Assembly (NCBI RefSeq): GCF_001591405.1
Contig: NZ_BCUV01000007.1
Coordinates: forward strand, 310,001 to 374,000
DNA from: Janibacter terrae NBRC 107853
Lineage (GTDB): Bacteria; Actinomycetota; Actinomycetes; Actinomycetales; Dermatophilaceae
Direction of reading: 5' to 3'
DNA length: 64,000 nt
The notes under the pieces are model-generated. The model was not told the origin of the DNA, searched no databases, and saw only the letters and a list, made by a program, of their open reading frames with translations. Every line of letters starts with the position of its first letter. Within the stretch, counting starts at the first letter, position 1. Below, piece after piece: positions 1-64,000 of the stretch. Made by a program: the position numbers and the translations under genes.

Positions 1-842
1 CGAGCACCGGCCTGCCGACCAAGACCGAGCAGTCCGACCTGCTCCAGGCGATGTTCGGCCGCAACGGCGAGTCGCCGGTGCCGATCATCGCGCCGCAGAC
101 CTCCGCCGACTGCTTCGACGCGGCCCTGGAGGCCGTGCGCATCGCGACGGTCTACCGCACGCCGGTCTTCCTCCTGTCCGACGGCTACCTCGCCAACGGC
201 TCCGAGCCCTGGCAGGTCCCCTCCGTCGACTCGCTGCCCTCCTTCCCCGTCGAGCTGGCCACCGAGCCCAACGGCGAGGACGCCAAGGGCAACCCCGTCT
301 TCCACCCCTACGTCCGGGACGAGGAGACCCTCGCCCGCCCGTGGGCGGTGCCGGGCACCCCCGGCCTCGAGCACCGCATCGGTGGCATCGAGAAGGACTC
401 GGTCACGGGCAACATCTCCTACGACCCGGACAACCACGACCTCATGGTCCGCACGCGCGCTGAAAAGGTCGCCAAGGTTGCCGATGGGATCGGCGACCTC
501 GTCGTCGACGACCCGAGCGGCGACGCCAGGGTCCTCGTCCTCGGCTGGGGCTCGACCTACGGCCCCAACCTCGCCGCGGTGCGCCGCCTGCGGGCGGCCG
601 GCCAGTCCGTCGCCCACGCGCACCTGCGCCACCTCAACCCCTTCCCGGCGAACACCGGTGAGGTCCTGCGTGCCTACGACCGCGTCATCGTCCCCGAGAT
701 GAACCTCGGGCAGCTGGCGATGCTGCTGCGCGCGAAGTACCTCGTCGACGTCCGCTCCCACACCTCGGTCCGCGGCCTGCCCTTCAAGGTCGCCGACCTG
801 GCCGAGGTCATCGACGCAGCCCTCCAGGAGGTTTCGGCATGA
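1..842 (+). CDS. korA: 2-oxoacid:ferredoxin oxidoreductase subunit alpha, C-terminal part
   Basis: This gene is cut by the left window edge; codons run in frame from base 3 and about 279 C-terminal residues are visible. The alpha subunit carries the pyrimidine-binding and domain II parts of 2-oxoglutarate (2-oxoacid):ferredoxin oxidoreductase, which makes succinyl-CoA and reduced ferredoxin in the cytoplasm. The visible part shows the family pattern VLGWGSTYGP followed by HLRHLNPFP and VPEMNLGQL near the C-terminus. The stop overlaps the korB start (ATGA at 839-842), so the two subunits are translationally coupled. Family identity is strong; the exact 2-oxoacid is inferred from actinobacterial KorAB. 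Confidence 0.93.
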   Translation, partial: STGLPTKTEQSDLLQAMFGRNGESPVPIIAPQTSADCFDAALEAVRIATVYRTPVFLLSDGYLANGSEPWQVPSVDSLPSFPVELATEPNGEDAKGNPVFHPYVRDEETLARPWAVPGTPGLEHRIGGIEKDSVTGNISYDPDNHDLMVRTRAEKVAKVADGIGDLVVDDPSGDARVLVLGWGSTYGPNLAAVRRLRAAGQSVAHAHLRHLNPFPANTGEVLRAYDRVIVPEMNLGQLAMLLRAKYLVDVRSHTSVRGLPFKVADLAEVIDAALQEVSA

Positions 843-1942
843 GCATCGATCTCGGCATCCCCACGGTCGCGTCCGGCACCGAGGGTGTCCCCACGCTGCC
901 CGACGGCGAGAAGCAGACCCGCAAGGACTTCGCCTCCGACCAGGAGGTCCGCTGGTGCCCCGGTTGCGGTGACTACGCGATCCTCGCGGCGGTCCAGGGC
1001 TTCCTGCCCGAGCTCGGCCTGCGCAGGGAGAACATCACCTTCGTCTCCGGCATCGGCTGCTCCTCACGCTTCCCGTACTACCTCGACACCTACGGCATGC
1101 ACTCGATCCACGGCCGCGCGCCGGCGATCGCGACCGGGCTGGCGACCAGCCGCCCGGACCTGTCGGTGTGGGTCGTCACGGGTGACGGCGACGCCCTGTC
1201 CATCGGCGGCAACCACCTGATCCACGCGATGCGACGCAACGTCAACATGACGATCCTGCTCTTCAACAACCGCATCTACGGCCTGACCAAGGGGCAGTAC
1301 TCCCCGACGTCGCAGCCCGGCCTGGTCACCAAGTCCTCGCCGATGGGCAGCGTCGACGCCCCCTTCAACCCGATCTCGCTCGCGCTGGGCGCCGAGGGCA
1401 CCTTCGTCGCGCGGACCATGGACTCCGACCGCAAGCACCTCACCGAGGTGCTCAAGGCGGCTGCCGCGCACCGTGGGACCTCGATCGTCGAGATCTACCA
1501 GAACTGCCCGATCTTCAACGACGGCGCCTTCGAGCTCATCAAGGACGTCGAGCAGCAGAAGGCCCGTCTGGTCCACCTGCGCGACGGTGAGCCGGTGGCC
1601 ATCGGCGAGGACGGCGAGCGCGAGCTGCTCGTGCGCGGCGAGGGCGGCTCGGTGCGCTTCGTCGCCGAGGCCGAGGTCACGGAGCAGGGCCTCGCCGACC
1701 ACGTGGTCGTCCACGACGTCACGCTGACCGACCCCAGCCAGGCCTTCTCCATCAGCCGCCTGGACTCCGAGTCGATGACCCACGTGCCGATGGGCATCTT
1801 CCGCGCGGTCTCCCGACCGACCTACGACGACCAGACCCGCGCCCAGGTCGAGTCCGCGGTCGAGCTCGCCGGTGGCCCCGCCACCGACGACGACCTGCAG
1901 GCCCTGCTCGACGGCAAGGACACCTGGACCGTCGAGGGCTGA
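839..1942 (+). CDS. korB: 2-oxoacid:ferredoxin oxidoreductase subunit beta
   Basis: Beta subunit (367 aa) of the KorAB enzyme, holding thiamine pyrophosphate and the [4Fe-4S] cluster. The cluster ligands WCPGCGDY (Cys40, Cys43) and GIGCSSR (Cys74) and the TPP/Mg motif GDGDALSIGGNH (about 115-126) are visible, followed by NNRIYGLTKGQ typical of KorB. It starts inside the last codons of korA by a 4-base ATGA overlap, so both chains are made from one mRNA. Length is slightly above the usual ~350 aa because of an N-terminal extension of about 30 residues. No separate ferredoxin gene lies downstream; transcription probably ends at the long hairpin at 1970-2023. Confidence 0.95.
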   Translation: MSIDLGIPTVASGTEGVPTLPDGEKQTRKDFASDQEVRWCPGCGDYAILAAVQGFLPELGLRRENITFVSGIGCSSRFPYYLDTYGMHSIHGRAPAIATGLATSRPDLSVWVVTGDGDALSIGGNHLIHAMRRNVNMTILLFNNRIYGLTKGQYSPTSQPGLVTKSSPMGSVDAPFNPISLALGAEGTFVARTMDSDRKHLTEVLKAAAAHRGTSIVEIYQNCPIFNDGAFELIKDVEQQKARLVHLRDGEPVAIGEDGERELLVRGEGGSVRFVAEAEVTEQGLADHVVVHDVTLTDPSQAFSISRLDSESMTHVPMGIFRAVSRPTYDDQTRAQVESAVELAGGPATDDDLQALLDGKDTWTVEG

Positions 1943-1969
1943 CCCGGCACTCCCCCTTCGACCCCGGTA

Positions 1970-2023
1970 CGACGAGCGGGCCCTCTGCATTCCCCTAGGG
2001 CAATGCAGAGGGCCCGCTCGTCG
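1970..2023. terminator. Long perfect hairpin after korB, built on a recurring 20-bp palindrome
   Basis: A 22-bp perfectly paired stem (1970-1991 with 2002-2023) encloses a 10-base loop containing CCCTAGGG. The centre, 1987-2006, is the 20-mer GCATTCCCCTAGGGCAATGC that recurs twice after rarD. There is no U-tract, but position and stability suggest transcription termination or 3' end protection of the korAB mRNA. Confidence 0.7.
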
Positions 2024-2280
2024 CTCCTCGGAGGGTCACGGGTCGAGGTCGACGACGGCGAAGGGGGCGGACCTCCCCTTCGTCACCCGGTCCCGGGTCT
2101 CGGCGGTGCTCACCCCGCCACGTGACCCGCGGGTCACCGAGCGGGGACCAGCGTTCGACTGCCCGTCACCTGCTCGTCATGTCGATGCCGCCCGGCGGGT
2201 CCCCGGCCTCCCTAGGTTGCGGAGGTCCGCGCACCACCCCTGCCCGCGAGGCGGTCAGGGCCCCAGGAGGAGAGAGCACC
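2024..2280. promoter_or_regulatory. phoX: Non-coding region upstream of the split phoX gene
   Basis: Together with the hairpin this makes a 338-bp gap (1943-2280). I see no convincing ORF. GTCACC and GTTCGA-like heptamers at roughly 2130-2170 faintly resemble Pho-box units (GTTCACC repeats of actinobacterial PhoP), but the spacing is irregular and I would not rely on it. An AGGAGGAGA ribosome-binding site sits at 2266-2274, just before the ATG at 2281. The rest holds CGAAGGGG/CCCCTTCG-type motifs near 2060 and 2077 and nothing else I can name. Confidence 0.4.
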
Positions 2281-2506
2281 ATGACCCCACCCCGCAACGA
2301 CCGCACGATGCTGCCGCTCGCCGGCGGGCACCGCGACGGCGGCCGCTCGGCCGCCACGTGCACCTGGAAGTGCGGGGACGCCTGCAGCCAGCCGGTCCCC
2401 AACTCCACGGACAACGCGTACTTCGGCGACGTCGTCGCCGCGTCGCGTCGCTCCGTCCTCAAGGCGGGCGGTGCCACCGCGGCCGTCGTGGGCCTGACGA
2501 CCGTCG
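2281..2506 (+). pseudogene. phoX: PhoX-family alkaline phosphatase, N-terminal fragment (gene split by mobile element)
   Basis: This holds the start of a Tat-exported PhoX (DUF839, PF05787) phosphatase. The reading frame from ATG 2281 encodes an N-terminus with a conserved WKCGDAC segment and the twin-arginine motif SRRSVLKAGG, then a hydrophobic stretch. The frame is broken at 2507 by a 7.4-kb insertion and stops at 2527-2529 inside the element, giving an 82-residue product with no catalytic domain. Joining base 2506 to base 9933 restores one uninterrupted 685-codon ORF with the signal peptide continuing through AATSFAQPAAAA. The ribosome-binding site is strong. PhoX enzymes release phosphate from phosphoesters outside the membrane and use Ca/Fe cofactors; that function should be lost while the element is present. 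Confidence 0.92.
2502..2506. repeat. Left copy of 5-bp target-site duplication CGTCG
   Basis: CGTCG directly precedes the TGTCCGG end of the element and is repeated at 9928-9932 directly after the CCGGACA end. A 5-bp duplication is usual for TnsB/Mu-type and many IS21-like transposases. Confidence 0.85.
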
Positions 2507-2588
2507 TGTCCGGTCACCATCGAATCTGATCACGCAGTCACCCTCAGGTGAGGAATCTGATCACAACCCGACCGAGGAATCTGATCAC
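2507..2588 (+). repeat. Left transposon end: terminal inverted repeat plus three internal motif copies
   Basis: The end begins TGTCCGG and carries AATCTGATCAC at 2523-2533, 2554-2564 and 2578-2588; the latter two are preceded by GAGG. Start-to-start spacing is 31 and 24 bp. They are in inverted orientation to the motifs at the right end and look like transposase-binding sites. Confidence 0.8.
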
Positions 2589-2818
2589 TCCCTACTGCAA
2601 GCAAGGTCACCGCGGCACTTGCGCGAACAGGCCCGTACAGGCACCAGCGCACAGCAGGCCCCAGACCAGCGATGTCGCCTGTGACTACCGACTGTCACCT
2701 ATCCGTGCAGCAGTGCCGCCGACAGCAAGCCAAGGCTTCTAGCGGCACTCGGCGTCGCCTCTGTGACCGGCCCGGCAGGCTCAGCACCTGAGGTCAACGG
2801 GTCCGGCGGTTGGGTACG
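2530..2818. other. Gene-free left flank of the element
   Basis: Beyond the end repeats (to 2588) I see no ORF with a credible start or family resemblance before the rhodanese stop codon at 2819. No transposase fragment is recognisable in either strand. Confidence 0.5.
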
Positions 2819-3421
2819 TCAGGTCGCCGTTGGTGCGTACGAGCTCTGCAACTGTGCAAAGACCGTCTCAAGGTCGGGCACGTTGCGGCGGTTGTAGGGG
2901 AGCTTGGACAGGAGCATCCCCATGGCGCAAGTGTCGGTCAGGGCTGCGGCGGTCAGCCCAGCGCCGATGCCGGCCGAGATCCACTTGGCCTGGGGCACGA
3001 GGGTGCTCACGAGGACTCCGGTGAGCACGATCGAGCCGGCCACGAGTCGCACCTGTCGCTCGAGGTCCCACGTCCCATCGCCGCGGATGACGTCGCCGCC
3101 GGCGCTCTCCCAGGCGGTGATGCCACCGTCGAGGACGTGCAGGTTGGGCAGGCCGGCCGAGGCGAGGGCGCTCTCGGCGCGGCAGGCGCGGGCTCCGGAG
3201 CGACAGACGAGGACGACGTCGTCGTCAAGGTGCTCGGCCAGTTCGCGGCGGTGCTCCTCGAGGAGGTCCAGGGGCACGTTGTAGGAGCCGGGGATGTGCA
3301 TGCCGGCGAACTCGCCGGGGGTGCGCACATCGATGATGCGCGCGTCGTTGGTGCTGGCAATCCACTCGCGCACCTGCGCGGAGTCGAGGGTGGCAGGTCG
3401 GGGGGTGGTGTCGGTGGTCAA
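2819..3421 (-). CDS. Rhodanese-like sulfurtransferase with C-terminal DUF2892 membrane domain
   Basis: A 200-aa protein with an N-terminal rhodanese domain (about 10-110) whose active loop CRSGARA places the catalytic Cys at 73, followed by two hydrophobic segments (about 128-175) of the DUF2892 type, as in E. coli YgaP. It likely carries sulfane sulfur as a Cys persulfide at the inner face of the membrane. The start is a TTG at 3421, chosen because AAAGGA lies 6 bases upstream and the alternative starts would remove the rhodanese core. It is the last gene of a minus-strand set with tauE, a small Cys-rich protein and cstB, all inside the mobile element; the substrate is inferred from those neighbours. 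Confidence 0.88.
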   Translation of the reverse strand: MTTDTTPRPATLDSAQVREWIASTNDARIIDVRTPGEFAGMHIPGSYNVPLDLLEEHRRELAEHLDDDVVLVCRSGARACRAESALASAGLPNLHVLDGGITAWESAGGDVIRGDGTWDLERQVRLVAGSIVLTGVLVSTLVPQAKWISAGIGAGLTAAALTDTCAMGMLLSKLPYNRRNVPDLETVFAQLQSSYAPTAT

Positions 3422-3457
3422 GGGGGGTCCTTTTCGTTCGGTGTGAATGCGTTCGGG

Positions 3458-4267
3458 TCAGGCCAGGAGAGCTGGCACGGCCTGTGCGGCCGTGAAGGCG
3501 GCGATGGCCAGCACGAGGACCGCGAAGGCCTGCGAGAGTCGTTCTGCCGGGAGTCGGTCGGCGACGCGGCTGCCGACGAGGCTGCCGATGACGGCAACTG
3601 TGGCGAAGCCGAGGATGAGGGGCCAGTCCAGTTCGCCGACCCCCTGCTGCGCCCGTGCAGCCAGCGCTGTGCCGCTGTTGATGGCGATGACGAGCAGGGA
3701 GGTACCGACTGCCACGGGCATCGTGAATCCGAGGACGAGTACGAGGGCGGGGACGAGCACGAAGCCGCCACCGACACCGAGGAACCCGGTCAGCAGTCCG
3801 ACGAGGGTGGCAGCGACGACGAGCTTGAGCAGGCGCGGGCAGACGCAGGTCAGGGGGTGGAGGGTGAGGATCGGCTCGTGGGGTCCGGTGTCGTCACTCT
3901 GCAGTGATCCGCTGCGGCTGCGCCGCAGCATCAAGACGGCCACGACGACCATGAGCACGGCGAAGACGGTCATAAGGACCTCTCCGGGCACGGCTCGAGA
4001 GGCGGCTGACCCAGCGAAGGAGCCGGCCGTGCCCAGCAACCCGAAGGTCATGCCCTGTCCAAAGCTCACCCGCTGCGCACGGTGATGCGCGGGCAACGAG
4101 AGGAGGGAGGTGATGCCCACGATGATCAGCGAGCTGGTCGTGGCGGTGACCGGGTCCTGCCCCAAGACGTGCACGAGGGCGGGTACGGCGAGGATGGACC
4201 CTCCGCCGCCCAAGGCACCGAGGGCGATGCCGATGACCAGGCCTAGTGGGATGACAGCAAGGGGCAC
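3458..4267 (-). CDS. TauE/SafE family sulfite (or sulfur-anion) exporter
   Basis: A 269-aa polytopic membrane protein with the DUF81/TauE pattern: an N-terminal glycine-rich turn GIALGALGGGGSILAVPALV and a second half-repeat GLLTGFLGVGGGFVLVPALV near residue 155, the two-fold repeat typical of the family. TauE/SafE members export sulfite, sulfoacetate or related anions. Next to a CstB-like enzyme, which yields sulfite or thiosulfate from persulfides, export of those products is the natural inference. The GTG start at 4267 is supported by AGGAG 7 bases upstream. It lies between the rhodanese (36-bp gap) and the small Cys-rich gene, in the same orientation. Confidence 0.88.
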   Translation of the reverse strand: MPLAVIPLGLVIGIALGALGGGGSILAVPALVHVLGQDPVTATTSSLIIVGITSLLSLPAHHRAQRVSFGQGMTFGLLGTAGSFAGSAASRAVPGEVLMTVFAVLMVVVAVLMLRRSRSGSLQSDDTGPHEPILTLHPLTCVCPRLLKLVVAATLVGLLTGFLGVGGGFVLVPALVLVLGFTMPVAVGTSLLVIAINSGTALAARAQQGVGELDWPLILGFATVAVIGSLVGSRVADRLPAERLSQAFAVLVLAIAAFTAAQAVPALLA

Positions 4268-4348
4268 GATGGGCTCCTAGTGGAGTTGATGGGTGAGTCC
4301 TGCGGGGGCGCAGAATCAGGGGCCTCCCCCCGCCGGACTCCAGGCGGC

Positions 4349-4528
4349 TCAGCCGCGCCCGAAGAGCCGGGCGAGCGGGCTGCGGGAGGCGCCGCCCCCC
4401 TTCGTCGGGGTGGAGTGACCGGGGCAGCGCTTGCTGCCGGGCACCCCCTTCATCACCTGGTCGACGTGCTGGCCGCAACCGGCCCAGGTGGTCTTGCCGC
4501 ATTGACGGCAGGTCGCTTGACGGCACAT
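4349..4528 (-). CDS. Small cysteine-rich protein (59 aa), zinc-ribbon-like
   Basis: A 59-residue ORF beginning MCRQATCRQCGKTTWAGCGQ, with six cysteines (2, 7, 10, 18, 35 and one more by pattern to be checked) and a conserved-looking GCGQHVDQVMKGVP block, ending in a basic tail. The ATG at 4528 has a good AAGGAG site 8 bases upstream. It sits 30 bp downstream of cstB and 81 bp upstream of tauE, within the same minus-strand group. I recall similar short CxxCGKxTWxGCGxH proteins in actinobacteria without an assigned role; zinc binding or sulfur/metal handling is only a guess. Real coding is supported by the ribosome-binding site, the Cys pattern and operon fit. Confidence 0.75.
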   Translation of the reverse strand: MCRQATCRQCGKTTWAGCGQHVDQVMKGVPGSKRCPGHSTPTKGGGASRSPLARLFGRG

Positions 4529-4558
4529 TGGGTCTCCTTGGAGTGGGGTGACGGTGGG

Positions 4559-5935
4559 TCAGTTGGAGGAGGTCATCGGCAGGCCGGCATCGCCGGCGTT
4601 GCCGAAGGCGTCGTCGACGAGGACAACCTGGTGGTCGTGCGCCGCGAGGACCGACGCGGCGATCGAGGCCCGGTAGCCGCTGCCGCAGTGGATCCACAGC
4701 TCGCGCTGCGGGATCTCCTCGATGCGCTCGAGCAGTTCGCCGATCGGGACGTTCTGCGCACCCTCGATGTGGCTGTTCTCGTACTCGCCAGCGAGGCGGA
4801 CGTCGAGGATGTGCACGGGGCGGTGGTGACGCACCTGGGACAGGTCGGCGAAGGCGGCCGTCTCCAAGGTGCCGAGTGGACGGTCGGTCCAGTCCTTGGG
4901 TCCACCGGTAGCTGCGCCGGCAATCCGGTCCAGACCGATGCGCACCATCTCGCGTTGGGCCTGCGCGACCTGCTCGGAGCTCTCACCGAGCAGGGTGACC
5001 TGGGCATCCCAGGGGATGAGCCACCCGAGATAGGTGGAGAACTGACCGTCGAGGCCAAAGTTCAGCGTCCCGGTGGCGTGACCGGCCGCGAACGCGGTGC
5101 GGGTGCGCAGGTCGATGACCCACTCGCCGGCGTCGATGCGCTCCGCGAGGGTGTCCTTGTCGGCCTGCTCGGGGGTGCTCAGGTCGGCCTCGTTCGGTCC
5201 GGCAGCGTTGGCTGGGGACATGTGGACGTAGTAGGCCGGGTAGGCATCCAGGCCGGCAAGGGTGTCGGCGACCCACTGCTCCTGGTCCTGGGTGAGCACG
5301 GGGTTGTTGCGCTTCTCCTGACCGATGGTCGATTCGGTGGAGCCACCGGTTGACCCGGAGGAGCAGAAGGATCCGAAACCGTGCGTCGGCATCACCTCGG
5401 CGTGCTCGGGCAGCTCGTCTGCCAGTCGGTGGATCGAGGCGAACTGGTGGCGCACGAGGGCGCCCGTGTGCTCCTGGCCGAGCAGGTCCGGTCGCCCCGT
5501 GGCACCGAAGAGCAGCGAGCCCCCGGTGAAAACGGCCGAGGCCGTGGCACCGGAGTCGGTGACCGTCTCCATCGCATAGGACAGGTGGGTGAAGGTGTGG
5601 CCCGGGGTCGCGATGGCACGCACGCGCATCGTCGGGGAGATCTCGACGACGTCCCCGTCGCGAATGGACTGACGGTCGAAGGAGACCTCGTCCTCAGCGT
5701 TGACGTGGTACCGCGCGCCGAGGCGGCGGGCGAGGGCCAGGCCCCCGGTCACGTAGTCGTTGTGGAGGTGGGTCTCGAAGACGTCGGTGATTCGCACGCC
5801 GGCCTCCTCGGCGACCGCGAGCACACGGTCGATGTCTCGCTGTGGGTCGACGACGAAGGCGACGTCGCCGTCGTGGGCGAGGTAGGAACGGTCGCCCAGG
5901 CTCGGGGTCTCGATGGTCATGATCGTGGGTTCCAT
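4559..5935 (-). CDS. cstB: CstB-like persulfide dioxygenase-rhodanese fusion
   Basis: About 458 aa. The N-terminal metallo-beta-lactamase domain of the persulfide dioxygenase type has the iron-binding motif THLHNDYV (about 55-62) and GHTFTHLSY. A middle rhodanese-homology segment (about 255-330) has no Cys, and a C-terminal active rhodanese has IHCGSGYRAS with Cys near 417. This order is that of staphylococcal CstB, which oxidises (per)thiol sulfur in the cytoplasm to sulfite/thiosulfate. The ATG at 5935 is preferred; a TTG at 5944 and an ATG at 5920 are alternatives. The perfect CsoR/CstR-type operator at 5948-5965 lies 13 bp upstream, and the cstR gene is divergent, so persulfide-induced derepression is expected. 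Confidence 0.9.
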   Translation of the reverse strand: MEPTIMTIETPSLGDRSYLAHDGDVAFVVDPQRDIDRVLAVAEEAGVRITDVFETHLHNDYVTGGLALARRLGARYHVNAEDEVSFDRQSIRDGDVVEISPTMRVRAIATPGHTFTHLSYAMETVTDSGATASAVFTGGSLLFGATGRPDLLGQEHTGALVRHQFASIHRLADELPEHAEVMPTHGFGSFCSSGSTGGSTESTIGQEKRNNPVLTQDQEQWVADTLAGLDAYPAYYVHMSPANAAGPNEADLSTPEQADKDTLAERIDAGEWVIDLRTRTAFAAGHATGTLNFGLDGQFSTYLGWLIPWDAQVTLLGESSEQVAQAQREMVRIGLDRIAGAATGGPKDWTDRPLGTLETAAFADLSQVRHHRPVHILDVRLAGEYENSHIEGAQNVPIGELLERIEEIPQRELWIHCGSGYRASIAASVLAAHDHQVVLVDDAFGNAGDAGLPMTSSN

Positions 5936-5941
5936 GGGTGA

Positions 5942-6418
<477 letters not shown>

Positions 6419-6438
6419 CCGCCCCACGACGCATGTCC

Positions 6439-6945
6439 CTACGTGCACACGGAGGGAAATCGGGGACAGGAGCGTTCGCGGCGGACGCGGACGACGAATG
6501 CCCACGCCAGCAGCACGATGGCCACGGCGGCGAGCAGCGGCTGCACCGGCGCAAAGTACTGCATTGCTCCGGAGTAGCCCAGGGCGATGAGGACGAGCTT
6601 GTTGCACACCGGGCATCCGACGGCGAAGAAGGTCGTGAATGCCCCGAGCATGCCCAGTCGTGAGCCGCGTTCGCCCTCGTCGCGCACATCACGCCGGGCA
6701 ACGTATGTCGCAGCGACCAGCCCGGCCAGGGTCGAGGTCATCATCAGCACGGGCCACGCCCACGCAGTAGTGGGGACCTCCCGGCTGAACACCGGGCTGG
6801 GGATCATCGCGGTCGGGATCGCGGTCGCGACCACTGTCAGCACCGCGACCCCGACGACGGTCCACCATCGGCGTGACTGCCACGTCCGCAACTCAGCGAT
6901 CAAGAACGGTTGTCCCCGCTCCGGTGACTCGATGAGGGTCTTCAC
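6439..6945 (-). CDS. Four-helix membrane protein with a CPVC motif, part of a DsbA/CcdA set
   Basis: A 168-aa protein with about four hydrophobic segments (near 27-48, 62-83, 97-120, 128-152) and a CPVC pair at Cys111/Cys114 in FFAVGCPVCNK at the start of the third/fourth helix region; two further cysteines lie at the C-terminus. I do not recognise a named family. The GTG start at 6945 has AAGGAG 7 bases upstream; the upstream open frame overlapping ccdA is ignored. It begins one base after the ccdA-like stop, so it is co-transcribed with ccdA and dsbA. A thiol-redox partner or membrane electron carrier for the DsbA-like protein is plausible but inferred only from the Cys pair and context. 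Confidence 0.72.
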   Translation of the reverse strand: MKTLIESPERGQPFLIAELRTWQSRRWWTVVGVAVLTVVATAIPTAMIPSPVFSREVPTTAWAWPVLMMTSTLAGLVAATYVARRDVRDEGERGSRLGMLGAFTTFFAVGCPVCNKLVLIALGYSGAMQYFAPVQPLLAAVAIVLLAWAFVVRVRRERSCPRFPSVCT

Positions 6946-6946
6946 A

Positions 6947-7825
6947 TCAGTTCTCCTTGCGCACGAAGTCAGAAGTCGAAGGGGTTGACCCTGAGGCGGA
7001 CGCCCTCGACTGTCGCTTCTCGCTCTGATTGCGCCAGAGTAGAGCCCCTGCGAGGACGACAGCCGCAGCAAGGACGAACCAGACGTCGGACACGCCCGAG
7101 CTCCAGACGCTGAGCGCCGACTCCGCCGAGCGTTGGGTGCCGATGGTGAACACGCCACTGAGGCTGGCGGTGCCATCGGTGAGGATGAGCACAACGCCAA
7201 TGCCGATCGACAACACCCCGGAGACGAGCATGGCCCAGGTGTTGCGCCAAGGCCCGATCGAGACCTCCTTGGGGGCGACGAACGCCCGTCCGCGAGCACC
7301 CAGACGCTTCCAGACCGCCGCGAGCACGAAGAGCGGGACGGTCATGCCCAGCGAGTAGAGAGCGAGCATGGAACCCCCGTAGACGGGGTTGCCGCTCACA
7401 GCGGCCACCATGAGCACTGACCCGAGGATCGGGCCGGCACACACACCGGCGACCGCGTATACGGAGCCGAGGGCGAAGACTGAACCGATGGAGGTGCGGT
7501 CACTGCTACCGCCGTGCTGCGTGCGGGACACGCCGGGCACCGGCAGCCCCGAGAGCTGCCACAGGCCCAGGACGATGACCACTCCCGCGGCGACCGTCAC
7601 CATGAGTGAGCGATGGGTCGTCACGAGGGATCCGAGCGACCCGGAGAAAACCCCCAGCGGAACGAGGGTGATGCTCAGGCCTGCGTAGAACACCAGCGTG
7701 CGACCGATGAGTGCGCTCGGCGAGGTGAAGGCGTAGGCAAAGAAGGCCGGAAGCAGCATGACCGAGCATGGGCTGAGAAGCGTGAGAACGCCACCGAGGA
7801 AGGCGCCGGTGTACCCGATGTCCAT
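6947..7825 (-). CDS. CcdA/DsbD-beta-like transmembrane thiol reductase
   Basis: A 292-aa polytopic protein with the CcdA pattern: LLSPCSVMLLPAFF with Cys20 in the first helix and VAGVCAGPILGS with Cys129 in the fourth, the two cysteines that pass electrons from cytoplasmic thioredoxin to extracytoplasmic thiol proteins. The C-terminal ~50 residues are a polar tail. It overlaps the dsbA stop by one base (TGATG at 7823-7827) and is followed after one base by the CPVC membrane gene, so the three form a tight operon. It differs from the housekeeping ccdA at 48221-49000, so the element carries its own copy, presumably dedicated to this DsbA. Confidence 0.85.
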   Translation of the reverse strand: MDIGYTGAFLGGVLTLLSPCSVMLLPAFFAYAFTSPSALIGRTLVFYAGLSITLVPLGVFSGSLGSLVTTHRSLMVTVAAGVVIVLGLWQLSGLPVPGVSRTQHGGSSDRTSIGSVFALGSVYAVAGVCAGPILGSVLMVAAVSGNPVYGGSMLALYSLGMTVPLFVLAAVWKRLGARGRAFVAPKEVSIGPWRNTWAMLVSGVLSIGIGVVLILTDGTASLSGVFTIGTQRSAESALSVWSSGVSDVWFVLAAAVVLAGALLWRNQSEKRQSRASASGSTPSTSDFVRKEN

Positions 7826-8562
7826 CAGCTGTCCTCCAGAGCCTCGAGCTGCTCGTCAATGGCCTGCTGGAAGGCCTCGGTCGGCTGCGCGCCAACGATG
7901 AGGTCCTGGCCGATCAGGAAGGTCGGGGTCCCTGTTGCGCCTACCTGGCGGGCTTCCTGGGTGTCGGCATCGACCTTGGCGCGCAGCTCGGGGCTGTCCA
8001 GGTCCTTCTCGAACTGCTCTAGGTCCGGAACGCCGATCTCATTGGCCCAGTCCATGATCTTTTTGTCGGTGATCTTCAGGTGGCCACGCTCGGGGGCGTC
8101 CTGGTACATCGCATCGTGGTACTCCCAGTACAGGTCCTGCTCACCGGCAGCCCGTGCGGCCATCGCCCCGTCTTCCGACTCTGGGCCGAAGACGGGAAAG
8201 TCCCGCCACTCGAAGCGCAACTTGCCGGTGTCGATGTACTGCGCTTTCAGCTTCGGGAAGGTGTCACGAGCGAAGGCCCCGCAGAAGGGGCACCGGTAAT
8301 CGGAGTACTCGATGAGCACGAGGTCGGCGTCCTTGTCCCCTATCGCCGTGACGGTGTCAGCGTCCCGTCGAGCCAACCCGACCCGTTCCTCAGCCTCGCG
8401 CGGATCGGCGATCGCCTGGCTCGGCGCCCCCTTCTGCGAGGAATTTTGCCCGACAGTCGGTCTACCTCCCTCGTCCTGGCTGGCAAACACCACCCCGGCG
8501 ATGAGGACGAGGATGATGGCAATGCCTGCGACGATGGTCGCCCGGCGGCGCGTGTCGTTCAT
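7825..8562 (-). CDS. Membrane-anchored DsbA-family thioredoxin-like oxidoreductase
   Basis: A 245-aa protein with an N-terminal membrane anchor (about 9-27), a linker, and a DsbA-type fold with active site CPFC (Cys91/Cys94) after IEYSDYR, an inserted helical domain, and the cis-proline loop GTPTFLIG near residue 213. It acts outside the membrane to form, isomerise or reduce disulfides, or handle persulfides. It is the first gene of the minus-strand trio with ccdA-like and CPVC genes and is divergent from the GntR regulator; the operator-like palindrome at 8580-8593 lies in the 45-bp gap, so control by that regulator is likely. Confidence 0.87.
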   Translation of the reverse strand: MNDTRRRATIVAGIAIILVLIAGVVFASQDEGGRPTVGQNSSQKGAPSQAIADPREAEERVGLARRDADTVTAIGDKDADLVLIEYSDYRCPFCGAFARDTFPKLKAQYIDTGKLRFEWRDFPVFGPESEDGAMAARAAGEQDLYWEYHDAMYQDAPERGHLKITDKKIMDWANEIGVPDLEQFEKDLDSPELRAKVDADTQEARQVGATGTPTFLIGQDLIVGAQPTEAFQQAIDEQLEALEDS

Positions 8563-8579
8563 GACCCCGACCGTAGCCT

Positions 8580-8593
8580 AATGTCTATACATT
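8580..8593. promoter_or_regulatory. GntR/HutC-type operator candidate between dsbA-like gene and gntR
   Basis: AATGTCTATACATT matches its own complement at 12 of 14 positions and has the GT-N-TATACA core of HutC-subfamily GntR operators. It sits between divergent starts at 8562 and 8608, consistent with autoregulation and control of the dsbA operon. Confidence 0.6.
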
Positions 8594-8607
8594 TCCTAGG
8601 AGTGGGT

Positions 8608-9366
8608 GTGCACACACTTCCGCGGTGGCGACAGATCAGCGATGACCTGATGCGCAGGGTTCAGGGCGGCGAGTTCGTCGACGGGTTTCCGGGCGAGTTG
8701 TCGCTGACCACGGAATACGGCGTCAGCCGCGGCACCATCCGCCGCGCACTTGAACCCCTGCGCGAGCGAGGGGTCGTCGGTGGGGCCCGAGGACGGCAGT
8801 CCTATGTCATCAATGCCAGCCGCACCAGCGGGCTCGGACCCATGTACAGCCTGCGAGAGGCCATAACGGCCAACGGCACCTCTGAGCGCTCGGAGGTGCT
8901 GGCCCAGCGGGTCGTGACCAGCGAAGTGGTCGCCCGCGCACTGGGCCTCGAAGCGGACACCCCCTTCGTGCACATCACAAGGGTGCGCTTCGTCGACGAC
9001 GATCCCATCGCCTTCGACCGGCTGTGGATCATCGCCTCGGTGGCGGCGCCCCTCTTGGACGCGGACCTGACCGAGACGTCCGTGTACAAGTCACTTCGAT
9101 CCCGCTGCGGCGTGGAATTCGATGCCGGCGTGGAGCACACGCGCTCAGTGGGAGCGACCGGCGAGGTCGCCTCACGTCTGGGTGTCCCCGAGGGCACTGC
9201 ACTGCTGACGATCCGGCGAAAATCCTGCCTCAATGGCCGACCGGCGGAACTGCGCGACACCTGTGCCGTCGGCGAGCGAGTCACTCTCACCCACGTCTTC
9301 GGCGACGCATCCGCGGTCCTCAACTGCGGCGGCAACGGACGCCCGGTAGAGATCCCTTGGGAATGA
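8608..9366 (+). CDS. GntR-family (HutC subfamily, UTRA domain) transcription regulator
   Basis: A 252-aa regulator with an N-terminal winged helix (about 5-70; SRGTIRRALEPLRERGVV) and a C-terminal UTRA effector-binding domain (about 85-245; LRLEADTPFVHITRVR-like, DRLWI, LTIRRKSC). The GTG at 8608 is chosen because TAGGAG lies 5-6 bases upstream; an ATG at 8581 in the same frame overlaps the palindromic operator and lacks a ribosome-binding site. The stop overlaps the STAS gene start (ATGA at 9363-9366), so they are coupled. The ligand is unknown. It is inside the mobile element and divergent from the dsbA trio. Confidence 0.85.
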   Translation: MHTLPRWRQISDDLMRRVQGGEFVDGFPGELSLTTEYGVSRGTIRRALEPLRERGVVGGARGRQSYVINASRTSGLGPMYSLREAITANGTSERSEVLAQRVVTSEVVARALGLEADTPFVHITRVRFVDDDPIAFDRLWIIASVAAPLLDADLTETSVYKSLRSRCGVEFDAGVEHTRSVGATGEVASRLGVPEGTALLTIRRKSCLNGRPAELRDTCAVGERVTLTHVFGDASAVLNCGGNGRPVEIPWE

Positions 9367-9683
9367 CCAGAACCGCACGGATCGTTGACACCGACGTCGA
9401 CGGTGACGGGGAGCCCGATGTGCGGGTCTGCAAGGTCACGGGCGAGCTCTTCTTCGCCACCAGCAACGACCTCGTCTACCAGTTCGACTACGCCGCCGAC
9501 CCTGCCCGGGTCGTCATCGACCTCACCGACAGTCACATCTGGGATGCCTCGACTGTTGCCGCCCTGGACGGAGTGCAGGCCAAGTACGAACGTCTGGGCA
9601 AGAGCGTCGAGATCGTCGGGCTCAACCAGGCATCTGCTGAGCGTCGCGAGCTCGTGACTGGGCGGCTGGGCGACAGTCACTGA
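9363..9683 (+). CDS. STAS-domain protein resembling the C-terminus of SulP transporters
   Basis: A 106-aa protein that is almost entirely one STAS domain: VCKVTGELFFATSNDL, then VVIDLTDSHIWDASTVAALD and VEIVGLN. These phrases are characteristic of the cytoplasmic STAS tail of SulP anion permeases rather than of anti-anti-sigma factors, but no permease part precedes it; the gntR gene ends right before it with a 4-base overlap. It may be a freestanding regulator or a remnant of a sulP gene captured by fusion next to gntR. Its role is not known; with a sulfur-related cargo, an anion-transport connection is tempting but unproven. Confidence 0.75.
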   Translation: MTRTARIVDTDVDGDGEPDVRVCKVTGELFFATSNDLVYQFDYAADPARVVIDLTDSHIWDASTVAALDGVQAKYERLGKSVEIVGLNQASAERRELVTGRLGDSH

Positions 9684-9809
9684 ACGTCCGCTGACGGGAG
9701 GTCCTCACGCGGCGAGGAAGGGTCACGAGCGCCGGGTCGTCAGAACGACCGCACGATGGGTGCCTCAGCCTGTCAGGGGTGGCTCGGCCACTCGGTGGGG
9801 AAGTGGAAT
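9684..9809. other. Gene-free right flank of the element
   Basis: No credible ORF or transposase remnant between the STAS stop and the end repeats beginning at 9810. Confidence 0.5.
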
Positions 9810-9927
9810 TGATCAGATTCCTCGTTCAGATTGATCAAAGTCTTCGTTCACCAGTGACCTTTGATCACGATGATCAAATTCCTCGTTCAAAACGGGCCGA
9901 ATGATCAGAATCGGTAGTTCCCGGACA
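9810..9927 (-). repeat. Right transposon end: four motif copies and terminal inverted repeat
   Basis: Copies of TGATCARATTCCTCGTTCA occur at 9810-9828, 9832-9850 (two differences) and 9871-9889, with a shortened TGATCAGAATC at 9902-9912 next to the terminal CCGGACA (9921-9927). They are inverted relative to the left-end copies. A small palindrome (TTTGATCACGATGATCAAA) overlaps the third copy. Confidence 0.82.
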
Positions 9928-9932
9928 CGTCG
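9928..9932. repeat. Right copy of 5-bp target-site duplication CGTCG
   Basis: Identical to 2502-2506 and adjacent to the CCGGACA end of the element. Confidence 0.85.
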
Positions 9933-11764
9933 CCGCGACCTCGTTCGCCCAGCCCGCCGCTGCCGCCACCGCCGCCCGGACCGGCAAGAAGGCGCCCTTC
10001 GGCTTCGAGCCGATCGACGCGGTCCCCGCGGGTGTCGACGAGGTCGTCGTCCCGGAGGGCTTCCAGTGGGCCCCGATCATCGCGTGGGGTGACCCCATCC
10101 TCAAGGGCGCCCCGGCCTTCGACTTCGACCACCAGACCGCCGCCGCCCAGGCCGGCCAGATGGGCTACAACTGCGACTACGTCGGGGTCCTGCGCCACGG
10201 CAGCGCCAACCGGGCCGTCCTCGTCGTCAACAACGAGTACACCAACAACGAGCTGATGTTCGCCGGCTACACCAGCGCCGAAGCACTCACCGACGACCAG
10301 GTCGGCATCACCCTCAACGCCCACGGCATGACGGTCGTCGAGATCACCCGCAAGAACCCCAACAGCAAGTGGACGTACACCCAGGGTGCTCCGCTCAACC
10401 GCCGCATCACGGCCCAGACGCCGTTCACCTTCGCCGGCCCCGTCCGCGGCCACGACCTCGTCAAGACCTCGGCCGACCCCGCCGGCACGACGCCGCTGGG
10501 CACCTTCGGCAACTGCGCCGGGGGCACGACGCCGTGGGGCACCGTCCTGTCCGGCGAGGAGAACTTCAACTTCTACTTCACCCAGCCGGCCGCCCCGAGC
10601 GACGACCGCGCCGGTCGCGCCGCCGCCCGCTACGGCCTCGCCAGCGGCAACCGGGCCCAGCACGACTGGGACCGGCTCGACCCGCGTTTCGACCTCACGC
10701 GTGAGCCCAACGAGGCCAACCGCCACGGCTGGATCGTCGAGGTCGACCCCTTCGACGCGTCGAGCACCCCGCGCAAGCTGACCGCGCTGGGCCGCTTCAA
10801 GCACGAGGGCGCCAATGTCACGGTCGCGGGTGACGGCCGCGTCGTCGTCTACATGGGTGACGACGAGCGCTTCGACTACATGTACAAGTTCGTCTCCTCG
10901 AGGACCTACGTCGAGGGCGATGCTGCGGGCAACCACGCCCTCCTGGACGAGGGTGACCTCTACGTCGCCAAGTTCAACGGCAACGGCTCGGTCGACGGGA
11001 TCCACGACGGCGACGGCGAGTGGCTGCCGCTCGTCGTCGACGGCCGGTCCGCCGTCGACGGGTTCACCCTCGAGGAGGTCCTCGTCCACACCCGCCTGGC
11101 GGCCGACGCGGTCAGCCCGACCAAGATGGACCGCCCCGAGGACGTCGAGGTCAACCCCGTCAACGGCCGCGTCTACGCCGCGCTCACCAACAACTCCAGG
11201 CGCGCCCCCGCGCAGGTCGACGAGGTGAACCCCCGGGCCAACAACAAGCACGGTCAGGTCCTCGAGATCACGCCCCGGGGTGGCGACCACACCGTGGCCG
11301 GCTTCGACTGGAAGCTCGTCCTCGTCTGCGGTGACCCGAGCGACCCGCAGACGTACTTCAACGGCTACGACAAGTCCGAGGTCAGCGCCATCTCGTGCCC
11401 GGACAACGTGGCCTTCGACGGCGAGGGCAACCTGTGGATCGCGACCGACGGCAACGCCCTCGGCAGCTGCGACGGCATGTACCTCATGCCGCTCGAGGGC
11501 GAGCACAAGGGGCACCTGCAGCAGTTCCTCTCCGTCCCCGCCTTCTCCGAGTGCTGCGGCCCGCTCATCGAGTGGGACGAGCGGGTCGTCTTCGCCGCGG
11601 TCCAGCACCCGGGCGAGGACGACGGCGCCTCGACGACCAACGTCAAGAGCACCTTCCCCTACCGGGGCAACACCCAGCCGCGCCCCGCGGTCATCATGAT
11701 CTGGCCGCAGAGCCCCTCCGCGGGCAAGGGCACCGCGAAGGCCGCCCGGTCCACGAAGGCCTGA
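9933..11764 (+). pseudogene. phoX: PhoX-family alkaline phosphatase, C-terminal fragment
   Basis: The remaining ~610 codons of the split phoX gene. The frame is open from the insertion point, covering the end of the Tat signal peptide (TSFAQPAAAA) and the whole DUF839/PhoX catalytic beta-propeller. Typical family phrases are WGDPIL, YNCDYVGVL, VVNNEYTNNELMF, NCAGGTTPWGTVLSGEEN, GWIVEVDPFD, MDRPEDVEVNP, NNKHGQVLEI and CGPLIEWDERVVFAAVQHPGE. No start codon with a ribosome-binding site exists at its 5' end, and the first internal ATG is at 10160, beyond the export signal, so a working exported enzyme is not expected. No other lesion is visible, which suggests a recent or reversible insertion. 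A 17-bp hairpin at 11780-11814 ends the gene. Confidence 0.92.
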
Positions 11765-11779
11765 TCCGACGCACCACCG

Positions 11780-11814
11780 GGTGGGCCGTCCGCGACTGTC
11801 GCGGGCGGCCCACC
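11780..11814. terminator. Hairpin terminator after phoX
   Basis: A 17-bp GC-rich stem with one G-T pair (11780-11796 with 11798-11814), between the phoX stop and the sortase gene. Confidence 0.65.
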
Positions 11815-11835
11815 GCGCATGACAAGGTGAACCAC

Positions 11836-12516
11836 ATGACCCTCCCGCGCCGCCCGGGGCGCAGCGCGGCAGCCGCCGCCCTCACGCTCGCGCTCGCCGC
11901 CTGCGGCGGCGCCGGTGAGGGCACGGCGAGGCCCGGGACCTCCCCTTCGTCCGGGGGCAGCTCGTCCGCGACCGTCGCGCCCGACCCGAGCGTGCGGGTG
12001 ACGCAGGGCGAGGACGCCCCGCAGTCGGCCGCCGAGGCACGTGCGGGTACCCGGGCCGCGGACGCCGAGACCGCCGCGACCTCCCTGAGCATCCCCGCGG
12101 TCGGCCTCTCCACGCGGATCGAGCCCCAGGGCCTGCGCGGCGGCAAGGTCAACCCCTCCCCCGGCGAGGTCATCTGGTTCACCGGGTACGACCGCGTGCA
12201 GCCCGGCGCGAAGGGCACGACGGTCATCGCCGGCCACGTGATCTCCTCGGGCCGGCCCGACGCCTTCGCCGCCCTCGAGCAGCTGGCGAAGGGCGACGGC
12301 GTCGTCCTGGGCTACCCCGGCGGCGCGCGGCTGCGCTTCGAGGTCACGTCCACGAGGATCGTCGACAAGGAGGCGCTGACGACGAGCGAGGACGTGTGGG
12401 GCACGAACCCCGACACCCGGCGCATCGTCCTGATCACCTGCGACGACCAGCTGGGCTTCCGCGAGGACGGGCACCGCAGGGCCAACTTCGTCGCGGTCGC
12501 CGAGATCCCCGCCTGA
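11836..12516 (+). CDS. Class E/F sortase-like lipoprotein
   Basis: A 226-aa protein with a lipoprotein signal (LALAAC, lipidated Cys near 25), a Ser/Thr/Pro/Ala-rich linker, and a sortase domain from about residue 85. The catalytic triad is visible as His in TVIAGHVIS, Cys in IVLITCDD and Arg in GHRRANFVAV. Sortases join LPXTG-type proteins to the wall; actinobacterial class F members often have unclear substrates. The ATG at 11836 is preferred with AAGGTGA upstream; the open frame extending into phoX is ignored. No LPXTG substrate gene is visible nearby. The lipobox is unusual, since most sortases use an uncleaved membrane anchor. Confidence 0.85.
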   Translation: MTLPRRPGRSAAAAALTLALAACGGAGEGTARPGTSPSSGGSSSATVAPDPSVRVTQGEDAPQSAAEARAGTRAADAETAATSLSIPAVGLSTRIEPQGLRGGKVNPSPGEVIWFTGYDRVQPGAKGTTVIAGHVISSGRPDAFAALEQLAKGDGVVLGYPGGARLRFEVTSTRIVDKEALTTSEDVWGTNPDTRRIVLITCDDQLGFREDGHRRANFVAVAEIPA

Positions 12517-12547
12517 CCGCACGCCGGGCCGGGGGTAGCCTCGCCGG

Positions 12548-13486
12548 GTGACCCCTCAACGCGACGCCCGCGGCGTCCTCGCGGCGTGGCTCGCCTATGG
12601 CATCTGGGGCGCCTTCCCGCTGTACTTCCACGCCCTGCTGCCCGCCGGTGCCAGCGAGATCCTCGCCCACCGGATCCTGTGGACCTTCGTGTTGTGCCTC
12701 GTCGTCCTGGTGCTGCGGCACGAGCTCGTCGCGCTCGCGCGGCAGCTGCGGGGACGCCTCGCCCTGGGCGTCGGGATCGCCGCCTACCTCATCGGCATCA
12801 ACTGGTTCGTCTACGTCTACGCGGTCGGCATCGGCCGCACCAACGAGGCGGCGCTCGGCTACTTCCTCAACCCGATCGTCACCGTCGGTCTCGGCGTGCT
12901 CGTGCTGCGCGAGCACCTGCGCCCGCTCCAGTGGGTCGCGGTCGGCATCGGCGCGGTGGCCGCGCTCTACCTCACCCTCGCCGGTGGTGGCCTGCCGTGG
13001 ATCTCGCTCGCGCTGGCGCTCTCCTTCGGCGGCTACGGCCTGACCAAGAAGCGCCTGGGCGCCACCCTGCCGGCGCTGCACTCGCTCTCCGCCGAGACGA
13101 TCTTCCTGCTGCCTCCGGCCGTCGGGCTCGTGTGGTGGTTGACGGCGACCGGCGAGGGGACCTTCACCGTCGACGCGCCCTGGCACCCGCTGCTGCTCGT
13201 CTCGGCCGGGATCGTGACGGCGGTCCCGCTCCTGCTCTTCGCCGAGGCCGCCCGGCGCATCCCGCTCGTGACGATCGGCCTGATCCAGTTCATCACCCCG
13301 GTGCTGCAGCTCATCACGAGCGTCACCGTGCTCGACGAGCACCTCGCCCCGGAGCGTTGGGTCGGCTTCGCGATCGTCTGGGTCGCGCTCGCCTGCCTGA
13401 CGGTCGACTCGCTGCGCACCGCGCACCGACGGCGTCGCCCGGCGCCGGACGAGTGCGAGTCCCTGGAGCCCGTCGAGCCGCTCTGA
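12548..13486 (+). CDS. rarD: RarD-family EamA permease
   Basis: A 312-aa, ten-helix drug/metabolite-superfamily transporter matching RarD: N-terminal AYGIWGAFPLYFHAL, AYLIGINWFVYVYAV and GYFLNPIVTVGLGVLVL, and C-terminal IQFITPVLQLI. RarD proteins are annotated as chloramphenicol-sensitive proteins, but their true substrate is unknown. The start is a GTG at 12548. It lies alone on the plus strand, convergent with the polyprenyl synthase, with paired palindromic repeats at 13491-13542 separating them. Confidence 0.88.
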   Translation: MTPQRDARGVLAAWLAYGIWGAFPLYFHALLPAGASEILAHRILWTFVLCLVVLVLRHELVALARQLRGRLALGVGIAAYLIGINWFVYVYAVGIGRTNEAALGYFLNPIVTVGLGVLVLREHLRPLQWVAVGIGAVAALYLTLAGGGLPWISLALALSFGGYGLTKKRLGATLPALHSLSAETIFLLPPAVGLVWWLTATGEGTFTVDAPWHPLLLVSAGIVTAVPLLLFAEAARRIPLVTIGLIQFITPVLQLITSVTVLDEHLAPERWVGFAIVWVALACLTVDSLRTAHRRRRPAPDECESLEPVEPL

Positions 13487-13490
13487 CCCC

Positions 13491-13542
13491 GCATTCCCCT
13501 AGGGCAATGCACGGCCAGGTGCGCATTCCCCTAGGGCAATGC
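13491..13542. repeat. Tandem pair of the 20-bp palindrome GCATTCCCCTAGGGCAATGC
   Basis: Exact copies at 13491-13510 and 13523-13542 (32-bp period), identical to the core at 1987-2006. They sit between convergent rarD and the polyprenyl synthase gene, so a bidirectional termination or mRNA 3' end role is likely. Confidence 0.75.
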
Positions 13543-13576
13543 AGGGTCGGGCGAGGGCGAAGGGGGTGGACCGCGC

Positions 13577-14590
13577 CTAACCGACGCGGTGGACGACGCC
13601 CTCCATGAGCGCGATGAGCGCAGCCTTGGCATCGGAGTCGGGTAGCGGGGCGAGGGACTCGACGGCCTGCCGGCCGACGGCGAGGGTCTCCTCGCGGGCG
13701 TCGGCCATCGCCCGGTGCGGCCGCAGGAGCTCCAGGGCGCGCTCGAGCCGCTCGGGCTCGCGCAGGTCGGAGGTCAGCAGCTCGCGCAGCTCGGCGTCGG
13801 CCGGGTCCTCGGAGGCGAGGGCGTTGAGGACCGGCAGGGTCCGCTTGCCCTCGCGCAGGTCCGTCCCGGGCGTCTTGCCGGTCTCCCCCGACTCGCTCGA
13901 GATGTCGATGAGGTCGTCGGCGAGCTGGAAGGCCATGCCGAGCCGCTCCCCGTACTCGGTGACCAGCTCGACGACCTCGGGCGTGCAGCCGCTGTACATC
14001 GCGCCGTAGCGCGCGGCGGTGGCCACGAGGACGCCGGTCTTGTCCGCCAGGACTCCCCGGTAGTACTCCCGGGCGTCCTGCCCCGGCGGGCAGGGACGGT
14101 CGTCGCGGATCTGCCCGGAGCACAGCCGGATGAAGGTCCGCGCCTGGATCCTCACTGCGTCGGCGCCCAGGTCGGCGATGATGTCCGAGGCGGTGCCGAA
14201 GAGCAGGTCGCCGACGAGGATCGCGGTCGAGTTGTCGTACAGCGCGTTGGCGCTCGGCGCCCCGCGTCGCAGGTCCGCCTCGTCCATGACGTCGTCGTGG
14301 TACAGGCTCGCGAGGTGGGTCAGCTCCACCCCCGCCGCGGCGGCGACGACCCGGTCGTTGATGCCCTCGCCGAGCTCCGCGACGAGCATCGTGAGCATCG
14401 GCCGGAAGCGCTTGCCGCCCGCCCGCGCCAGGTGGAGGTTGGCCTCGGTGATGAAGTCGTCCTCGTTGCGGGTGCGCTCGACGATCAGGGCCTCCACCTG
14501 CTCCAGCCCAACACCCAGACGTGCGGTCAGGTCGTCACTGGCCCCGGGCAGGGCGAGGACAGGCGGGGTCGGGCTGCTCACGGAGGTCAC
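13577..14590 (-). CDS. Polyprenyl (menaquinone side-chain) diphosphate synthase
   Basis: A 337-aa trans-isoprenyl diphosphate synthase with the first Asp-rich motif LYHDDVMDEAD (about 97-107) and the second AFQLADDLIDI (about 221-231), plus KRFRP and GKRTLPV. In this setting it probably makes the C35-C45 tail for MenA to attach to DHNA; chain length cannot be read safely. The GTG start at 14590 overlaps the nuoN stop (GTGA), so it is the last gene of the nuo operon, physically coupling quinone tail and complex I synthesis. Acts at the cytoplasmic membrane face with Mg2+. Confidence 0.92.
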   Translation of the reverse strand: MTSVSSPTPPVLALPGASDDLTARLGVGLEQVEALIVERTRNEDDFITEANLHLARAGGKRFRPMLTMLVAELGEGINDRVVAAAAGVELTHLASLYHDDVMDEADLRRGAPSANALYDNSTAILVGDLLFGTASDIIADLGADAVRIQARTFIRLCSGQIRDDRPCPPGQDAREYYRGVLADKTGVLVATAARYGAMYSGCTPEVVELVTEYGERLGMAFQLADDLIDISSESGETGKTPGTDLREGKRTLPVLNALASEDPADAELRELLTSDLREPERLERALELLRPHRAMADAREETLAVGRQAVESLAPLPDSDAKAALIALMEGVVHRVG

Positions 14591-16152
14591 CTCGGGATGA
14601 AGACGCTGGACTGCTCGGCCAGCTCGAGGAGCGGCCCGGGGAAGATCCCGAGCACGATCGTAACGACCACCCCGACGCCGATGACCACGAGGGACAACGT
14701 GGCGGGGGCGGCGGCGGTCACGTCACCGCTCGGCTCCGTGAAGAACATCAGGACGATGAGCCGGATGTAGACGAAGGCAGTGATCGCCGACATGAGCACC
14801 GCGATCACCACGAGCACGACCCCGGCCAGGCCACCGTGCTCGATCGCCGGGAGGAAGGCCGCGACCTTGGCGGTGAAGCCGGAGGTCAGCGGGATCCCGG
14901 CGAAGGCGAGCATGAAGAGGGCGAAGGCCCCGGCGAGGTAGGGGTGGTTGCGGCCCAGCCCGGCCCACTGCGACAGGTGCGTGGCCTCGGCCTCGCGCTC
15001 CCGGACGAGGTTGACGACGGCGAAGGCCGCGATCGTCGTGATGCCGTAGGTGACGACGTAGAAGAGCACACCCTCGACGGCCGAGCGGTCGAAGCTGATC
15101 AGCGCGACGATGATGAACCCCGCGTGCGCGATCGAGCTGTAGGCCAGCAGCCGCTTGATGTCGGTCTGGGTCACCGACAGCACCGAGCCGACGACCATGG
15201 TCAGGGCGGCGATGACGATGACGCCCGTGCGCCACTCCCAGCGGGTGGTCTCCAGGGCGACGTACACCAGGCGGAGCAGCGCGCCGAAGGCAGCCGCCTT
15301 GGTGCACGCGGCCATGAAGCCCGTGACCGGGGTCGGAGCCCCCTGGTAGACGTCCGGGGTCCACGAGTGGAAGGGCACGGCGCCGACCTTGAAGAGCAGC
15401 CCGACGAGCACCATGACGACACCCGGGAGCAGCAGCCCCTCGAACTCGCCGGTCGAGGTGGTCGCGGCCTGCGCGATCGCCGCGAGGTCGATCGAGCCCG
15501 CGTAGCCGTAGAGGAGGGCCGCGCCGAAGAGGAAGAAGCCCGAGGAGAAGGCTCCGAGCAGGAAGTACTTGAGCGCCGCCTCCTGGGAGAGCAGCCGACG
15601 GCGACGGGCCAGGCCCGACATGAGGTACAGGGGAAGGGAGAGCAGCTCCAGGGCGACGAACATCGTCAGCAGGTCGTTGGACGCCGGGAAGAGGAGCATG
15701 CCGGCCAGCGCGAACAGCGCGAGCGGGAAGACCTCGGTCGTCGACCACCCCTTGCGGGCGGCCTGCGCCTCGAGGCTCGACCCCGGGCTGGCCGCACCCA
15801 TGGGCGTGAAGGCATCGGCGGTGTCGCCGCCGAGCCGGTCGGCCATGACGAGCAGGCCCAGCAGGCCGAGGACGAGCAGGGTGCCCTGCATGAAGCGGGT
15901 CGGCCCGTCGACGGCGACGGTCCCGCCGACGGTGACGCCCATCTCGTCACCGGTCATGAGGAGCAGCGCCGCGAACGACAGCAGGATCGTCAGCACCGCC
16001 ACCCCGACCTGCGTCAGGTGCCGCACGGACCGCGGCGCGAAGGCCTCGACGAGCACCCCGACGAAACCCCCGACGAGGAGGATGATCATCGGCGAGAGGG
16101 CCCAGTAGCTGATCTCGACGGCCTCGAAGGCCGTGGGGACGGGCAGGGTCAT
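14587..16152 (-). CDS. nuoN: NADH-quinone oxidoreductase subunit N
   Basis: A 521-aa antiporter-like subunit of complex I with about 14 transmembrane helices. It contains the Nuo/Mrp signatures LLTMFVALELLSLPLYLMSG, FLLGAFSSGFFLFG (conserved Lys just before) and FKVGAVPFHSWTPDVYQGAP, with the essential Glu and Lys residues of the proton channel. It overlaps nuoM by one base and the prenyl synthase by four, as expected for the end of the nuo cluster. Confidence 0.97.
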   Translation of the reverse strand: MTLPVPTAFEAVEISYWALSPMIILLVGGFVGVLVEAFAPRSVRHLTQVGVAVLTILLSFAALLLMTGDEMGVTVGGTVAVDGPTRFMQGTLLVLGLLGLLVMADRLGGDTADAFTPMGAASPGSSLEAQAARKGWSTTEVFPLALFALAGMLLFPASNDLLTMFVALELLSLPLYLMSGLARRRRLLSQEAALKYFLLGAFSSGFFLFGAALLYGYAGSIDLAAIAQAATTSTGEFEGLLLPGVVMVLVGLLFKVGAVPFHSWTPDVYQGAPTPVTGFMAACTKAAAFGALLRLVYVALETTRWEWRTGVIVIAALTMVVGSVLSVTQTDIKRLLAYSSIAHAGFIIVALISFDRSAVEGVLFYVVTYGITTIAAFAVVNLVREREAEATHLSQWAGLGRNHPYLAGAFALFMLAFAGIPLTSGFTAKVAAFLPAIEHGGLAGVVLVVIAVLMSAITAFVYIRLIVLMFFTEPSGDVTAAAPATLSLVVIGVGVVVTIVLGIFPGPLLELAEQSSVFIPR

Positions 16153-17843
16153 CAGTGGTCACTCCCGGAGGTCGAGCCGTCGGTGGGGCCGGCCGGAACG
16201 GACGGGACCGTGTCGGTGATGCCGACGATCTGGAGGGTCCGCTCGACCGCCGGGTCGAGGGTGTCCAGGACGGGCTTGGGGAAGAACCCGAGCACGACGA
16301 GGGCCACGACGAGCGGGGCGACGACGGCCTTCTCCCGCCAGTCGAGGTCGCGCACGGCGACGGCGAGCCGACCCGGGGGCCGGCCCTCGTCGAGGTCGGC
16401 CCGGACGTACGGCAGGTCGGCGGCCGGGGACCCGACGGTCGTGGACCCGGTGGTCCGCTGCGCCACGGCCCCGACGGGCTCCGGCTGGAGCTCGGGCTCG
16501 CCCACGACGGGAGGTGGGCCGGTGAAGATCCGCTTGTACATGAGCAGGATGTAGAGGGCTGCGAGCACCACGCCCCAGACGGCGAAGGCGGTGGCGACCG
16601 GGTAGCGCGGCCACGACCCGGCGATGACGAGGAACTCCGAGACGAAGGTCGACAGGCCGGGCAGCGACAGCGTCGCGAGCCCCGCGACGAGGAAGGAACC
16701 GGCGAGCACCGGGGTGACCCGCTGCCAGCCGCCGTAGTCCTCGATGCGCTGGCTGCCGCGCCGGGCGATCAGCATGCCGGCGAGGAGGAAGAGGCCAGCC
16801 GTCGCGAAGCCGTGGTTGACCATGTAGAAGTTGGCCCCGACCTGGGAGACGGACGTGAAGGCGAAGATGCCCAGGACGATGAAGCCGAAGTGGCTGACCG
16901 ACGTGAAGGCGATGAGGCGCATCATGTCCGCCTGGCCGATGGCCAGGATCGCGCCGTAGAGGATCGAGAAGACGGCGAGCGTCACCACGACCGGGGTCGC
17001 CCACTGGCTGGCCTCCGGGAAGAGCTGGAGGCAGAAGCGGATCATCCCGTAGGTGCCGACCTTGTCGAGCACGCCGACGAGCAGCGTCGCGACGGCGGGC
17101 TTCGAGGCGGCCGCGGCGTCCGGCAGCCAGGTGTGGACCGGCCACATCGGGGCCTTGACCGCGAAGGCGATGAAGAAGGCGACGAAGAGCCAGCGCTCGG
17201 TGGCGCCGCCGATGCCCAGGCCGGTGAGGCTCTCGACCAGGAAGCCGTCGGGACCCCCGGGCCCCTGGATGTAGAGCGCGATGACACCGACGAGCATGAT
17301 CAGCCCGCCCGCGAGGGAGAAGAGGAGGAACTTCATCGCGGCGGCCTGGCGGTGCGCGCCCCCGTACATCCCGATGAGGAAGTACACCGGGACGAGCATG
17401 GCCTCGAAGAAGACGTAGAAGAGGAAGACGTCGGTCGCCGAGAAGACGCCGATCATGAAGGGCAGCAGCGACAGCAGCAGCGCGAAGTACCCCTTGTGCC
17501 GGGCGCCTCCCTCGGGCACGTCGTCCCACGCGGCCAGGATGCACACGGGCACGAGCACGAGCGCCATGAGGATGAGCGCGAGCGAGATGCCGTCGACGCC
17601 CAGCGCGTAGCTGACGCCGAACTGCGGGATCCACTCGTGCTGCTCGACCATCTGGAACTGCGCGGTGCTCCCGCGCGTGAAGCTCGTCGCGGCAGCGACG
17701 ATGCCCAGCAGGAGGGTGAGCAGCGATGTCCCGAGGGCGATCGGGCGAGCCAGCGCCGCGCTGCTCGCAGGGAGCACGGCCACGACAGCGGCGCCGGTGA
17801 GCGGCACCACCATGAGCAGGCTGAGCCAGGGCAGGTCGTTCAT
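16152..17843 (-). CDS. nuoM: NADH-quinone oxidoreductase subunit M
   Basis: A 563-aa proton-translocating subunit with the NuoM/ND4 pattern: YALGVDGISL, FYVFFEAMLVPVYFLIG, KAPMWPVHTWLPDAAA, DKVGTYGMIRFCL and SVSHFGFIVLGIFAF. The start ATG at 17843 begins [10 protein letters not shown] and overlaps the nuoL stop by one base; a longer frame upstream is ignored. The C-terminal ~70 residues after the last helix pair are polar and Pro-rich, an extension seen in actinobacterial NuoM, followed by a final helix. Confidence 0.97.
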   Translation of the reverse strand: MNDLPWLSLLMVVPLTGAAVVAVLPASSAALARPIALGTSLLTLLLGIVAAATSFTRGSTAQFQMVEQHEWIPQFGVSYALGVDGISLALILMALVLVPVCILAAWDDVPEGGARHKGYFALLLSLLPFMIGVFSATDVFLFYVFFEAMLVPVYFLIGMYGGAHRQAAAMKFLLFSLAGGLIMLVGVIALYIQGPGGPDGFLVESLTGLGIGGATERWLFVAFFIAFAVKAPMWPVHTWLPDAAAASKPAVATLLVGVLDKVGTYGMIRFCLQLFPEASQWATPVVVTLAVFSILYGAILAIGQADMMRLIAFTSVSHFGFIVLGIFAFTSVSQVGANFYMVNHGFATAGLFLLAGMLIARRGSQRIEDYGGWQRVTPVLAGSFLVAGLATLSLPGLSTFVSEFLVIAGSWPRYPVATAFAVWGVVLAALYILLMYKRIFTGPPPVVGEPELQPEPVGAVAQRTTGSTTVGSPAADLPYVRADLDEGRPPGRLAVAVRDLDWREKAVVAPLVVALVVLGFFPKPVLDTLDPAVERTLQIVGITDTVPSVPAGPTDGSTSGSDH

Positions 17844-19726
17844 CAGTTCATCACCCACATGGCAGCGAGGAAGACGACGACGCCGGAGAGCATCGTCAGG
17901 GCGTAGGAGCGGGCATAGCCGTTCTGCGAGCGGCGCAACCACGCGGAGCTGCGCTGGACCGACCGGGAGAGCCCGCCGACACCGGCCCCGTCGACGCCGT
18001 CGGCGTCCACGGAGACCAGGCCGCGGGTCAGGCCGATGCCGGGCCACTGCAGGAGCACCTCGTTCGCCTCGTCCTGGTAGAGGTCACGACGGGCTGCGCG
18101 CGTGAGGGCGCTGCCCTCGGGAGCGACCTGCGGGACCTCACCTCGGCCGTAGACCAGCCAGGCCCACACGGCGCCGACGGCGACGACGAGCAGCGTGCCC
18201 GCCATGATGACCGGGACCGGCAGGACGGGCTCGTGGTGCTCCACGTGGCCGAGGACCGGCTCGAGCCAGGTCGAGATCGGGGCGACGGTCGCGAGGACCA
18301 GACCGAGGAAGGCCGAGCCGACGGCGAGGACCATCATCGGGATGGTCATCGTCAGCGGCGACTCGTGCGGGTGCACGTCATCGGTCCAGCGGCGCTTGCC
18401 GTGGAAGGTCATGAAGAACAGCCGCGACATGTAGAAGGCGGTGATGCCGGCGCCGATGAGGGCGGTGAGACCGAAGACCCACGGGCGCCAGCCCTCGCCG
18501 ACGAAGGCGGCCTCGATGATCTTGTCCTTGCTCCAGAAGCCGGCGAAGGGGGGCACCCCGAGGATCGCGAGCCAGCCCAGGCCGAAGGTCACCCAGGTGA
18601 TCTTCATCAGCCTCGAGAGGCCACCGAAGCGACGCATGTCGACCTGGTCGTCCATCCCGTGCATGACCGAGCCGGCACCGAGGAACATCCCGGCCTTGAA
18701 GAAGCCGTGGGTCACGAGGTGGAAGATCGCGAAGGCGTAGCCGACCGGGCCGAGCCCGGCCGCGAGCATCATGTAGCCGATCTGGCTCATCGTCGAGGCG
18801 GCCAGCGCCTTCTTCATGTCGTCCTTGGCGCAACCGACGATCGCCCCGTAGACGAGGGTGATCGCGCCGACGACGACGACCGCGAGCTGCGCGTTCGGGG
18901 CCGCGTCGAAGATGTGGTGGCTGCGCACGACGAGGTAGACGCCGGCGGTGACCATCGTCGCGGCGTGGATGAGCGCCGAGACCGGGGTCGGTCCGGCCAT
19001 GGCGTCCCCGAGCCAGGACTGCAGGGGGAACTGCGCGGACTTGCCGCAGGCGCCGAGCAGGAGCAGCAGGCCGATCGCCGTGAGCGTGCCCTCGCCCGCG
19101 GCGCCGACGGCGCCGTCGACGGCCGCGTAGTCCACGGTGCCGAAGGTCGCGAACATGATCGACATCGCGAGGATCAGCCCGACGTCACCGATGCGGTTGG
19201 CGACGAAGGCCTTGTTGGCGGCGGTCGCATAGGCCGGGTTGTGGTTCCAGAACCCGATGAGCAGCCACGAGGCCAGGCCGACGCCCTCCCAGCCGACGAA
19301 GAGCAGCAGGTAGGAGTCGGCGAGGACGAGCAGGAGCATCGACGCCACGAAGAGGTTCAGGTAGGCGAAGAAGCGCCGCTTGTCCGGGTCGTGCTCCATG
19401 TACCCGAGCGAGTACACGTGGATGAGCGAGCCGACGAAGGTGACGAGCAGGACGAAGGCCATCGACAGCGGGTCGACGAGCAGCCCGGCCGTGACGTCGA
19501 TCGAGCCGGCGGGCACCCAGTCGTACAGCTCGACCCTGGAGGCCCGCTCCCCCGCGTCCGAGGCGAGCATCGACACGAAGATCGCGGCACCGACGAGGAA
19601 GGAGCCCCACGACAGGGCAGTCGCGAGCAGGGGGCCGAAGGAGTCGGTGAGCCGGCCGCCGACGAGCAGCAGCACGGCGCCGAGCAGCGGCAGGGCGACG
19701 AGGAGCCAGGCGAGTTCGGTGATCAA
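17843..19726 (-). CDS. nuoL: NADH-quinone oxidoreductase subunit L
   Basis: A 627-aa distal antiporter-like subunit, the ND5 homologue, with the long lateral helix region at its C-terminus. Hallmarks include [70 protein letters not shown] and [16 protein letters not shown]. It follows nuoK by nine bases and overlaps nuoM by one base. ATG start at 19726. Confidence 0.97.
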
Positions 19727-19735
19727 GATGACCCC

Positions 19736-20035
19736 TTAGAGCTTCAGCAGGTTGGCGTCGTCGACGGAGGCCGACCGGCGGGCACGGAAGACGGCCATGA
19801 TGATGGCCAGCCCGACGACGACCTCGGCGGCGGCGACGACCATGACGAACATGGCGATCACCTGGCCCTCGAGCGACCCGTGCATCCGGGCGAAGGTCAC
19901 GAAGGCGAGCGAGGCGGCGTTGAGCATGAGCTCCACCCCCATGAAGACGACGATCGCGTTGCGGCGCAGGAGCACGGTCGACCCACCGATCGCGAAGAGG
20001 ATCGTCGCGAGGTAGATGTAGTTCATCGGGCTCAC
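19736..20035 (-). CDS. nuoK: NADH-quinone oxidoreductase subunit K
   Basis: A 99-aa three-helix subunit (ND4L), [20 protein letters not shown] at the N-terminus after a short leader and [18 protein letters not shown] carrying the conserved membrane Glu36-type and Glu72-type residues. Start overlaps the nuoJ stop by four bases. Length is exactly typical. Confidence 0.96.
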
Positions 20036-20799
20036 CGGCGCTCACCCCCTTCGGTCGTGGAGTCGGTGTCCTCGAGCTCGCGGTACCGGGTCGGCGTGGT
20101 GACCTGGTCCCGGGCGACGAGCACGCGGTTGAGCGAGAGGTCGGAGGTGCTGCCGTCGGGCAGCAGGGCCGGGGTGTCGACCGCGTTGTGGCGCGCGTAG
20201 ACACCGGGCACGGGGAGGCCGGCGAGGTGGCGTCCCTCGCGGAAGCGGCGCTCCATCCACTCCTTCTGCGTCGGCTTGGCGATGATCCGCTCGCGGTGGG
20301 CGAAGACCATGGCGCCGAGCGCGGCGACCGTCAGCAGACCGGCGGTGACTTCGAAGAGCCAGACGTACCTGCCGAAGACGAGGTAGGCGATGCCCTCGAC
20401 GTTGCCCGGGTCGGTGTTGACCTCAGCCAGGCTCGGGTCCCCGTCCCAGGCGACCCGGCCGATGGCGGCGAAGAGCACGAGCAGCGCGACGACGGAGACG
20501 AGGGCGGTCAGCAGGCGCTGGCCCTTGAGCGTCTCGACGAGCGAGTCGGCGGCGTCGACGCCGACGAGCATGACGACGAAGAGGAAGAGCATCATCACGG
20601 CGCCCGTGTACACGAAGATGTGCACGACACCGAGGAAGGGCGCCTCCTGCAGGAGGTAGAAGACGCCGAGGACGATCATCGTCGTCACCATGCCGATGGC
20701 CGCGTGCACCGCCTTGCGGGCGAAGAGCAGCGCGAGCGCCCCGGGGACGGCGATGCAGCTGAGGATCCAGAAGACGACTGCCTCACCGGTGCCGGTCAT
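20032..20799 (-). CDS. nuoJ: NADH-quinone oxidoreductase subunit J
   Basis: A 255-aa subunit (ND6) with five N-terminal helices: [25 protein letters not shown] and [20 protein letters not shown], the latter with the pi-bulge Tyr/Gly region. A soluble C-terminal tail of about 80 residues follows, common in actinobacteria. The ATG at 20799 overlaps the nuoI stop (ATGA); the open frame further upstream is nuoI shadow. Confidence 0.95.
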
Positions 20800-21437
20800 C
20801 GGGCCTCCCCCGTCTCGTCGGTGCCCACGGACGCGGCGGCGTCCTGCTCGGCACGGGCGGCAGCGTGCTGCTCGACCCAGGTGCGCTGCTCGGGCGTGGC
20901 GGTGGCGACCTTGCCCTGGTAGTAGTCGCGCTCCTCCATGCCCTCGACCATCGGGTGCGGCGCGGGGAGCATGCCCTCCTGCAGCGGGGCGAGCAGCTGC
21001 TCCTTGGTGAAGATCAGGTCGGCGCGGTTGTTGTCGGCGAGCTCGTACTCGTTGGTCATCGTGAGCGCCCGGGTCGGGCAGGCCTCGATGCAGAGCCCGC
21101 AGAAGATGCAGCGCAGGTAGTTGATCTGGTAGATGTGCCCGTACCGCTCGCCGGGGCTGAAGCGCAGCCCCCGCTCGTCGTCGTTGTCGCCGCCCTGGAC
21201 GAGGATCGCGTCCGCGGGGCAGGCCCAGGCGCACAGCTCGCAACCGACGCACTTCTCCAGCCCGTCCGGGTGACGGTTGAGCTGGTGGCGCCCGTGGAAC
21301 CGCGGCTGGGTGGGCCACTTGACCTCGGGGTACTCCTGGGTGGCGACCTTGCGGAACATCGTCGCGAAGGTCACCCCGAATCCGGCGACAGGGGCGAAGA
21401 GGTCCGAGAAGAACCCTCCCTGGGACTCGTCAGCCAC
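20796..21437 (-). CDS. nuoI: NADH-quinone oxidoreductase subunit I (2x[4Fe-4S])
   Basis: A 213-aa ferredoxin-like subunit linking the peripheral arm to cluster N2. Two full cluster motifs are visible: [12 protein letters not shown] and [12 protein letters not shown]. The GTG at 21437 with AGGAGGAG upstream is chosen; it overlaps the nuoH 3' end by 8 bases. A longer in-frame ATG start would add a basic stretch encoded inside nuoH. The C-terminal ~50 residues are charged and Ala-rich. Confidence 0.95.
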
Positions 21438-22836
21438 GGTGCTCCTCCTGGGGGCTGGACGGGGCGGTGGGCGCGGGCGCGTCGGCGATCGCCGTGCCGC
21501 CACGGGACGGCTCGACGAGGCGCTGACCGGGCATCGGTGGCACGGGGTAGCCCTCGGCCCACGGGTCGATCTCCTCGGGCACGACGGCCGCCTCCTCCTG
21601 GGCGCGGGTGCGGGCCTCGACCTTGGTCTCCCAGATCCACGTCGAGCCGAGGACGAGGACCGCGAGGACGGCGACGATGATCAGCGAGGAGATCGGGAAC
21701 TCACGTCCGAGCAGGCCGACCGTGCCGTCCCCGAAGAAGCCGGCGTCGGCGCCGCGGATGAAGGCCACCGCGATGACCCAGGCGACGGTCACCGGGATGA
21801 GGAACTTCCAGCCGAAGCGCATGAACTGGTCGTAGCGCGTGCGCGGGAGCGTGCCGCGCAGCCAGACGAAGAAGAACATGAAGAGCCAGAGCTTGACGGT
21901 GAACCACAGCAGACCCCACCAGCCGGTGTTGAGCATGCCGTCGCCGATGGCGGCGATGCCGGGAGGCGCCTGCCAGCCGCCGAGGAAGAGCGTCGTGGCC
22001 AGGGCCGAGACGGTGAACATGTTGATGTACTCGCCGAGGAAGAACATCGCGAAGCGCATGCCCGAGTACTCGGTGAAGTAGCCACCGACGATCTCGCCCT
22101 CGCCCTCGGCGAGGTCGAAGGGCAGCCGGTTGGTCTCGCCGACCATGGTGATCACGTAGATCACGAAGGAGACGCAGGCCGGGACGATGTACCAGAGGTC
22201 GCTCTGGGCGGCGACGATCTCGCTCGTGCTCATCGAGCCCGAGTACATGAAGACCGCGACGAGCGCCAGGCCCATGGCGATCTCGTAGGAGATCAGCTGG
22301 GCCGTGGCGCGCAGGCCGCCGAGGAGCGGGTAGGTCGAGCCGGCCGACCAGCCGCCGAGCACGATGCCGTAGGCCGCGACACCCGCGACCGCGAGGACGA
22401 GCAGCGCGGCGACCGGCAGGTCGGTCAGCTGCAGGGGCGTGTGGTGGCCGAACATCCAGACCATGCCGCCGAGCGGCATGATCGAGAAGGCGACGAAGGC
22501 CATCGACGCGAAGATCACCGGCGCGATGGTGAAGATGAACGCGTCGGCGGCCTTGGGCCGCACGTCCTCCTTGAGCATCGACTTCATGCCGTCGGCGAGC
22601 GTCTGCAGCAGGCCGAAGGGGCCGTTGCGGTTGGGGCCGGGACGCTGCTGCATCCGACCGATGATGCGGCGCTCGAACCAGATGACGAGCAGCACCGAGA
22701 CGAGCAGGTAGACGAAGAGCAGGAGCGCCTTGACCACCGACAGCCACAGCGGGGTGTCGCTGAAGTCCGCCGCCACCGGCTTGTCCGCCGCGGCGGACAG
22801 CGCGCCCAGCCCGGCGAGCGTGGAGAACCCGGTCAT
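21430..22836 (-). CDS. nuoH: NADH-quinone oxidoreductase subunit H
   Basis: A 468-aa subunit (ND1) with eight helices forming the quinone chamber with NuoB/D. It carries [20 protein letters not shown], the [22 protein letters not shown] acidic loop and a [10 protein letters not shown] segment. The C-terminal ~50 residues beyond the last helix are polar ([14 protein letters not shown]), longer than in E. coli as usual for actinobacteria. ATGA overlap with nuoG. Confidence 0.97.
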
Positions 22837-25214
22837 GCCGCACCACCCTTGGTCACGGAGACGATCGCTCCGGCTCGGCCGGAGAGGCTGCGCAGGTCAC
22901 AGCTCTCCGAGTTGGTCGGCAGCCACACGACGTGGTCGACCATGTCGTGGACGAGCACCGGCACGGTGACCCGCACGTCGTCGGCGCTCACGGTGACGAG
23001 GTCGCCCTCGGCGACCCCGAGGCCCTGCGCGGTGACCGGCGAGACGAGGGCCCGCGGCGCCCGGGCGGTCCCGGCCAGGAAGGGCTCGCCGTCCTGCAGG
23101 GTGCCCTTGTCGAGCATGAGCCGCCAGGTGGCGAGCACGAGCTCGCCGGTCCCCGGCTGCGGCACCGGCGCACGGCGCACCCGCGGCGGGTAGCCCTGGG
23201 CGCGGGGTGCACTCGTGGACTCCAGGGAGCGGCGGGCCTCGGCGACGGTGCGGGTGCCGAGGAACTCGCCCATCTCGTCGGCCAGCATGTGCAGCACCCG
23301 GTGGTCGGGCAGCGCGGTCGTGTCGAGCGAGGCCTCGAAGGGACGCACGCGCCCCTCCCAGTTGACGAAGGCACCCGCGCGCTCCGCGTGCGGGGCGACC
23401 GGCAGCACGACGTCGGCGTGCTCGGTGACGCTGCTCGGCCGGATCTCGAGGGAGACGACGAAGGCGCGCTCGAAGGCCTGGGCGGCCAGCGGCTCGGCGA
23501 GGTCGTGGGCGTCGACGCCGCCGACGACGAGTCCGCCGAGCGTGCCGTCGGCCGCGGCCCGGACGATGCCAGCCGTGTCGAGGCCCTGCTCGCCGGGGAG
23601 GCAGCCGGCCTCGATGGCTCCGCGCTCGCCCGCGCGGCGCGGGACCCAGGCGATCTCGGCGCCGGTGGCGTCGGCCAGCTCGGCGACCGCGGCCAGGGCG
23701 CCGGGGACGGTCGCCATGCGCTCGCCGACGAGGATGAAGGCACCCTCGCCGCGCAGCGCGGCGTGGGCCGTGGCGATCGGGTCGCCCTCGGCGCCGGGGG
23801 CGCTCGCGCCGGCCAGCGCGGTGAGGACCTCGGTCTCGGTCCCCGGGGCGGAGGGGATGAGCGTGCCGCCCAGCTTGTCGAGACCGCGGGTGGCCAGGGG
23901 CGCGATCGCGTGGATCGAGGTCTTGGCCTTGCGGTAGGCCTTGCGCAGCCGCAGGAAGAGGATCGGGCTCTCCTCCTCCGGCTCGAGGCCGACGAGGAGC
24001 ACGGACCCGGCCCGGCCGAGCCGCTCGTAGGTGACGCCGCCACTGGTGGGCGTCGTCCCCGCGACGTGTCGCAGGAGGAAGTCGCGCTCCTCCGCGGAGT
24101 GCGGGCGGGCGCGGTGGTCGATGTTGTCGGTCGCCAGGACCGAGCGGGCGAAGGTCGCGTAGGCGTGGGCGTCCTCGACGCTCACGCGGCCACCCACGAG
24201 GACGCCGTGGCCCTGCGCGGCGCGCAGGCCGGCCGCGGCGGTGGCGAGGGCCTCCTGCCACGAGACGACGCGCAGCACGCCCCCTTCGTCGCGGACCATC
24301 GGCAGCTCGAAGCGGTCACCCAGGTTGGCGTAGGCGAAGGCCCAGCGCCCCTTGTCGCAGTTCCACTCCTCGTTGACCTGCGGGTCGTTGCCGGCCATGC
24401 GCCGCAGGACCGTGCCCCGGCGGTGGTCGGTGCGAAGGGAGCAGCCGTCGGCGCAGTGCTCGCAGACGTCGGGGGTGGAGACGAGGTCGAAGGGACGCGA
24501 CCGGAAGCGGTAGGCCGCCCCGGTGAGCGCCCCGACCGGGCAGATCTGGACGGTGTTGCCCGAGAAGTAGGACTCGAAGGGCTGCTCCTCGTAGATCCCG
24601 ACCTGCTGCAGCGCCCCGCGCTCGACGAGCGCGATGAACGGGTCGCCGGCGACCTGGTCGGAGAAGCGGGTGCAGCGGGCGCACAGGACGCAGCGCTCGC
24701 GGTCGAGGAGGACCTGCGAGGAGATGTTGATCGGCTTGGGGTAGGTGCGCTTGACGTCCTCGAAGCGCGAGGTGGCCCGGCCGTTGCTCATCGACTGGTT
24801 CTGCAGGGGGCACTCGCCACCCTTGTCGCAGACGGGGCAGTCGAGCGGGTGGTTGATCAGGAGCATCTCCATCACGCCCTGCTGCGCCTTGTCGGCCACG
24901 GGCGAGGTGTGCTGGGTGCGCACCTGCATGCCCTCGCTCACCGTCATGGTGCAGCTCGCCTGGGGCTTGGGCATCGGCTTGACATTGCCCTCGCGGTCCG
25001 GCGTCGCGACCTCGACGAGGCACTGCCGGCAGGCGCCGACCGGCTCGAGGAGCGGGTGGTCGCAGAAGCGCGGGATCTCGATCCCGGCCTCCTCCGCGGC
25101 GCGGATGACGAGGGTGTCCTTGGGCACCGAGACGGCGATGCCGTCGATGCTGAGGTTGACCAGCTCGGGCCGGGCCTCGGCCACGGTCTGGTCCTTGTCG
25201 CTCGTGGCGGTCAT
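22833..25214 (-). CDS. nuoG: NADH-quinone oxidoreductase subunit G
   Basis: A 793-aa iron-sulfur subunit with an N-terminal [2Fe-2S] domain ([19 protein letters not shown]), the His-Cys3 cluster segment ([17 protein letters not shown]), a [4Fe-4S] pair ([17 protein letters not shown] and CPVGALT), then a molybdopterin-oxidoreductase-like domain containing [15 protein letters not shown] (extra N7-type cluster) with no need for Mo. Overlaps nuoF and nuoH by ATGA. Ends with a formate-dehydrogenase-like beta domain. Confidence 0.97.
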
Positions 25215-26524
25215 GCGGATACCTGCTCCTTGGCGAAGAGCGTCGAGGCGGCGGGCGGGAAGAGCTCCGCGGCCGGCGTGTGGCAGCCCGCCTCGAACTC
25301 CTCACGGAAGTACTTGACGGCGGAGGTGATCGGGCTCGTGGCGCCGTCACCGAGAGCGCAGAAGGAACGACCGAGGATGTTGTCGCAGATGTCGACGAGC
25401 TTGTCGATGTCCTCGGGGGTGCCCTTGCCGTGCTCGATGCGCTCGAGGATCTGGGCCAGCCACCACGTGCCCTCGCGGCACGGGGTGCACTTGCCGCAGG
25501 ACTCGTGCTTGTAGAAGTCGGTCCAGCGGCTCACGGCGCGCACGACCGAGACGGTGTCGTCGAAGATCTGCAGCGCGCGCGTGCCGAGCATCGAGCCGTG
25601 GGCGGCGACGGACTCGAAGTCCAGCGGGACGTCGAGGTGCTGGTCGGTGAAGATCGGCGTCGACGAGCCACCGGGCGTCCAGAACTTCAGCGGGTGGCCC
25701 GGGTCGCGCATGCCGCCGGCCATGTCGATGAGCTCGCGCAGCGTGATGCCGAGCGGCGCCTCGTACTGGCCGGGGTGCTTCACGTGCCCGGACAGGGAGA
25801 AGATGCCGAAGCCCTGGGACTTCTCGGTCCCCATGTCGGAGAACCACTCTGCGCCCTTGCGCACGATGAGCGGCACGGAGGCGATCGACTCGACGTTGTT
25901 GACGACCGTGGGGCGGGCGTACAGGCCGGCGACGGCGGGGAAGGGGGGCTTGAGCCGCGGCTGGCCCCGTCGCCCCTCGAGGGAGTCCAGGAGGGCGGTC
26001 TCCTCGCCGCAGATGTAGGCGCCGGCACCCGCGTGCACGGTGACGTCGAGGTCGAAGCCGGTGCCCAGGACGTCCTTGCCGAGGTAGCCCGCCGCGTAGG
26101 CCTCCTCGACCGCGCGCATGAGGCGGCGGTAGACGTGCACGACCTCGCCGCGCAGGTAGATGAAGGCGTGGTTGCAGCCGATGGCGAAGGAGGTGATCGC
26201 GACGCCCTCGACGAGGAAGTGCGGGGCCGCCATGAGCAGTGGGATGTCCTTGCAGGTACCCGGCTCGGACTCGTCGGCGTTGACGACGAGGTAGCGGGGG
26301 CCGCCGTCCGGCGGGGGCAGGAAGCCCCACTTCATGCCGGTCGGGAAGCCGGCGCCGCCGCGGCCGCGCAGGCCGGAGTCCTTCATCGACTGGACGAGGT
26401 CCGACGGGTCCGTCTGCAGCGCCTGCCGGAGGGCGGCGTACCCGTCGTTGTCCTCGTAGGTCCCGAGGGTCCAGGACTGCGGGTGGTCCCAGAACTTCGT
26501 GAGGATCGGCGTCAGCGTCGTCAC
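25211..26524 (-). CDS. nuoF: NADH-quinone oxidoreductase subunit F (FMN, NADH-binding)
   Basis: A 437-aa subunit taking electrons from NADH. The NADH/FMN glycine-rich site [18 protein letters not shown], the [14 protein letters not shown] loop, [19 protein letters not shown] and the [4Fe-4S] motif [12 protein letters not shown] are all present. Its ATG overlaps the nuoE stop (ATGA at 26521-26524). Confidence 0.97.
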
Positions 26525-27390
26525 TTGTCGTCCTCCTTGGCCTGCTCCTGCGCGTCCTGGCCACCGGGACGCTCGTCGGGCTCGTTGACCGGGGTGTCGA
26601 CGGAGCCCTGCTCGCCGACGGCGATGCCGTCGAGGGAGGCGCCGGCGGCGTCCGGGCTCGTGGCGACGGCGTCGTCACCGGGGGCGGTCCACCCTTCGCG
26701 CCTGGCCAGCTCCACCCCGCGCAGGGACGCGGGCCCGGCGCCGACGCCCTCGTCGGCCAGGCCGTCGGGGAAGCCGGCGAGGACGCGGGAGACCTGGGTG
26801 AAGGTGCACACCCGGCTCGGTCCGCGGGTCGGCGCCACCGGGACGCCGGAGCGCAGGTCGTCGACGAGCCGCACGGTCGACTCGGGCGTCTGGTTGTCGA
26901 AGAACTCCCAGTTGGTCATGACGACCGGGGCGTAGTCGCACGCGGCATTGCACTCGATGCGCTCGAGGGTGATCTTGCCGTCCTCGGTCGTCTCGTCGTG
27001 GCCGATGCCGAGGTGCTCGCTCACCGTGTCCCAGATCTGATCGCCGCCCATGACGGCGCACAGCGTGTTGGTGCAGACACCGACGGTGTAGTCGCCGTTG
27101 GGGTGGCGCTTGTACTGGGTGTAGAAGGTCGCGACCCCCGAGACCTCGGCCGTCGTCAGGCCGAGGGTGGTCGCGCAGAAGTCGATGCCACGACCCGTGA
27201 CGTACCCGTCCTCGCTCTGCACGAGGTGCAGCAGCGGCAGCAGCGCCGAGCGCGGCTGCGGGTAGCGGGCGATGACCTGCTCGGCCTCGACGGAGAGCCG
27301 CTCGAGCACGTCGGCGGGGTACGGCTCCTTGCTCTCCGAGGGCACGTGCAGGTGCCCCGAGGCGGTCTGCTCACCGAATCCTGAGCTCAT
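26521..27390 (-). CDS. nuoE: NADH-quinone oxidoreductase subunit E, with long acidic C-terminal tail
   Basis: A 289-aa thioredoxin-like [2Fe-2S] subunit. Cluster ligands occur in [13 protein letters not shown] and [13 protein letters not shown]. The core ends near residue 185; the remaining ~100 residues include a conserved-looking segment ([19 protein letters not shown]) and an acidic, Gly/Pro-rich disordered tail, longer than the ~165-aa E. coli NuoE. The ATG at 27390 overlaps the nuoD stop; the open frame further upstream is shadow of nuoD. Confidence 0.95.
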
Positions 27391-28739
27391 CGGTCGACTC
27401 CTCCCATCACCGGGTCGATGGAGGCGACGGCGACGATGACGTCGGCGAGGTTGCCCCCTTCGCACATGGCCGCGACGGCCTGCAGGTTGTTGAAGCTCGG
27501 GTCCCGGAAGTGGGCCCGGTAGGGGCGGGTGCCGCCGTCGGCGACGACGTGGCAGCCGAGCTCCCCCTTCGGCGACTCGACCGCGACGTAGGCCTGGCCC
27601 GGCGGGACGCGGAAGCCCTCCGTCACCAGCTTGAAGTGGTGGATCAGCGACTCCATCGAGGTGCCCATGATCTCGCGGATGTGGTCGAGGCTGTTGCCCA
27701 TGCCGTCGCCGCCCACGGCCAGCTGCGCCGGCCACGCGATCCGCTTGTCGGCGACCATGACGGGGCCGGGGTTGCGCTGCAGCTCGTCGGTCACCTGCTC
27801 GACGATCCGCAGGCTCTCGCGCATCTCGTCCAGGCGGATGCAGAGGCGGTCGTACGCGTCGGCGCCGGTGCGGGTGACGACGTCGAAGTCGTACTTCTCG
27901 TAGCCGCAGTACGGGCTGAGCTTGCGCAGGTCGTGCGGGAGCCCTGTGGAGCGTAGGACGGGGCCGGTGATGCCCAGGGCGGTGCAGCCCGTGAGCGAGA
28001 GGACACCGACGTCCTTGGTGCGACCCTTGAGGATCGGGTTCTCGAGGAGCAGTCTTTCCAGCTCGCCGATGCCCCGGCGCACCTGCGGGACGGTCTCGCG
28101 GATCTTGTCGATCGCGCCGTGCGGCAGGTCGGAGGCCACGCCGCCGGGGCGGACGTAGGCGTTGTTCATCCGCAGGCCGGTGATGTTCTCGATGACCGAG
28201 AGGATCCGCTCCCGCTCGCGGAAGCCGATCGTCATGATCGTCGTCGCGCCCATCTCCATGCCGCCGGTGCCCAGGCAGATGAGGTGGCTCGAGATGCGGG
28301 TGAGCTCCATCATCAGCACGCGGATCGCGCTGGCCCGCTCGGGGATGTCGGCTGTGATGCCCAGGACCTTCTCGATCGCCAGGCAGTACGCGGTCTCCTG
28401 GAACATCGGGGTCAGGTAGTCCATCCGGGTGCAGAAGGTGACCCCCTGCGTCCAGGTGCGGAACTCCATGTTCTTCTCGATGCCGGTGTGCAGGTAGCCG
28501 ATGCCCGCGCGGGCCTCGGTGACCGTCTCGCCGTCGAGCTCGAGGATCAGGCGGAGCACGCCGTGGGTCGAGGGGTGCTGCGGACCCATGTTGAGGACGA
28601 TGCGCTCCTCGGGGTTCATCCCGAGCTCGCCCATCTCCTGGTCCCAGTCACCCCCCTGGACGTTGACGACGTGGCCCTCGGCGAGGTCGTCGGCACCCGG
28701 GGTCGAGTGCACCCCCGCACTGTGCGTGTACGTGGCCAT
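27387..28739 (-). CDS. nuoD: NADH-quinone oxidoreductase subunit D
   Basis: A 450-aa 49-kDa-type subunit lining the quinone site. It has [34 protein letters not shown], and the C-terminal [20 protein letters not shown]. The ATG at 28739 is used, overlapping the nuoC stop by one base; the N-terminal ~45 residues are an extension relative to E. coli. Separate from NuoC, unlike the fused NuoCD of enterics. Confidence 0.96.
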
Positions 28740-29569
28740 CAGCTGTACGACCTCCGCTCGTCGGGCGGCGGGACGGTGCCGCCCTTGTACTCCACCGGGA
28801 TGCCACCCAGCGGGTAGTCCTTGCGCTGCGGGTGCCCGGCCCAGTCGTCGGGCATGAGGATGCGGGTGAGCGCGGGGTGCCCGTCGAAGACGACGCCGAA
28901 CATGTCCCACGTCTCCCGCTCGTGCCAGTCGGCCGCCGGGTAGGTGGCGACGACGCTCGGGACGTGCGGGTCGGCGTCGGGTGCGGTGACCTCGACGCGC
29001 AGCCGGCGGCCGCCGTGCGTGATCGACAGCAGGTGGTAGGCGACGTGCAGCTCGGCGCCCTCGTCGTGAGGGAAGTGCACGCCGGAGACCGACATGCACA
29101 TCTCGAAGCGCAGGTCGGGCCGGTCACGCAGCGCGCGCATGACGACCGGCAGGTCGTCGCGGTGCACGTGCAGGGTCAGCTCGTCGGCGTGGACGACGAC
29201 CCGCTCGAGCAGGTCACCACCCGTCGCGTCGGCGAGACGGTCGACGACCTCGTCGTACCAGCCGCCGTAGGGGCGCTGGGCGGCGCCGGGGAAGGCGATC
29301 GTGCGCTTCAGGCCGCCGTAGCCAGAGGTGTCCTGGCCCTCGCGGGCGCCGAACATGCCCCGGCGCTCGTCCCGGACGACGGGTGCGCGCTCGGGCGGGA
29401 CCTCCCCTTCGCCCTCGGGCCGGACGTTGGTGTACTCGACCGGACGGTTGCCGCCGACGAGACCCGAGGTGTCGGGGAAGCCCTTGTTGGCCGTGCCGCC
29501 GAGGCCCGGACCCGTGGGGTGGACGCCGTCGGGCGCCGGCGTGCCGACGTCCTTCTTCTCGTCGCTCAT
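28739..29569 (-). CDS. nuoC: NADH-quinone oxidoreductase subunit C, with long N-terminal extension
   Basis: A 276-aa 30-kDa-type subunit; the family domain occupies about residues 105-265 ([60 protein letters not shown]). The first ~100 residues are polar and Gly/Pro-rich, much longer than in most NuoC, and probably disordered. The ATG at 29569 overlaps the nuoB stop (ATGA). An internal start is possible, but AGGAGG upstream of 29569 (29573-29578) supports this one. Confidence 0.93.
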
Positions 29570-30153
29570 GCCAGGAGGTTCCTTCCGAGCAGGCCCTCGT
29601 GGTCGTGCGTCGGGGGCTGCAGCTCCGTCGGGGTGGCGCCGAGCGCCGCCTGCTCCGCGGCACGGGCCGCGGCGACCCGGTTGACGCCCAGCGGCGTGCT
29701 CTGGATCTGCTCGTGGAGGGTGATGATCGCGTTGAGCAGCATCTCCGGTCGCGGCGGGCAGCCGGGCAGGTAGATGTCGACCGGGATGATGTGGTCGACG
29801 CCCTGGACGATCGCGTAGTTGTTGAACATGCCGCCGGAGCTGGCGCACACGCCCATCGAGATGACCCACTTGGGGTTGGCCATCTGGTCGTAGACCTGGC
29901 GCACGACCGGGGCCATCTTGTTGCTCACCCGGCCGGCGACGATCATCAGGTCGGCCTGGCGCGGCGTCGCCGCGAAGCGCTCCATGCCGAAGCGCGCCAG
30001 GTCGTAGTGCGGCGTGCCGACGGCCATCATCTCGATGGCGCAGCAGGCCAGGCCGAAGGTGGCCGGCCAGATCGAGGCCTTGCGCATGTAGCCGGCAAGG
30101 TGCTCGACCGTCGTGAGGGCGATGCCCGCGGGCAGCTTCTCCTCGAGTCCCAT
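29566..30153 (-). CDS. nuoB: NADH-quinone oxidoreductase subunit B (cluster N2)
   Basis: A 195-aa subunit carrying the final [4Fe-4S] cluster N2: tandem Cys37-Cys38 in [10 protein letters not shown], Cys in [12 protein letters not shown], and Cys in [12 protein letters not shown]. It follows nuoA by 18 bp with its own ribosome-binding site. The C-terminal ~35 residues are an extension rich in Ala/Gln. Confidence 0.97.
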
Positions 30154-30171
30154 GTCTTGTCTCCGTCCTCG

Positions 30172-30534
30172 TCAGTCCCACTCGAACCCACCGCGACGCC
30201 ACACGTAGGCGTCGGCGATGAAGAACGCGTTGAACAGGAAAAGCACCACGGCACCGAGGGTGAAGGCCCCGAGCTCGTCGAACGCGACAGCGAAGGGGTA
30301 GAGGAAGAGCGCCTCGATGTCGAAGATGATGAAGAGCATCGCGGTCAGGTAGTACTTCACCGGGAAGCGACCACCCTCGGATGCCTGCGGCGTCGGCTGG
30401 ATGCCGCACTCGTAGGCCTGGGCCTTCGCCGCGTTGTAGCGGGCCGGGCCCACGACCAGGCTCGTGCCCACCGAGACGATGGCGAAGCCGAGCCCCAGCA
30501 GGAACAGGATGAGCAGCGGGATGTACGGGTTCAT
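30172..30534 (-). CDS. nuoA: NADH-quinone oxidoreductase subunit A
   Basis: A 120-aa three-helix subunit (ND3) with [44 protein letters not shown] patterns: the conserved Cys-Gly loop and Asp/Glu in the second helix. It is the first nuo gene; the gap to menJ upstream is 75 bp in the same direction, so transcription from the Rex-controlled menJ promoter may continue into nuoA, with or without an extra promoter. Confidence 0.96.
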
Positions 30535-30609
30535 CGCTGCGCCTCGCTTTCTGACATGTGATGCACGCCACCGATCCTAGGGGTGGCCGGCAGCACGCCG
30601 ACGCCGGGC

Positions 30610-31920
30610 TCACGCATTGGGAGCCACCTTGGTCATGAGCTGGACGAGCCGGTCGTCGAGACCGCCGCCCTTCTCCTCCGGGAGGTTGGCCATGAGCTTG
30701 AGCATGAACTTCATGAGGGTCTGGCGCGGGAGGCCGTACTTCGTCGCCAGCCGCATGATCTCGGGCTTGCCGATGAGCTTGGCGAACTGCGCGCCGAGGG
30801 TGAAGTAGCCGCCGTGCATGTCCTTCATCCGGCCGACGTAGGACTGGAGCACGCGCTCGCGGTCCGCGGCGGTCGGGCGGGCGAGGGCCTGCACGATCGT
30901 CTCGGCGGCGGCGTGACCGGCCTCGAGGGCGTAGTCGATGCCCTCGCCGTTGAAGGGGTTGACCATGCCGCCGGAGTCACCGACGAGCATGAGGCCGTCG
31001 GCGTAGAGCGGCTGGCGGTTGAAGGCCATCGGCAGCGCGGCCGCGGTGATCTCGCCGGTGATCGTGTCCTCGTTGATGCCCCACTCGGCCGGCATCGTCT
31101 CGACCCAGCGACGCATGACGTCCTTGTAGTCGGTGCGGCCGAAGGCCTCGGAGGTGTTGAGGACGCCGAGGCCGATGTTGGAGCGGCCGTCGTTCAGGCC
31201 GAAGAGCCAGCCGTAGCCCGGCATGAGGATCCGGCCGCCGTCGGGGGTGGTGGACCACAGCTCGAGGTGGCTCTCGAGGTAGTCGTCGTCGTGGCGCGGG
31301 GTCTCGTAGTACGCGCGCACCGCGACGGCCATGGGCCGGTCCTCGCGCTTCTCGCGGCCCATCTTCACCGACAGGCGGGAGGAGACGCCGTCCGCGGCGA
31401 CGACGACGGGGGCCCGGTAGGTCTCGGTCTCGCCCGTGGCGCGACCGCGCTCGTCGACGACCTTCGCGACGACGCCGACGATGCGCCCCCCTTCGTCACG
31501 CAGCGGCTCGGAGACATTGCGTCCCTCGAGGAGCTCGGCCCCGCTCGACGCGGCGTGGCGGGCGAGGACCTCGTCGAGGTCCTGGCGGGCGCGGACCATG
31601 CCGTACCCGGGGAAGGAGGTGACATCGGGCCAGTCGAGCTGCAGCCGCATGCCGCCGCCGATGATCCGCAGGCCCTTGTTGCGCGCCCAGCCGTCGGTCT
31701 CCGACAGCGGGATGCCGAGGTTGATCAGCTGGCGGACCGCTCGGGGGGTGAGCCCGTCCCCGCAGATCTTGTCCCGGGGGAAGCGGGACTTCTCCAGCAG
31801 GACGACGTCCTTGCCGGCCTTCGCCAACCAGGCCGCGGTGGCGCTGCCACCCGGTCCGGCCCCGACGACGATGACGTCGACGCTGCGGCCACCCTCGGCC
31901 GCCGGCAGTGCACTGGTCAC
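30610..31920 (-). CDS. menJ: Geranylgeranyl reductase family protein, probable menaquinone reductase
   Basis: A 436-aa FAD-dependent reductase with the N-terminal dinucleotide site [21 protein letters not shown], the [13 protein letters not shown] segment typical of the GGR family, and [21 protein letters not shown]. In mycobacteria MenJ saturates one double bond of the menaquinone tail. Placement between menG and nuoA supports that role over archaeal-type lipid reduction, although substrate choice is inferred. A Rex-like operator lies 19-36 bp upstream of the ATG at 31920. Confidence 0.88.
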
Positions 31921-31938
31921 GAAACTTCCCTCAGCTGC

Positions 31939-31956
31939 TTGTGAAGCATTTCACGA
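31939..31956. promoter_or_regulatory. Rex-like operator upstream of menJ-nuo
   Basis: TTGTGAA-GCAT-TTCACGA matches the Rex consensus TTGTGAANNNNTTCACAA at 17 of 18 positions counting the free spacer. It lies just upstream of menJ on the nuo-operon strand. Rex senses NADH/NAD+ and is known to control nuo in Streptomyces, so NADH-responsive control of menJ-nuo-prenyl synthase is a strong inference. Confidence 0.72.
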
Positions 31957-31996
31957 TCGCCGGGAAGCCTACTCTTCGGGAACAACGAGGCGGACA

Positions 31997-32013
31997 CAGG
32001 TTCACCTAACCTG
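31997..32013. promoter_or_regulatory. Second palindrome in the menJ promoter region
   Basis: CAGGTT-CACCT-AACCTG is a perfect 6+6 inverted repeat between menG and menJ. It loosely resembles DtxR/IdeR half-sites (AGGTTA..TAACCT) but the spacing is not classical, so the regulator is open. Confidence 0.35.
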
Positions 32014-32038
32014 CGGGCGCATCCGGACGAAGGGGGAC

Positions 32039-32734
32039 TCAGCCCGCCTTGACGGCGCGGTGCAGGGCGACGATCCCGCCCGTGAGGTTGCGCCACTCGA
32101 CCCCCGACCATCCGGCGCCCTCGATCATCCGGGCCAGCGGCTCCTGCGCGGGCCAGCTCTGGATCGACTCGGCGAGGTAGACGTAGGAGTCCGGGTTGGA
32201 GCTCAGCCGGCGGGCGACGGGCGGGAAGGCTGCCATGAGGTACTCGCTGTAGACCGTGCGGAAGGTCTTGTTGACCGGCTGGCTGAACTCGCAGACGAGC
32301 AGGCGCCCACCCGGTCGGGTCACGCGCAGGAACTCGCCGAGCGCCACCTCGGGCTGCACGACGTTGCGGAACCCGAAGGACATCGTCACCACGTCGAAGG
32401 ACGCGTCGGCGAAGGGCAGGCGGGTCGCGTCCGCGGCGGTGAAGTCGAGCTCGGGGCTCTGCTTCAGGCCCTGGCGGAGCATCCCGAGGGAGAAGTCGGC
32501 GGAGGCCACGTGGGCGCCCGCCGCGCGCAGCGGGAGGGAGGAGGAGCCGGGACCGGCGGCGATGTCGAGGATGCGCTGGCCCGGCCTCGGGTCGATGGCG
32601 GCGACCACGGCCCGACGCCACAGCCTCGTCTGCCCCAGCGACAGGACGTCGTTCATCAGGTCGTACTTCGCGGCGGTCTCGTCGAACATCGCGGCGACGT
32701 CCTTGGGGTCCTTCTGGAGGGTGGCGCGGCTCAT
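32039..32734 (-). CDS. menG: Demethylmenaquinone methyltransferase
   Basis: A 231-aa UbiE/MenG-family SAM methyltransferase performing the last ring methylation of menaquinone. Motifs: [20 protein letters not shown] at the N-terminus, SAM motif [16 protein letters not shown], post-motif DFSLGML, and FGFRNV. The ATG at 32734 ([17 protein letters not shown]) gives the family-standard N-terminus; the frame is open 18 codons further into the divergent menF start region. Divergent from menF with overlapping upstream regions of only 41 bp. Confidence 0.95.
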
Positions 32735-32775
32735 GTGCTCATCCTCGCACCCGCAGTCGTACGCTGGACCGCGAC

Positions 32776-34077
32776 ATGACCTCTCCATCGCCCGCCGACG
32801 TCCCCTCCACCTCCGGCGTCCCGCACCCCGCGCTCGTCGTGCGGACGGTGTCCGTCCCCCTCCCCCGCGTCACGGACCTGCTCGGGCTGCTGCCCGAGCC
32901 GGGCGACGCGGGCGACATCGTCTCCTGGGTCCGCAAGGGCGAGGGCCTCGTCGGCTGGGGCCGGGTCGCCACCTTCCGGGCGACGGGTCCGCACCGTTTC
33001 GAGCAGGCGCAGGAGTGGTGGCGCGAGGTCACCGCCGAGGCGATCGTGCGCGACGACGTCGACGAGCCGGGGACCGGGCCGATCGCCTTCGGGTCGATGG
33101 CCTACTCGCGCCGCTCCCTCTCCGAGTCGGTGCTCGTCGTCCCCGAGGTCGTCGTCGGCCGTCGCGGCAACCTCGCGTGGGTCACGACGATCACGACCGA
33201 CGCCACGGTGCCCCCCGCGGACCAGGTGCTCGCTCGCCAGCCCGCGCCGCACGACCCGGGACCGGTGGCCTTCGCCGACCGGGACCTCACCGCGGAGCGC
33301 TGGGCCGAGGCCGTGGAGGAGGCGGTCCGCCGGATCAACGCCGGCTCGCTCGACAAGGTCGTGCTCGCCCGCGCCGTCCAGGCGACCGCGCAGCAGCGCA
33401 TCGACCCGCGGTGGCTGCTGCAACGGCTCGCCGCGGACTACGACACGACGTGGGTCTTCGCGGTCGACGGCCTCGTGGGCGCCACCCCCGAGATGCTCGT
33501 GCGGCTCGAGCGCGGCCTCGTCACCTCGCGCGTGCTCGCCGGCACGATCCGGCGCACGGGCGACGACAGTCACGACCTCGCGCTCGCCGGGTCGCTGGCC
33601 CGCAGCAGCAAGGACCTCGAGGAGCACGAGTACGCGGTGCGCTCGGTCGCGGACGCCCTGACCGACCACACGTCCTCGATCAACGTGCCGGACTCCCCCT
33701 TCGTCCTGCATCTCAACAACGTCATGCACCTCGCGACGGACGTCGCGGGGGTCGTCGACGACGACTCGACCTCGCTCGCCCTCGCCGCGTCGCTGCACCC
33801 GTCGGCCGCCGTGTGCGGCACGCCGACGCCGGTCGCCGACGGGGTCATCGCCGAGCTGGAGCAGATGGACCGCGGGCGCTACGCCGGGCCGGTGGGCTGG
33901 ATGGACGCCTCGGGCGACGGCGAGTGGGGCATCGCGCTGCGCTGCGGCTGGTACGAGGACGCGACCTCGCTGCGCCTGTACGCGGGCTGCGGGATCGTGG
34001 CCGGGTCGGTCGCCGGGGACGAGGTCGCCGAGTCCGTCGCCAAGCTGCTGCCGATGCGGACGGCGCTCGGCGGCTGA
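32776..34077 (+). CDS. menF: Isochorismate synthase
   Basis: A 433-aa chorismate-binding enzyme converting chorismate to isochorismate, the first committed step of the classical menaquinone pathway. The C-terminal catalytic domain shows [50 protein letters not shown] and YAGPVGW, with Mg-binding Glu residues in the last blocks. The ATG at 32776 is used. It is convergent with menD, with a hairpin at 34086-34140 between. Confidence 0.94.
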
Positions 34078-34085
34078 CCCTGCGT

Positions 34086-34140
34086 GAGACTCGGGTCATG
34101 GCCGCAATTTCGGCCGGACAGGAGCCAATTCCCGAGTCTC
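34086..34140. terminator. Bidirectional hairpin between convergent menF and menD
   Basis: GAGACTCGGG (34086-34095) pairs with CCCGAGTCTC (34131-34140); an inner GGCCG..CGGCC stem lies within. No U-tract, but it separates convergent stops at 34077 and 34161. Confidence 0.6.
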
Positions 34141-34160
34141 GGCGACGTGGACTGCCCGAG

Positions 34161-35906
34161 TCAGGCCAGAGCGGCGGCGACAGCCGCGCGCACTCGCTGA
34201 CCGGCCGCGCGCCGGGCGTGGCCGGGGACCGGCACCCGGATGACGCGGATCCCCGGGCTGCCGTGGTGCAGCAGGCCGGCGAGATCGTCCGGGCCGCGCG
34301 CCGTGGTCGAGGGCACCCCGTGGGCCGCGCAGAGCAACCCGATGTCGCTGCCCGTGGGTGTCGTGAACAACCGCGTCATCGGCCCCGACAGCTCCGGCGC
34401 GCCGTACTCGAGCGTGCCGAAGATGCTGCCCCCGTCGTCGTCGAGCACGACGATCGTCAGGTCCGGGCGGGGCTCGGCGGGCCCGATGAGCAGGCCGTTG
34501 GCGTCGTGCAGGAAGGTCAGGTCACCGAGCAGCGCGACGGTCGGCCCCGGGCGGGACAACGCGATGCCGACGGCGGTCGAGACGCAGCCGTCGATCCCCG
34601 CGAGCCCGCGGCTGGTGAGGACCTCGACGTCGACGCGCGGGTGGGCGACGCCGTGCGCGAGGTCGCGGGCGACGCTCGAGCTGCCGAGGAAGAGGGCGGC
34701 GTCCGGTGGCAGTGCGTCGTGCAGGGCCCGGGCGACCACGGGGCCGGCGGCATCGGTGGGGACGGCAGCGGCGAGGCGCTCGCCGGCCTCGCGCCAGGTC
34801 CGGGCGAGGTCGCTCTCCTCCCACCCGGGTCCCTCCAGCGACAGCGCGGCGAAGGGGTGCACCGCGGCCGCCGCGTGGGTCGCGTCGGCCCAGCCGTCGG
34901 CGCCCGGCTCTCCGGTGGTGACCACCTCGACCCGGACCCCGGGGGTGCGCGTGAGCGCCGGCACGGAGCGGCCGAGGGTGGGGCGCCCGACGACGAGCAG
35001 GCGCGAAGGGAGGTGCGCCGCCACCCAGTCCGTCGCCGTGAGGACGAGGTCGCCGTGGGGCAGGACGAGGTCGCTCGTGCCGGGCCCCGGCTCGGCGACG
35101 ACCGGTGCGCCGTGGTGGCTCGCCCAGGCGAGCGCGGCGGCCCGGTGGTCGGCGGTGGGCAGCTCACCGAGGACGACGATGGTGTCGGGGTCGTGCTCGA
35201 GGGGGACTGCGTGCCCGGCGGTGACGGGGGCGGGGCCGGTCACGGCGACCCAGGGGTGGTCGCCCTCGCGACCGACCACCGGGTCGAGGTGTCCGCGACC
35301 GGGTGGGCGGTCGTTGTGCCCTCGACCCGTCGCGGGGGCGGCGATCGCCGTCGGGGCGAGCGGGTCGCGGTAGGGCAGGTCGAGGTGGACGGGCCCGGCA
35401 CTCCCCTGCCCGGCGAGGGCGCCGGTCGCGGCGGCGACGGCCCGGGCGGCGGCAGTCCGCCAGCCCGCGGCCTGGCGTGCGGGGTCGGCGGGGGTCTCGA
35501 GCTCGAGGGCCAGCCGGACGTGCTCGCCGTAGACGCCGTACTGGCTCGTGGCCTGGTTGGCGCCGACCCCGCGCAGCTCCGGGGGCCGGTCGGCGGTGAG
35601 GAGGAGCAGCGGGACCGCGCCGTGGTGGGCCTCGAGGACTGCGGGGTGGAGGTTGGCCACGGCCGTCCCGCTCGTCGTGATGACGGCGGCCGGCCGGCGG
35701 GAGGTCTTGGCCAGGCCCAGCGCGAGGAAGGCCGCGCTCCGCTCGTCGACCCGCACGTGCAGGCGCAGCCGCCCTGCCAGCTCGAGGTCGTGGGCCGCGT
35801 AGGCGAGCGGGGCCGAGCGCGAGCCGGGGCACAGGACGACCTCGCGGACGCCGAGCCGCGCGAGCTCGTCGAGGAGCACACGAGCACCGGTCGTCGAGGG
35901 ATTCAC
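34161..35906 (-). CDS. menD: 2-succinyl-5-enolpyruvyl-6-hydroxy-3-cyclohexene-1-carboxylate synthase
   Basis: A 581-aa thiamine-diphosphate enzyme that adds succinyl semialdehyde to isochorismate. Motifs: VVLCPGSRSAPLAYAA, the TPP-activating Glu region in RLHVRVDERSAAFLALGLAK, TTSGTAVANLHPAVLEAHH, and the C-terminal ThDP/Mg site ALLGDLTFLHDANGLL. The start ATG/GTG at 35906 matches the family N-terminus (NPSTTGARVLLDELARLGV). A 51-bp gap separates it from the upstream hydrolase gene on the same strand. Confidence 0.95.
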   Translation of the reverse strand: MNPSTTGARVLLDELARLGVREVVLCPGSRSAPLAYAAHDLELAGRLRLHVRVDERSAAFLALGLAKTSRRPAAVITTSGTAVANLHPAVLEAHHGAVPLLLLTADRPPELRGVGANQATSQYGVYGEHVRLALELETPADPARQAAGWRTAAARAVAAATGALAGQGSAGPVHLDLPYRDPLAPTAIAAPATGRGHNDRPPGRGHLDPVVGREGDHPWVAVTGPAPVTAGHAVPLEHDPDTIVVLGELPTADHRAAALAWASHHGAPVVAEPGPGTSDLVLPHGDLVLTATDWVAAHLPSRLLVVGRPTLGRSVPALTRTPGVRVEVVTTGEPGADGWADATHAAAAVHPFAALSLEGPGWEESDLARTWREAGERLAAAVPTDAAGPVVARALHDALPPDAALFLGSSSVARDLAHGVAHPRVDVEVLTSRGLAGIDGCVSTAVGIALSRPGPTVALLGDLTFLHDANGLLIGPAEPRPDLTIVVLDDDGGSIFGTLEYGAPELSGPMTRLFTTPTGSDIGLLCAAHGVPSTTARGPDDLAGLLHHGSPGIRVIRVPVPGHARRAAGQRVRAAVAAALA

Positions 35907-35957
35907 CCACCCGATCCTGCCACCCCGCAGGGCCGGTGTCGGGCGGGCGGGCTCCCC

Positions 35958-37400
35958 TCAGATCCGCTCGACGTCGTAGTCGATCGTCACGGTCGGCGTC
36001 CCGGCCGTCCCGACGAAGGGGGCTGCCCCCTGCCGCCACGCCGCGAGGGAGGGGTCCTCGCTCGCGTCGACCAGGCGCGCGGTCTCGGCGTAGCGGCCGC
36101 TGTCGTGCGCCTGGGTCGCGCGGGCGTCCCGGCCCAGGTCGTCGGCGAGGGAGCGCTCGACGGTCACCCAGCCGGCGCGGTCGGGGTTGGCCGCGCCCTC
36201 GAGACCGGGCACGAGGTCCTCGGTGTGCTCGAGGCTCAGCACCGACACGTCCTCCGGCACCCCGAGGGAGGCGACGGGGGCTCCGGAGGTCACGACGTGG
36301 GTGATCCCGAGCCGCCGTCGCAGGTGCGGGTTCGCGGCGAGTGCCGCCGCGGTGATCCCGCCGTGGCTGTGCCCGGCGGCCATGACGCGCGGCGGTCCGG
36401 TGTCCCCGACGCGGCGGCGGGCGTCGGTGACGGCCCGCTCGACGGCGAGCATCGAGGCGGTCGTCTCCCCCGCGAGGAGCAACGCGTTGCTCGTCAGGTC
36501 CCACGGGTTGGCGCCGGCCCGTGGGTCGAAGGTCTGCGTCCCCGGGATGTCCACGACCCAGGCCCAGGTGCCGTCGGCCTGGGGGATGCCGGTCACGCGC
36601 AGCCGCGACCCACCCGACGTGGGTCCGTCGGCCGCGACGAGGTCGGCGACGCCGCGGGGCGCCCGACCGACGCCTGCCGGTCGGGGCCGCAGGTCGACCC
36701 GGCGGCCCGACTCGTCGAGGGCGACGCCCTTCGTCGCGGCGATGACCACGGCGAGCGCGTCGGCGTGGTGGCGCGGCGGGTAGGGCACGCCGGCCCGGCT
36801 GCTGCGCCAGCCGAGCCACAGGCCGAGCACCGGCACCCCCTCGCCGAGGCCGAGGAGCAGCCCGTCGAGGCCGTCGGCCGCGGCGGGGACGAGCCAGGGG
36901 TGGTCGAAGAGGATCTCGTCGACCTCCCGACCGAGCCCCAGCCCGACCGAGATCGCCGCCCCACGCGCACCGGGCACGGTCATCACGGCCGCGACCACCG
37001 GCACGCTCGCCAGCCCGGCCCCGAGGACGACCGGGGCCACCGATCGGCCGACCCACGCGCCCGCGCTCGTCGCGATGCCGTCGGTGAGGGCCTGGACGCT
37101 GCGTTCGCCGTCGCGGTAGGCGTGGAGGGCCGCCGTCGTCGCGGCCGCGGTGGTGCCGACCTCGACCCCGACGGCGACGACCCCGGTGCACCGGCCGATG
37201 GCAAGCTCGGCGGTCACGGCCTCCACCGGGGCCAGCAGCCCGGCGAGCGCGAGCCCCGGGTCCACCGCGGCGAGGCCGATCGCGAGGCCCACCTCGCCGA
37301 CGTCCAGCGCGATCCGCCGCAGGCGTCCCGCGGACTCCTCGAGCTCGTCGAGCCCGACCGACAGCCCGGCCGCGCCCCCGGTGACGCTGATCCCGCTCAC
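35958..37400 (-). CDS. Alpha/beta-hydrolase (lipase-like) protein paired with a WXG100-like protein
   Basis: A 480-aa protein. The N-terminal ~170 residues are Ala/Gly/Val-rich helices, probably amphipathic or membrane-active; the C-terminal half is an alpha/beta-hydrolase with nucleophile elbow GHSHGG (Ser near 345) after RVMAAG, and likely Asp/His catalytic partners in the last 100 residues (EHTEDLVPG). The GTG at 37400 overlaps the stop of the upstream WXG100-like gene (GTGA), so the pair is co-translated. A WXG100 partner suggests secretion by an ESX/type VII system, making this a candidate secreted esterase or effector; no ESX core gene is visible here. It sits unexpectedly between menD and menC. 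Confidence 0.75.
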   Translation of the reverse strand: MSGISVTGGAAGLSVGLDELEESAGRLRRIALDVGEVGLAIGLAAVDPGLALAGLLAPVEAVTAELAIGRCTGVVAVGVEVGTTAAATTAALHAYRDGERSVQALTDGIATSAGAWVGRSVAPVVLGAGLASVPVVAAVMTVPGARGAAISVGLGLGREVDEILFDHPWLVPAAADGLDGLLLGLGEGVPVLGLWLGWRSSRAGVPYPPRHHADALAVVIAATKGVALDESGRRVDLRPRPAGVGRAPRGVADLVAADGPTSGGSRLRVTGIPQADGTWAWVVDIPGTQTFDPRAGANPWDLTSNALLLAGETTASMLAVERAVTDARRRVGDTGPPRVMAAGHSHGGITAAALAANPHLRRRLGITHVVTSGAPVASLGVPEDVSVLSLEHTEDLVPGLEGAANPDRAGWVTVERSLADDLGRDARATQAHDSGRYAETARLVDASEDPSLAAWRQGAAPFVGTAGTPTVTIDYDVERI

Positions 37401-37699
37401 GGCAGCACCCGGGCCGTGAGGTCGACGGCGCCGACCGTGTGCAGGCGCGACTCGGCGACGGCCTGCAGGTGCCGCACGTCGGCGGCGGCCTGGCGCACGC
37501 GACGGGCGTAGGTGGCGAGGGTGTCGGCGTGCTCGCCGACGACGTCGCGGTGCAGCCGAGCCGCCTCCCCCTGCCAGCTCGTGGCCGTCGCGCTGCGCGC
37601 CTGCACGGCGCACGCGTCCAGCCGGTCGGCGTGGCGCTCGAGCCGCACCGCCACCGCTGTCAGCTCCCCCGGGAGCAGCCTGTCGATCCCCGTGTCCAT
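37397..37699 (-). CDS. WXG100/ESAT-6-like small protein
   Basis: A 100-aa helical protein with the central turn SWQGEA (Trp42-Gln-Gly44) flanked by two heptad-rich helices, as in WXG100/ESX substrates. The C-terminal part lacks a clear YxxxD/E signal. ATG at 37699. It is translationally coupled to the downstream hydrolase; such pairs usually act as chaperone/substrate for type VII secretion. The assignment rests on size, the WxG turn and gene pairing. Confidence 0.7.
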   Translation of the reverse strand: MDTGIDRLLPGELTAVAVRLERHADRLDACAVQARSATATSWQGEAARLHRDVVGEHADTLATYARRVRQAAADVRHLQAVAESRLHTVGAVDLTARVLP

Positions 37700-37784
37700 G
37701 GGTCCACCCCACCCCTTGGGCAGGGCGGGCGGGACCCCCTTCGCGCTCCTGTGGACGAAGGGAGCGCCACCACCGGGCCTGTGG

Positions 37785-38774
37785 TCAGACGCGCGCCGCC
37801 CAGGCCGCGCGGACCCGCTCGCGCCACCAGTGCTCCCGGGCCGGCGACGCGGCGTGCGCGGCGAGGAGTCGCGGGTCGGGGGCGACGTCGCGGACCGGCA
37901 GGGCACCGGCCACGGGGAGGAGGGGCTCACCCGTCACGTCGGCGGCGAGCAGGGCGCCGGTGCCGAGCCCGCACGCGTGGTGGAGCTCGGGCAGCGCGGC
38001 GGCGAGGGCGACACCGGCGCGCAGGCCGACGCTCGAGTCGATGGCAGAGGAGACCACGGCCGGCAGGCCGCACTGCTCGACGACGCGCAGCGCGGAGGCC
38101 ACCCCGCCGAGTGGCGCGACCTTGACGACGATGACGTCGGCCGCGCGCAGGCGGGCGACCTCGAGCGGGTCCTCCGCCTTGCGGATGGACTCGTCGGCGG
38201 CGACCCGGACGTCGACGCCCTGGTGGGCGAGCTCGACGCGCAGACGAGCGAGGTCGCGCACGTCGGCGCAGGGCTGCTCCGCGTACTCGAGGCCGTACTG
38301 CGCGAGGAGGGACAGGCTGTCGGCGGCCTGCGTCAGGGACCAGCCGCCGTTGGCGTCGACGCGGATGCGCGCGTCCGGCCCCATGACGTCGCGGACGGCG
38401 GCAACCCGGTCGAGGTCGTCGCGCAGGTCCTGGCCCCGCTCGGCGACCTTGACCTTGGCGGTCGTGCAGCCGTCGTAGCGGGCGAGCACGGTCGCCACGT
38501 CGGCAGCGGGGACGGCGGGGACGGTCGCGTTGACCGGAACCTCGTCGCGCACGGGCTGCGGCCACCCGTCCCAGGCGGCCTCGACAGCCGCGTCCAGCCA
38601 GCGCGCGGCCTCGGTCGGCCCGTACTCGAGGAAGGGCGCGAACTCCCCCCACCCGGCGGGTCCGCGCACCAGCGCGACCTCGCGCTCGGTGACCCCGCGG
38701 AACCGGGTGTTGAGCGGCAGCGTGACCACGTGTAGGCCGTCGAGCAGCTCCTCGACGGAGGCGAGCGCGGTCAT
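37785..38774 (-). CDS. menC: o-Succinylbenzoate synthase
   Basis: A 329-aa enolase-superfamily enzyme dehydrating SHCHC to o-succinylbenzoate. Catalytic Lys in TTAKVKV (about 105), metal ligands in RVDANGGWS, EYAEQPC and AADES, and second Lys in VVKVAPLGG are all visible. It overlaps the stop of the VOC gene upstream by four bases (38771-38774). Start ATG/GTG at 38774. Confidence 0.94.
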   Translation of the reverse strand: MTALASVEELLDGLHVVTLPLNTRFRGVTEREVALVRGPAGWGEFAPFLEYGPTEAARWLDAAVEAAWDGWPQPVRDEVPVNATVPAVPAADVATVLARYDGCTTAKVKVAERGQDLRDDLDRVAAVRDVMGPDARIRVDANGGWSLTQAADSLSLLAQYGLEYAEQPCADVRDLARLRVELAHQGVDVRVAADESIRKAEDPLEVARLRAADVIVVKVAPLGGVASALRVVEQCGLPAVVSSAIDSSVGLRAGVALAAALPELHHACGLGTGALLAADVTGEPLLPVAGALPVRDVAPDPRLLAAHAASPAREHWWRERVRAAWAARV

Positions 38775-39178
38775 CGGTCCCGGCTCGAGAGCACGCAGAA
38801 CTCATTGCCCTCGGGGTCGGCGAGGACGGTCCAGGTGACCTCCTGCTCGTCCTGGCCGACGTCGACGCGGGTGGCGCCCTGGGCCAGGAGCGTCTCGATC
38901 TCGGCGTCGCGCTCCTGCTCGACGTGAGGCGCCAGGTCGAGGTGCAGGCGGTTCTTGATCGTCTTGCCCTCGGGCACGGGGACGAAGACGAGCGAGGTGC
39001 GCAGGCCCTGCCAGGTCGCCAGGTCGTCGACCGGGTCCTCGGTGTGCTCGGGCGGCACGACATTGGCCTCGTACTCGTCCTCGTAGCCGATCCGCCACCC
39101 CAGGACGTCGGCCCACCACCGCGCAAGGGCTCGGTGGTCACGCGCGTCGATCGCCGTCTGGTACCAGTGCAGTGCCAT
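38771..39178 (-). CDS. VOC (glyoxalase/bleomycin-resistance-like) family protein
   Basis: A 135-aa protein with the single-domain VOC pattern: N-terminal WYQTAIDARDHRALARWWADVLGWR, a central KNRLHLDLAP with a metal-type His, and C-terminal DPEGNEFCVL with the typical Glu. Function unknown; such proteins are common in actinobacteria. ATG at 39178 (MALHWYQTAID). It is coupled to menC by an ATGA overlap, though a pathway link is not established. Confidence 0.82.
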   Translation of the reverse strand: MALHWYQTAIDARDHRALARWWADVLGWRIGYEDEYEANVVPPEHTEDPVDDLATWQGLRTSLVFVPVPEGKTIKNRLHLDLAPHVEQERDAEIETLLAQGATRVDVGQDEQEVTWTVLADPEGNEFCVLSSRDR

Positions 39179-39206
39179 GCACAGGACGGTAACCCGCGCT
39201 CGGCCC

Positions 39207-39914
39207 TCAGCCGGCCGTCGCCGCCGCCCGGGCCGCCTCGGTCTCGAGGAGCACGTCGCGCAGGCTCATCAGGTCGAGGCGAAAGCGGCTGACGAGGAAG
39301 GCCGTGTCACCCAGGACGTACACGTCCGGCACTCCCGGCGGCCGCTGCCCGTGGCACCAGGCGTCACCCCCGAGCGTGATCGCGAGTGCCCGGGAGCGGT
39401 CCTGGTAGGACTGCACGGGGACCCCCGCCAGGTAGTCGCGCACCCTGAAGACGGCCGCGCCCCCGACGAGGCCGTTGGCCTTGGCCGCACAGTGGATGAT
39501 CCCCGCCGCGACCCGGGCCGGCTCGGCCGACCGCCACCGCTCGAGCAGCCGCGCCCGGGCGCTCGCGGCGAGCAGCCGCCGGTAGACGGTGGGCAGCTCG
39601 GCGGCCGCCAGCGGTGGCGGCCCGGACGCCATGAGGACCGCGTCGATCGAGCGCACCCACCCGGGCGGCACCGGGCCGGCGAGCGCGTCCGGGTGCAGTG
39701 GCTCGTCGACCGGCAGTGGGTCGCCGACGAGTCGCTCGAGCTCCTCCGGCCCTCCGACCACCCGCTGGAGCCAGCCACGCATCGTCTGCTGCGGCACCGG
39801 CTCGCGCAGCCCGTACGTCAGGTCCTCACCCGGCGGCGGGACCGGCCCCCACTCATCGCCCATGACCGGGCCGCCGCCACCGCCGTCGATCCCGTACAGC
39901 CATCGGTCCGTCAT
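39207..39914 (-). CDS. Hypothetical protein, 235 aa
   Basis: I do not recognise this protein. It starts MTDRWLYGIDGGGGGPVMGD (ATG at 39914) and is a globular-looking, Trp/Arg/Pro-rich protein with no signal peptide or membrane segment. ASARARLLERWRSAEPARVAAGIIHCAAKANGL suggests a helical middle part. The codon pattern is consistent with coding; the very long overlapping frame upstream is antisense to the GntP permease and not real. It lies between menC-VOC and the divergent permease. Confidence 0.65.
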   Translation of the reverse strand: MTDRWLYGIDGGGGGPVMGDEWGPVPPPGEDLTYGLREPVPQQTMRGWLQRVVGGPEELERLVGDPLPVDEPLHPDALAGPVPPGWVRSIDAVLMASGPPPLAAAELPTVYRRLLAASARARLLERWRSAEPARVAAGIIHCAAKANGLVGGAAVFRVRDYLAGVPVQSYQDRSRALAITLGGDAWCHGQRPPGVPDVYVLGDTAFLVSRFRLDLMSLRDVLLETEAARAAATAG

Positions 39915-40061
39915 GTCGCGTCCTCTCGCCCGTGACGGTCCGGGTGACCGGCCACGGGTCCACCCCACCGGCTGCGGGAGGTGAGGGGGACCCCCTTCGT
40001 CGGGCTGTGGACGGGCGCCGAGCGCGGCGGGGGGCTGGGGACGGGCGTAGGGTCGCTGCCC

Positions 40062-41534
40062 GTGGACATCGCCCTGACTCTCATCGCGATCGCCGTCGCG
40101 ATCGTGCTCATCATCCGCTTCAAGGTCGACCCGGTGATCTCGCTGATCATCTCCTCGGTCTTCCTCGGTCTGTCCGCGGGGGTGGGGGCCGAGGGCACGG
40201 TCACGGCCATCACCACCGGCTTCGGCGAGATCATGGGCGAGGTCGGTCTGCTCATCGGCTTCGGCGTGCTCATCGGGTCGCTGCTGCAGGCGACCGGCAC
40301 CTTCCGGGCGCTCGTCGAGATCATCGCGCGCCGGGTCGGCGGCAAGCTGCCGTACGCGATGACCGCGGCGCTGTCGGCGATCTTCCCGTCCATCTACGTC
40401 GACGTGCAGGTCGTCCTCGCCTCCCCCATGGCCCGCCAGGCGGCGCCGGTCGTCGACCGCAAGCGCGGCCTGCCGTGGCTCGCCGGCGCGATCGGCATCG
40501 GGATCTTCGCCGGGTACGTCTTCTTCGTGCCGGGCCTGGCCGCCGTGGCCATCGCCGGCCAGCTGAAGCTGCCGCTCGGCGAGTACCTGATCTTCGGCGC
40601 CCCGATCGGCGTCGCGACCGCGCTGATCACGACCTTCCTCTTCCGGCTGCTCCTGCAGACCCGCTTCTGGGACGAGACCACCGACATCGATGCCGACGAG
40701 GAGGAGCACCCCGACAACCCGGGGCACCGCGCCTACCTCGCCCGCGCCGCGGCCGAGGCCGCTGCGGCCCGTCCCGGCGCCGGGTCCGGTGCGACAGCGG
40801 GGTCCGGCGCAGCACCGACGGTCGACGGCGTGGACGCCGACCTCGAGGACCCCGACGCGGTGCCGGACCGCGCGCTGCGCCTGCCGCTGCTGCTGCGCCT
40901 GTCCCCGATCCTCGTGCCGCTCGTGCTCATCGCCTTCGGCGCCTTCATGGACCTCTTCGACAAGAGCAACGCGACGATCGCCTTCCTCGGCAATGCCAAC
41001 ATGGCGCTGTTCATCGGCCTGCTCATCGCCTTCCTCATCGGGCGCGGCGCGCTCGGCGGGGACGGCACGGAGGCGGCTCTCTCGCAGGGCTTCCGGACCA
41101 CCGGCGAGATCCTGCTCATCACCGGCATCGGCGGCTCGCTCGGGGCCGTCATCACCGAGACCGGGCTCGACGCGTCCCTCAAGCAGCTCTTCTCGGCCGA
41201 CGCCAGCGCCCCCGTCCTCATCACCGTGCTGCTCGCGTGGTTCATCGCCGCGCTGCTGCACTTCGCGATCGGGTCGGTCTCGGTCGGCGCGATCACCGCG
41301 TCGGGCATCATCAGCCCGGTCGTCGCCTCGACCGGGGTCGAGCCGGTCGTCGTGGCCCTGGCCATCGGGTCCGGCGCGATGTTCGCGCTGCACGTCAACA
41401 GCAACTTCTTCTGGATGTTCAAGAGCCTGCTCGGTCTCTCGACCAAGGGCGCGCTCAAGACGCTGACGCTCGCGACCTCGCTCGGCGCGGTCGTGTCGTT
41501 GCCGTTGGTGCTCCTGGCGAGCATCGTCGCCTGA
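40062..41534 (+). CDS. GntP-family gluconate/organic-acid:H+ symporter
   Basis: A ~490-aa polytopic permease of the GntP/CitMHS-like group with 11-13 helices, FPSIYVDVQVVLASPMA, GYVFFVPGLAAVAIAGQL and HVNSNFFWMFKSLLGLS near the C-terminus. A hydrophilic, acidic Ala/Gly-rich loop of about 70 residues (near 215-285) splits the two halves. The GTG at 40062 (VDIALTLIAIAV) is preferred because the first helix starts there; an earlier frame start at 39981 would add a polar segment. Convergent with doxX; a 16-bp hairpin lies after the stop. Confidence 0.87.
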   Translation: MDIALTLIAIAVAIVLIIRFKVDPVISLIISSVFLGLSAGVGAEGTVTAITTGFGEIMGEVGLLIGFGVLIGSLLQATGTFRALVEIIARRVGGKLPYAMTAALSAIFPSIYVDVQVVLASPMARQAAPVVDRKRGLPWLAGAIGIGIFAGYVFFVPGLAAVAIAGQLKLPLGEYLIFGAPIGVATALITTFLFRLLLQTRFWDETTDIDADEEEHPDNPGHRAYLARAAAEAAAARPGAGSGATAGSGAAPTVDGVDADLEDPDAVPDRALRLPLLLRLSPILVPLVLIAFGAFMDLFDKSNATIAFLGNANMALFIGLLIAFLIGRGALGGDGTEAALSQGFRTTGEILLITGIGGSLGAVITETGLDASLKQLFSADASAPVLITVLLAWFIAALLHFAIGSVSVGAITASGIISPVVASTGVEPVVVALAIGSGAMFALHVNSNFFWMFKSLLGLSTKGALKTLTLATSLGAVVSLPLVLLASIVA

Positions 41535-41537
41535 CGC

Positions 41538-41574
41538 GGGAGCCCCCTTCGTCGTCGTGACGAAGGGGGCTCCC
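41538..41574. terminator. Perfect 16-bp hairpin between convergent permease and doxX
   Basis: GGGAGCCCCCTTCGTC (41538-41553) and its complement (41559-41574) around a 5-base loop. Both arms contain the over-represented CCCCCTTCGTC motif. Confidence 0.75.
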
Positions 41575-41593
41575 CGGCGGCGGTGCGCGACGG

Positions 41594-42046
41594 TCAGGCC
41601 GCGACGCGCTCCCGCTCGGGGGCGTCGACCTGCGTGACGGCGCGACGACCGGCGAGGACCGCGTCGAGAGACCAGGCGCCGGGGCCGGCGACGGCGAGGG
41701 CCGCGCCGATGCCGGCGAGCAGGAGGACGAGCTCGTAGCCGCCCTCCCCGACGAAGAAGCCCGCCGACAGGTGGACGACGAAGAGCGCGCCGAGCATGAC
41801 GAGCGCGTAGACGGCACCGACGACGCGGGTGCCGAGGCCGAGGACGATCAGGACGCCGCCGACGAGCTCGACGAGCAGGGTCAGCGGACCGGTGACGCCG
41901 GCGAGCGGTGCACCCATCCCGGCGAACATCTCACCGACGCCGCCGAAGCCGGCGGCGGTGAGCTTCTGCCAGCCGTGCAGGAACATGGTCAGGCCCATGA
42001 CGATCCGCAGGATCACGAGGGCGAGGTCGATCTGGGTGCGGCGCAT
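41594..42046 (-). CDS. DoxX-family membrane protein
   Basis: A 150-aa four-helix DoxX protein: LALVILRIVMGLTMFLHGWQKL, VELVGGVLIVLGLGTRV and ALFVVHLSAGFFVGEGGYELVLLL. DoxX proteins are linked to thiosulfate/quinone oxidation in archaea and to redox stress complexes in mycobacteria, but the actinobacterial role is mostly open. The ATG at 42046 has GGAAGG upstream; an upstream TTG at 42073 is less likely. Divergent from menB across an AT-rich regulatory gap. Confidence 0.85.
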   Translation of the reverse strand: MRRTQIDLALVILRIVMGLTMFLHGWQKLTAAGFGGVGEMFAGMGAPLAGVTGPLTLLVELVGGVLIVLGLGTRVVGAVYALVMLGALFVVHLSAGFFVGEGGYELVLLLAGIGAALAVAGPGAWSLDAVLAGRRAVTQVDAPERERVAA

Positions 42047-42061
42047 GCGTCGCGTCCTTCC

Positions 42062-42110
42062 AATTGATTGCAACTACAACAGTTGTTACTTTAATCATCA
42101 TCGGGTCCGC
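42062..42110. promoter_or_regulatory. AT-rich divergent promoter region doxX/menB with dyad
   Basis: The 42062-42110 stretch is markedly AT-richer than its surroundings and holds ACAAC-A-GTTGT with a near repeat TGCAACT, resembling MarR-type operators. It lies just upstream of doxX and 30-80 bp upstream of menB. Confidence 0.45.
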
Positions 42111-42142
42111 TCGCCAAACCGACGGTCAGTAGGCTCGCCCCC

Positions 42143-43099
42143 GTGAGCGCACTGGACAACGTCAGCGAGACCTTCGACCCGCAGGCCTGGGAGGTGGTCC
42201 CCGGGTTCGAGGACCTCACCGACCTCACGTACCACCGGGCCAAGGACGTCGGGTGCGTGCGCATCGCCTTCGACCGGCCGGAGATCCTCAACGCCTTCCG
42301 CCCGCACACCGTCGACGAGCTCTACCGGACCCTCGACCACGCCCGACGCACCCCCGACGTCGGCGTCGTCCTGCTCACCGGCAACGGTCCGACCCCGCGC
42401 GAGGGCAGCAGCGCGACGACCGAGGGCTGGGCCTTCTGCACCGGCGGGGACCAGCGGATCCGCGGCCGCTCCGGCTACCAGTACGCGGCGGACCCGACCG
42501 GCGACGACAGCGTCGCGGGCATCGACGAGCGCCGCGTCAAGGCCGAAGGGGGGCGCCTCCACATCCTCGAGGTCCAGCGCCTCATCCGCACCATGCCCAA
42601 GGTCGTCATCGCGCTCGTGAACGGCTGGGCAGCCGGCGGCGGCCACTCGCTGCACGTCGTGTGCGACATGACGCTCGCCAGCCAGCACGCGCGGTTCAAG
42701 CAGACCGATGCCGACGTGGGCTCCTTCGACGGCGGGTACGGCAGCGCCTACCTCGCGAAGATGGTGGGGCAGAAGCGCGCCCGGGAGATCTTCTTCCTCG
42801 GCCGCGCGTACACCGGCCAGGAGATGTACGAGATGGGCGCCGTGAACGCGGTCGTCGACCACGCCGAGCTCGAGACCGAGGCGCTGACGATGGCCCGCGA
42901 GATCATGGCGAAGTCCCCGACCGCGATCCGCATGCTCAAGTTCGCCTTCAACCTCACCGACGACGGGCTCATGGGCCAGCAGGTCTTCGCCGGCGAGGCG
43001 ACGCGCCTCGCGTACATGACCGACGAGGCGGTCGAGGGGCGCGACCAGTTCCTGGAGAAGCGGGACCCGGACTGGTCGCCCTTCCCCTGGTACTTCTGA
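42143..43099 (+). CDS. menB: 1,4-Dihydroxy-2-naphthoyl-CoA synthase
   Basis: A 318-aa crotonase-fold enzyme closing the second ring from OSB-CoA. Long form typical of actinobacteria with N-terminal extension; visible are RIAFDRPEILNAFRPHTVDELY, FCTGGDQRIRGRSGYQY, VVIALVNGWAAGGGHSLHVVCD, TDADVGSFDGGYGSAYLAKMVG and the C-terminal WSPFPWY. Start GTG at 42143 shortly after the divergent doxX promoter. It leads the plus-strand menB-menE-menA group. Confidence 0.95.
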   Translation: MSALDNVSETFDPQAWEVVPGFEDLTDLTYHRAKDVGCVRIAFDRPEILNAFRPHTVDELYRTLDHARRTPDVGVVLLTGNGPTPREGSSATTEGWAFCTGGDQRIRGRSGYQYAADPTGDDSVAGIDERRVKAEGGRLHILEVQRLIRTMPKVVIALVNGWAAGGGHSLHVVCDMTLASQHARFKQTDADVGSFDGGYGSAYLAKMVGQKRAREIFFLGRAYTGQEMYEMGAVNAVVDHAELETEALTMAREIMAKSPTAIRMLKFAFNLTDDGLMGQQVFAGEATRLAYMTDEAVEGRDQFLEKRDPDWSPFPWYF

Positions 43100-43114
43100 T
43101 CGGGCGATGACCCC

Positions 43115-44263
43115 GTGCCGATCACACCCCTGCCCCTCCCCGCCGGACCAGCGATCCTTGATGTACTCCCTTCGCTCGAGCGCGCGCTGACCGGCACCGC
43201 GCCGATCCACCCCCACGCACCGGGTGAGATCCCGAGCCTGCCCGGGGGCGACCTGCCGCCCGACCTCGCCGTCGCCATCGCGACCTCCGGCTCGACCGGC
43301 ACCCCCAAGCTCGCGCTGCTCACCGCGGCCAACCTCATCGCGAGCGCGGAGGCGACCGCCGAGCGGCTCGGCGGTCCGGGGCAGTGGCTGCTCGCCCTGC
43401 CGCCGCACCACGTCGCCGGCCTGCAGGTCCTGCTGCGCAGCATCGCCGCCGGCACGACTCCGGTCGTCCTCGACCCGGCCGCAGGCGGCGCCTTCGCCTT
43501 CGTCGAGGCCACGGCGGGCATGCACGGCGACCGCCGGTACACCTCGCTCGTCCCGACCCAGCTGGGCCGGCTCGTCGAGGACCCGCTCGGGCTGGAGGCG
43601 TTGCGACGCTTCGACGCGATCCTCGTCGGCGGTGCCGCCACCCCCGCGACGCTGCTCGACCGCGCGCGCTCCCTCGGTGTGCGCGTGGTGACGACCTACG
43701 GCATGTCCGAGACCGCCGGCGGCTGCGTCTACAACGGCGCGCCGCTCAAGGGCGTCGCGGCGCGCACCGGGGCCGACGGGGTGCTCGAGCTCGGCGGTCC
43801 GGTCGTCGCGCACGGGTACCTCGGTCTCGAGACGGACGCCTTCCGCAGCGAAGGGGGCCAGCGCTGGTTTCGCACCGGCGACCTCGGCTCGGTCGACGGC
43901 CAGGGGCGGGTGAGCATCACCGGCCGCGCCGACGACGTCATCAACACCGGCGGCCTCAAGATCGCGCCGCGCGTCGTCGAGGAGGCCGTGCTCGCGCACG
44001 TCCCGGCCGTCACCGGGGCGGTCGTCGTCGGCCTCCCCGACCCGGAGTGGGGGCAGTCCGTGGCCCTCGCCGCCGTCACCTCCCCCGGCGGCCCGCCGGT
44101 CGGGCCCGTCCCCGAGGCCGGCGTCGCCGAGATCCGCGAGATGCTCCGCCCCCACCTCGAGCCGGCCGCGCTCCCCCGACGGGTCCACGTCGTCGCCGAG
44201 CTGCCGATGCGCGGGCCGGGCAAGCCCGACCGCGCCGCCGTGGCGCGTCTGCTCGGGGGCTGA
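43115..44263 (+). CDS. menE: o-Succinylbenzoate-CoA ligase
   Basis: A 382-aa adenylate-forming enzyme activating o-succinylbenzoate. P-loop ATSGSTGTPKLALL, TTYGMSETAGGC, RTGDLG and the C-terminal hinge/Lys region GPGKPDRAAV are present. Shorter than many AMP-ligases, as is usual for actinobacterial MenE. GTG start 16 bp after the menB stop; followed by menA after 22 bp. Confidence 0.93.
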   Translation: MPITPLPLPAGPAILDVLPSLERALTGTAPIHPHAPGEIPSLPGGDLPPDLAVAIATSGSTGTPKLALLTAANLIASAEATAERLGGPGQWLLALPPHHVAGLQVLLRSIAAGTTPVVLDPAAGGAFAFVEATAGMHGDRRYTSLVPTQLGRLVEDPLGLEALRRFDAILVGGAATPATLLDRARSLGVRVVTTYGMSETAGGCVYNGAPLKGVAARTGADGVLELGGPVVAHGYLGLETDAFRSEGGQRWFRTGDLGSVDGQGRVSITGRADDVINTGGLKIAPRVVEEAVLAHVPAVTGAVVVGLPDPEWGQSVALAAVTSPGGPPVGPVPEAGVAEIREMLRPHLEPAALPRRVHVVAELPMRGPGKPDRAAVARLLGG

Positions 44264-44285
44264 GCGCCTCGTAAGATCGCCTGTC

Positions 44286-45176
44286 GTGGCCACCTTCAAG
44301 CAGTGGGTCGCGGGCGCACGCCCACGGACCCTCCCCGCAGCAATCGCCCCCGTCATCGTCGGCACCGCCGCAGCGGCCGCCCACCGGGACCTCGAGCAGG
44401 GGACGAAGGGGGCCAACCTCGGTCTCGCGCTCCTCGCGATGATCGTCTCCTGCTGCCTGCAGGTCGGCGTCAACTACGCCAACGACTACAGCGACGGCAT
44501 CCGCGGCACGGACGAGGACCGGGTCGGCCCGGTCCGCCTCGTCGGGCAGCGCCTGGCGGAGCCTGGCAACGTCAAGATCGCCGCCTTCACCTTCTTCGGG
44601 ATCGGGGCCTTCGCCGGCTTCGCCCTGGTCGCCCTGAGCCAGACGTGGATCCTCATCCCCGTCGGCGTCCTCGCGATCATTGCCGCGTGGCGCTACACCG
44701 GCGGCGACAACCCGTACGGCTACCGCGGGCTCGGCGAGCTCTACGTCTTCGTCTTCTTCGGCCTGGTCGCCACGCTCGGCACCCAGTACACCCAGCTCAA
44801 CATGATCACCCCGGTCGGGGTCCTCGGCGCGGTCGGCGTCGGCGCCCTGGCCACCGCGATCCTCGTCGCCAACAACCTGCGCGACATCCCGACCGACTCG
44901 GTCACCGGCAAGAAGACCCTCGCCGTGCGCCTCGGCGACGCGCGCACGCGCCAGCTCTACGTCGGTCTCTTCGGCGTGGCCATCGTGTGCACGCTGCTCA
45001 TGGCCTTCTGGCGGCCGTGGGCGCCCATCGGCCTCCTCGGCCTCGTCATCGCCTGGCCCGGCATCCAGGCCGTCCGCTCCGGCGCCACCGGCAGGGCGCT
45101 CATCCCGGCGCTGGGCCTCACCGGCTTCGCCGACGTCATGTGGGCGGTCTGGCTCTTCGCGCCGCTCGCCCGCTGA
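44286..45176 (+). CDS. menA: 1,4-Dihydroxy-2-naphthoate polyprenyltransferase
   Basis: A 296-aa UbiA-superfamily membrane prenyltransferase joining DHNA to the polyprenyl diphosphate. The first Asp-rich motif NYANDYSDGIRGTDEDR and the second region NNLRDIPTDSVTGKKTLAVRLG are clear, among about eight helices. GTG start at 44286. Last gene of menB-E-A, ending before the palindromic array at 45310-45377. Confidence 0.95.
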   Translation: MATFKQWVAGARPRTLPAAIAPVIVGTAAAAAHRDLEQGTKGANLGLALLAMIVSCCLQVGVNYANDYSDGIRGTDEDRVGPVRLVGQRLAEPGNVKIAAFTFFGIGAFAGFALVALSQTWILIPVGVLAIIAAWRYTGGDNPYGYRGLGELYVFVFFGLVATLGTQYTQLNMITPVGVLGAVGVGALATAILVANNLRDIPTDSVTGKKTLAVRLGDARTRQLYVGLFGVAIVCTLLMAFWRPWAPIGLLGLVIAWPGIQAVRSGATGRALIPALGLTGFADVMWAVWLFAPLAR

Positions 45177-45309
45177 TCCCCTGCCGCGCGCGAGCACAAC
45201 CGGTCGTCCTCGTGCATCTCGTGGTTGGATCTGCCACCGTGTGCAGCAGGACGACCTCCTGTGCACGCACGGTGAGGCGGCTCCCCCTTCGCCCCACGCT
45301 CTGCACGAC

Positions 45310-45377
45310 AAACCTCGCCTTCGCAAGAGTTTGAAACTCCTGCGAAGGCGAGGTTTATCGGGTCACCCGATAAACCT
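45310..45377. terminator. Overlapping double hairpin between convergent menA and DUF4229 gene
   Basis: AAACCTCGCCTTCGCA (45310-45325) pairs perfectly with 45341-45356, with an inner GAGTTT/AAACTC stem. AGGTTTATCGGGT (45351-45363) pairs with 45365-45377. The two stems share 45351-45356, so they are partly exclusive. The 45177-45395 gap otherwise holds no gene. Confidence 0.7.
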
Positions 45378-45395
45378 GAGGCCCCTGAGGCGACC

Positions 45396-45689
45396 TCAGC
45401 GGTAGGACTCAGGCCCCTCGTCCGAGGACCCGCGCGCGGCGTCCTCGACGGCCTCGTCGGTGTCGGTGCGCTCGGAGCGGGCGCGGGCCTTGGCGGCCTG
45501 GCGGGCCTGGATCTGCTCGACCATCTCGACGCGGAAGGGGCGGAGCACGATCGCGGAGATGACCATCGACGCGAGGGCGGCGATGACGACGAGCCAGGGC
45601 AGCTCATTGCCGTCGCGCAGGCCGAGCAGCCACAGCAGCGCCAGGCAGCCGAAGAAGATCAGGAAACGGAGCAGGGTGTAGCGGACCAT
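45396..45689 (-). CDS. DUF4229 two-helix membrane protein
   Basis: A 97-aa protein with two N-terminal helices (LLRFLIFFGCLALLWLLGL and WLVVIAALASMVISAIVL) and a charged C-terminal coiled stretch rich in Arg/Ala/Glu; it matches DUF4229, found next to cytochrome c biogenesis and men genes in actinobacteria. Function unknown. It is 17 bp downstream of ccsA on the same strand. Confidence 0.82.
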   Translation of the reverse strand: MVRYTLLRFLIFFGCLALLWLLGLRDGNELPWLVVIAALASMVISAIVLRPFRVEMVEQIQARQAAKARARSERTDTDEAVEDAARGSSDEGPESYR

Positions 45690-45705
45690 GGGGTGACTCA
45701 GTGCC

Positions 45706-46668
45706 TCACTGCGCGTAGCTGTGCTGGCCGATGAAGTAGAAGTTCACGACCGTGTAGTTGATGACGATGCACGCGAAGCCCGCGATGGCGATCCAGTTCG
45801 CGGTGCGGCGCGAGGTGTTCTTCGTGGCGCGGGCGTGCAGGTAGGCGGCGTAGACGGTCCAGATGACGAAGGTCCACACCTCCTTGGGGTCCCAGTTCCA
45901 GTAGGCGCCCCAGGCCTCGCGGGCCCAGATCGCTCCGGCGATCAGGGTGAAGGTCCACAGCGGGAAACCGATGATGTGCAGGGAGTAGGACAGCTTCTCC
46001 AGCGCGGCGGCCGGCGGCAGCTTGCGCCAGAAGCGCTCGCCCCCGACCCCGCGGTCGCTCATGAGGTAGAGCGCGCTGATGATCGCGCCGACGACGAAGA
46101 TGCCGACCGACAAGGTGGCGACCGTCACGTGGATCGGGAGCCAGTAGGACTTCAGCGAGGGCACGACCTCGTCGGCCTCGACGTACCAGGCGGTCGAGGC
46201 GACCATGAGCAGCAGCACGACGAAGGCGGTGACGAAGACGCCGAGCCACCGCACGTCGCGCCGCAGCCCGACGACGGAGAAGGTCGCCATCGCGAAGAAG
46301 GCGCCCGCGACGCTGAACTCGAAGAGGTTGCCGAGCGGGAAGCGCTCGACCGCGAAGCCGCGGCAGGCGAAGGAGACGAGGAGCAGCAGCGCGCCGAGCC
46401 ACGAGAGCGACCCGGCGATGCCGGCGGCCTTGCGGGCGCGTGCCGGCGTCTCCGCGACCTCGGGCGAAGGGGGCTCCTCCCCCTTCGCTGTACCGGCACC
46501 GACGCCAGCGGGCACCTTGGCACCGGCGCGCGTCTCGGCCTGCGCCCGCTCGCGCACGGGCACGGCCTGCGCGAGGTAGAGGGCGAAGCAGAGCATCGCC
46601 ACCGTGATCACCAGCGCGGCCGAGGCCAGCGCGTAGTTGGCGTACTGGGCCAGCATCTCGTTCGTCAT
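45706..46668 (-). CDS. ccsA: Cytochrome c heme-lyase component CcsA (ResC/CcsB)
   Basis: A 320-aa polytopic protein of system II cytochrome c biogenesis handling heme. The tryptophan-rich WWD-type motif WGAYWNWDPKEVWTFVIW and flanking His (IHVTVATLS, YLHARATKNTS) are visible. A ~60-aa Ala/Glu/Pro-rich insert follows the first helix. ATG 46668 overlaps the resB stop (ATGA). Works with ResB to attach heme to CXXCH apocytochromes outside the membrane. Confidence 0.94.
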   Translation of the reverse strand: MTNEMLAQYANYALASAALVITVAMLCFALYLAQAVPVRERAQAETRAGAKVPAGVGAGTAKGEEPPSPEVAETPARARKAAGIAGSLSWLGALLLLVSFACRGFAVERFPLGNLFEFSVAGAFFAMATFSVVGLRRDVRWLGVFVTAFVVLLLMVASTAWYVEADEVVPSLKSYWLPIHVTVATLSVGIFVVGAIISALYLMSDRGVGGERFWRKLPPAAALEKLSYSLHIIGFPLWTFTLIAGAIWAREAWGAYWNWDPKEVWTFVIWTVYAAYLHARATKNTSRRTANWIAIAGFACIVINYTVVNFYFIGQHSYAQ

Positions 46669-48224
46669 GATGTCCTCGATTCTCCCACGAGCTCGTCCCG
46701 GACCTCCGTGACCACGTCCGCCAGGCCCTCGTCGTCGTCCCGGCTCATCCCGCCGACGTCGACCCGCACGCCGTCCGCACCCTGGGTGAGGCGCACGAAG
46801 ACCCGTCGCCGCTTGATCGTCAGCGTCACGATGAGGCCGGCGAGCGCCGCCAGCGCGGAGACGAGCGTCAGCTCCTTGCCCGGGTCGTGGCGGACCGAGA
46901 ACCCGGCCCACCGCTCCATGCCGTCGAAGGTGATCGTGCCGCGGCCGTCGGGCAGCTTGGCGCCCTCGCCCGGGGAGAGCCACAGCCGCAGCTGGTCCTT
47001 GCCGTCGGTGGTCTCGACCTTCTGCATCGACGCGGTGTCGAGCGTGAAGACCGACTGCGGGCGGCCGTCGGGGAAGATCTCGCCGGTGTAGAGGCTCAGG
47101 GCGAGCTTCGGCTCCCGGGTGTCGGGGAAGAGCGAGATCGGTCCCTGCTGGGGGTCGATGTAGGCGGTCGGCAGGAAGAGCCCGACGAAGCCGAACTGCT
47201 CGGGCGTGCTCGCCGCGCCGACCTTGATCGCGCCGGTCGAGCGGTAGTTGCCGTCCTGGGCGAGGAAGGGCGTCGGCCCCTCGTAGAGCACCTCGCCGTC
47301 GGCGTCCTTGACCGTGACGACGGGCGCGTACCCGTTGCCGAGGAGGAAGACCGTCGCGTCGTCCATCTCGAGCGGGTGGTTGACCTTGACGACGTCGGTG
47401 TACTCCGTGCCGTCCGCGTCGGCGACCGAGACGCGGGCCTCGAAGTCCCGCGGCTGGCCGAAGGTCTGGGTGCCCGGTTTGCGGTCGTTGAAGTCGGCGG
47501 TCATCTCGTCGACCTTCACGACGAAGGGGGACAGCTTCGTCTCGTCGACGAGCGGCCCCGGGGCGTAGGTGTCGTAGCGCGTCACGGTGTTCACGAAGGA
47601 GTCGCCGGCGGGGACGATGACATCGGCCTTCCACCCCCACAGGTGACCGATGGCGACGCCGATGATCAGGGTGACGAGCGCGGAGTGGAAGACGAGGTTG
47701 CCGGTCTCCTTGAGGTACCCGGTCTCGGCGGAGACGGACACGTCGTCGTGGCTGGCCACGCGGTAGCGCCGTCCGCGCAGCACCCGGACCGCGGCCTCGC
47801 GCACGTCCTCGAGCGAGCCCTCGACGACGCCGTCGGCGTGCGCCTCGAGCCGGGCCAGTCGCCTGGGGGCGCGCGGCGGCCGGCCCCGCATGGCCCGCCA
47901 GTGCACTGCCGTGCGCGGGACGATGCAGCCGATGAGCGAGATGAAGAGCAGCAGGTAGATCGCCGAGAACCACGGCGAGGAGTAGACGTCGAAGGCTCCG
48001 AGCCGGTCGAGCCACGGCCCGGTGGTCTCGTGCCGCGCGAGCCAGTCGGCGGTGCGGGCCGGGTCGAGGCTGCGCTGCGGGAACACCGAGCCGGGGACGG
48101 CCGCGACGGACAGCAGCAGGAGCAGGAAGAGCGCCGTGCGCATGCTCGTCAGCTGCCGCCAGCCCCACCGCAGGTAGCCGACGGGCCCAAGCCTGGGCTG
48201 GGTCACGTCGTCGCCGGACGTCAC
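46665..48224 (-). CDS. resB: Cytochrome c biogenesis protein ResB
   Basis: A 519-aa membrane protein with the ResB pattern: helices near 25-45, 80-100 (IYLLLFISLIGCIVPR) and 170-190 (ETGNLVFHSALVTLIIGVAIGHLWGWK), a large extracytoplasmic domain, and a final helix near 455. GTG start at 48224 overlaps the ccdA stop (GTGA). Forms the heme-delivery complex with CcsA. Confidence 0.93.
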   Translation of the reverse strand: MTSGDDVTQPRLGPVGYLRWGWRQLTSMRTALFLLLLLSVAAVPGSVFPQRSLDPARTADWLARHETTGPWLDRLGAFDVYSSPWFSAIYLLLFISLIGCIVPRTAVHWRAMRGRPPRAPRRLARLEAHADGVVEGSLEDVREAAVRVLRGRRYRVASHDDVSVSAETGYLKETGNLVFHSALVTLIIGVAIGHLWGWKADVIVPAGDSFVNTVTRYDTYAPGPLVDETKLSPFVVKVDEMTADFNDRKPGTQTFGQPRDFEARVSVADADGTEYTDVVKVNHPLEMDDATVFLLGNGYAPVVTVKDADGEVLYEGPTPFLAQDGNYRSTGAIKVGAASTPEQFGFVGLFLPTAYIDPQQGPISLFPDTREPKLALSLYTGEIFPDGRPQSVFTLDTASMQKVETTDGKDQLRLWLSPGEGAKLPDGRGTITFDGMERWAGFSVRHDPGKELTLVSALAALAGLIVTLTIKRRRVFVRLTQGADGVRVDVGGMSRDDDEGLADVVTEVRDELVGESRTS

Positions 48225-49000
48225 AGGACCACCTCCGTGTCCGAGATGAGGTGGACCTGCAGCCACTGGGTGATCGCGTCCCAGCCGCCCGTGAGCAGGA
48301 GGAGCCCGACCGCGATCAGCAGGACCGCGCCGAGCACCTGGATGGCGCGCTGCCGCCGGCGCAGCCACGCGGAGACCGGCGCCCACCGCTCGTAGGCGGC
48401 CGCGATGAGCAGGAAGGGCAGACCCAGCCCGAGGCAGTACGCGACGGCCAGGATGACGGCCCGGGTGGTCGACGCGTCCCCGGCGAGGTTGAGCGCGAGG
48501 ACGGCACCGAGCGTCGGGCCCATGCACGGCGCCCAGCCGAGGCCGAAGACCGCGCCGAGCACCGGCGCCCCGGCCAGCCCGGTCGCGGGCCTGATGGGCA
48601 GGCGGAGCGTGCGCTGCGACCCGGCACCGAGGAAGACGAGCGCCATGAGGATGACGAGGACGCCGCCGATGCGCATGAGCAGCTCGCGGTGCTCGACGAG
48701 CGCCCGGCCGGCCGTCGCGACGAACATCGACGCGAGGACGAAGACGGCGCTGAAGCCGAGGATGAAGAGCAGGGTCCCGAGGACCATCCGCCCGCGCGAG
48801 CGCTGCTCGAGCGCGACGTCGGACAGGCCGGTGACGTAGCCGAGGTAGCCGGGCACGAGCGGCAGCACGCACGGCGTCGCGAAGGAGACGAGCCCCGCGA
48901 GCGCGGCCACGAGGACCGCGAGCGGCAGGGCGCCGTCCGTGACCTGGTCGCTCAGCGCGGCGGGGACGGCTGCGAGCGGGGACAGTGCGGCGGGCGTCAC
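48221..49000 (-). CDS. ccdA: Thiol-disulfide transporter CcdA
   Basis: A 259-aa six-helix CcdA with Cys44 in VSFATPCVLPLVPGYLGY and the second Cys in GLGWAPCMGPTLG. It moves reductant across the membrane to ResA so that apocytochrome c CXXCH thiols are reduced. GTG start at 49000, coupled to resA by overlap. This is the housekeeping paralogue of the element-borne ccdA-like gene. Confidence 0.93.
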   Translation of the reverse strand: MTPAALSPLAAVPAALSDQVTDGALPLAVLVAALAGLVSFATPCVLPLVPGYLGYVTGLSDVALEQRSRGRMVLGTLLFILGFSAVFVLASMFVATAGRALVEHRELLMRIGGVLVILMALVFLGAGSQRTLRLPIRPATGLAGAPVLGAVFGLGWAPCMGPTLGAVLALNLAGDASTTRAVILAVAYCLGLGLPFLLIAAAYERWAPVSAWLRRRQRAIQVLGAVLLIAVGLLLLTGGWDAITQWLQVHLISDTEVVL

Positions 49001-49590
49001 TCCTGCTCAGCCGCCGTGTCCTCGACGAGCCCCACCAGCGTCGTCGTCGTCACCGGGCCGAGGACGACCGCGGCGATCCGGCCCTCGCGGTCGAGCACGG
49101 CGGTCGACGGCTGGGCGGTCATGGTGCCCTGCATGTCGAGGGCGGTCGTGCCGGTCTTGTCGTAGACGGAGGGCCAGACGAAGCCCCACTCCTTGGCCTG
49201 CGCCCGGCCGGTCGCCTCGGAGGACTCGCGGTAGTCGATGCCGACGAACTCGACGTCCTCCCCCTTCGTCTCCTCGTAGGCCTCGACGAGGTGCGGGGCC
49301 TCCTTGGCGCACGGCCCGCACCAGCTGGCCCAGAGGTTGACGACGACGACCTTGCCGCGGTGGTCCGCGCTGTCCCAGGTCCTGCCGTCGATCGTGCCGC
49401 CGGCGAGCTCGACCGGCTCGCCACGGTCCTCGGCGGCGACGAGGTGCGCCGACCCGTCGCCGTTGCGGGAGCCGACCTCCTGGGCGGCCCTCTCGGAGGC
49501 GGACTCGCCGGAGCAGGCGGCGACGCCGCCCGCGAGGGCGAGGGCGCTCACGGCGGCGACGAGGGTGCGGATCACGCGGGTGCTCTTCAT
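48997..49590 (-). CDS. resA: ResA/TlpA-family thioredoxin lipoprotein
   Basis: A 197-aa extracytoplasmic thioredoxin-fold lipoprotein: lipobox VAAC (Cys26), active site WCGPC (Cys91/Cys94) in VVNLWASWCGPC, and cis-Pro in AQPSTAVLD. Reduces apocytochrome c before heme ligation. First gene of the resA-ccdA-resB-ccsA set, with DUF4229 at the end. Confidence 0.92.
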   Translation of the reverse strand: MKSTRVIRTLVAAVSALALAGGVAACSGESASERAAQEVGSRNGDGSAHLVAAEDRGEPVELAGGTIDGRTWDSADHRGKVVVVNLWASWCGPCAKEAPHLVEAYEETKGEDVEFVGIDYRESSEATGRAQAKEWGFVWPSVYDKTGTTALDMQGTMTAQPSTAVLDREGRIAAVVLGPVTTTTLVGLVEDTAAEQE

Positions 49591-49600
49591 CGGAAGGGGG

Positions 49601-50371
49601 TCAGGCTCCAGGGGTCGTGACGGCGTGCGCGTAGAGGTGCGCGGCCGGCTCGCTGTAGGTGACGTCGGTGACGCGGTCGCCGACGAAGGTGACGGAGGTC
49701 AGGGAGGCGAGGTTGCACTGCCGGCGACGAGGGTCGTGCCACAGGGGGCGACGCTCGAGGACGCTGCGGAGCGTCCAGATCGGCAGCTGGTGGCTCACGA
49801 CGAGGGCCTCGCGGCCGCGCGCGTGGTCGCGGGCGTCCTCGACGGCAGCCATCATCCGCTTGCCGATGCCGCGGTACGGCTCGCCCCACGTGGGCTTGGT
49901 GGGGTCGCGGACCCACCACCAGCGGCGCGGGTCGAGCAGCAGGCGCTTGCGGAAGCGGCGCCCCTCGAACTTGTTGCCCGCCTCGATGATGCGCGGGTCG
50001 ACGACGGCGGTGAGGCCGTGGTGCTTCAGGGTCGGGGCCGCGGTCTCCGCGGTCCGCTCCAGCGGGCTGTGCACGACGAGCGCGAGGTCGGCGTCGGCGA
50101 GGTGCTCGGCGACGACCTGCGCCATCTGCCGACCGAGGTCGGACAGGTGGAAGTCGGGCAGCCGGCCGTAGAGGATCCGGTCGGGGTTGTGCACCTCGCC
50201 GTGGCGCAGGAGGTGCACGACGGTCCGCTCGGTCCCGTCTGCGGTCGAGGGGTGCTGGGCGTGGGCCTCGCGGGCACCAGCGGCGGCTTCGCTGGCGGCG
50301 CCCTCGGCCTGGGCGGCGGACTCCTGGTCGAAGGGCAGGTCGGTGCCGGAGTCGGGCATCGGCTCGGTCAT
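49601..50371 (-). CDS. Histidine phosphatase (phosphoglycerate-mutase-like) family protein
   Basis: A 256-aa protein; after an acidic Ala-rich ~45-residue lead it has the phosphohistidine motif LRHGEVHNPDR and the partner motif LVVSHQLPIWTL with the second catalytic His. The HNPDRILYGR block is typical of an actinobacterial MSMEG-type branch often near cytochrome c biogenesis genes. Substrate unknown. ATG 50371. Confidence 0.87.
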   Translation of the reverse strand: MTEPMPDSGTDLPFDQESAAQAEGAASEAAAGAREAHAQHPSTADGTERTVVHLLRHGEVHNPDRILYGRLPDFHLSDLGRQMAQVVAEHLADADLALVVHSPLERTAETAAPTLKHHGLTAVVDPRIIEAGNKFEGRRFRKRLLLDPRRWWWVRDPTKPTWGEPYRGIGKRMMAAVEDARDHARGREALVVSHQLPIWTLRSVLERRPLWHDPRRRQCNLASLTSVTFVGDRVTDVTYSEPAAHLYAHAVTTPGA

Positions 50372-50389
50372 GCCGCGGATTGTCCCACC

Positions 50390-51226
50390 TCAGTCTGAGA
50401 GGGACCTGCGGTGGGCCACCACGGCGTCGTACAGCGCCTTCTTGCCGTGCCCGGTCGAGATGGCGACCGCGGCGCACACGTCCTTGAGCCGGCCGCCGTG
50501 GTCGCGGCGCGCGAGGACCTCGGCGACCGCGTCCTCGATCGGGATCGCGACGCGCTCCGCTCCCGCGACGACGATCGTGATCTCGCCGCGCACCCCGTCG
50601 GCGGCCCAGGCCGCGAGCTCGGCGAGCCCGCCGCGGCGCACCTCCTCGTAGGTCTTCGTCAGCTCGCGGCAGACGGCCGCCGGGCGCTCCGGCCCGAAGG
50701 CCTCGGCGAGCGCCTCGAGCGAGGTGGCGATGCGGTGCGGTGCCTCGAAGAAGACCATGGTCCGTCGCTCGGTCACGAGCTCCTGGAGGACCGAGCGGCG
50801 CTCGCCGCCCTTGCGCGGCAGGAACCCCTCGAAGCAGAAGCGGTCCACGGGCAGCCCCGAGACCGCGAGCGCCATGAGGACCGCGCTCGGCCCCGGCACG
50901 CAGGTCACCGGCTGGTCGACGTCGATGCAGGCCCGCACGAGGCGGTACCCGGGGTCCGAGACCGAGGGCATGCCCGCGTCCGTGACGAGGACCACGCGCT
51001 CCCCCTTCGTCACCGCCTCGAGGAGGTCTGCGGTGCGGGACGCCTCGTTGTGCTCGTGGTAGCTGACGACGCGCCCCGTGAGCTCGACGCCGAGCTCGCC
51101 GGCGAGGCGCCGCAGGCGACGGGTGTCCTCCGCCGCGACGACGTCGGCTCCCGCGAGCTCCTCCCGTAGCCGCTGGCTGGCGTCGCGGGGGTCTCCGATG
51201 GGCGTGGCAGCGAGGACGAGAGGCAT
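50390..51226 (-). CDS. rsmI: 16S rRNA (cytidine-1402-2'-O)-methyltransferase
   Basis: A 278-aa SAM methyltransferase of the RsmI/YraL family: PLVLAATPIGDPRDAS, AEDTRRLRRL, VLVTDAGMPSVSDPG and CVPGPSAVLMALAVSGLP. It modifies C1402 of 16S rRNA. The ATG at 51226 is used; ATGs at 51235/51238 are alternatives. Divergent from pmt, a conserved actinobacterial arrangement. Confidence 0.94.
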   Translation of the reverse strand: MPLVLAATPIGDPRDASQRLREELAGADVVAAEDTRRLRRLAGELGVELTGRVVSYHEHNEASRTADLLEAVTKGERVVLVTDAGMPSVSDPGYRLVRACIDVDQPVTCVPGPSAVLMALAVSGLPVDRFCFEGFLPRKGGERRSVLQELVTERRTMVFFEAPHRIATSLEALAEAFGPERPAAVCRELTKTYEEVRRGGLAELAAWAADGVRGEITIVVAGAERVAIPIEDAVAEVLARRDHGGRLKDVCAAVAISTGHGKKALYDAVVAHRRSLSD

Positions 51227-51275
51227 GCCTGCCATCATCCCAGCACGTCCGCCGCGCCCACCCCCCTCACCTACG

Positions 51276-52838
51276 ATGGCGCCCATGGACCGGGGGATCG
51301 AGCTGCGCGAGCGCCTGCTCGGTTTCCGGCCCACCGACGTCCTGTGGGGCTGGCTCGGCCCCCTCCTCTTCGCCGTCCTCGGCGGCATCCTGCGCTTCTG
51401 GTCCCTGGGCCGCCCGCACCAGCTGGTCTTCGACGAGACGTACTACGTCAAGCAGGGCGTCTCGATGCTCGACCACGGCGTCGAGATGCAGTGGAAGGGG
51501 AAGGGAGAGGAGGTCGACCCGCTCTTCACCCACGGCACGACCGCCGTCTTCAAGACCACCGAGGGCGACATGGTCGTCCACCCGCCGGTCGGCAAGTGGG
51601 TCATCGCCTTCGGCGAGTGGGTCTTCGGCTCGACCTCGAGCTTCGGCTGGCGCTTCTCCGTCGCGCTGCTCGGCACGATCTCGATCCTCATGGTCGGGCG
51701 GATCGCGCGCCGGATGTTCGGCTCGAGCTGGCTCGGGGCGATCGCGGCCTTCCTCATGGCCTTCGAGGGACACCACTTCGTCCACTCCCGCACCGGGCTG
51801 CTCGACATCATCCTGATGTTCTTCGCGCTCGCGGCCTTCGGCGCGCTGCTCGTCGACCGCGACTGGTCACGAGCTCGCCTGGCGCGCAAGGTCGCCGGGC
51901 TCCCCGCTGGTGGGTTCGGGACCGGGCCGTGGCTGTGGTGGCGGCCATGGCGGCTCGTCGCCGCGCTCTGCCTCGGTCTGGCATGCGGCACCAAGTGGTC
52001 CGGCCTGTACTTCTTCGCGGCCTTCGGCCTGATGACGGTCTTCTGGGACATGGGTGCCCGCCGCGCGGCCGGCGCCCGGCACTGGTGGAGCGCCGGGATC
52101 TTCAAGGACGGGGTCTGGGCCGGCGTCTCGATGACCGCCGTCGTCCTCGCGACCTACCTCGCGTCGTGGACCGGCTGGTTCCTCACCCGCACCGGCTTCA
52201 ACCGCACCTGGGCGCAGGACAACCCCGGTGAGGGCGTGCAGTGGCTGCCACCCGCCCTGCGCTCGTTGTGGCAGTACCACGTGCAGGTCCTGCAGTTCCA
52301 CGACAACCTGACCTCGCCGCACACGTACCAGTCCAACCCCTGGTCGTGGATGATCCAGTCGCGGCCGACGTCCTTCTTCTACGAGGCGCCGACCCGGGGC
52401 ATGACCGGCTGCGAGGTCGACAAGTGCTCCAAGGCGATCACGTCGCTCGGCTCCGTCTCCATCTGGTGGGTGGCGACCGCCGCCCTGTTCGTCCTGCTCT
52501 ACCACTGGGCGCTGCGGCGCGACTGGCGCGCGGGCGCGATCCTCGCCGGCTTCGTCGGCGGGTGGCTGCCGTGGTTCTTCCTGCAGCACCGCACGATCTT
52601 CACCTTCTACACGATCTCCTTCGAGCCCTGGGTGGTCCTCGCGGTCGTCTTCGTCATCGGGCTCGTGCTCGGGCCACGGGGTGCGAGCGCCCGGCGCCGA
52701 CGGGTCGGACACCTCGTCGTCGGGGTCTACCTGCTCGTCGTGCTCGCCAACTTCGCCTTCTACTGGCCGCTCTACACGGCCCAGGTCATCCCCTACGACC
52801 ACTGGCGCTGGCGCATGTGGTTCCCGAGCTGGGTCTGA
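51276..52838 (+). CDS. pmt: Protein O-mannosyltransferase
   Basis: A 520-aa polytopic GT39 glycosyltransferase that moves mannose from polyprenyl-phosphate mannose to Ser/Thr of secreted proteins. The first extracytoplasmic loop has the catalytic acidic pair in HQLVFDETYYVKQG, and helices such as VSIWWVATAALFVLLYHWAL follow; C-terminal FAFYWPLYTAQVIPYDHWRWRMWFPSWV is typical of actinobacterial Pmt. ATG at 51276 or 51285, neither with a strong ribosome-binding site. Confidence 0.93.
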   Translation: MAPMDRGIELRERLLGFRPTDVLWGWLGPLLFAVLGGILRFWSLGRPHQLVFDETYYVKQGVSMLDHGVEMQWKGKGEEVDPLFTHGTTAVFKTTEGDMVVHPPVGKWVIAFGEWVFGSTSSFGWRFSVALLGTISILMVGRIARRMFGSSWLGAIAAFLMAFEGHHFVHSRTGLLDIILMFFALAAFGALLVDRDWSRARLARKVAGLPAGGFGTGPWLWWRPWRLVAALCLGLACGTKWSGLYFFAAFGLMTVFWDMGARRAAGARHWWSAGIFKDGVWAGVSMTAVVLATYLASWTGWFLTRTGFNRTWAQDNPGEGVQWLPPALRSLWQYHVQVLQFHDNLTSPHTYQSNPWSWMIQSRPTSFFYEAPTRGMTGCEVDKCSKAITSLGSVSIWWVATAALFVLLYHWALRRDWRAGAILAGFVGGWLPWFFLQHRTIFTFYTISFEPWVVLAVVFVIGLVLGPRGASARRRRVGHLVVGVYLLVVLANFAFYWPLYTAQVIPYDHWRWRMWFPSWV

Positions 52839-52864
52839 CGGGGGTACCTCGTAGGGTCGGGGCC

Positions 52865-54382
52865 ATGCACTTCCCCACCGTCGGCGGCACCACCCAGCGC
52901 GCGATCACCACCGCGGGTGACCTGCGCTCGGTGCTCACCTGCGAGTTCGGGGTGCTCGTCACCGCCGACGTCCTGCTGGGCCGTCGCGAGATCGTCCTCG
53001 CGGCCCCGGACCCGGTGCGCGAGCGCTTCGGCGACCTGGGGCGCGAGCGCGAGGCCGAGGTCACCGAGGTGCTGAGCCGTGAGGTCGGCGAGGGCGTCGT
53101 CCGCGCCGACACACTGCGACCCGAGGACCTGCCCGCGCTCCTCGCCGACCCGGCGACCCGCCTCGTGCACCAGGCGCCGGTGCGCGGCGAGCGCTTCGCC
53201 GGCCGGGCCGACCACCTCCTGCGCGAGGAGGCCGGGTGGGTCGTCGCGGAGACCAAGCTCGCCTCCTCGGCCAAGCTCTTCGCGCAGCTGCAGGTGGCCT
53301 CCTACGCGCAAGCCCTCGCCGACGACGGGGTGGCGGTCGCCCCCTTCGTCCGGCTCTACCTCGGGGACGGGTCGGTCGTCGAGATCCCCCGCGAGGACCT
53401 CGCCGAGCACCTGGCCCGCGTCACCGGCCGGCTGCGGGAGATCCTCGACACCCACCAGGACGCACCGGGCCCCGTCGTCTGGGGCGACCCGCGGTGGAAG
53501 GCGTGCCTGCACTGCGACGCCTGCCGCGCCGAGATGGAGGCGCGGGGCGACGTCGGGCTCGTCCGCGGCGTGCGGCCGCCGACCCGCCTGCTGCTCATCG
53601 ACGCCGGCGTGCGCTCGATGGCCGACCTCGCTGCCCGGACCGAACCCGTCGAGGGCGTGGCCCCCGAGACGCTCGTCGCGCTGTCGAGCCAGGCGCGACT
53701 GCAGCTCACGGAGCCCACGGACGCCCAGCCGCTCGCCTACGAGGTCCACGACCCGGCCGCGCTCGCGGCGATGCCCGCGCCGACGGACGGGGACGTCTTC
53801 TTCGACTTCGAGGGCGACCCCGTGTGGCGGGACGGGCCCGCGGACCACGTCGGGCTGGAGTACCTCTTCGGCTGCCTGACGCCGCAGGAGGAGTTCGTCG
53901 CCTTCTGGGCGCACGACCGGGAGCAGGAGCGCGCGGCGCTCATCGAGTTCGTCGCGTGGCTGCAGGAGCGTCGCCGCCGCTGGCCGGCCCTGCGGGTCTA
54001 CCACTACGCGGACTACGAGAAGTCGGCGCTCACGAGGCTCGCCGCCCGCCACGGCGTGCTCGAGGCGGAGGTCGCGCAGCTGATCGCCGACGGGGTCTTC
54101 GTCGACCTCTACGCCGTGGTGAAGTCCGCCGTGCGCGTCGGCAGCGCCTCGTACTCCATCAAGCGGCTCGAGCCGCTCTACATGGGCGACGACCTGCGCG
54201 ACGCCGACGGCGTGACCGCCGGCGGCGACTCGATCATCGAGTACCAGCGCTACCGGGAGGCCGTCGCCGCGGGTGACGACGCCGACGCCGCCGCCCGGCT
54301 CGAGGCCCTGCGGGCCTACAACGAGTACGACTGCCTCTCGACGCTCCGCCTGCGCGACTGGCTGCTGACCCACGCGGACTGA
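52865..54382 (+). CDS. TM0106-type RecB-like nuclease
   Basis: A 505-aa nuclease-like protein. The N-terminal half has a RecB/PD-(D/E)XK-type core (GRADHLLREEAGWVVAETKLAS: the D..ExK arrangement) with a Cys pair region CLHCDACRAEM that may complete an Fe-S-type cluster; the C-terminal half is a RNase H-like/exonuclease domain (VFFDFEGDPVW, YHYADYEKSAL, YNEYDCLSTLRLRDWL). This set usually occurs fused to an SF1 helicase in ~1,100-aa proteins; here it stands alone. ATG at 52865. Confidence 0.85.
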   Translation: MHFPTVGGTTQRAITTAGDLRSVLTCEFGVLVTADVLLGRREIVLAAPDPVRERFGDLGREREAEVTEVLSREVGEGVVRADTLRPEDLPALLADPATRLVHQAPVRGERFAGRADHLLREEAGWVVAETKLASSAKLFAQLQVASYAQALADDGVAVAPFVRLYLGDGSVVEIPREDLAEHLARVTGRLREILDTHQDAPGPVVWGDPRWKACLHCDACRAEMEARGDVGLVRGVRPPTRLLLIDAGVRSMADLAARTEPVEGVAPETLVALSSQARLQLTEPTDAQPLAYEVHDPAALAAMPAPTDGDVFFDFEGDPVWRDGPADHVGLEYLFGCLTPQEEFVAFWAHDREQERAALIEFVAWLQERRRRWPALRVYHYADYEKSALTRLAARHGVLEAEVAQLIADGVFVDLYAVVKSAVRVGSASYSIKRLEPLYMGDDLRDADGVTAGGDSIIEYQRYREAVAAGDDADAAARLEALRAYNEYDCLSTLRLRDWLLTHAD

Positions 54383-54408
54383 GGCCGGGGCGATCTACGC
54401 TGGGTGAC

Positions 54409-55200
54409 GTGTTCCCCCTTCGGTCGTCGGCCCCCTCGGGGCCTGCGCAGGCGCGGCGCCGCCGGCTCGGGGCCGCCACGGTCGCCGTGGCCGTCCTGCT
54501 GACGGTCCTGCTCGGGGTCCGCACGGCCGACGACCCGGGGGAGCCCCTCACCGAGCCGACCGCGACGACCTCCGCGCAGCCGTCTCCCGCCTCGACCGGC
54601 CCGACGCCCACGTCGGCCAGATCCGGCCCGACGCTGCCGGCGTACGCCTCGTCCGGCCGGTACACGCGGATGCGCACCGGCACCCCGGTGCGCGGCACGT
54701 CCGGCCGGCTCGTGACCTACCGGGTCGAGGTCGAGCAGGGCTCGGGCGTCACGACGCGGGAGTTCGCGGACGTCGTCGACGCGACGCTGCGCCACCCACG
54801 CGGCTGGACGGCCCGCGGGCACTGGCGCTTCCAGCGGGTCGTACGCGCCCACCCCTCCCTGACGATCCGGCTCGCGACGCCGGACACGGTCGACCGGGCC
54901 TGCGCGGCCGCCGGGGCCGACACCGACGGCTACACGTCGTGCCGCGCCGGCGACCTCATCATGCTCAACCTCGACCGGTGGCACGTCGGCGTGCCGCACG
55001 TGCCGAGCCTCACCGGTTACCGCCACTACCTCGTCAACCACGAGGTCGGTCACGGTCTCGGGCTCGGGCACCAGGGCTGCACCGGCGCGGGCCGCACGGC
55101 GCCCGTCATGCTCCAGCAGACGCTCGGCCTGCGCGGCTGCCGCCCCAACCCGTGGCCGCGCTCGCAGTCCGGCCGCCTCGTCACCGGACCGTCCCTCTGA
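54409..55200 (+). CDS. DUF3152 protein, putative secreted zinc metallopeptidase
   Basis: A 263-aa protein with an N-terminal membrane anchor (about 22-40), a Thr/Pro/Ser-rich linker and the DUF3152 domain (YRVEVEQGSGV, TLRHPRGWTA, CRAGDLIMLNLDRW). The HEVGHGLGLGHQGC segment is a metzincin-like HExxHxxGxxH zinc site. GTG start at 54409, 26 bp after the nuclease gene. Peptidase activity is inferred from the motif. Confidence 0.85.
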   Translation: MFPLRSSAPSGPAQARRRRLGAATVAVAVLLTVLLGVRTADDPGEPLTEPTATTSAQPSPASTGPTPTSARSGPTLPAYASSGRYTRMRTGTPVRGTSGRLVTYRVEVEQGSGVTTREFADVVDATLRHPRGWTARGHWRFQRVVRAHPSLTIRLATPDTVDRACAAAGADTDGYTSCRAGDLIMLNLDRWHVGVPHVPSLTGYRHYLVNHEVGHGLGLGHQGCTGAGRTAPVMLQQTLGLRGCRPNPWPRSQSGRLVTGPSL

Positions 55201-55247
55201 CACGCCCGGAGTGGACGGATCCGCAAAATGTCGGCATCGTCTGCCCC

Positions 55248-56483
55248 ATGGCTGCTCTCGGAGAGACGACTCGATCGGGCGAGGCGCGGGCGGGGGCGGC
55301 AACCCCTTGGGTGATGCTCGCCATGGCGACCCTCGGGTTCGCCATCAACTTCTGGGCGTGGGCCCTCATCAGCCCCCTCGGGCCCCTCTTCCGCAAGACC
55401 GGGTACCTCGGGGAGCTGAGCGAGATGCAGGTCTCGCTCCTCGTCGCCGTGCCCGTCGTCGTGGGGTCCCTCGGACGGATCATCGCCGGCGCCATGACCG
55501 ACCGCTACGGCGGTCGGGTCATGTTCCCCATCATCACGGCGCTGACGATCCTCCCGGTCCTCTTCATCGCCTTCATCGCGATCGACTCCTACTCGCTGCT
55601 GATCTTCGCCGGCTTCTTCCTCGGGATCGCCGGCACGATCTTCGCCGTCGGCGTGCCCTTCGTGAACGCCTGGTTCCCGCCCGCCCGCCGCGGCCTGGCG
55701 ATCGGCATCTTCGGTGCCGGCATGGGCGGGACGGCGATCAGCGCGCTCACCACCGTGCGCCTCTTCGAGAAGGGGGCGGCCCTCCCCTTCGTCATCACCG
55801 CCGCCCTGCTCGCGGTCTACGCCGTCGCCGCGTGGCTGATCATGCGGGACGCCCCCGGCCGGGTCGCGCCGACGACGAGCCTCGGGCAGCGGCTGCGGGC
55901 CAACGTCACCCTCCCGGTCACCTGGATGGCCGGGATCCTCTACGCCGTGGCCTTCGGCGGGTACGTCGCCTTCTCCGTCTACCTGCCCGCGTACCTCATC
56001 ACCGCGCACGACCTCGACGCGGCCGACGCCTCCTACCGGATGGCCGGGTTCGTCGTCGTCGCGGTCATCATGCGCCCCGTCGGCGGAGCGATGGCCGACA
56101 AGCTCGGCGCCATCCCCGTGCTCGGGGTGGTCTTCGCCGTCACCGCCGTGTGCGCCGCCATGGCCGCGGGCAACCCCCCGCTGCACGCCGGTGGCACCGT
56201 GGCCTTCCTCGCGATGGCCGCGGCCCTCGGTGCCGGCAGCGGTGCCGTCTTCGCCCTCATCGCGCAGGTCACCGACCCGGCCCGGGTCGGTGGCGTCACC
56301 GGCATCGTCGGCGCGGCCGGCGGCCTGGGCGGCTTCGTGCCGCCGCTGCTCATGGGCTACGTCTACGGCCGCACCGACTCCTACGCGATCGGGCTGTGGC
56401 TGCTCGCGATCACCGCGGCCCTGACCCTCGCGCTGACCTTCGGCCCGGTCCGGCGCCTGGTGGTGGAGCGCCCGACCGCCTAG
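55248..56483 (+). CDS. NarK/NasA-type MFS nitrate/nitrite transporter
   Basis: A 411-aa twelve-helix MFS protein with the nitrate-porter signatures: FAINFWAWALISPLGPLFR, GRIIAGAMTDRYGGR, and the two Gly-rich nitrate motifs AGFFLGIAGTIFAVGVPFVNAWFP and AAALGAGSGAVFALIAQV. ATG at 55248. No nitrate reductase gene is nearby, so import or export direction is open. Confidence 0.87.
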   Translation: MAALGETTRSGEARAGAATPWVMLAMATLGFAINFWAWALISPLGPLFRKTGYLGELSEMQVSLLVAVPVVVGSLGRIIAGAMTDRYGGRVMFPIITALTILPVLFIAFIAIDSYSLLIFAGFFLGIAGTIFAVGVPFVNAWFPPARRGLAIGIFGAGMGGTAISALTTVRLFEKGAALPFVITAALLAVYAVAAWLIMRDAPGRVAPTTSLGQRLRANVTLPVTWMAGILYAVAFGGYVAFSVYLPAYLITAHDLDAADASYRMAGFVVVAVIMRPVGGAMADKLGAIPVLGVVFAVTAVCAAMAAGNPPLHAGGTVAFLAMAAALGAGSGAVFALIAQVTDPARVGGVTGIVGAAGGLGGFVPPLLMGYVYGRTDSYAIGLWLLAITAALTLALTFGPVRRLVVERPTA

Positions 56484-56582
56484 GACGCCGACTGGCGCAG
56501 GGCGGTTGCGCCTCTCCGTCGCGCGGAGCAAGGTGGGAAGTGTGGCGAGGACGCCGCGACGAGTACCACCGAGGAGACCGCC

Positions 56583-57272
56583 ATGCCCCCCGCTGCACCT
56601 CCCGCGATCCTGAGCTGGACCCGACGGCTCGAGGAAGCCACCGCGCTCGACGGAGCGGTCCAGACGCTTGACCCGCACGTGCGCGCCCTCTTCGCCTCCG
56701 GGACCCGGGGTGCCGTGCTGCGCGGTGACTGGCTGGGCCACGCCCTGCACCCGGTGCTGACAGACGTCGTCCTCGGGACGTGGCTGTCGGCCAGCGTCCT
56801 CGACCTGACGGGCAGGGGTCGGTGGTCGGCACCGGCCAACACCCTCGTCGGGACCGGGCTGCTCGCCTTCGGCCCGACGGCCTGGACGGGGTGGGCCCAG
56901 TGGGCAGACGCCTCGCCGCGCGCCAAGCGGGTCGGTGTGGTCCACGCGGTCACCAATGCCGCTGCGGTCGGCACCTACGCCGCGTCGTGGTTCGCCAGAA
57001 GGTCCGGTCGGCACGAGAGCGCGACGCGGCTGGCGCTCGTGGGCGCTGCTGTGTGTGGCGCGGGCGGCTACCTCGGCGGCCATCTGGCAGAGATGGTGCT
57101 GGGCAGGGGTGACGTGGCTAGCGCACCACGCGGTAGCGCCACGCGACGACGCCGCAGGCGAAGGCACGGCTCGAGACGAGCTCCAGGTCCACCCGCCGCT
57201 CCAGCTCGGGGAAGTACGGTCGACCACCGCCGAGGAGCACCGGGTACACGAAGGGCCGGTACTCGTCGATGA
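56583..57272 (+). CDS. DUF2231 membrane protein with aberrant C-terminus
   Basis: Residues ~1-178 form a DUF2231-type membrane protein: GDWLGHALHPVLTDVVLGTW, TAWTGWAQWAD, RVGVVHAVTNAAAVGTYAASW and GGYLGGHL. After VLGRGDV the frame continues 50 more codons as an Arg/Pro-rich stretch (RRRRRRRHGSRR) that is antisense to the convergent reductase gene for 155 bp. That tail is unlikely to be native: the usual stop seems to have been lost, perhaps by deletion joining the two genes. The AGG/GAG context before the ATG at 56583 is fair. Function of DUF2231 is unknown. Confidence 0.72.
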   Translation: MPPAAPPAILSWTRRLEEATALDGAVQTLDPHVRALFASGTRGAVLRGDWLGHALHPVLTDVVLGTWLSASVLDLTGRGRWSAPANTLVGTGLLAFGPTAWTGWAQWADASPRAKRVGVVHAVTNAAAVGTYAASWFARRSGRHESATRLALVGAAVCGAGGYLGGHLAEMVLGRGDVASAPRGSATRRRRRRRHGSRRAPGPPAAPARGSTVDHRRGAPGTRRAGTRR

Positions 57273-57684
57273 GGCCCTCGTCCGCGGCGTCCGCGGCGAG
57301 CACCGCGCCACCGATGGCGATCTCCCCTTCGCCCGGCTCCGAGCGGAGCCGGCCGATCTCATCCGCGAGCGAGCCGGTGGCGAGCCGGGTGTTGGTGCCG
57401 GTCAGCCCGGTGAGCGTCGACGAGAAGACGACCTTGGGCAGCTCGCGCCACATCCGGGCCCACTCGGTCGTGGAGTGGTCCGTCCCGGGCTCCTGGTCGA
57501 CGGTCTCCCAGTAGAGCATCGTCTCGTACAGGCGCCGTCCCAGCAGGTGCACGGAGGTCCCCCGCAGCTCCTCGATGTGCGCGGCGAAGACCTCCTCGTC
57601 GGGCTCGGACCAGTCGAAGCCACCGTCCGGCCCGACGACATAGCCGTCGAGCGAGCAGCCCATCGAGTAGGTCACCTGGCGCAT
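57118..57684 (-). CDS. Dihydrofolate-reductase-like (RibD C-terminal domain) protein
   Basis: A 188-aa protein with the DHFR/RibD-C fold: VTYSMGCSLDGYVVGPDGGFDW, HLLGRRLYETM, EIAIGGAVLAADAADEGLIDEY and PVLLGGGRPYF. Members reduce unknown small substrates with NADPH. ATG 57684; the open frame further upstream is not used. It is convergent with and overlaps the DUF2231 frame tail by 155 bp. Confidence 0.85.
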   Translation of the reverse strand: MRQVTYSMGCSLDGYVVGPDGGFDWSEPDEEVFAAHIEELRGTSVHLLGRRLYETMLYWETVDQEPGTDHSTTEWARMWRELPKVVFSSTLTGLTGTNTRLATGSLADEIGRLRSEPGEGEIAIGGAVLAADAADEGLIDEYRPFVYPVLLGGGRPYFPELERRVDLELVSSRAFACGVVAWRYRVVR

Positions 57685-57739
57685 CGTCGCCTCCCGGAGG
57701 TCGTGGGTCCACGACGCTACTGCCGAAGGGGGGCGCCCG

Positions 57740-58885
57740 TCACCCCTGTCGGTGCTCCCGGTCGACCGGCAGGCGCAGGGTGAAGGTCGCGCCGTGACCG
57801 GGGCCGGGGCTGCTCGCCGAGATCCCACCCCCGTGGGCCTCGGCGAGGGCACGCGCGATGGCCAGACCGATGCCCGACCCACCACCGTCTCGGCTGCGCG
57901 CCGGGTCGACGCGGTAGAAGCGGTCGAAGAGGCGGGGCAGGTGCTCGGGGGCGATCCCGGCGCCGGAGTCCGTCACCGTGTACTCCACCCAGTCGCCGAC
58001 CCGTCGAGCCGCCACCAGCACCCGACCACCGCGCGGCGTGTGGCGCAGGGCGTTGTCGAGGAGGTTGCCGAGGACCTGCCCCATCCGTTCGGGGTCGACC
58101 GTCAGCGACCCCGCCGGCCCGAGGTCGCCGTGCAGCGACACCCCCTTCGCCGCGTACCGGTCGGCGGCGGCAGCCACGGCCGCCGTGACGAGTGCACCGG
58201 ATTCGACGCGCCGCGGCCGGAGGTCGAGGCTGCCCTCCTCGGCGCGGCTGACGGTCCCGACGTCCTCGGCGAGCCGGCGCAGGCGACGGGTGGCATCGCG
58301 CAGCACCGACAGGGTCTCGTCGTCGAGATCACGCACCTCGTCCTCCACCGCCTCCAGGTGGGCGTCGATGGTGGCCAGTGGCGTGCGCATCTCATGGGCG
58401 AGGTCGGCGAGCATCCGTCGTCGGGTGGCCCGGGTGGACTCCAGCCTGGCGGCGAGGGCGTTGTAGCTGTCCGCGAGGACGGCGAAGTCCGCGCCCAGGC
58501 CGGGGTCGGCGATCTGGGCGTAGCAGCGACCTGCGGCGATCTCGGTGGAGGCGTCGGCGATCCGAGCGAGGGAGCGGCGGACCCGCCGACCGAGGTACCA
58601 AGTGACGGCGAAGGCCGCAGCCGACGCAGTGGCCAGGGCGACCCCGATCGAGATGAGCAGCGCCGACGCGAAGGCCTGCTCGACGTGCTGCGTCTCCGAC
58701 GCGGTGTGGGGGACGCCGGCTCGGTCGAGGTGGTCGTGGAAGATGCTCGGCCCGACCGCCGAGGCGACCAACCACGTGGTGAGGGCTCCGGCAGCCAGCA
58801 CGAGTCCCTGGGCCAGCACCAGGCGGGTGGCGAAGCCGCCCTGCCACCGCGTCGTCCCCGTCCGGCGGACCGTGCCGGCGCTCAT
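57740..58885 (-). CDS. Sensor histidine kinase
   Basis: A 381-aa kinase: TM1 about 20-43, a short extracytoplasmic loop of ~25-30 residues, TM2 about 70-97, HAMP, dimerisation/phosphoacceptor helix with LADLAHEMRTPLATID (phosphorylated His), N box GNLLDNALRHT, G1 DSGAGIAP and G2 GGGSGIGLAIARAL. Signal unknown; the small sensor loop suggests an envelope or membrane stimulus. Start ATG 58885 overlaps the response-regulator stop (ATGA). Confidence 0.93.
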   Translation of the reverse strand: MSAGTVRRTGTTRWQGGFATRLVLAQGLVLAAGALTTWLVASAVGPSIFHDHLDRAGVPHTASETQHVEQAFASALLISIGVALATASAAAFAVTWYLGRRVRRSLARIADASTEIAAGRCYAQIADPGLGADFAVLADSYNALAARLESTRATRRRMLADLAHEMRTPLATIDAHLEAVEDEVRDLDDETLSVLRDATRRLRRLAEDVGTVSRAEEGSLDLRPRRVESGALVTAAVAAAADRYAAKGVSLHGDLGPAGSLTVDPERMGQVLGNLLDNALRHTPRGGRVLVAARRVGDWVEYTVTDSGAGIAPEHLPRLFDRFYRVDPARSRDGGGSGIGLAIARALAEAHGGGISASSPGPGHGATFTLRLPVDREHRQG

Positions 58886-59595
58886 TCGCCGGTCCCCATC
58901 CGGTAGCCGATGCCGCGCACCGTGCGCACGTATCTCCCCCGGCCGGCGTCGTCGCCGAGCTTGCGGCGCAGGTGGGCGATGTGCACGTCCACGAGGTGCT
59001 CGTCGCCCACCCAGGTCCCGCCCCAGACCCGCTCGACGAGCTGGCGTCGCGAGAAGGCCGTCCCCGGGTGCCGGGCGAGGGCGTCGAGGACGTCGAACTC
59101 GGTACGCGTCAGGGCGATCGGCCGCCCGTCGAGCCACACCTCCCTGCCCAGCGCGTCGATCCGCAGGCTCCCGAAGGAGTGTCCCCGGGCCTCGTCGGTG
59201 GGTCCCGACGGAGCCCGGGGACGCCGCAGCATCGCGGCGACCCGGGCGACGACCTCGCGCGGGCTGAAGGGTTTGGTCATGTAGTCGTCGGCACCGACGG
59301 ACAGCCCGATGAGGGTGTCGACCTCGTCGACGCGGGCGGTCAGCATGAGGACGTAGCAGTCCGAGAAGGTCCTGATCCGGCGGCACACCTCCACCCCGTC
59401 CAGGCCCGGCAGTCCCAGATCGAGCACCACGACGTCGGGGTCCGTCGCCCGGGCCGCGTCGACCGCCTCGAGCCCGTCGTGGACCTGCACCACGTCGAAC
59501 CCATCGCGCTCCAGGTAGCTGCCGATCAGCTGGGCGATCGTCACCTCGTCCTCCACGACGAGGGCCCGCAGCCCCGATGGTGGGCGTGACTCCAT
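58882..59595 (-). CDS. OmpR/PhoB-family response regulator
   Basis: A 237-aa regulator with a receiver domain (phospho-Asp59 in VVVLDLGLPG, Lys108 in MTKPF) and a C-terminal winged helix (about 140-232; LTRTEFDVLDALARHPG, VDVHIAHLRRKLGDD, VRTVRGIGYRM). Co-translated with the kinase. Divergent from the SHOCT gene, whose upstream direct repeats at 59651-59666 are a likely target. Confidence 0.93.
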   Translation of the reverse strand: MESRPPSGLRALVVEDEVTIAQLIGSYLERDGFDVVQVHDGLEAVDAARATDPDVVVLDLGLPGLDGVEVCRRIRTFSDCYVLMLTARVDEVDTLIGLSVGADDYMTKPFSPREVVARVAAMLRRPRAPSGPTDEARGHSFGSLRIDALGREVWLDGRPIALTRTEFDVLDALARHPGTAFSRRQLVERVWGGTWVGDEHLVDVHIAHLRRKLGDDAGRGRYVRTVRGIGYRMGTGE

Positions 59596-59650
59596 GTCTC
59601 ATCGTGGCACCCCGGGTGGATCGCGTCGACGGCCCGGCACACCGCGCCTT

Positions 59651-59666
59651 CTTCACAGGATCTTCA
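59651..59666. promoter_or_regulatory. CTTCA direct repeats in the regulator/SHOCT gap
   Basis: CTTCA at 59651-59655 and 59662-59666, an 11-bp period typical of OmpR-family tandem half-sites, between divergent starts at 59595 and 59739. Confidence 0.45.
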
Positions 59667-59738
59667 TGGAACGACGACCGGACGTGCCGGACGGTCGCGG
59701 GAGGCTGAGGTGTCAGGACGACGAAGGAGCTGAGGGTG

Positions 59739-59993
59739 ATGATGGGTTGGTACAACGACGGGATGGGCTGGTTCGGCTGGATCCTGATGTCGTTCAGCAT
59801 GATCGCGTTCTGGGCGCTCGTGGTCTACGTGGTGGTCGCGCTGCTCCGGTTCGGCCGGACCGACCAGAGCCAACGGTCCCGCGGTCAGGAGGCGATCGAC
59901 ATCCTCGACCAGCGCTTCGCCCGGGGCGAGATCGAGGAGCCGGAGTACCGGGCCCGCTCCGAGATCCTGCGCACCTCGGCCCACAGGACCTGA
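59739..59993 (+). CDS. Small membrane protein with C-terminal SHOCT domain
   Basis: About 84 aa: one membrane helix (WFGWILMSFSMIAFWALVVYVVVALL) followed by a SHOCT-type motif (AIDILDQRFARGEIEEPEYRAR). The ATG at 59739 with GGAG 8 bases upstream is chosen; the preceding GTG at 59736 is possible. Divergent from the two-component system and perhaps its target. Confidence 0.85.
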   Translation: MMGWYNDGMGWFGWILMSFSMIAFWALVVYVVVALLRFGRTDQSQRSRGQEAIDILDQRFARGEIEEPEYRARSEILRTSAHRT

Positions 59994-60013
59994 GGTCCGG
60001 GCACGACGGGGCA

Positions 60014-60445
60014 TCACTCGTCTCCCTCCGCGGCTGGAGCCGTTGGCGTCGGAGTGGACCCGCGCGCCGCTGCGTATGCCCTCGCCAGCCATCTCTCGAC
60101 CTGGTCGTCGATGTCGCGCACGGCGTGGAGCTCGAGGTGGTGCATGAACACCCCGCGCCGGGGTTCGACGACCTCCTTCCAGCGGGGGTCGAGGTCTCTC
60201 TCCGGGAGCACCAGGGAGAGCACCAGTGGCGCTCGACCTTCTCCCAGGTACTGCCCTGGCGCCCAGGCGAGGGCGAAGGTCCGACGGCCCCGGTAGGCGA
60301 CCTGGCTCGTGGAGTGGCGCTCGGTCACCGGACCGAGGCGGAGGATGACGGGGCGCAGTGCGTCGAGGATCCTGCGGGAGTCCTCATGCGCAGCGAGATA
60401 CTCACCGAAGTCCATGAGGGCATGGTGCGCGCCTGCGTCGTGCAC
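60014..60445 (-). CDS. DUF5655-like domain protein
   Basis: About 143 aa. The core (MDFGEYLAAHEDSRRILDAL, VAYRGRRTFALAWAP, VLSLVLPERDLDPRWKEVVEP, MHHLELHAVRDIDDQVERWLARAY) matches the DUF5655 pattern; function unknown. A GTG at 60445, nine bases after the DUF1990 stop, is preferred, with ATG 60415 as a shorter alternative. Confidence 0.75.
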   Translation of the reverse strand: MHDAGAHHALMDFGEYLAAHEDSRRILDALRPVILRLGPVTERHSTSQVAYRGRRTFALAWAPGQYLGEGRAPLVLSLVLPERDLDPRWKEVVEPRRGVFMHHLELHAVRDIDDQVERWLARAYAAARGSTPTPTAPAAEGDE

Positions 60446-60454
60446 CGGCAAGCC

Positions 60455-61030
60455 TCAGCCCGAGCTGGTGCCCTCAGCTCGGAGGTCACCGACGGACCGC
60501 AGGTACCGCTCTGTGACCCGTGACTGGATGTGGCGCCCGACCGGACCCGCTGCGCGCGCGGGCCACGTCGCGGGTCGGGAGAAGGCGGTGATGGCGAAGA
60601 CGATCGATTCGTCCTCCTGCAGCTCGAGGACAAAGGCTTCCTCCCCGCTCTCGGGGTGTCCGGGGAGGGTGCCGTAGGCGAAGCCCTGGCGCCGCGGCTC
60701 CTCCACGACGTACACGACGCGGACGGGCGCCGAGATCGCCAGCGGACCGACTCCCAGCCGCAGGACGGCCACCGCGCCCGGCACCACGACGTCCGGGGAG
60801 GTCCGCACACCCAGCCCGGCCCGACGATGCATGTCCCACGTGAGCAGGGCCCGGGCGGCCTGGTCGAAGCGCGCCTGTCCTGTCCCTACGAGGCGGCTGC
60901 GGCTGAGCTCGGTGTACCCGTCCGGCACCTCACCGGTCCGGGTCCCGCCGAGCGACGGGTACGTCAGGTCAGCCGACCGCAGTCGTTCGGCCTGGCCGGG
61001 CGAGAGGGCGTGGTGGCTCACGGCGGCCAT
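60455..61030 (-). CDS. DUF1990 family protein
   Basis: A 191-aa protein with the DUF1990 layout: LTYPSLGGTRTGEVPDGY, LTWDMHRRAGLGV, VYVVEEPRRQGFAYGTLPGHPESGEEAF and PARAAGPVGRHIQSRVTERYL. Function unknown; common in actinobacteria. ATG 61030 is used; the longer frame runs into the tRNA fragment and is not credible. Confidence 0.87.
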   Translation of the reverse strand: MAAVSHHALSPGQAERLRSADLTYPSLGGTRTGEVPDGYTELSRSRLVGTGQARFDQAARALLTWDMHRRAGLGVRTSPDVVVPGAVAVLRLGVGPLAISAPVRVVYVVEEPRRQGFAYGTLPGHPESGEEAFVLELQEDESIVFAITAFSRPATWPARAAGPVGRHIQSRVTERYLRSVGDLRAEGTSSG

Positions 61031-61051
61031 CGTGGCACGTGAGGCACGACG

Positions 61052-61078
61052 AAGGCCCCCAGCGATGCCGGGGGCCTT
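61052..61078 (-). terminator. tRNA-associated terminator hairpin
   Basis: AAGGCCCCC (61052-61060) pairs with GGGGGCCTT (61070-61078), immediately after the CCA end of the tRNA fragment on the minus strand, as expected for a tRNA gene terminator. Confidence 0.65.
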
Positions 61079-61080
61079 GC

Positions 61081-61125
<45 letters not shown>

Positions 61126-61641
61126 GGCGTGCTGCCACGGGCGAGCCCCGGCATTGCAGCATCGGCGGCAGTGCATGCGTGCCATCAGGACCTGACTTGT
61201 GGCGTCGGGGGGCATCAGGGGGGCACGAAGATCCGCCGACCCGATAGCGGAGCAGAGCCGGTCAGAGCGGGTGCGGGGCAAGCGGCCAGCTCGTGCGGTC
61301 AGATGTGGTTCGCAGGCGCGGAGCGCGTCCCGGATGCTCTGGGCGCTGGCCGCTTGAGCCGTGCTCGTGGAGACCGGATGGTGTAGCGCCGGGTCGACGG
61401 TTCGCAAGGTGCTCGGCACGCGGTGAGGTGATCATCGCGTGCCCTCGCTTGTGCTCGACCGGCGGTGAAGGGCGCGCAGGTGGGGGTGCGCGAAGGGCGA
61501 GGAACGAGCCCGGAGCGCCGGGGGTCCCCACCGGAGCGGCCATGCCGCCGGGCGCAGGCCGGAGGCCCGCCTTGAGTCAGTAGAGAAAGTTCTCACCGGA
61601 TCGAGAGGCAACAGTCTCAGGGGCATGGCGAGACTGACGCC
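61126..61641. other. Island region without a supportable gene
   Basis: Several open frames exist on both strands, including a minus-strand one reading out of the tRNA fragment, but none has a ribosome-binding site or recognisable family features. AT-richer than the backbone in places (61570-61620). Confidence 0.4.
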
Positions 61642-61857
61642 CTAGTCCTCGGGGTCTGAGCCTTCAGCGCAGCAGTCCTCTGGGCAGTTGATCTCACCTT
61701 CCAGAGGCGCTCTCACACCGTGTTCGGTAAGCATGGCCTGAGCAGCCTCGACAGTGGTTAGATACGGCTTGGTTGTGAACCCGCAGAAGCACAGGGCGCG
61801 AGCTCTTTCTGGATTCATCCCAAATTGGGTGTATCCGCTGAAGCCGTGGTCTTCCAT
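61642..61857 (-). CDS. Small Cys-rich hypothetical protein, 71 aa
   Basis: A 71-residue acidic protein, MEDHGFSGYTQFGMNPERAR at the N-terminus, with Cys pairs CFCGF and INCPEDCC. Not recognised. Codon usage looks natural and the composition is protein-like, but the ribosome-binding site is weak. Might bind metal. Lies in the island beyond the tRNA fragment. Confidence 0.5.
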   Translation of the reverse strand: MEDHGFSGYTQFGMNPERARALCFCGFTTKPYLTTVEAAQAMLTEHGVRAPLEGEINCPEDCCAEGSDPED

Positions 61858-62344
61858 GGCTCTAGACTAATTTGGACGCTTAGCCCGGATCCACCGATGG
61901 GTTGGTGACACCCGCGGCTTTCGAGGTGGTGGGGCCGTGCGTAGTTGAGGGTGTGGTGGTCCGCCGGACCTCGCTGTCCGGGTGTTCCAATTTGTCCTTT
62001 GGTCGCGCAGAGGTCGCTGCTGGGTGGTCAGGCCGCGATGGCCGGCGGTGGTTTGACCACTCGGTCGAACAGTGCGGTCCAAGCCTGTTGCGAGGTCAAG
62101 CTGAGAGTACTGAGAGTCGTGGTCACTGAGACACCTCTGGAGCCGCTGCGCGGCTGCGTCGTGGTCGATTGGGTTGATGTCGACGCCGAGGTACTGCCGG
62201 GGGCGGCGGGTTGCGGTTGGCCCGGGCCGGCCCACCCATCGAGGAGGATTGCGACGTCCCAAGTTCTCCGAGGTGGAAGGCACTTCCGTGCCTTCCACGC
62301 GCCGAACACACACGAGCGCAGTGAACGACCCGGGCCAGATCGGG
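61858..62344. other. Gene-poor stretch, possible degenerate insertion-sequence debris
   Basis: No frame is convincing. A minus-strand frame over 61867-62313 ends in a RWIRAK-type tail that faintly recalls IS1380-like 3' regions, but I cannot support a transposase. Contains a GAAGGCACGGAAGTGCCTTC palindrome near 62275-62295. Confidence 0.3.
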
Positions 62345-62821
62345 TTAACCGCAACTGTAATGGGACATGAATGGCGTCCAGTACGTATAGCCCAGGGCGT
62401 AATCCTGGGACGTCGAACTCCATCCCTGGGCGAGGCCCTTGGATCGGTACGTAGTGGCGCCGTTATCCGGCATCTTCTCGTGCCACACCTGCAGAGACTT
62501 CTGGCTGCCTGCGCTGTATGACCAGGGACTAGTTTTGACCAGTTCGCTCTTCCAGTTATACAGCCGGGGCTTCACGGCCAGCCAGCCACCGGGCACGTAG
62601 TCGCCCGCCTTGGTGCGAACTGCAGCGGCGAACCGCGGACAGACGTAGCCGATGTAGTTCGTGTCCATGGACGCCCAGGTCTCGTAGTGACGATTGCCAC
62701 CCATGAACTCGTTCATGTCCGAGTAAGTGTTCGGAGCGTCGGCTGCGGCCGTCTGTGGCACGGCCAGTGTTAGCCCCACAAGGCACGCTCCCCCAAGTGC
62801 CCGACGCCAGGACCTCTTCAC
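62345..62821 (-). CDS. Secreted hypothetical protein, 158 aa
   Basis: Not recognised. The N-terminus is a Sec signal peptide (MKRSWRRALGGACLVGLTLA then VPQTAAADA, cleavage after AxA). The mature part is Tyr/Trp/Ser-rich with two cysteines that could form a disulfide (YVCPRF and HYSCG at the very end). Overlaps the upstream secreted protein by four bases (ATGA), so they are coupled. Island location suggests an accessory, envelope-exposed role. Confidence 0.75.
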   Translation of the reverse strand: MKRSWRRALGGACLVGLTLAVPQTAAADAPNTYSDMNEFMGGNRHYETWASMDTNYIGYVCPRFAAAVRTKAGDYVPGGWLAVKPRLYNWKSELVKTSPWSYSAGSQKSLQVWHEKMPDNGATTYRSKGLAQGWSSTSQDYALGYTYWTPFMSHYSCG

Positions 62822-63279
62822 CTCTCATCGCCTGTCAGGTCGAAGTGGCCGATCACAGTGACGCCGTCCGACTTGTACACGGGAACGGACGCACGGTTAG
62901 GGCCCTTGTAGTTGGCCGCATCCGCTGGGCGCTCAACGCCAGGATCGGCAGCCTCTAGCTCCGATGCCCTGACGTATCCCGACTGACCGTTGGTCGCAAC
63001 GGCGGCGATCAGGTCAGGCTCTTCCTCGGGGGATAGAGCAGGAAGCCCCGATCCGTAGCTCTCGCCTCGCGCATTGACACCCTGGGTCGCCTCGGCCTGG
63101 GCACCCTCTTGGGGCGGCGGGTTGTCCAAGTCCTCCTGAGGAACTCCCGGCGCGCCCGAACTGTAGGCCGTCACGGGAGGGTCCGCGGCCGTCGACGACC
63201 CCCCCGCTGATGCCGCAGCCACTCCTCCAACCAGTCCCACGACCGCTAGGCCAATGGCCCCTACAACCCGTTTGCTCAT
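62818..63279 (-). CDS. Secreted or anchored hypothetical protein, 153 aa
   Basis: Not recognised. Signal or anchor segment VVGAIGLAVVGLVGGVAAASA, then a Pro/Gln/Glu-rich low-complexity linker (about 30-75) and a compact C-terminal part (SGYVRASELEAADPGVERP, VPVYKSDGVTVIGHFDL) that resembles the YVxxxEL...VPVYxxDGxTVIGxF pattern of small actinobacterial secreted repeats. First gene of a two-gene unit with the secreted protein downstream. Confidence 0.72.
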   Translation of the reverse strand: MSKRVVGAIGLAVVGLVGGVAAASAGGSSTAADPPVTAYSSGAPGVPQEDLDNPPPQEGAQAEATQGVNARGESYGSGLPALSPEEEPDLIAAVATNGQSGYVRASELEAADPGVERPADAANYKGPNRASVPVYKSDGVTVIGHFDLTGDER

Positions 63280-63594
63280 AGCGCGACCTACTTTTGACTC
63301 GGGTGACTCAGGGTACTGCCTGGGTCAATTTCCGGACAGTGGTGTACGAAGTTGATCCTTCGGTTGGGCGTGTTGCTCAGGCCGGGAGGGCCCGGGGTTC
63401 GGTCAATGACTAACTGGGTCTGGCGCGCAGCGCCCCCGACCCCACCTGATCTGCCGCCGTCACCAGGTCGTCGGTGACATCAATCGCGGTACGACCAGCA
63501 GCAAGAACGCCATCGAAGTCGATCCCGCTATCCGTCATCAGTAGTTTCGCCATGCCCAGCAGCGGAGATGCTGCGAGTCTGACCCCTGCTCGTC
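63280..63594. other. Gap between secreted-protein pair and integrase fragment
   Basis: Divergent promoter region near 63280-63330 presumably serves the secreted pair. A minus-strand 47-codon frame (63410-63553, MAKLLMTDSGIDFDGVLAAG...) is possible but has no good ribosome-binding site. TTCCGGACAGTGGTGTAC near 63330-63347 looks like an IS-end-type sequence without a partner I can find. Confidence 0.35.
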
Positions 63595-64000
63595 GTGCAG
63601 TGGCTCGGGGTGCGACGCACGACGGTCGCGGCGAAGACCTACCGGGCGGATCAGGACCTGCTGCGGCTGATGCCGACAAGCATGCTGGCGTTGCACGTGT
63701 CTGCGGTCTCCGGGCGTGAGGTCGCACGCTCCTTTGAGGCACTCCTCGCGGACGGGCTGGCGGAGAGTTCGGTCAGGCGGTACCGGGCCAGCTTGTCCTC
63801 GTTCTTCGCCTGGTGCGTGCGGGAGAAGCTCGTCTTGGCCAACCCGGTCATGGGTGTGACCGTGCCCAAGCAGTCCGGCGAGGTCGAGGAGATGGACCCC
63901 TTCAGTGAGGAGCTGCTCGCGGAGGTCCATGCCGAATGGACCACCGTCTCCCCGCACCTGGCGGACCTACTGTTGGTGCTGGCATGGACGGGGCTGCGCT
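63595..64000 (+). CDS. Tyrosine-type site-specific integrase, partial (runs off window)
   Basis: The frame is open from 63583 (after a TGA) to the window end and encodes QWLGVRRTTVAAKTYRADQD, a SAM-like core-binding domain (SVRRYRASLSSFFAWCVREK, NPVMGV) and the start of the catalytic domain (DPFSEELL, LLLVLAWTGLR, where the Arg is the first catalytic residue). The usual N-terminal arm-binding part (~60-70 residues) is missing upstream, and GTG 63595 lacks a ribosome-binding site, so it may be a 5'-truncated gene. The 3' end lies beyond the window. It fits an island integrated at the tRNA fragment at 61081. Confidence 0.8.
   Translation, partial: MQWLGVRRTTVAAKTYRADQDLLRLMPTSMLALHVSAVSGREVARSFEALLADGLAESSVRRYRASLSSFFAWCVREKLVLANPVMGVTVPKQSGEVEEMDPFSEELLAEVHAEWTTVSPHLADLLLVLAWTGLR

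Follow-up and report, generated by a model that had tools for sequence, protein, structure and literature searches.

The 7.4-kb segment at positions 2507–9927 of the window (the whole 64,000-nt stretch of Janibacter terrae NBRC 107853 analysed here) is very probably a non-autonomous Tn7-like element, lodged in the phoX gene. Because its ends are common to a tns-bearing element of a congener (G801), it is flanked by a 5-bp duplication and its candidate transposase sites lie at matching offsets, we regard a non-autonomous Tn7-like transposon with exchanged cargo as the most likely reading. It is named a derivative rather than an autonomous member because no tns gene was found inside it and tns genes (tnsC as a candidate) are present in G801 between matching ends. 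Directly visible in the DNA are the ends, the duplication, empty sites in congeners, the match of the ends to those of a tns-bearing element, an interior in which no tns gene was found and a leftover SulP fragment; TnsB binding and use of the sites, supply in trans, the order of cargo exchange and the function of the cargo are inferred. The features are as follows, with G798 denoting a second congener and G286 a further genome, both discussed below:

2281..2506, plus strand: 5′ portion of phoX, which the insertion interrupts (ATG at 2281); joined frame open, junction uninterrupted in 10/11 congener loci
2502..2506, no strand: left copy of the target-site duplication CGTCG, read from the sequence
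2507..2587, plus strand: left end, with the TGTCCGG terminus and three candidate TnsB sites (2519–2532, 2550–2563, 2574–2587); 83% over 83 bp to the G286 left end
2693..2718, no strand: solo stretch matching a resident IS, which we take to be IS481-like, in its inverted repeat (24/26 bases), some 190 bp in from the left terminus; identity is 92% across 26 bp with the IS at C7:414363 and 92% across 25 bp with the C10:109493 copy
2819..3421, minus strand: rhodanese with YgaP-like membrane domain (Pfam PF00581, PF11127)
3458..4267, minus strand: TauE/SafE sulfite exporter family protein (Pfam PF01925, E 7e-48)
4349..4528, minus strand: 59-aa ORF, no family match in profile searches
4559..5944, minus strand: MBL-fold/rhodanese fusion, persulfide-dioxygenase-rhodanese-like (PF00581, PF00753)
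6152..6418, plus strand: CsoR-family repressor (PF02583, E 4e-22)
6439..6945, minus strand: 168-aa protein with a weak MerT-like match (NCBIfam E 3.5e-4, far below cut-off; no Pfam match)
6947..7825, minus strand: CcdA/DsbD-like transmembrane protein (PF02683)
7825..8562, minus strand: DsbA/thioredoxin-like protein (PF13462, PF01323)
8581..9366, plus strand: GntR/UTRA regulator (PF07702, PF00392)
9363..9683, plus strand: STAS-domain fragment, the 3′ end of a SulP permease gene; 98% over 52 nt to the G286 SulP
9810..9927, minus strand: right end, with CCGGACA as its terminus and, on the minus strand, four candidate TnsB sites (9902–9915, 9871–9884, 9832–9845, 9810–9823); 86%/84% to the G801/G798 ends
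9928..9932, no strand: right copy of CGTCG, read from the sequence
9933..11764, plus strand: 3′ part of phoX, open to the stop (PF05787, E 6e-138 for 10160–11764)

The first-pass annotation had proposed a transposon in phoX bounded by clustered end repeats, and both points hold. The termini at 2507 and 9927 are identical at 21 of their first 26 bases, and when the element is removed and the flanks are joined with a single CGTCG, the phoX frame is open. The 3′ phoX flank was searched against 16 genomes of the genus, 12 of which, the host included, gave a match, the other four having none at E<=1e-10. The joined sequence aligned as a single block with small gaps in 10 of 11 congener loci (L175–L185), the eleventh (L185) being uninformative as its alignment begins past the junction; two more matches of 64 bp (L186 and L187) were excluded from the comparison. 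In G286 the matches of the two flanks overlap at phoX by exactly 5 bp. The repeat TGATCARATTCCTCGTTCA (<=3 mismatches) occurs four times in the window, always within the element's two ends (0 occurrences in 100 shuffles), with no further occurrence in the 3.58-Mb host genome.

Candidate sites lie at offsets 13, 44 and 68 in the left end – the same offsets as in the left ends of G286 and G801 – and at offsets 13, 44, 83 and 105 in the right end, which also holds a weak inverted candidate at 9854–9867. The candidate TnsB motif (>=11/14) has 16 matches in eight ends vs 0.06 per shuffled set, a control that is too favourable since the motif was derived from those very ends and the shuffles preserve base composition only. 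At the right terminus all 26 bases are identical to both G801 and G798, with 84–86% identity over about 118 bp; the left ends of the window element and G801 have 20 of 26 terminal bases in common. The element thereby has the Tn7-like trait of 5′-TGT...ACA-3′ termini with subterminal arrays of candidate transposase sites. PMC8649781 gives Tn7 itself three TnsB sites on the left and four on the right, the arrangement of the candidate arrays here, and the 5-bp duplication is likewise in common with Tn7-like transposons. In the relative that has these ends, tnsA, tnsB, a candidate tnsC and tniQ are present; the window element differs in that no tns gene was found in it, its assignment coming from shared ends.

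This relative, at C1:72738–98943 of G801, is 26.2 kb long, with the same right end on one side and a left-type end on the other; its flanking direct repeat, CCTACC, is 6 bp, vs 5 bp in the window element. It encodes TnsA, TnsB, a candidate TnsC and two TniQ proteins, and its cargo differs from that of the window element. TnsA matches NF033179 (TnsA_like_Actin) at E 3e-24 and 85.5 bits, under the model cut-off of 110, and TnsB matches Mu-transpos_C with 22.1 bits, barely over the cut-off of 21.7, with rve under its cut-off. Residues D293, D402 and E438 of TnsB, which we read as the DDE triad, are invariant across 6 sequences, and the protein matches PDB TnsB chains at E 0.003. The two TniQ proteins match PF06527 (E 5e-17 and 4e-10); the intervening ORF, taken as TnsC, has no Pfam match, and homologues of 35–51% identity stand at the same place in five relatives. 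The G801 element, from a sister species, combines ends that match with transposase genes of its own; the model matches of its TnsA and TnsB are weak.

The family had been left as TnsB/MuA/IstA: the DDE class, with TnsB among its options, stands, and the IstA option is not supported. An IS21-type element (IstA/IstB), or a passenger derivative of one, might be considered as the ends of IS21 likewise carry repeats and the host genome has IS21-type genes, yet we consider this exceedingly improbable. An NF033546 search over 197 genomes of the class matched in 126 at E<=0.001, 38 of them exceeding the cut-off; the best 30 IS21 loci were taken with flanks of up to 1,500 bases, and in none of them did three TGATCA fall within 150 bp. 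The host's own IS21-like locus lacks the array, and it is TnsA, TnsB and TniQ that are encoded by the element whose ends match. A looser two-hit version of the test returned three positives of 30, each of them one TGATCA counted twice. A derivative of the resident Tn5053/Tn402-like element (tniA-like ORF at C7:406328–408085), moved by TniABQ, is also quite improbable. TniA is related to TnsB, a 5-bp duplication and multi-site ends would be in common, and the helper would sit in the same genome, its genes having been named by eye; however, no TGATCA cluster lies near that locus, Pfam scans of the window element's genes and ten other ORFs found neither a tni gene nor a resolvase, and the ends match the TnsA-bearing G801 element instead. 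When the resident IS21-like and Tn5053-like loci were read, no matching ends were found.

The absence of transposition genes, as first claimed, was borne out by profile search: the ten annotated genes and ten further ORFs (a part of the element's ORFs) were scanned with Pfam, and no transposase, recombinase or transposition ATPase was detected. We consider it rather likely that this is a tns-less Tn7-like transposon moved by proteins supplied in trans, with the cargo exchanged between its ends. Loss in situ, in which a full Tn7-like element entered phoX with its tns genes and subsequently lost them, by deletion or because the sulfur module took their place, seems unlikely: no close TnsB was detected in the host, the solo IS inverted repeat is what an IS-mediated deletion could leave and SulP is truncated, but all seven main end sites are present, the duplication is perfect, the phoX frame is open, tblastn with the G801 and G286 Tns/TniQ proteins found no tns remnant in the window element (best only E 0.009 over 38 aa) and G798 holds a second tns-less element with matching termini and its own duplication. 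Between movement in trans and a decayed derivative, the end sites, perfect duplication and open phoX frame make us lean towards the former.

The first-pass suggestion of a mobilising relative elsewhere in the host genome is not supported, since no close TnsB was detected there: the G801-type TnsB had no match at E<=1e-5 in the host genome (five of seven first-look candidates scored), and a search with the G286-type TnsB found the TniA-like protein alone (E 1.5e-4, 25%). Under movement in trans, a G801-type TnsB would bind the three left and four right candidate sites, TnsA and TnsB would excise the element, TnsC with a TniQ protein would select the target, and insertion in phoX would leave the 5-bp duplication. 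The transposition proteins would have come from an autonomous sister element that is undetectable in the present host genome. The interior of an older MerR-SulP-type element, as seen in G286, appears to have been replaced by the persulfide/thiol-redox module, leaving the SulP 3′ fragment next to the right end; the order of these steps is our conjecture.

The G798 element (C9:134851–137703, 2,853 bp) has no tns genes, carries other cargo and is flanked by the duplication ACCGA. Its left terminus equals that of G801 (26/26 bases), one of the three left-end sites is kept, and blastn finds the ends alone in common with the window element. Insertion targets differ: phoX coding sequence for the window element, near an ORF start for G798 (read by eye) and 9 bp after an ATPase ORF for G801. 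G286 has a similar left end next to the SulP gene of a MerR-SulP-type element, which is cut by the contig end, so that it could still hold tns genes or have no right end. A tns cluster lies beside this left end; we rejected it as the helper, its TnsB sharing only 23–28% identity with the G801 protein. A two-copy 17-base repeat of different sequence precedes the cluster's tnsA-like ORF on the upstream side, and its 79% relative in G803 showed no such end in the 18 kb read. We provisionally, and short of proof, treat the G286 left end adjoining this cluster as a separate insertion. In G034, whose TnsB is 55% identical to the G801 protein, there is a right-type end of the same terminus with an altered core (19/26); the tniQ frames of G034 appear broken and a left end was not found. 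Of six other genomes whose TnsB is 40–55% identical to the G801 protein, five (G810, G822, G832, G831 and G789) gave no such end in the fetched stretches, some ending at contig ends, so the link between these ends and a TnsB is carried by G801 and, more weakly, G034. G831 has one weak end-like line, judged to be chance.

A scan of the order for the repeat motif was positive in 11 of 396 genomes, the ten besides the host carrying one site each. The exact repeat pattern gave two matches in genome contigs and six in viral contigs, none with three TGATCA within 150 bp; three TGATCA were found in 133 of 394 genomes of the class, and among the matches listed all were judged unrelated by eye. The terminal pattern was found in 6 of 396 genomes of the order: the host and G286 were retained, and the matches in G285, G005, G319 and G250 were judged chance as the second site is absent after them. 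In viral contigs the terminal pattern matched once, also judged chance, with only 69 bases following in the stored stretch. Searches of plasmids and phages with right ends gave three weak Pantoea gene matches (window right end, plasmids) and otherwise none. The terminus is single-copy per genome in 3 of 16 genomes of the genus and so gives no hint of present-day activity.

The closest analogue is provided by the tni-defective Tn402/Tn5053 derivatives (class 1 integrons, Tn6606, Tn6607): all or some of the transposition genes are gone, several keep their ends and 5-bp repeats, cargo is retained and movement occurs in trans, as PMC7765201 recounts from an experiment with In0/In2, which keep tniA. 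Those derivatives are of the TniABQ type, hunt res sites and have 25-bp repeats, whereas the window ends match a TnsA-bearing element; the window element further differs by its sulfur cargo and by having no close helper in the host genome. We tentatively entertain, as a possibility somewhat short of even, that one actinobacterial genus harbours many tns-less cargo cassettes of the Tn7-like kind, with one end code and swapped interiors (SulP, persulfide module, abortive-infection gene), mobilised by a few autonomous masters such as the G801 element, much as class 1 integrons depend on Tn402 functions. The survey of PMC8649781 would have missed such elements since its scan went outward from tnsB; tnsB-first surveys of Tn7-like cargo are blind to elements lacking tnsB, and matching of ends to a tns-bearing relative offers a way to them. 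The same paper states that no member of its actinobacteria-dominated clade is experimentally characterised. From the present ends, candidate TnsB sites can be given exactly for one actinobacterial group of Tn7-like elements, which may or may not belong to that clade.

The cargo genes probably handle reactive sulfur. Of the ten cargo genes first counted, STAS (9363–9683) is a SulP 3′ fragment and another, the 59-aa ORF, matches no known family. With cst-type persulfide operons the module has in common the MBL-rhodanese, rhodanese, TauE and CsoR-family repressor; it differs in being carried between Tn7-like ends, which places a sulfur-handling module inside such ends. A literature search found no tns-less Tn7-like element with a cst-type module, which does not prove absence, and none of the 184 plasmid records with partial matches covered 80% of the element. 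The MBL-rhodanese fusion matches PDB entries 3tp9 (E 1e-56), 3r2u (3e-47), BpPRF 5ve3 (5e-15) and ETHE1 4chl (1e-7). For the repressor, the best PDB match is 7mq1, deposited as copper-sensing CsoR, and NCBIfam matches to RicR and FrmR are both below cut-off; the Cys pair is retained and Gly stands at the position of the CsoR metal-site His, and from these residues we presume it to be CstR-like. SulP-type models match the STAS fragment by their C-terminal part, plasmid SulP genes match at 70–80%, and the 98% identity to the G286 SulP (window 9378–9429) extends as far as the G286 contig's end. This retained fragment opens cargo replacement within fixed ends to direct test.

The 7.4-kb element opens with TGTCCGG at 2507 and finishes with CCGGACA at 9927, its two termini being identical at 21 of 26 bases, and CGTCG directly adjoins it on either side. 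Once the element and one CGTCG are taken out, the phoX frame is open again (the 3' part of the interrupted gene is PhoX). The 3' phoX flank is matched in 12 of the 16 genus genomes, the window's own genome (G000) among them; with two short additional 3'-flank matches excluded, the joined sequence aligns across the junction in 10 of 11 congener loci, the eleventh being uninformative. The open frame and these uninterrupted, empty sites bear out the first-pass annotation's claim of a real insertion with such ends and a CGTCG duplication. Since the frame is open and the end sites are present, the data suggest a rather recent insertion. At up to three mismatches, the internal end repeat occurs genome-wide only in the element's ends, and 0 times in 100 window shuffles.

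The cargo was also said to lack a transposase, and indeed we found no transposition gene inside the element, in which ten ORFs are annotated:

ORF 1: rhodanese-YgaP
ORF 2: TauE
ORF 3: 59-aa ORF
ORF 4: MBL-rhodanese
ORF 5: CsoR-family repressor
ORF 6: 168-aa protein
ORF 7: CcdA-like
ORF 8: DsbA-like
ORF 9: GntR
ORF 10: STAS ORF

The first five resemble in sequence, and may function as, a cst-type persulfide module. The order 168-aa protein, CcdA, thioredoxin, GntR is like that of four genes of Arthrobacter plasmid pLDW-10, and a Rhodococcus antarcticus plasmid holds parts of both modules. Judged by sequence, the STAS ORF is what remains, at the 3' side, of a SulP gene; it is 98% identical over 52 nt to a SulP gene of another genome, G286, whose contig ends there. 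Near the left end, 2693–2718 is a solo IS inverted-repeat copy, 92% identical to the repeats of the IS at C7:414363 and C10:109493.

A right-end BLAST search (E≤1) matched 47 of 186 family genomes, strongly, besides G000, in only two, both congeners: G801 (E 3e-33, 86%) and G798 (E 6e-30, 84%; next best E 0.13). The 26-bp terminus (≤3 mismatches) is present in 3 of 16 genus genomes, as a single exact copy in each. The G798 element (L118:4851–7703; 2,853 bp, 5-bp duplication ACCGA) is tns-less and carries aldo/keto reductase and Abi_C genes, while the Tn7-like element of G801 (L117/L137, G801:C1:72738–98943; 26,206 bp, direct repeat CCTACC) contains tnsA, tnsB, a candidate tnsC, tniQ1 and tniQ2, along with a STAND NTPase (1385 aa), a further large ORF and other cargo; its genes include a 519-aa ORF and one for a TIR-domain protein, and the cargo may serve in defence. 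Cargo would have been exchanged between common ends. G286 has a similar left end (83% identity over 83 bp), followed by MerR and SulP as far as the contig end.

With ends aligned at their termini and a site defined as at least 9/14 matches to GAGGAATCTGATCA, candidate TnsB-binding sites lie at left-end offsets 13, 44 and 68 in the window, G286 and G801 (G798 retains 13 only), and at right-end offsets 13, 44, 83 and 105 in the window, G801 and G798. In the G798 left end, which lacks two of the three usual sites, the Abi_C gene starts ~72 bp in. The eight ends contain 16 matches of at least 11/14, against an average of 0.06 in a shuffled set, a flattering comparison, as the motif derives from the same ends and shuffles preserve base composition only. 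More telling is that the offsets agree, although right ends 84–86% identical are not independent. According to PMC8649781, Tn7 has three TnsB sites in its left end and four in its right, the number of candidates in our element. G034 encodes a TnsB 55% identical to that of G801, in the order tnsA-B-C-tniQ, as in G801 (its tniQ frames look broken), and has a right-type end with the terminus kept and the core altered; no such end was found in the stretches compared, some of them cut by contig ends, of five further genomes with TnsB 40–54% identical.

The first-pass annotation had suggested, as one of two readings, a mobilising relative elsewhere in the window's genome. This was not upheld: G801 TnsB (E≤1e-5) matches 43 of 186 family genomes and has no match in G000, an assembly 99.99% complete in 11 contigs in which a lost plasmid would be invisible. 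The sole G000 match to G286 TnsB is a TniA-like protein (E 1.5e-4), and the sole TnsB of G798 is 27% identical to the G801 protein (E 1e-10); hence both complete tns-less elements sit in genomes without a close TnsB. Loss of the tns genes after insertion in phoX seems less likely; we rather favour, with some reserve, an element already tns-less on arrival. In the most likely scenario, G801-type TnsA/TnsB, aided by TnsC and TniQ and present in the cell at the time, would have excised and inserted it in trans by cut-and-paste. Tn7-like transposons, the closest family, are defined by encoding TnsB/C; neither was found in this element, which we accordingly call a non-autonomous derivative. Its closest working analogue is the group of tni-defective Tn402/Tn5053 elements, to which class 1 integrons belong (PMC7765201).

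Other transposon genes were seen. G000:C7:403394–408085 (L035) holds, by eye, Tn5053/Tn402-like tniA-tniB-tniQ and a resolvase (tested basis, a weak PF00665 match), close to a mercuric-reductase-like ORF (409168–410568). At G000:C10:24857–26869 (L031), an IS21-type istA, apparently in two frames, adjoins an open istB. A second Tn7-like cluster, G286:C49:8110–15226 (L129/L130), is separated by 0.7 kb from the left end in G286; its TnsB shares 24% identity with the G801 protein (E 1e-19), and it includes TnsC (TniB, PF05621), one TniQ-matching ORF and, by eye, a second TniQ and TnsA.
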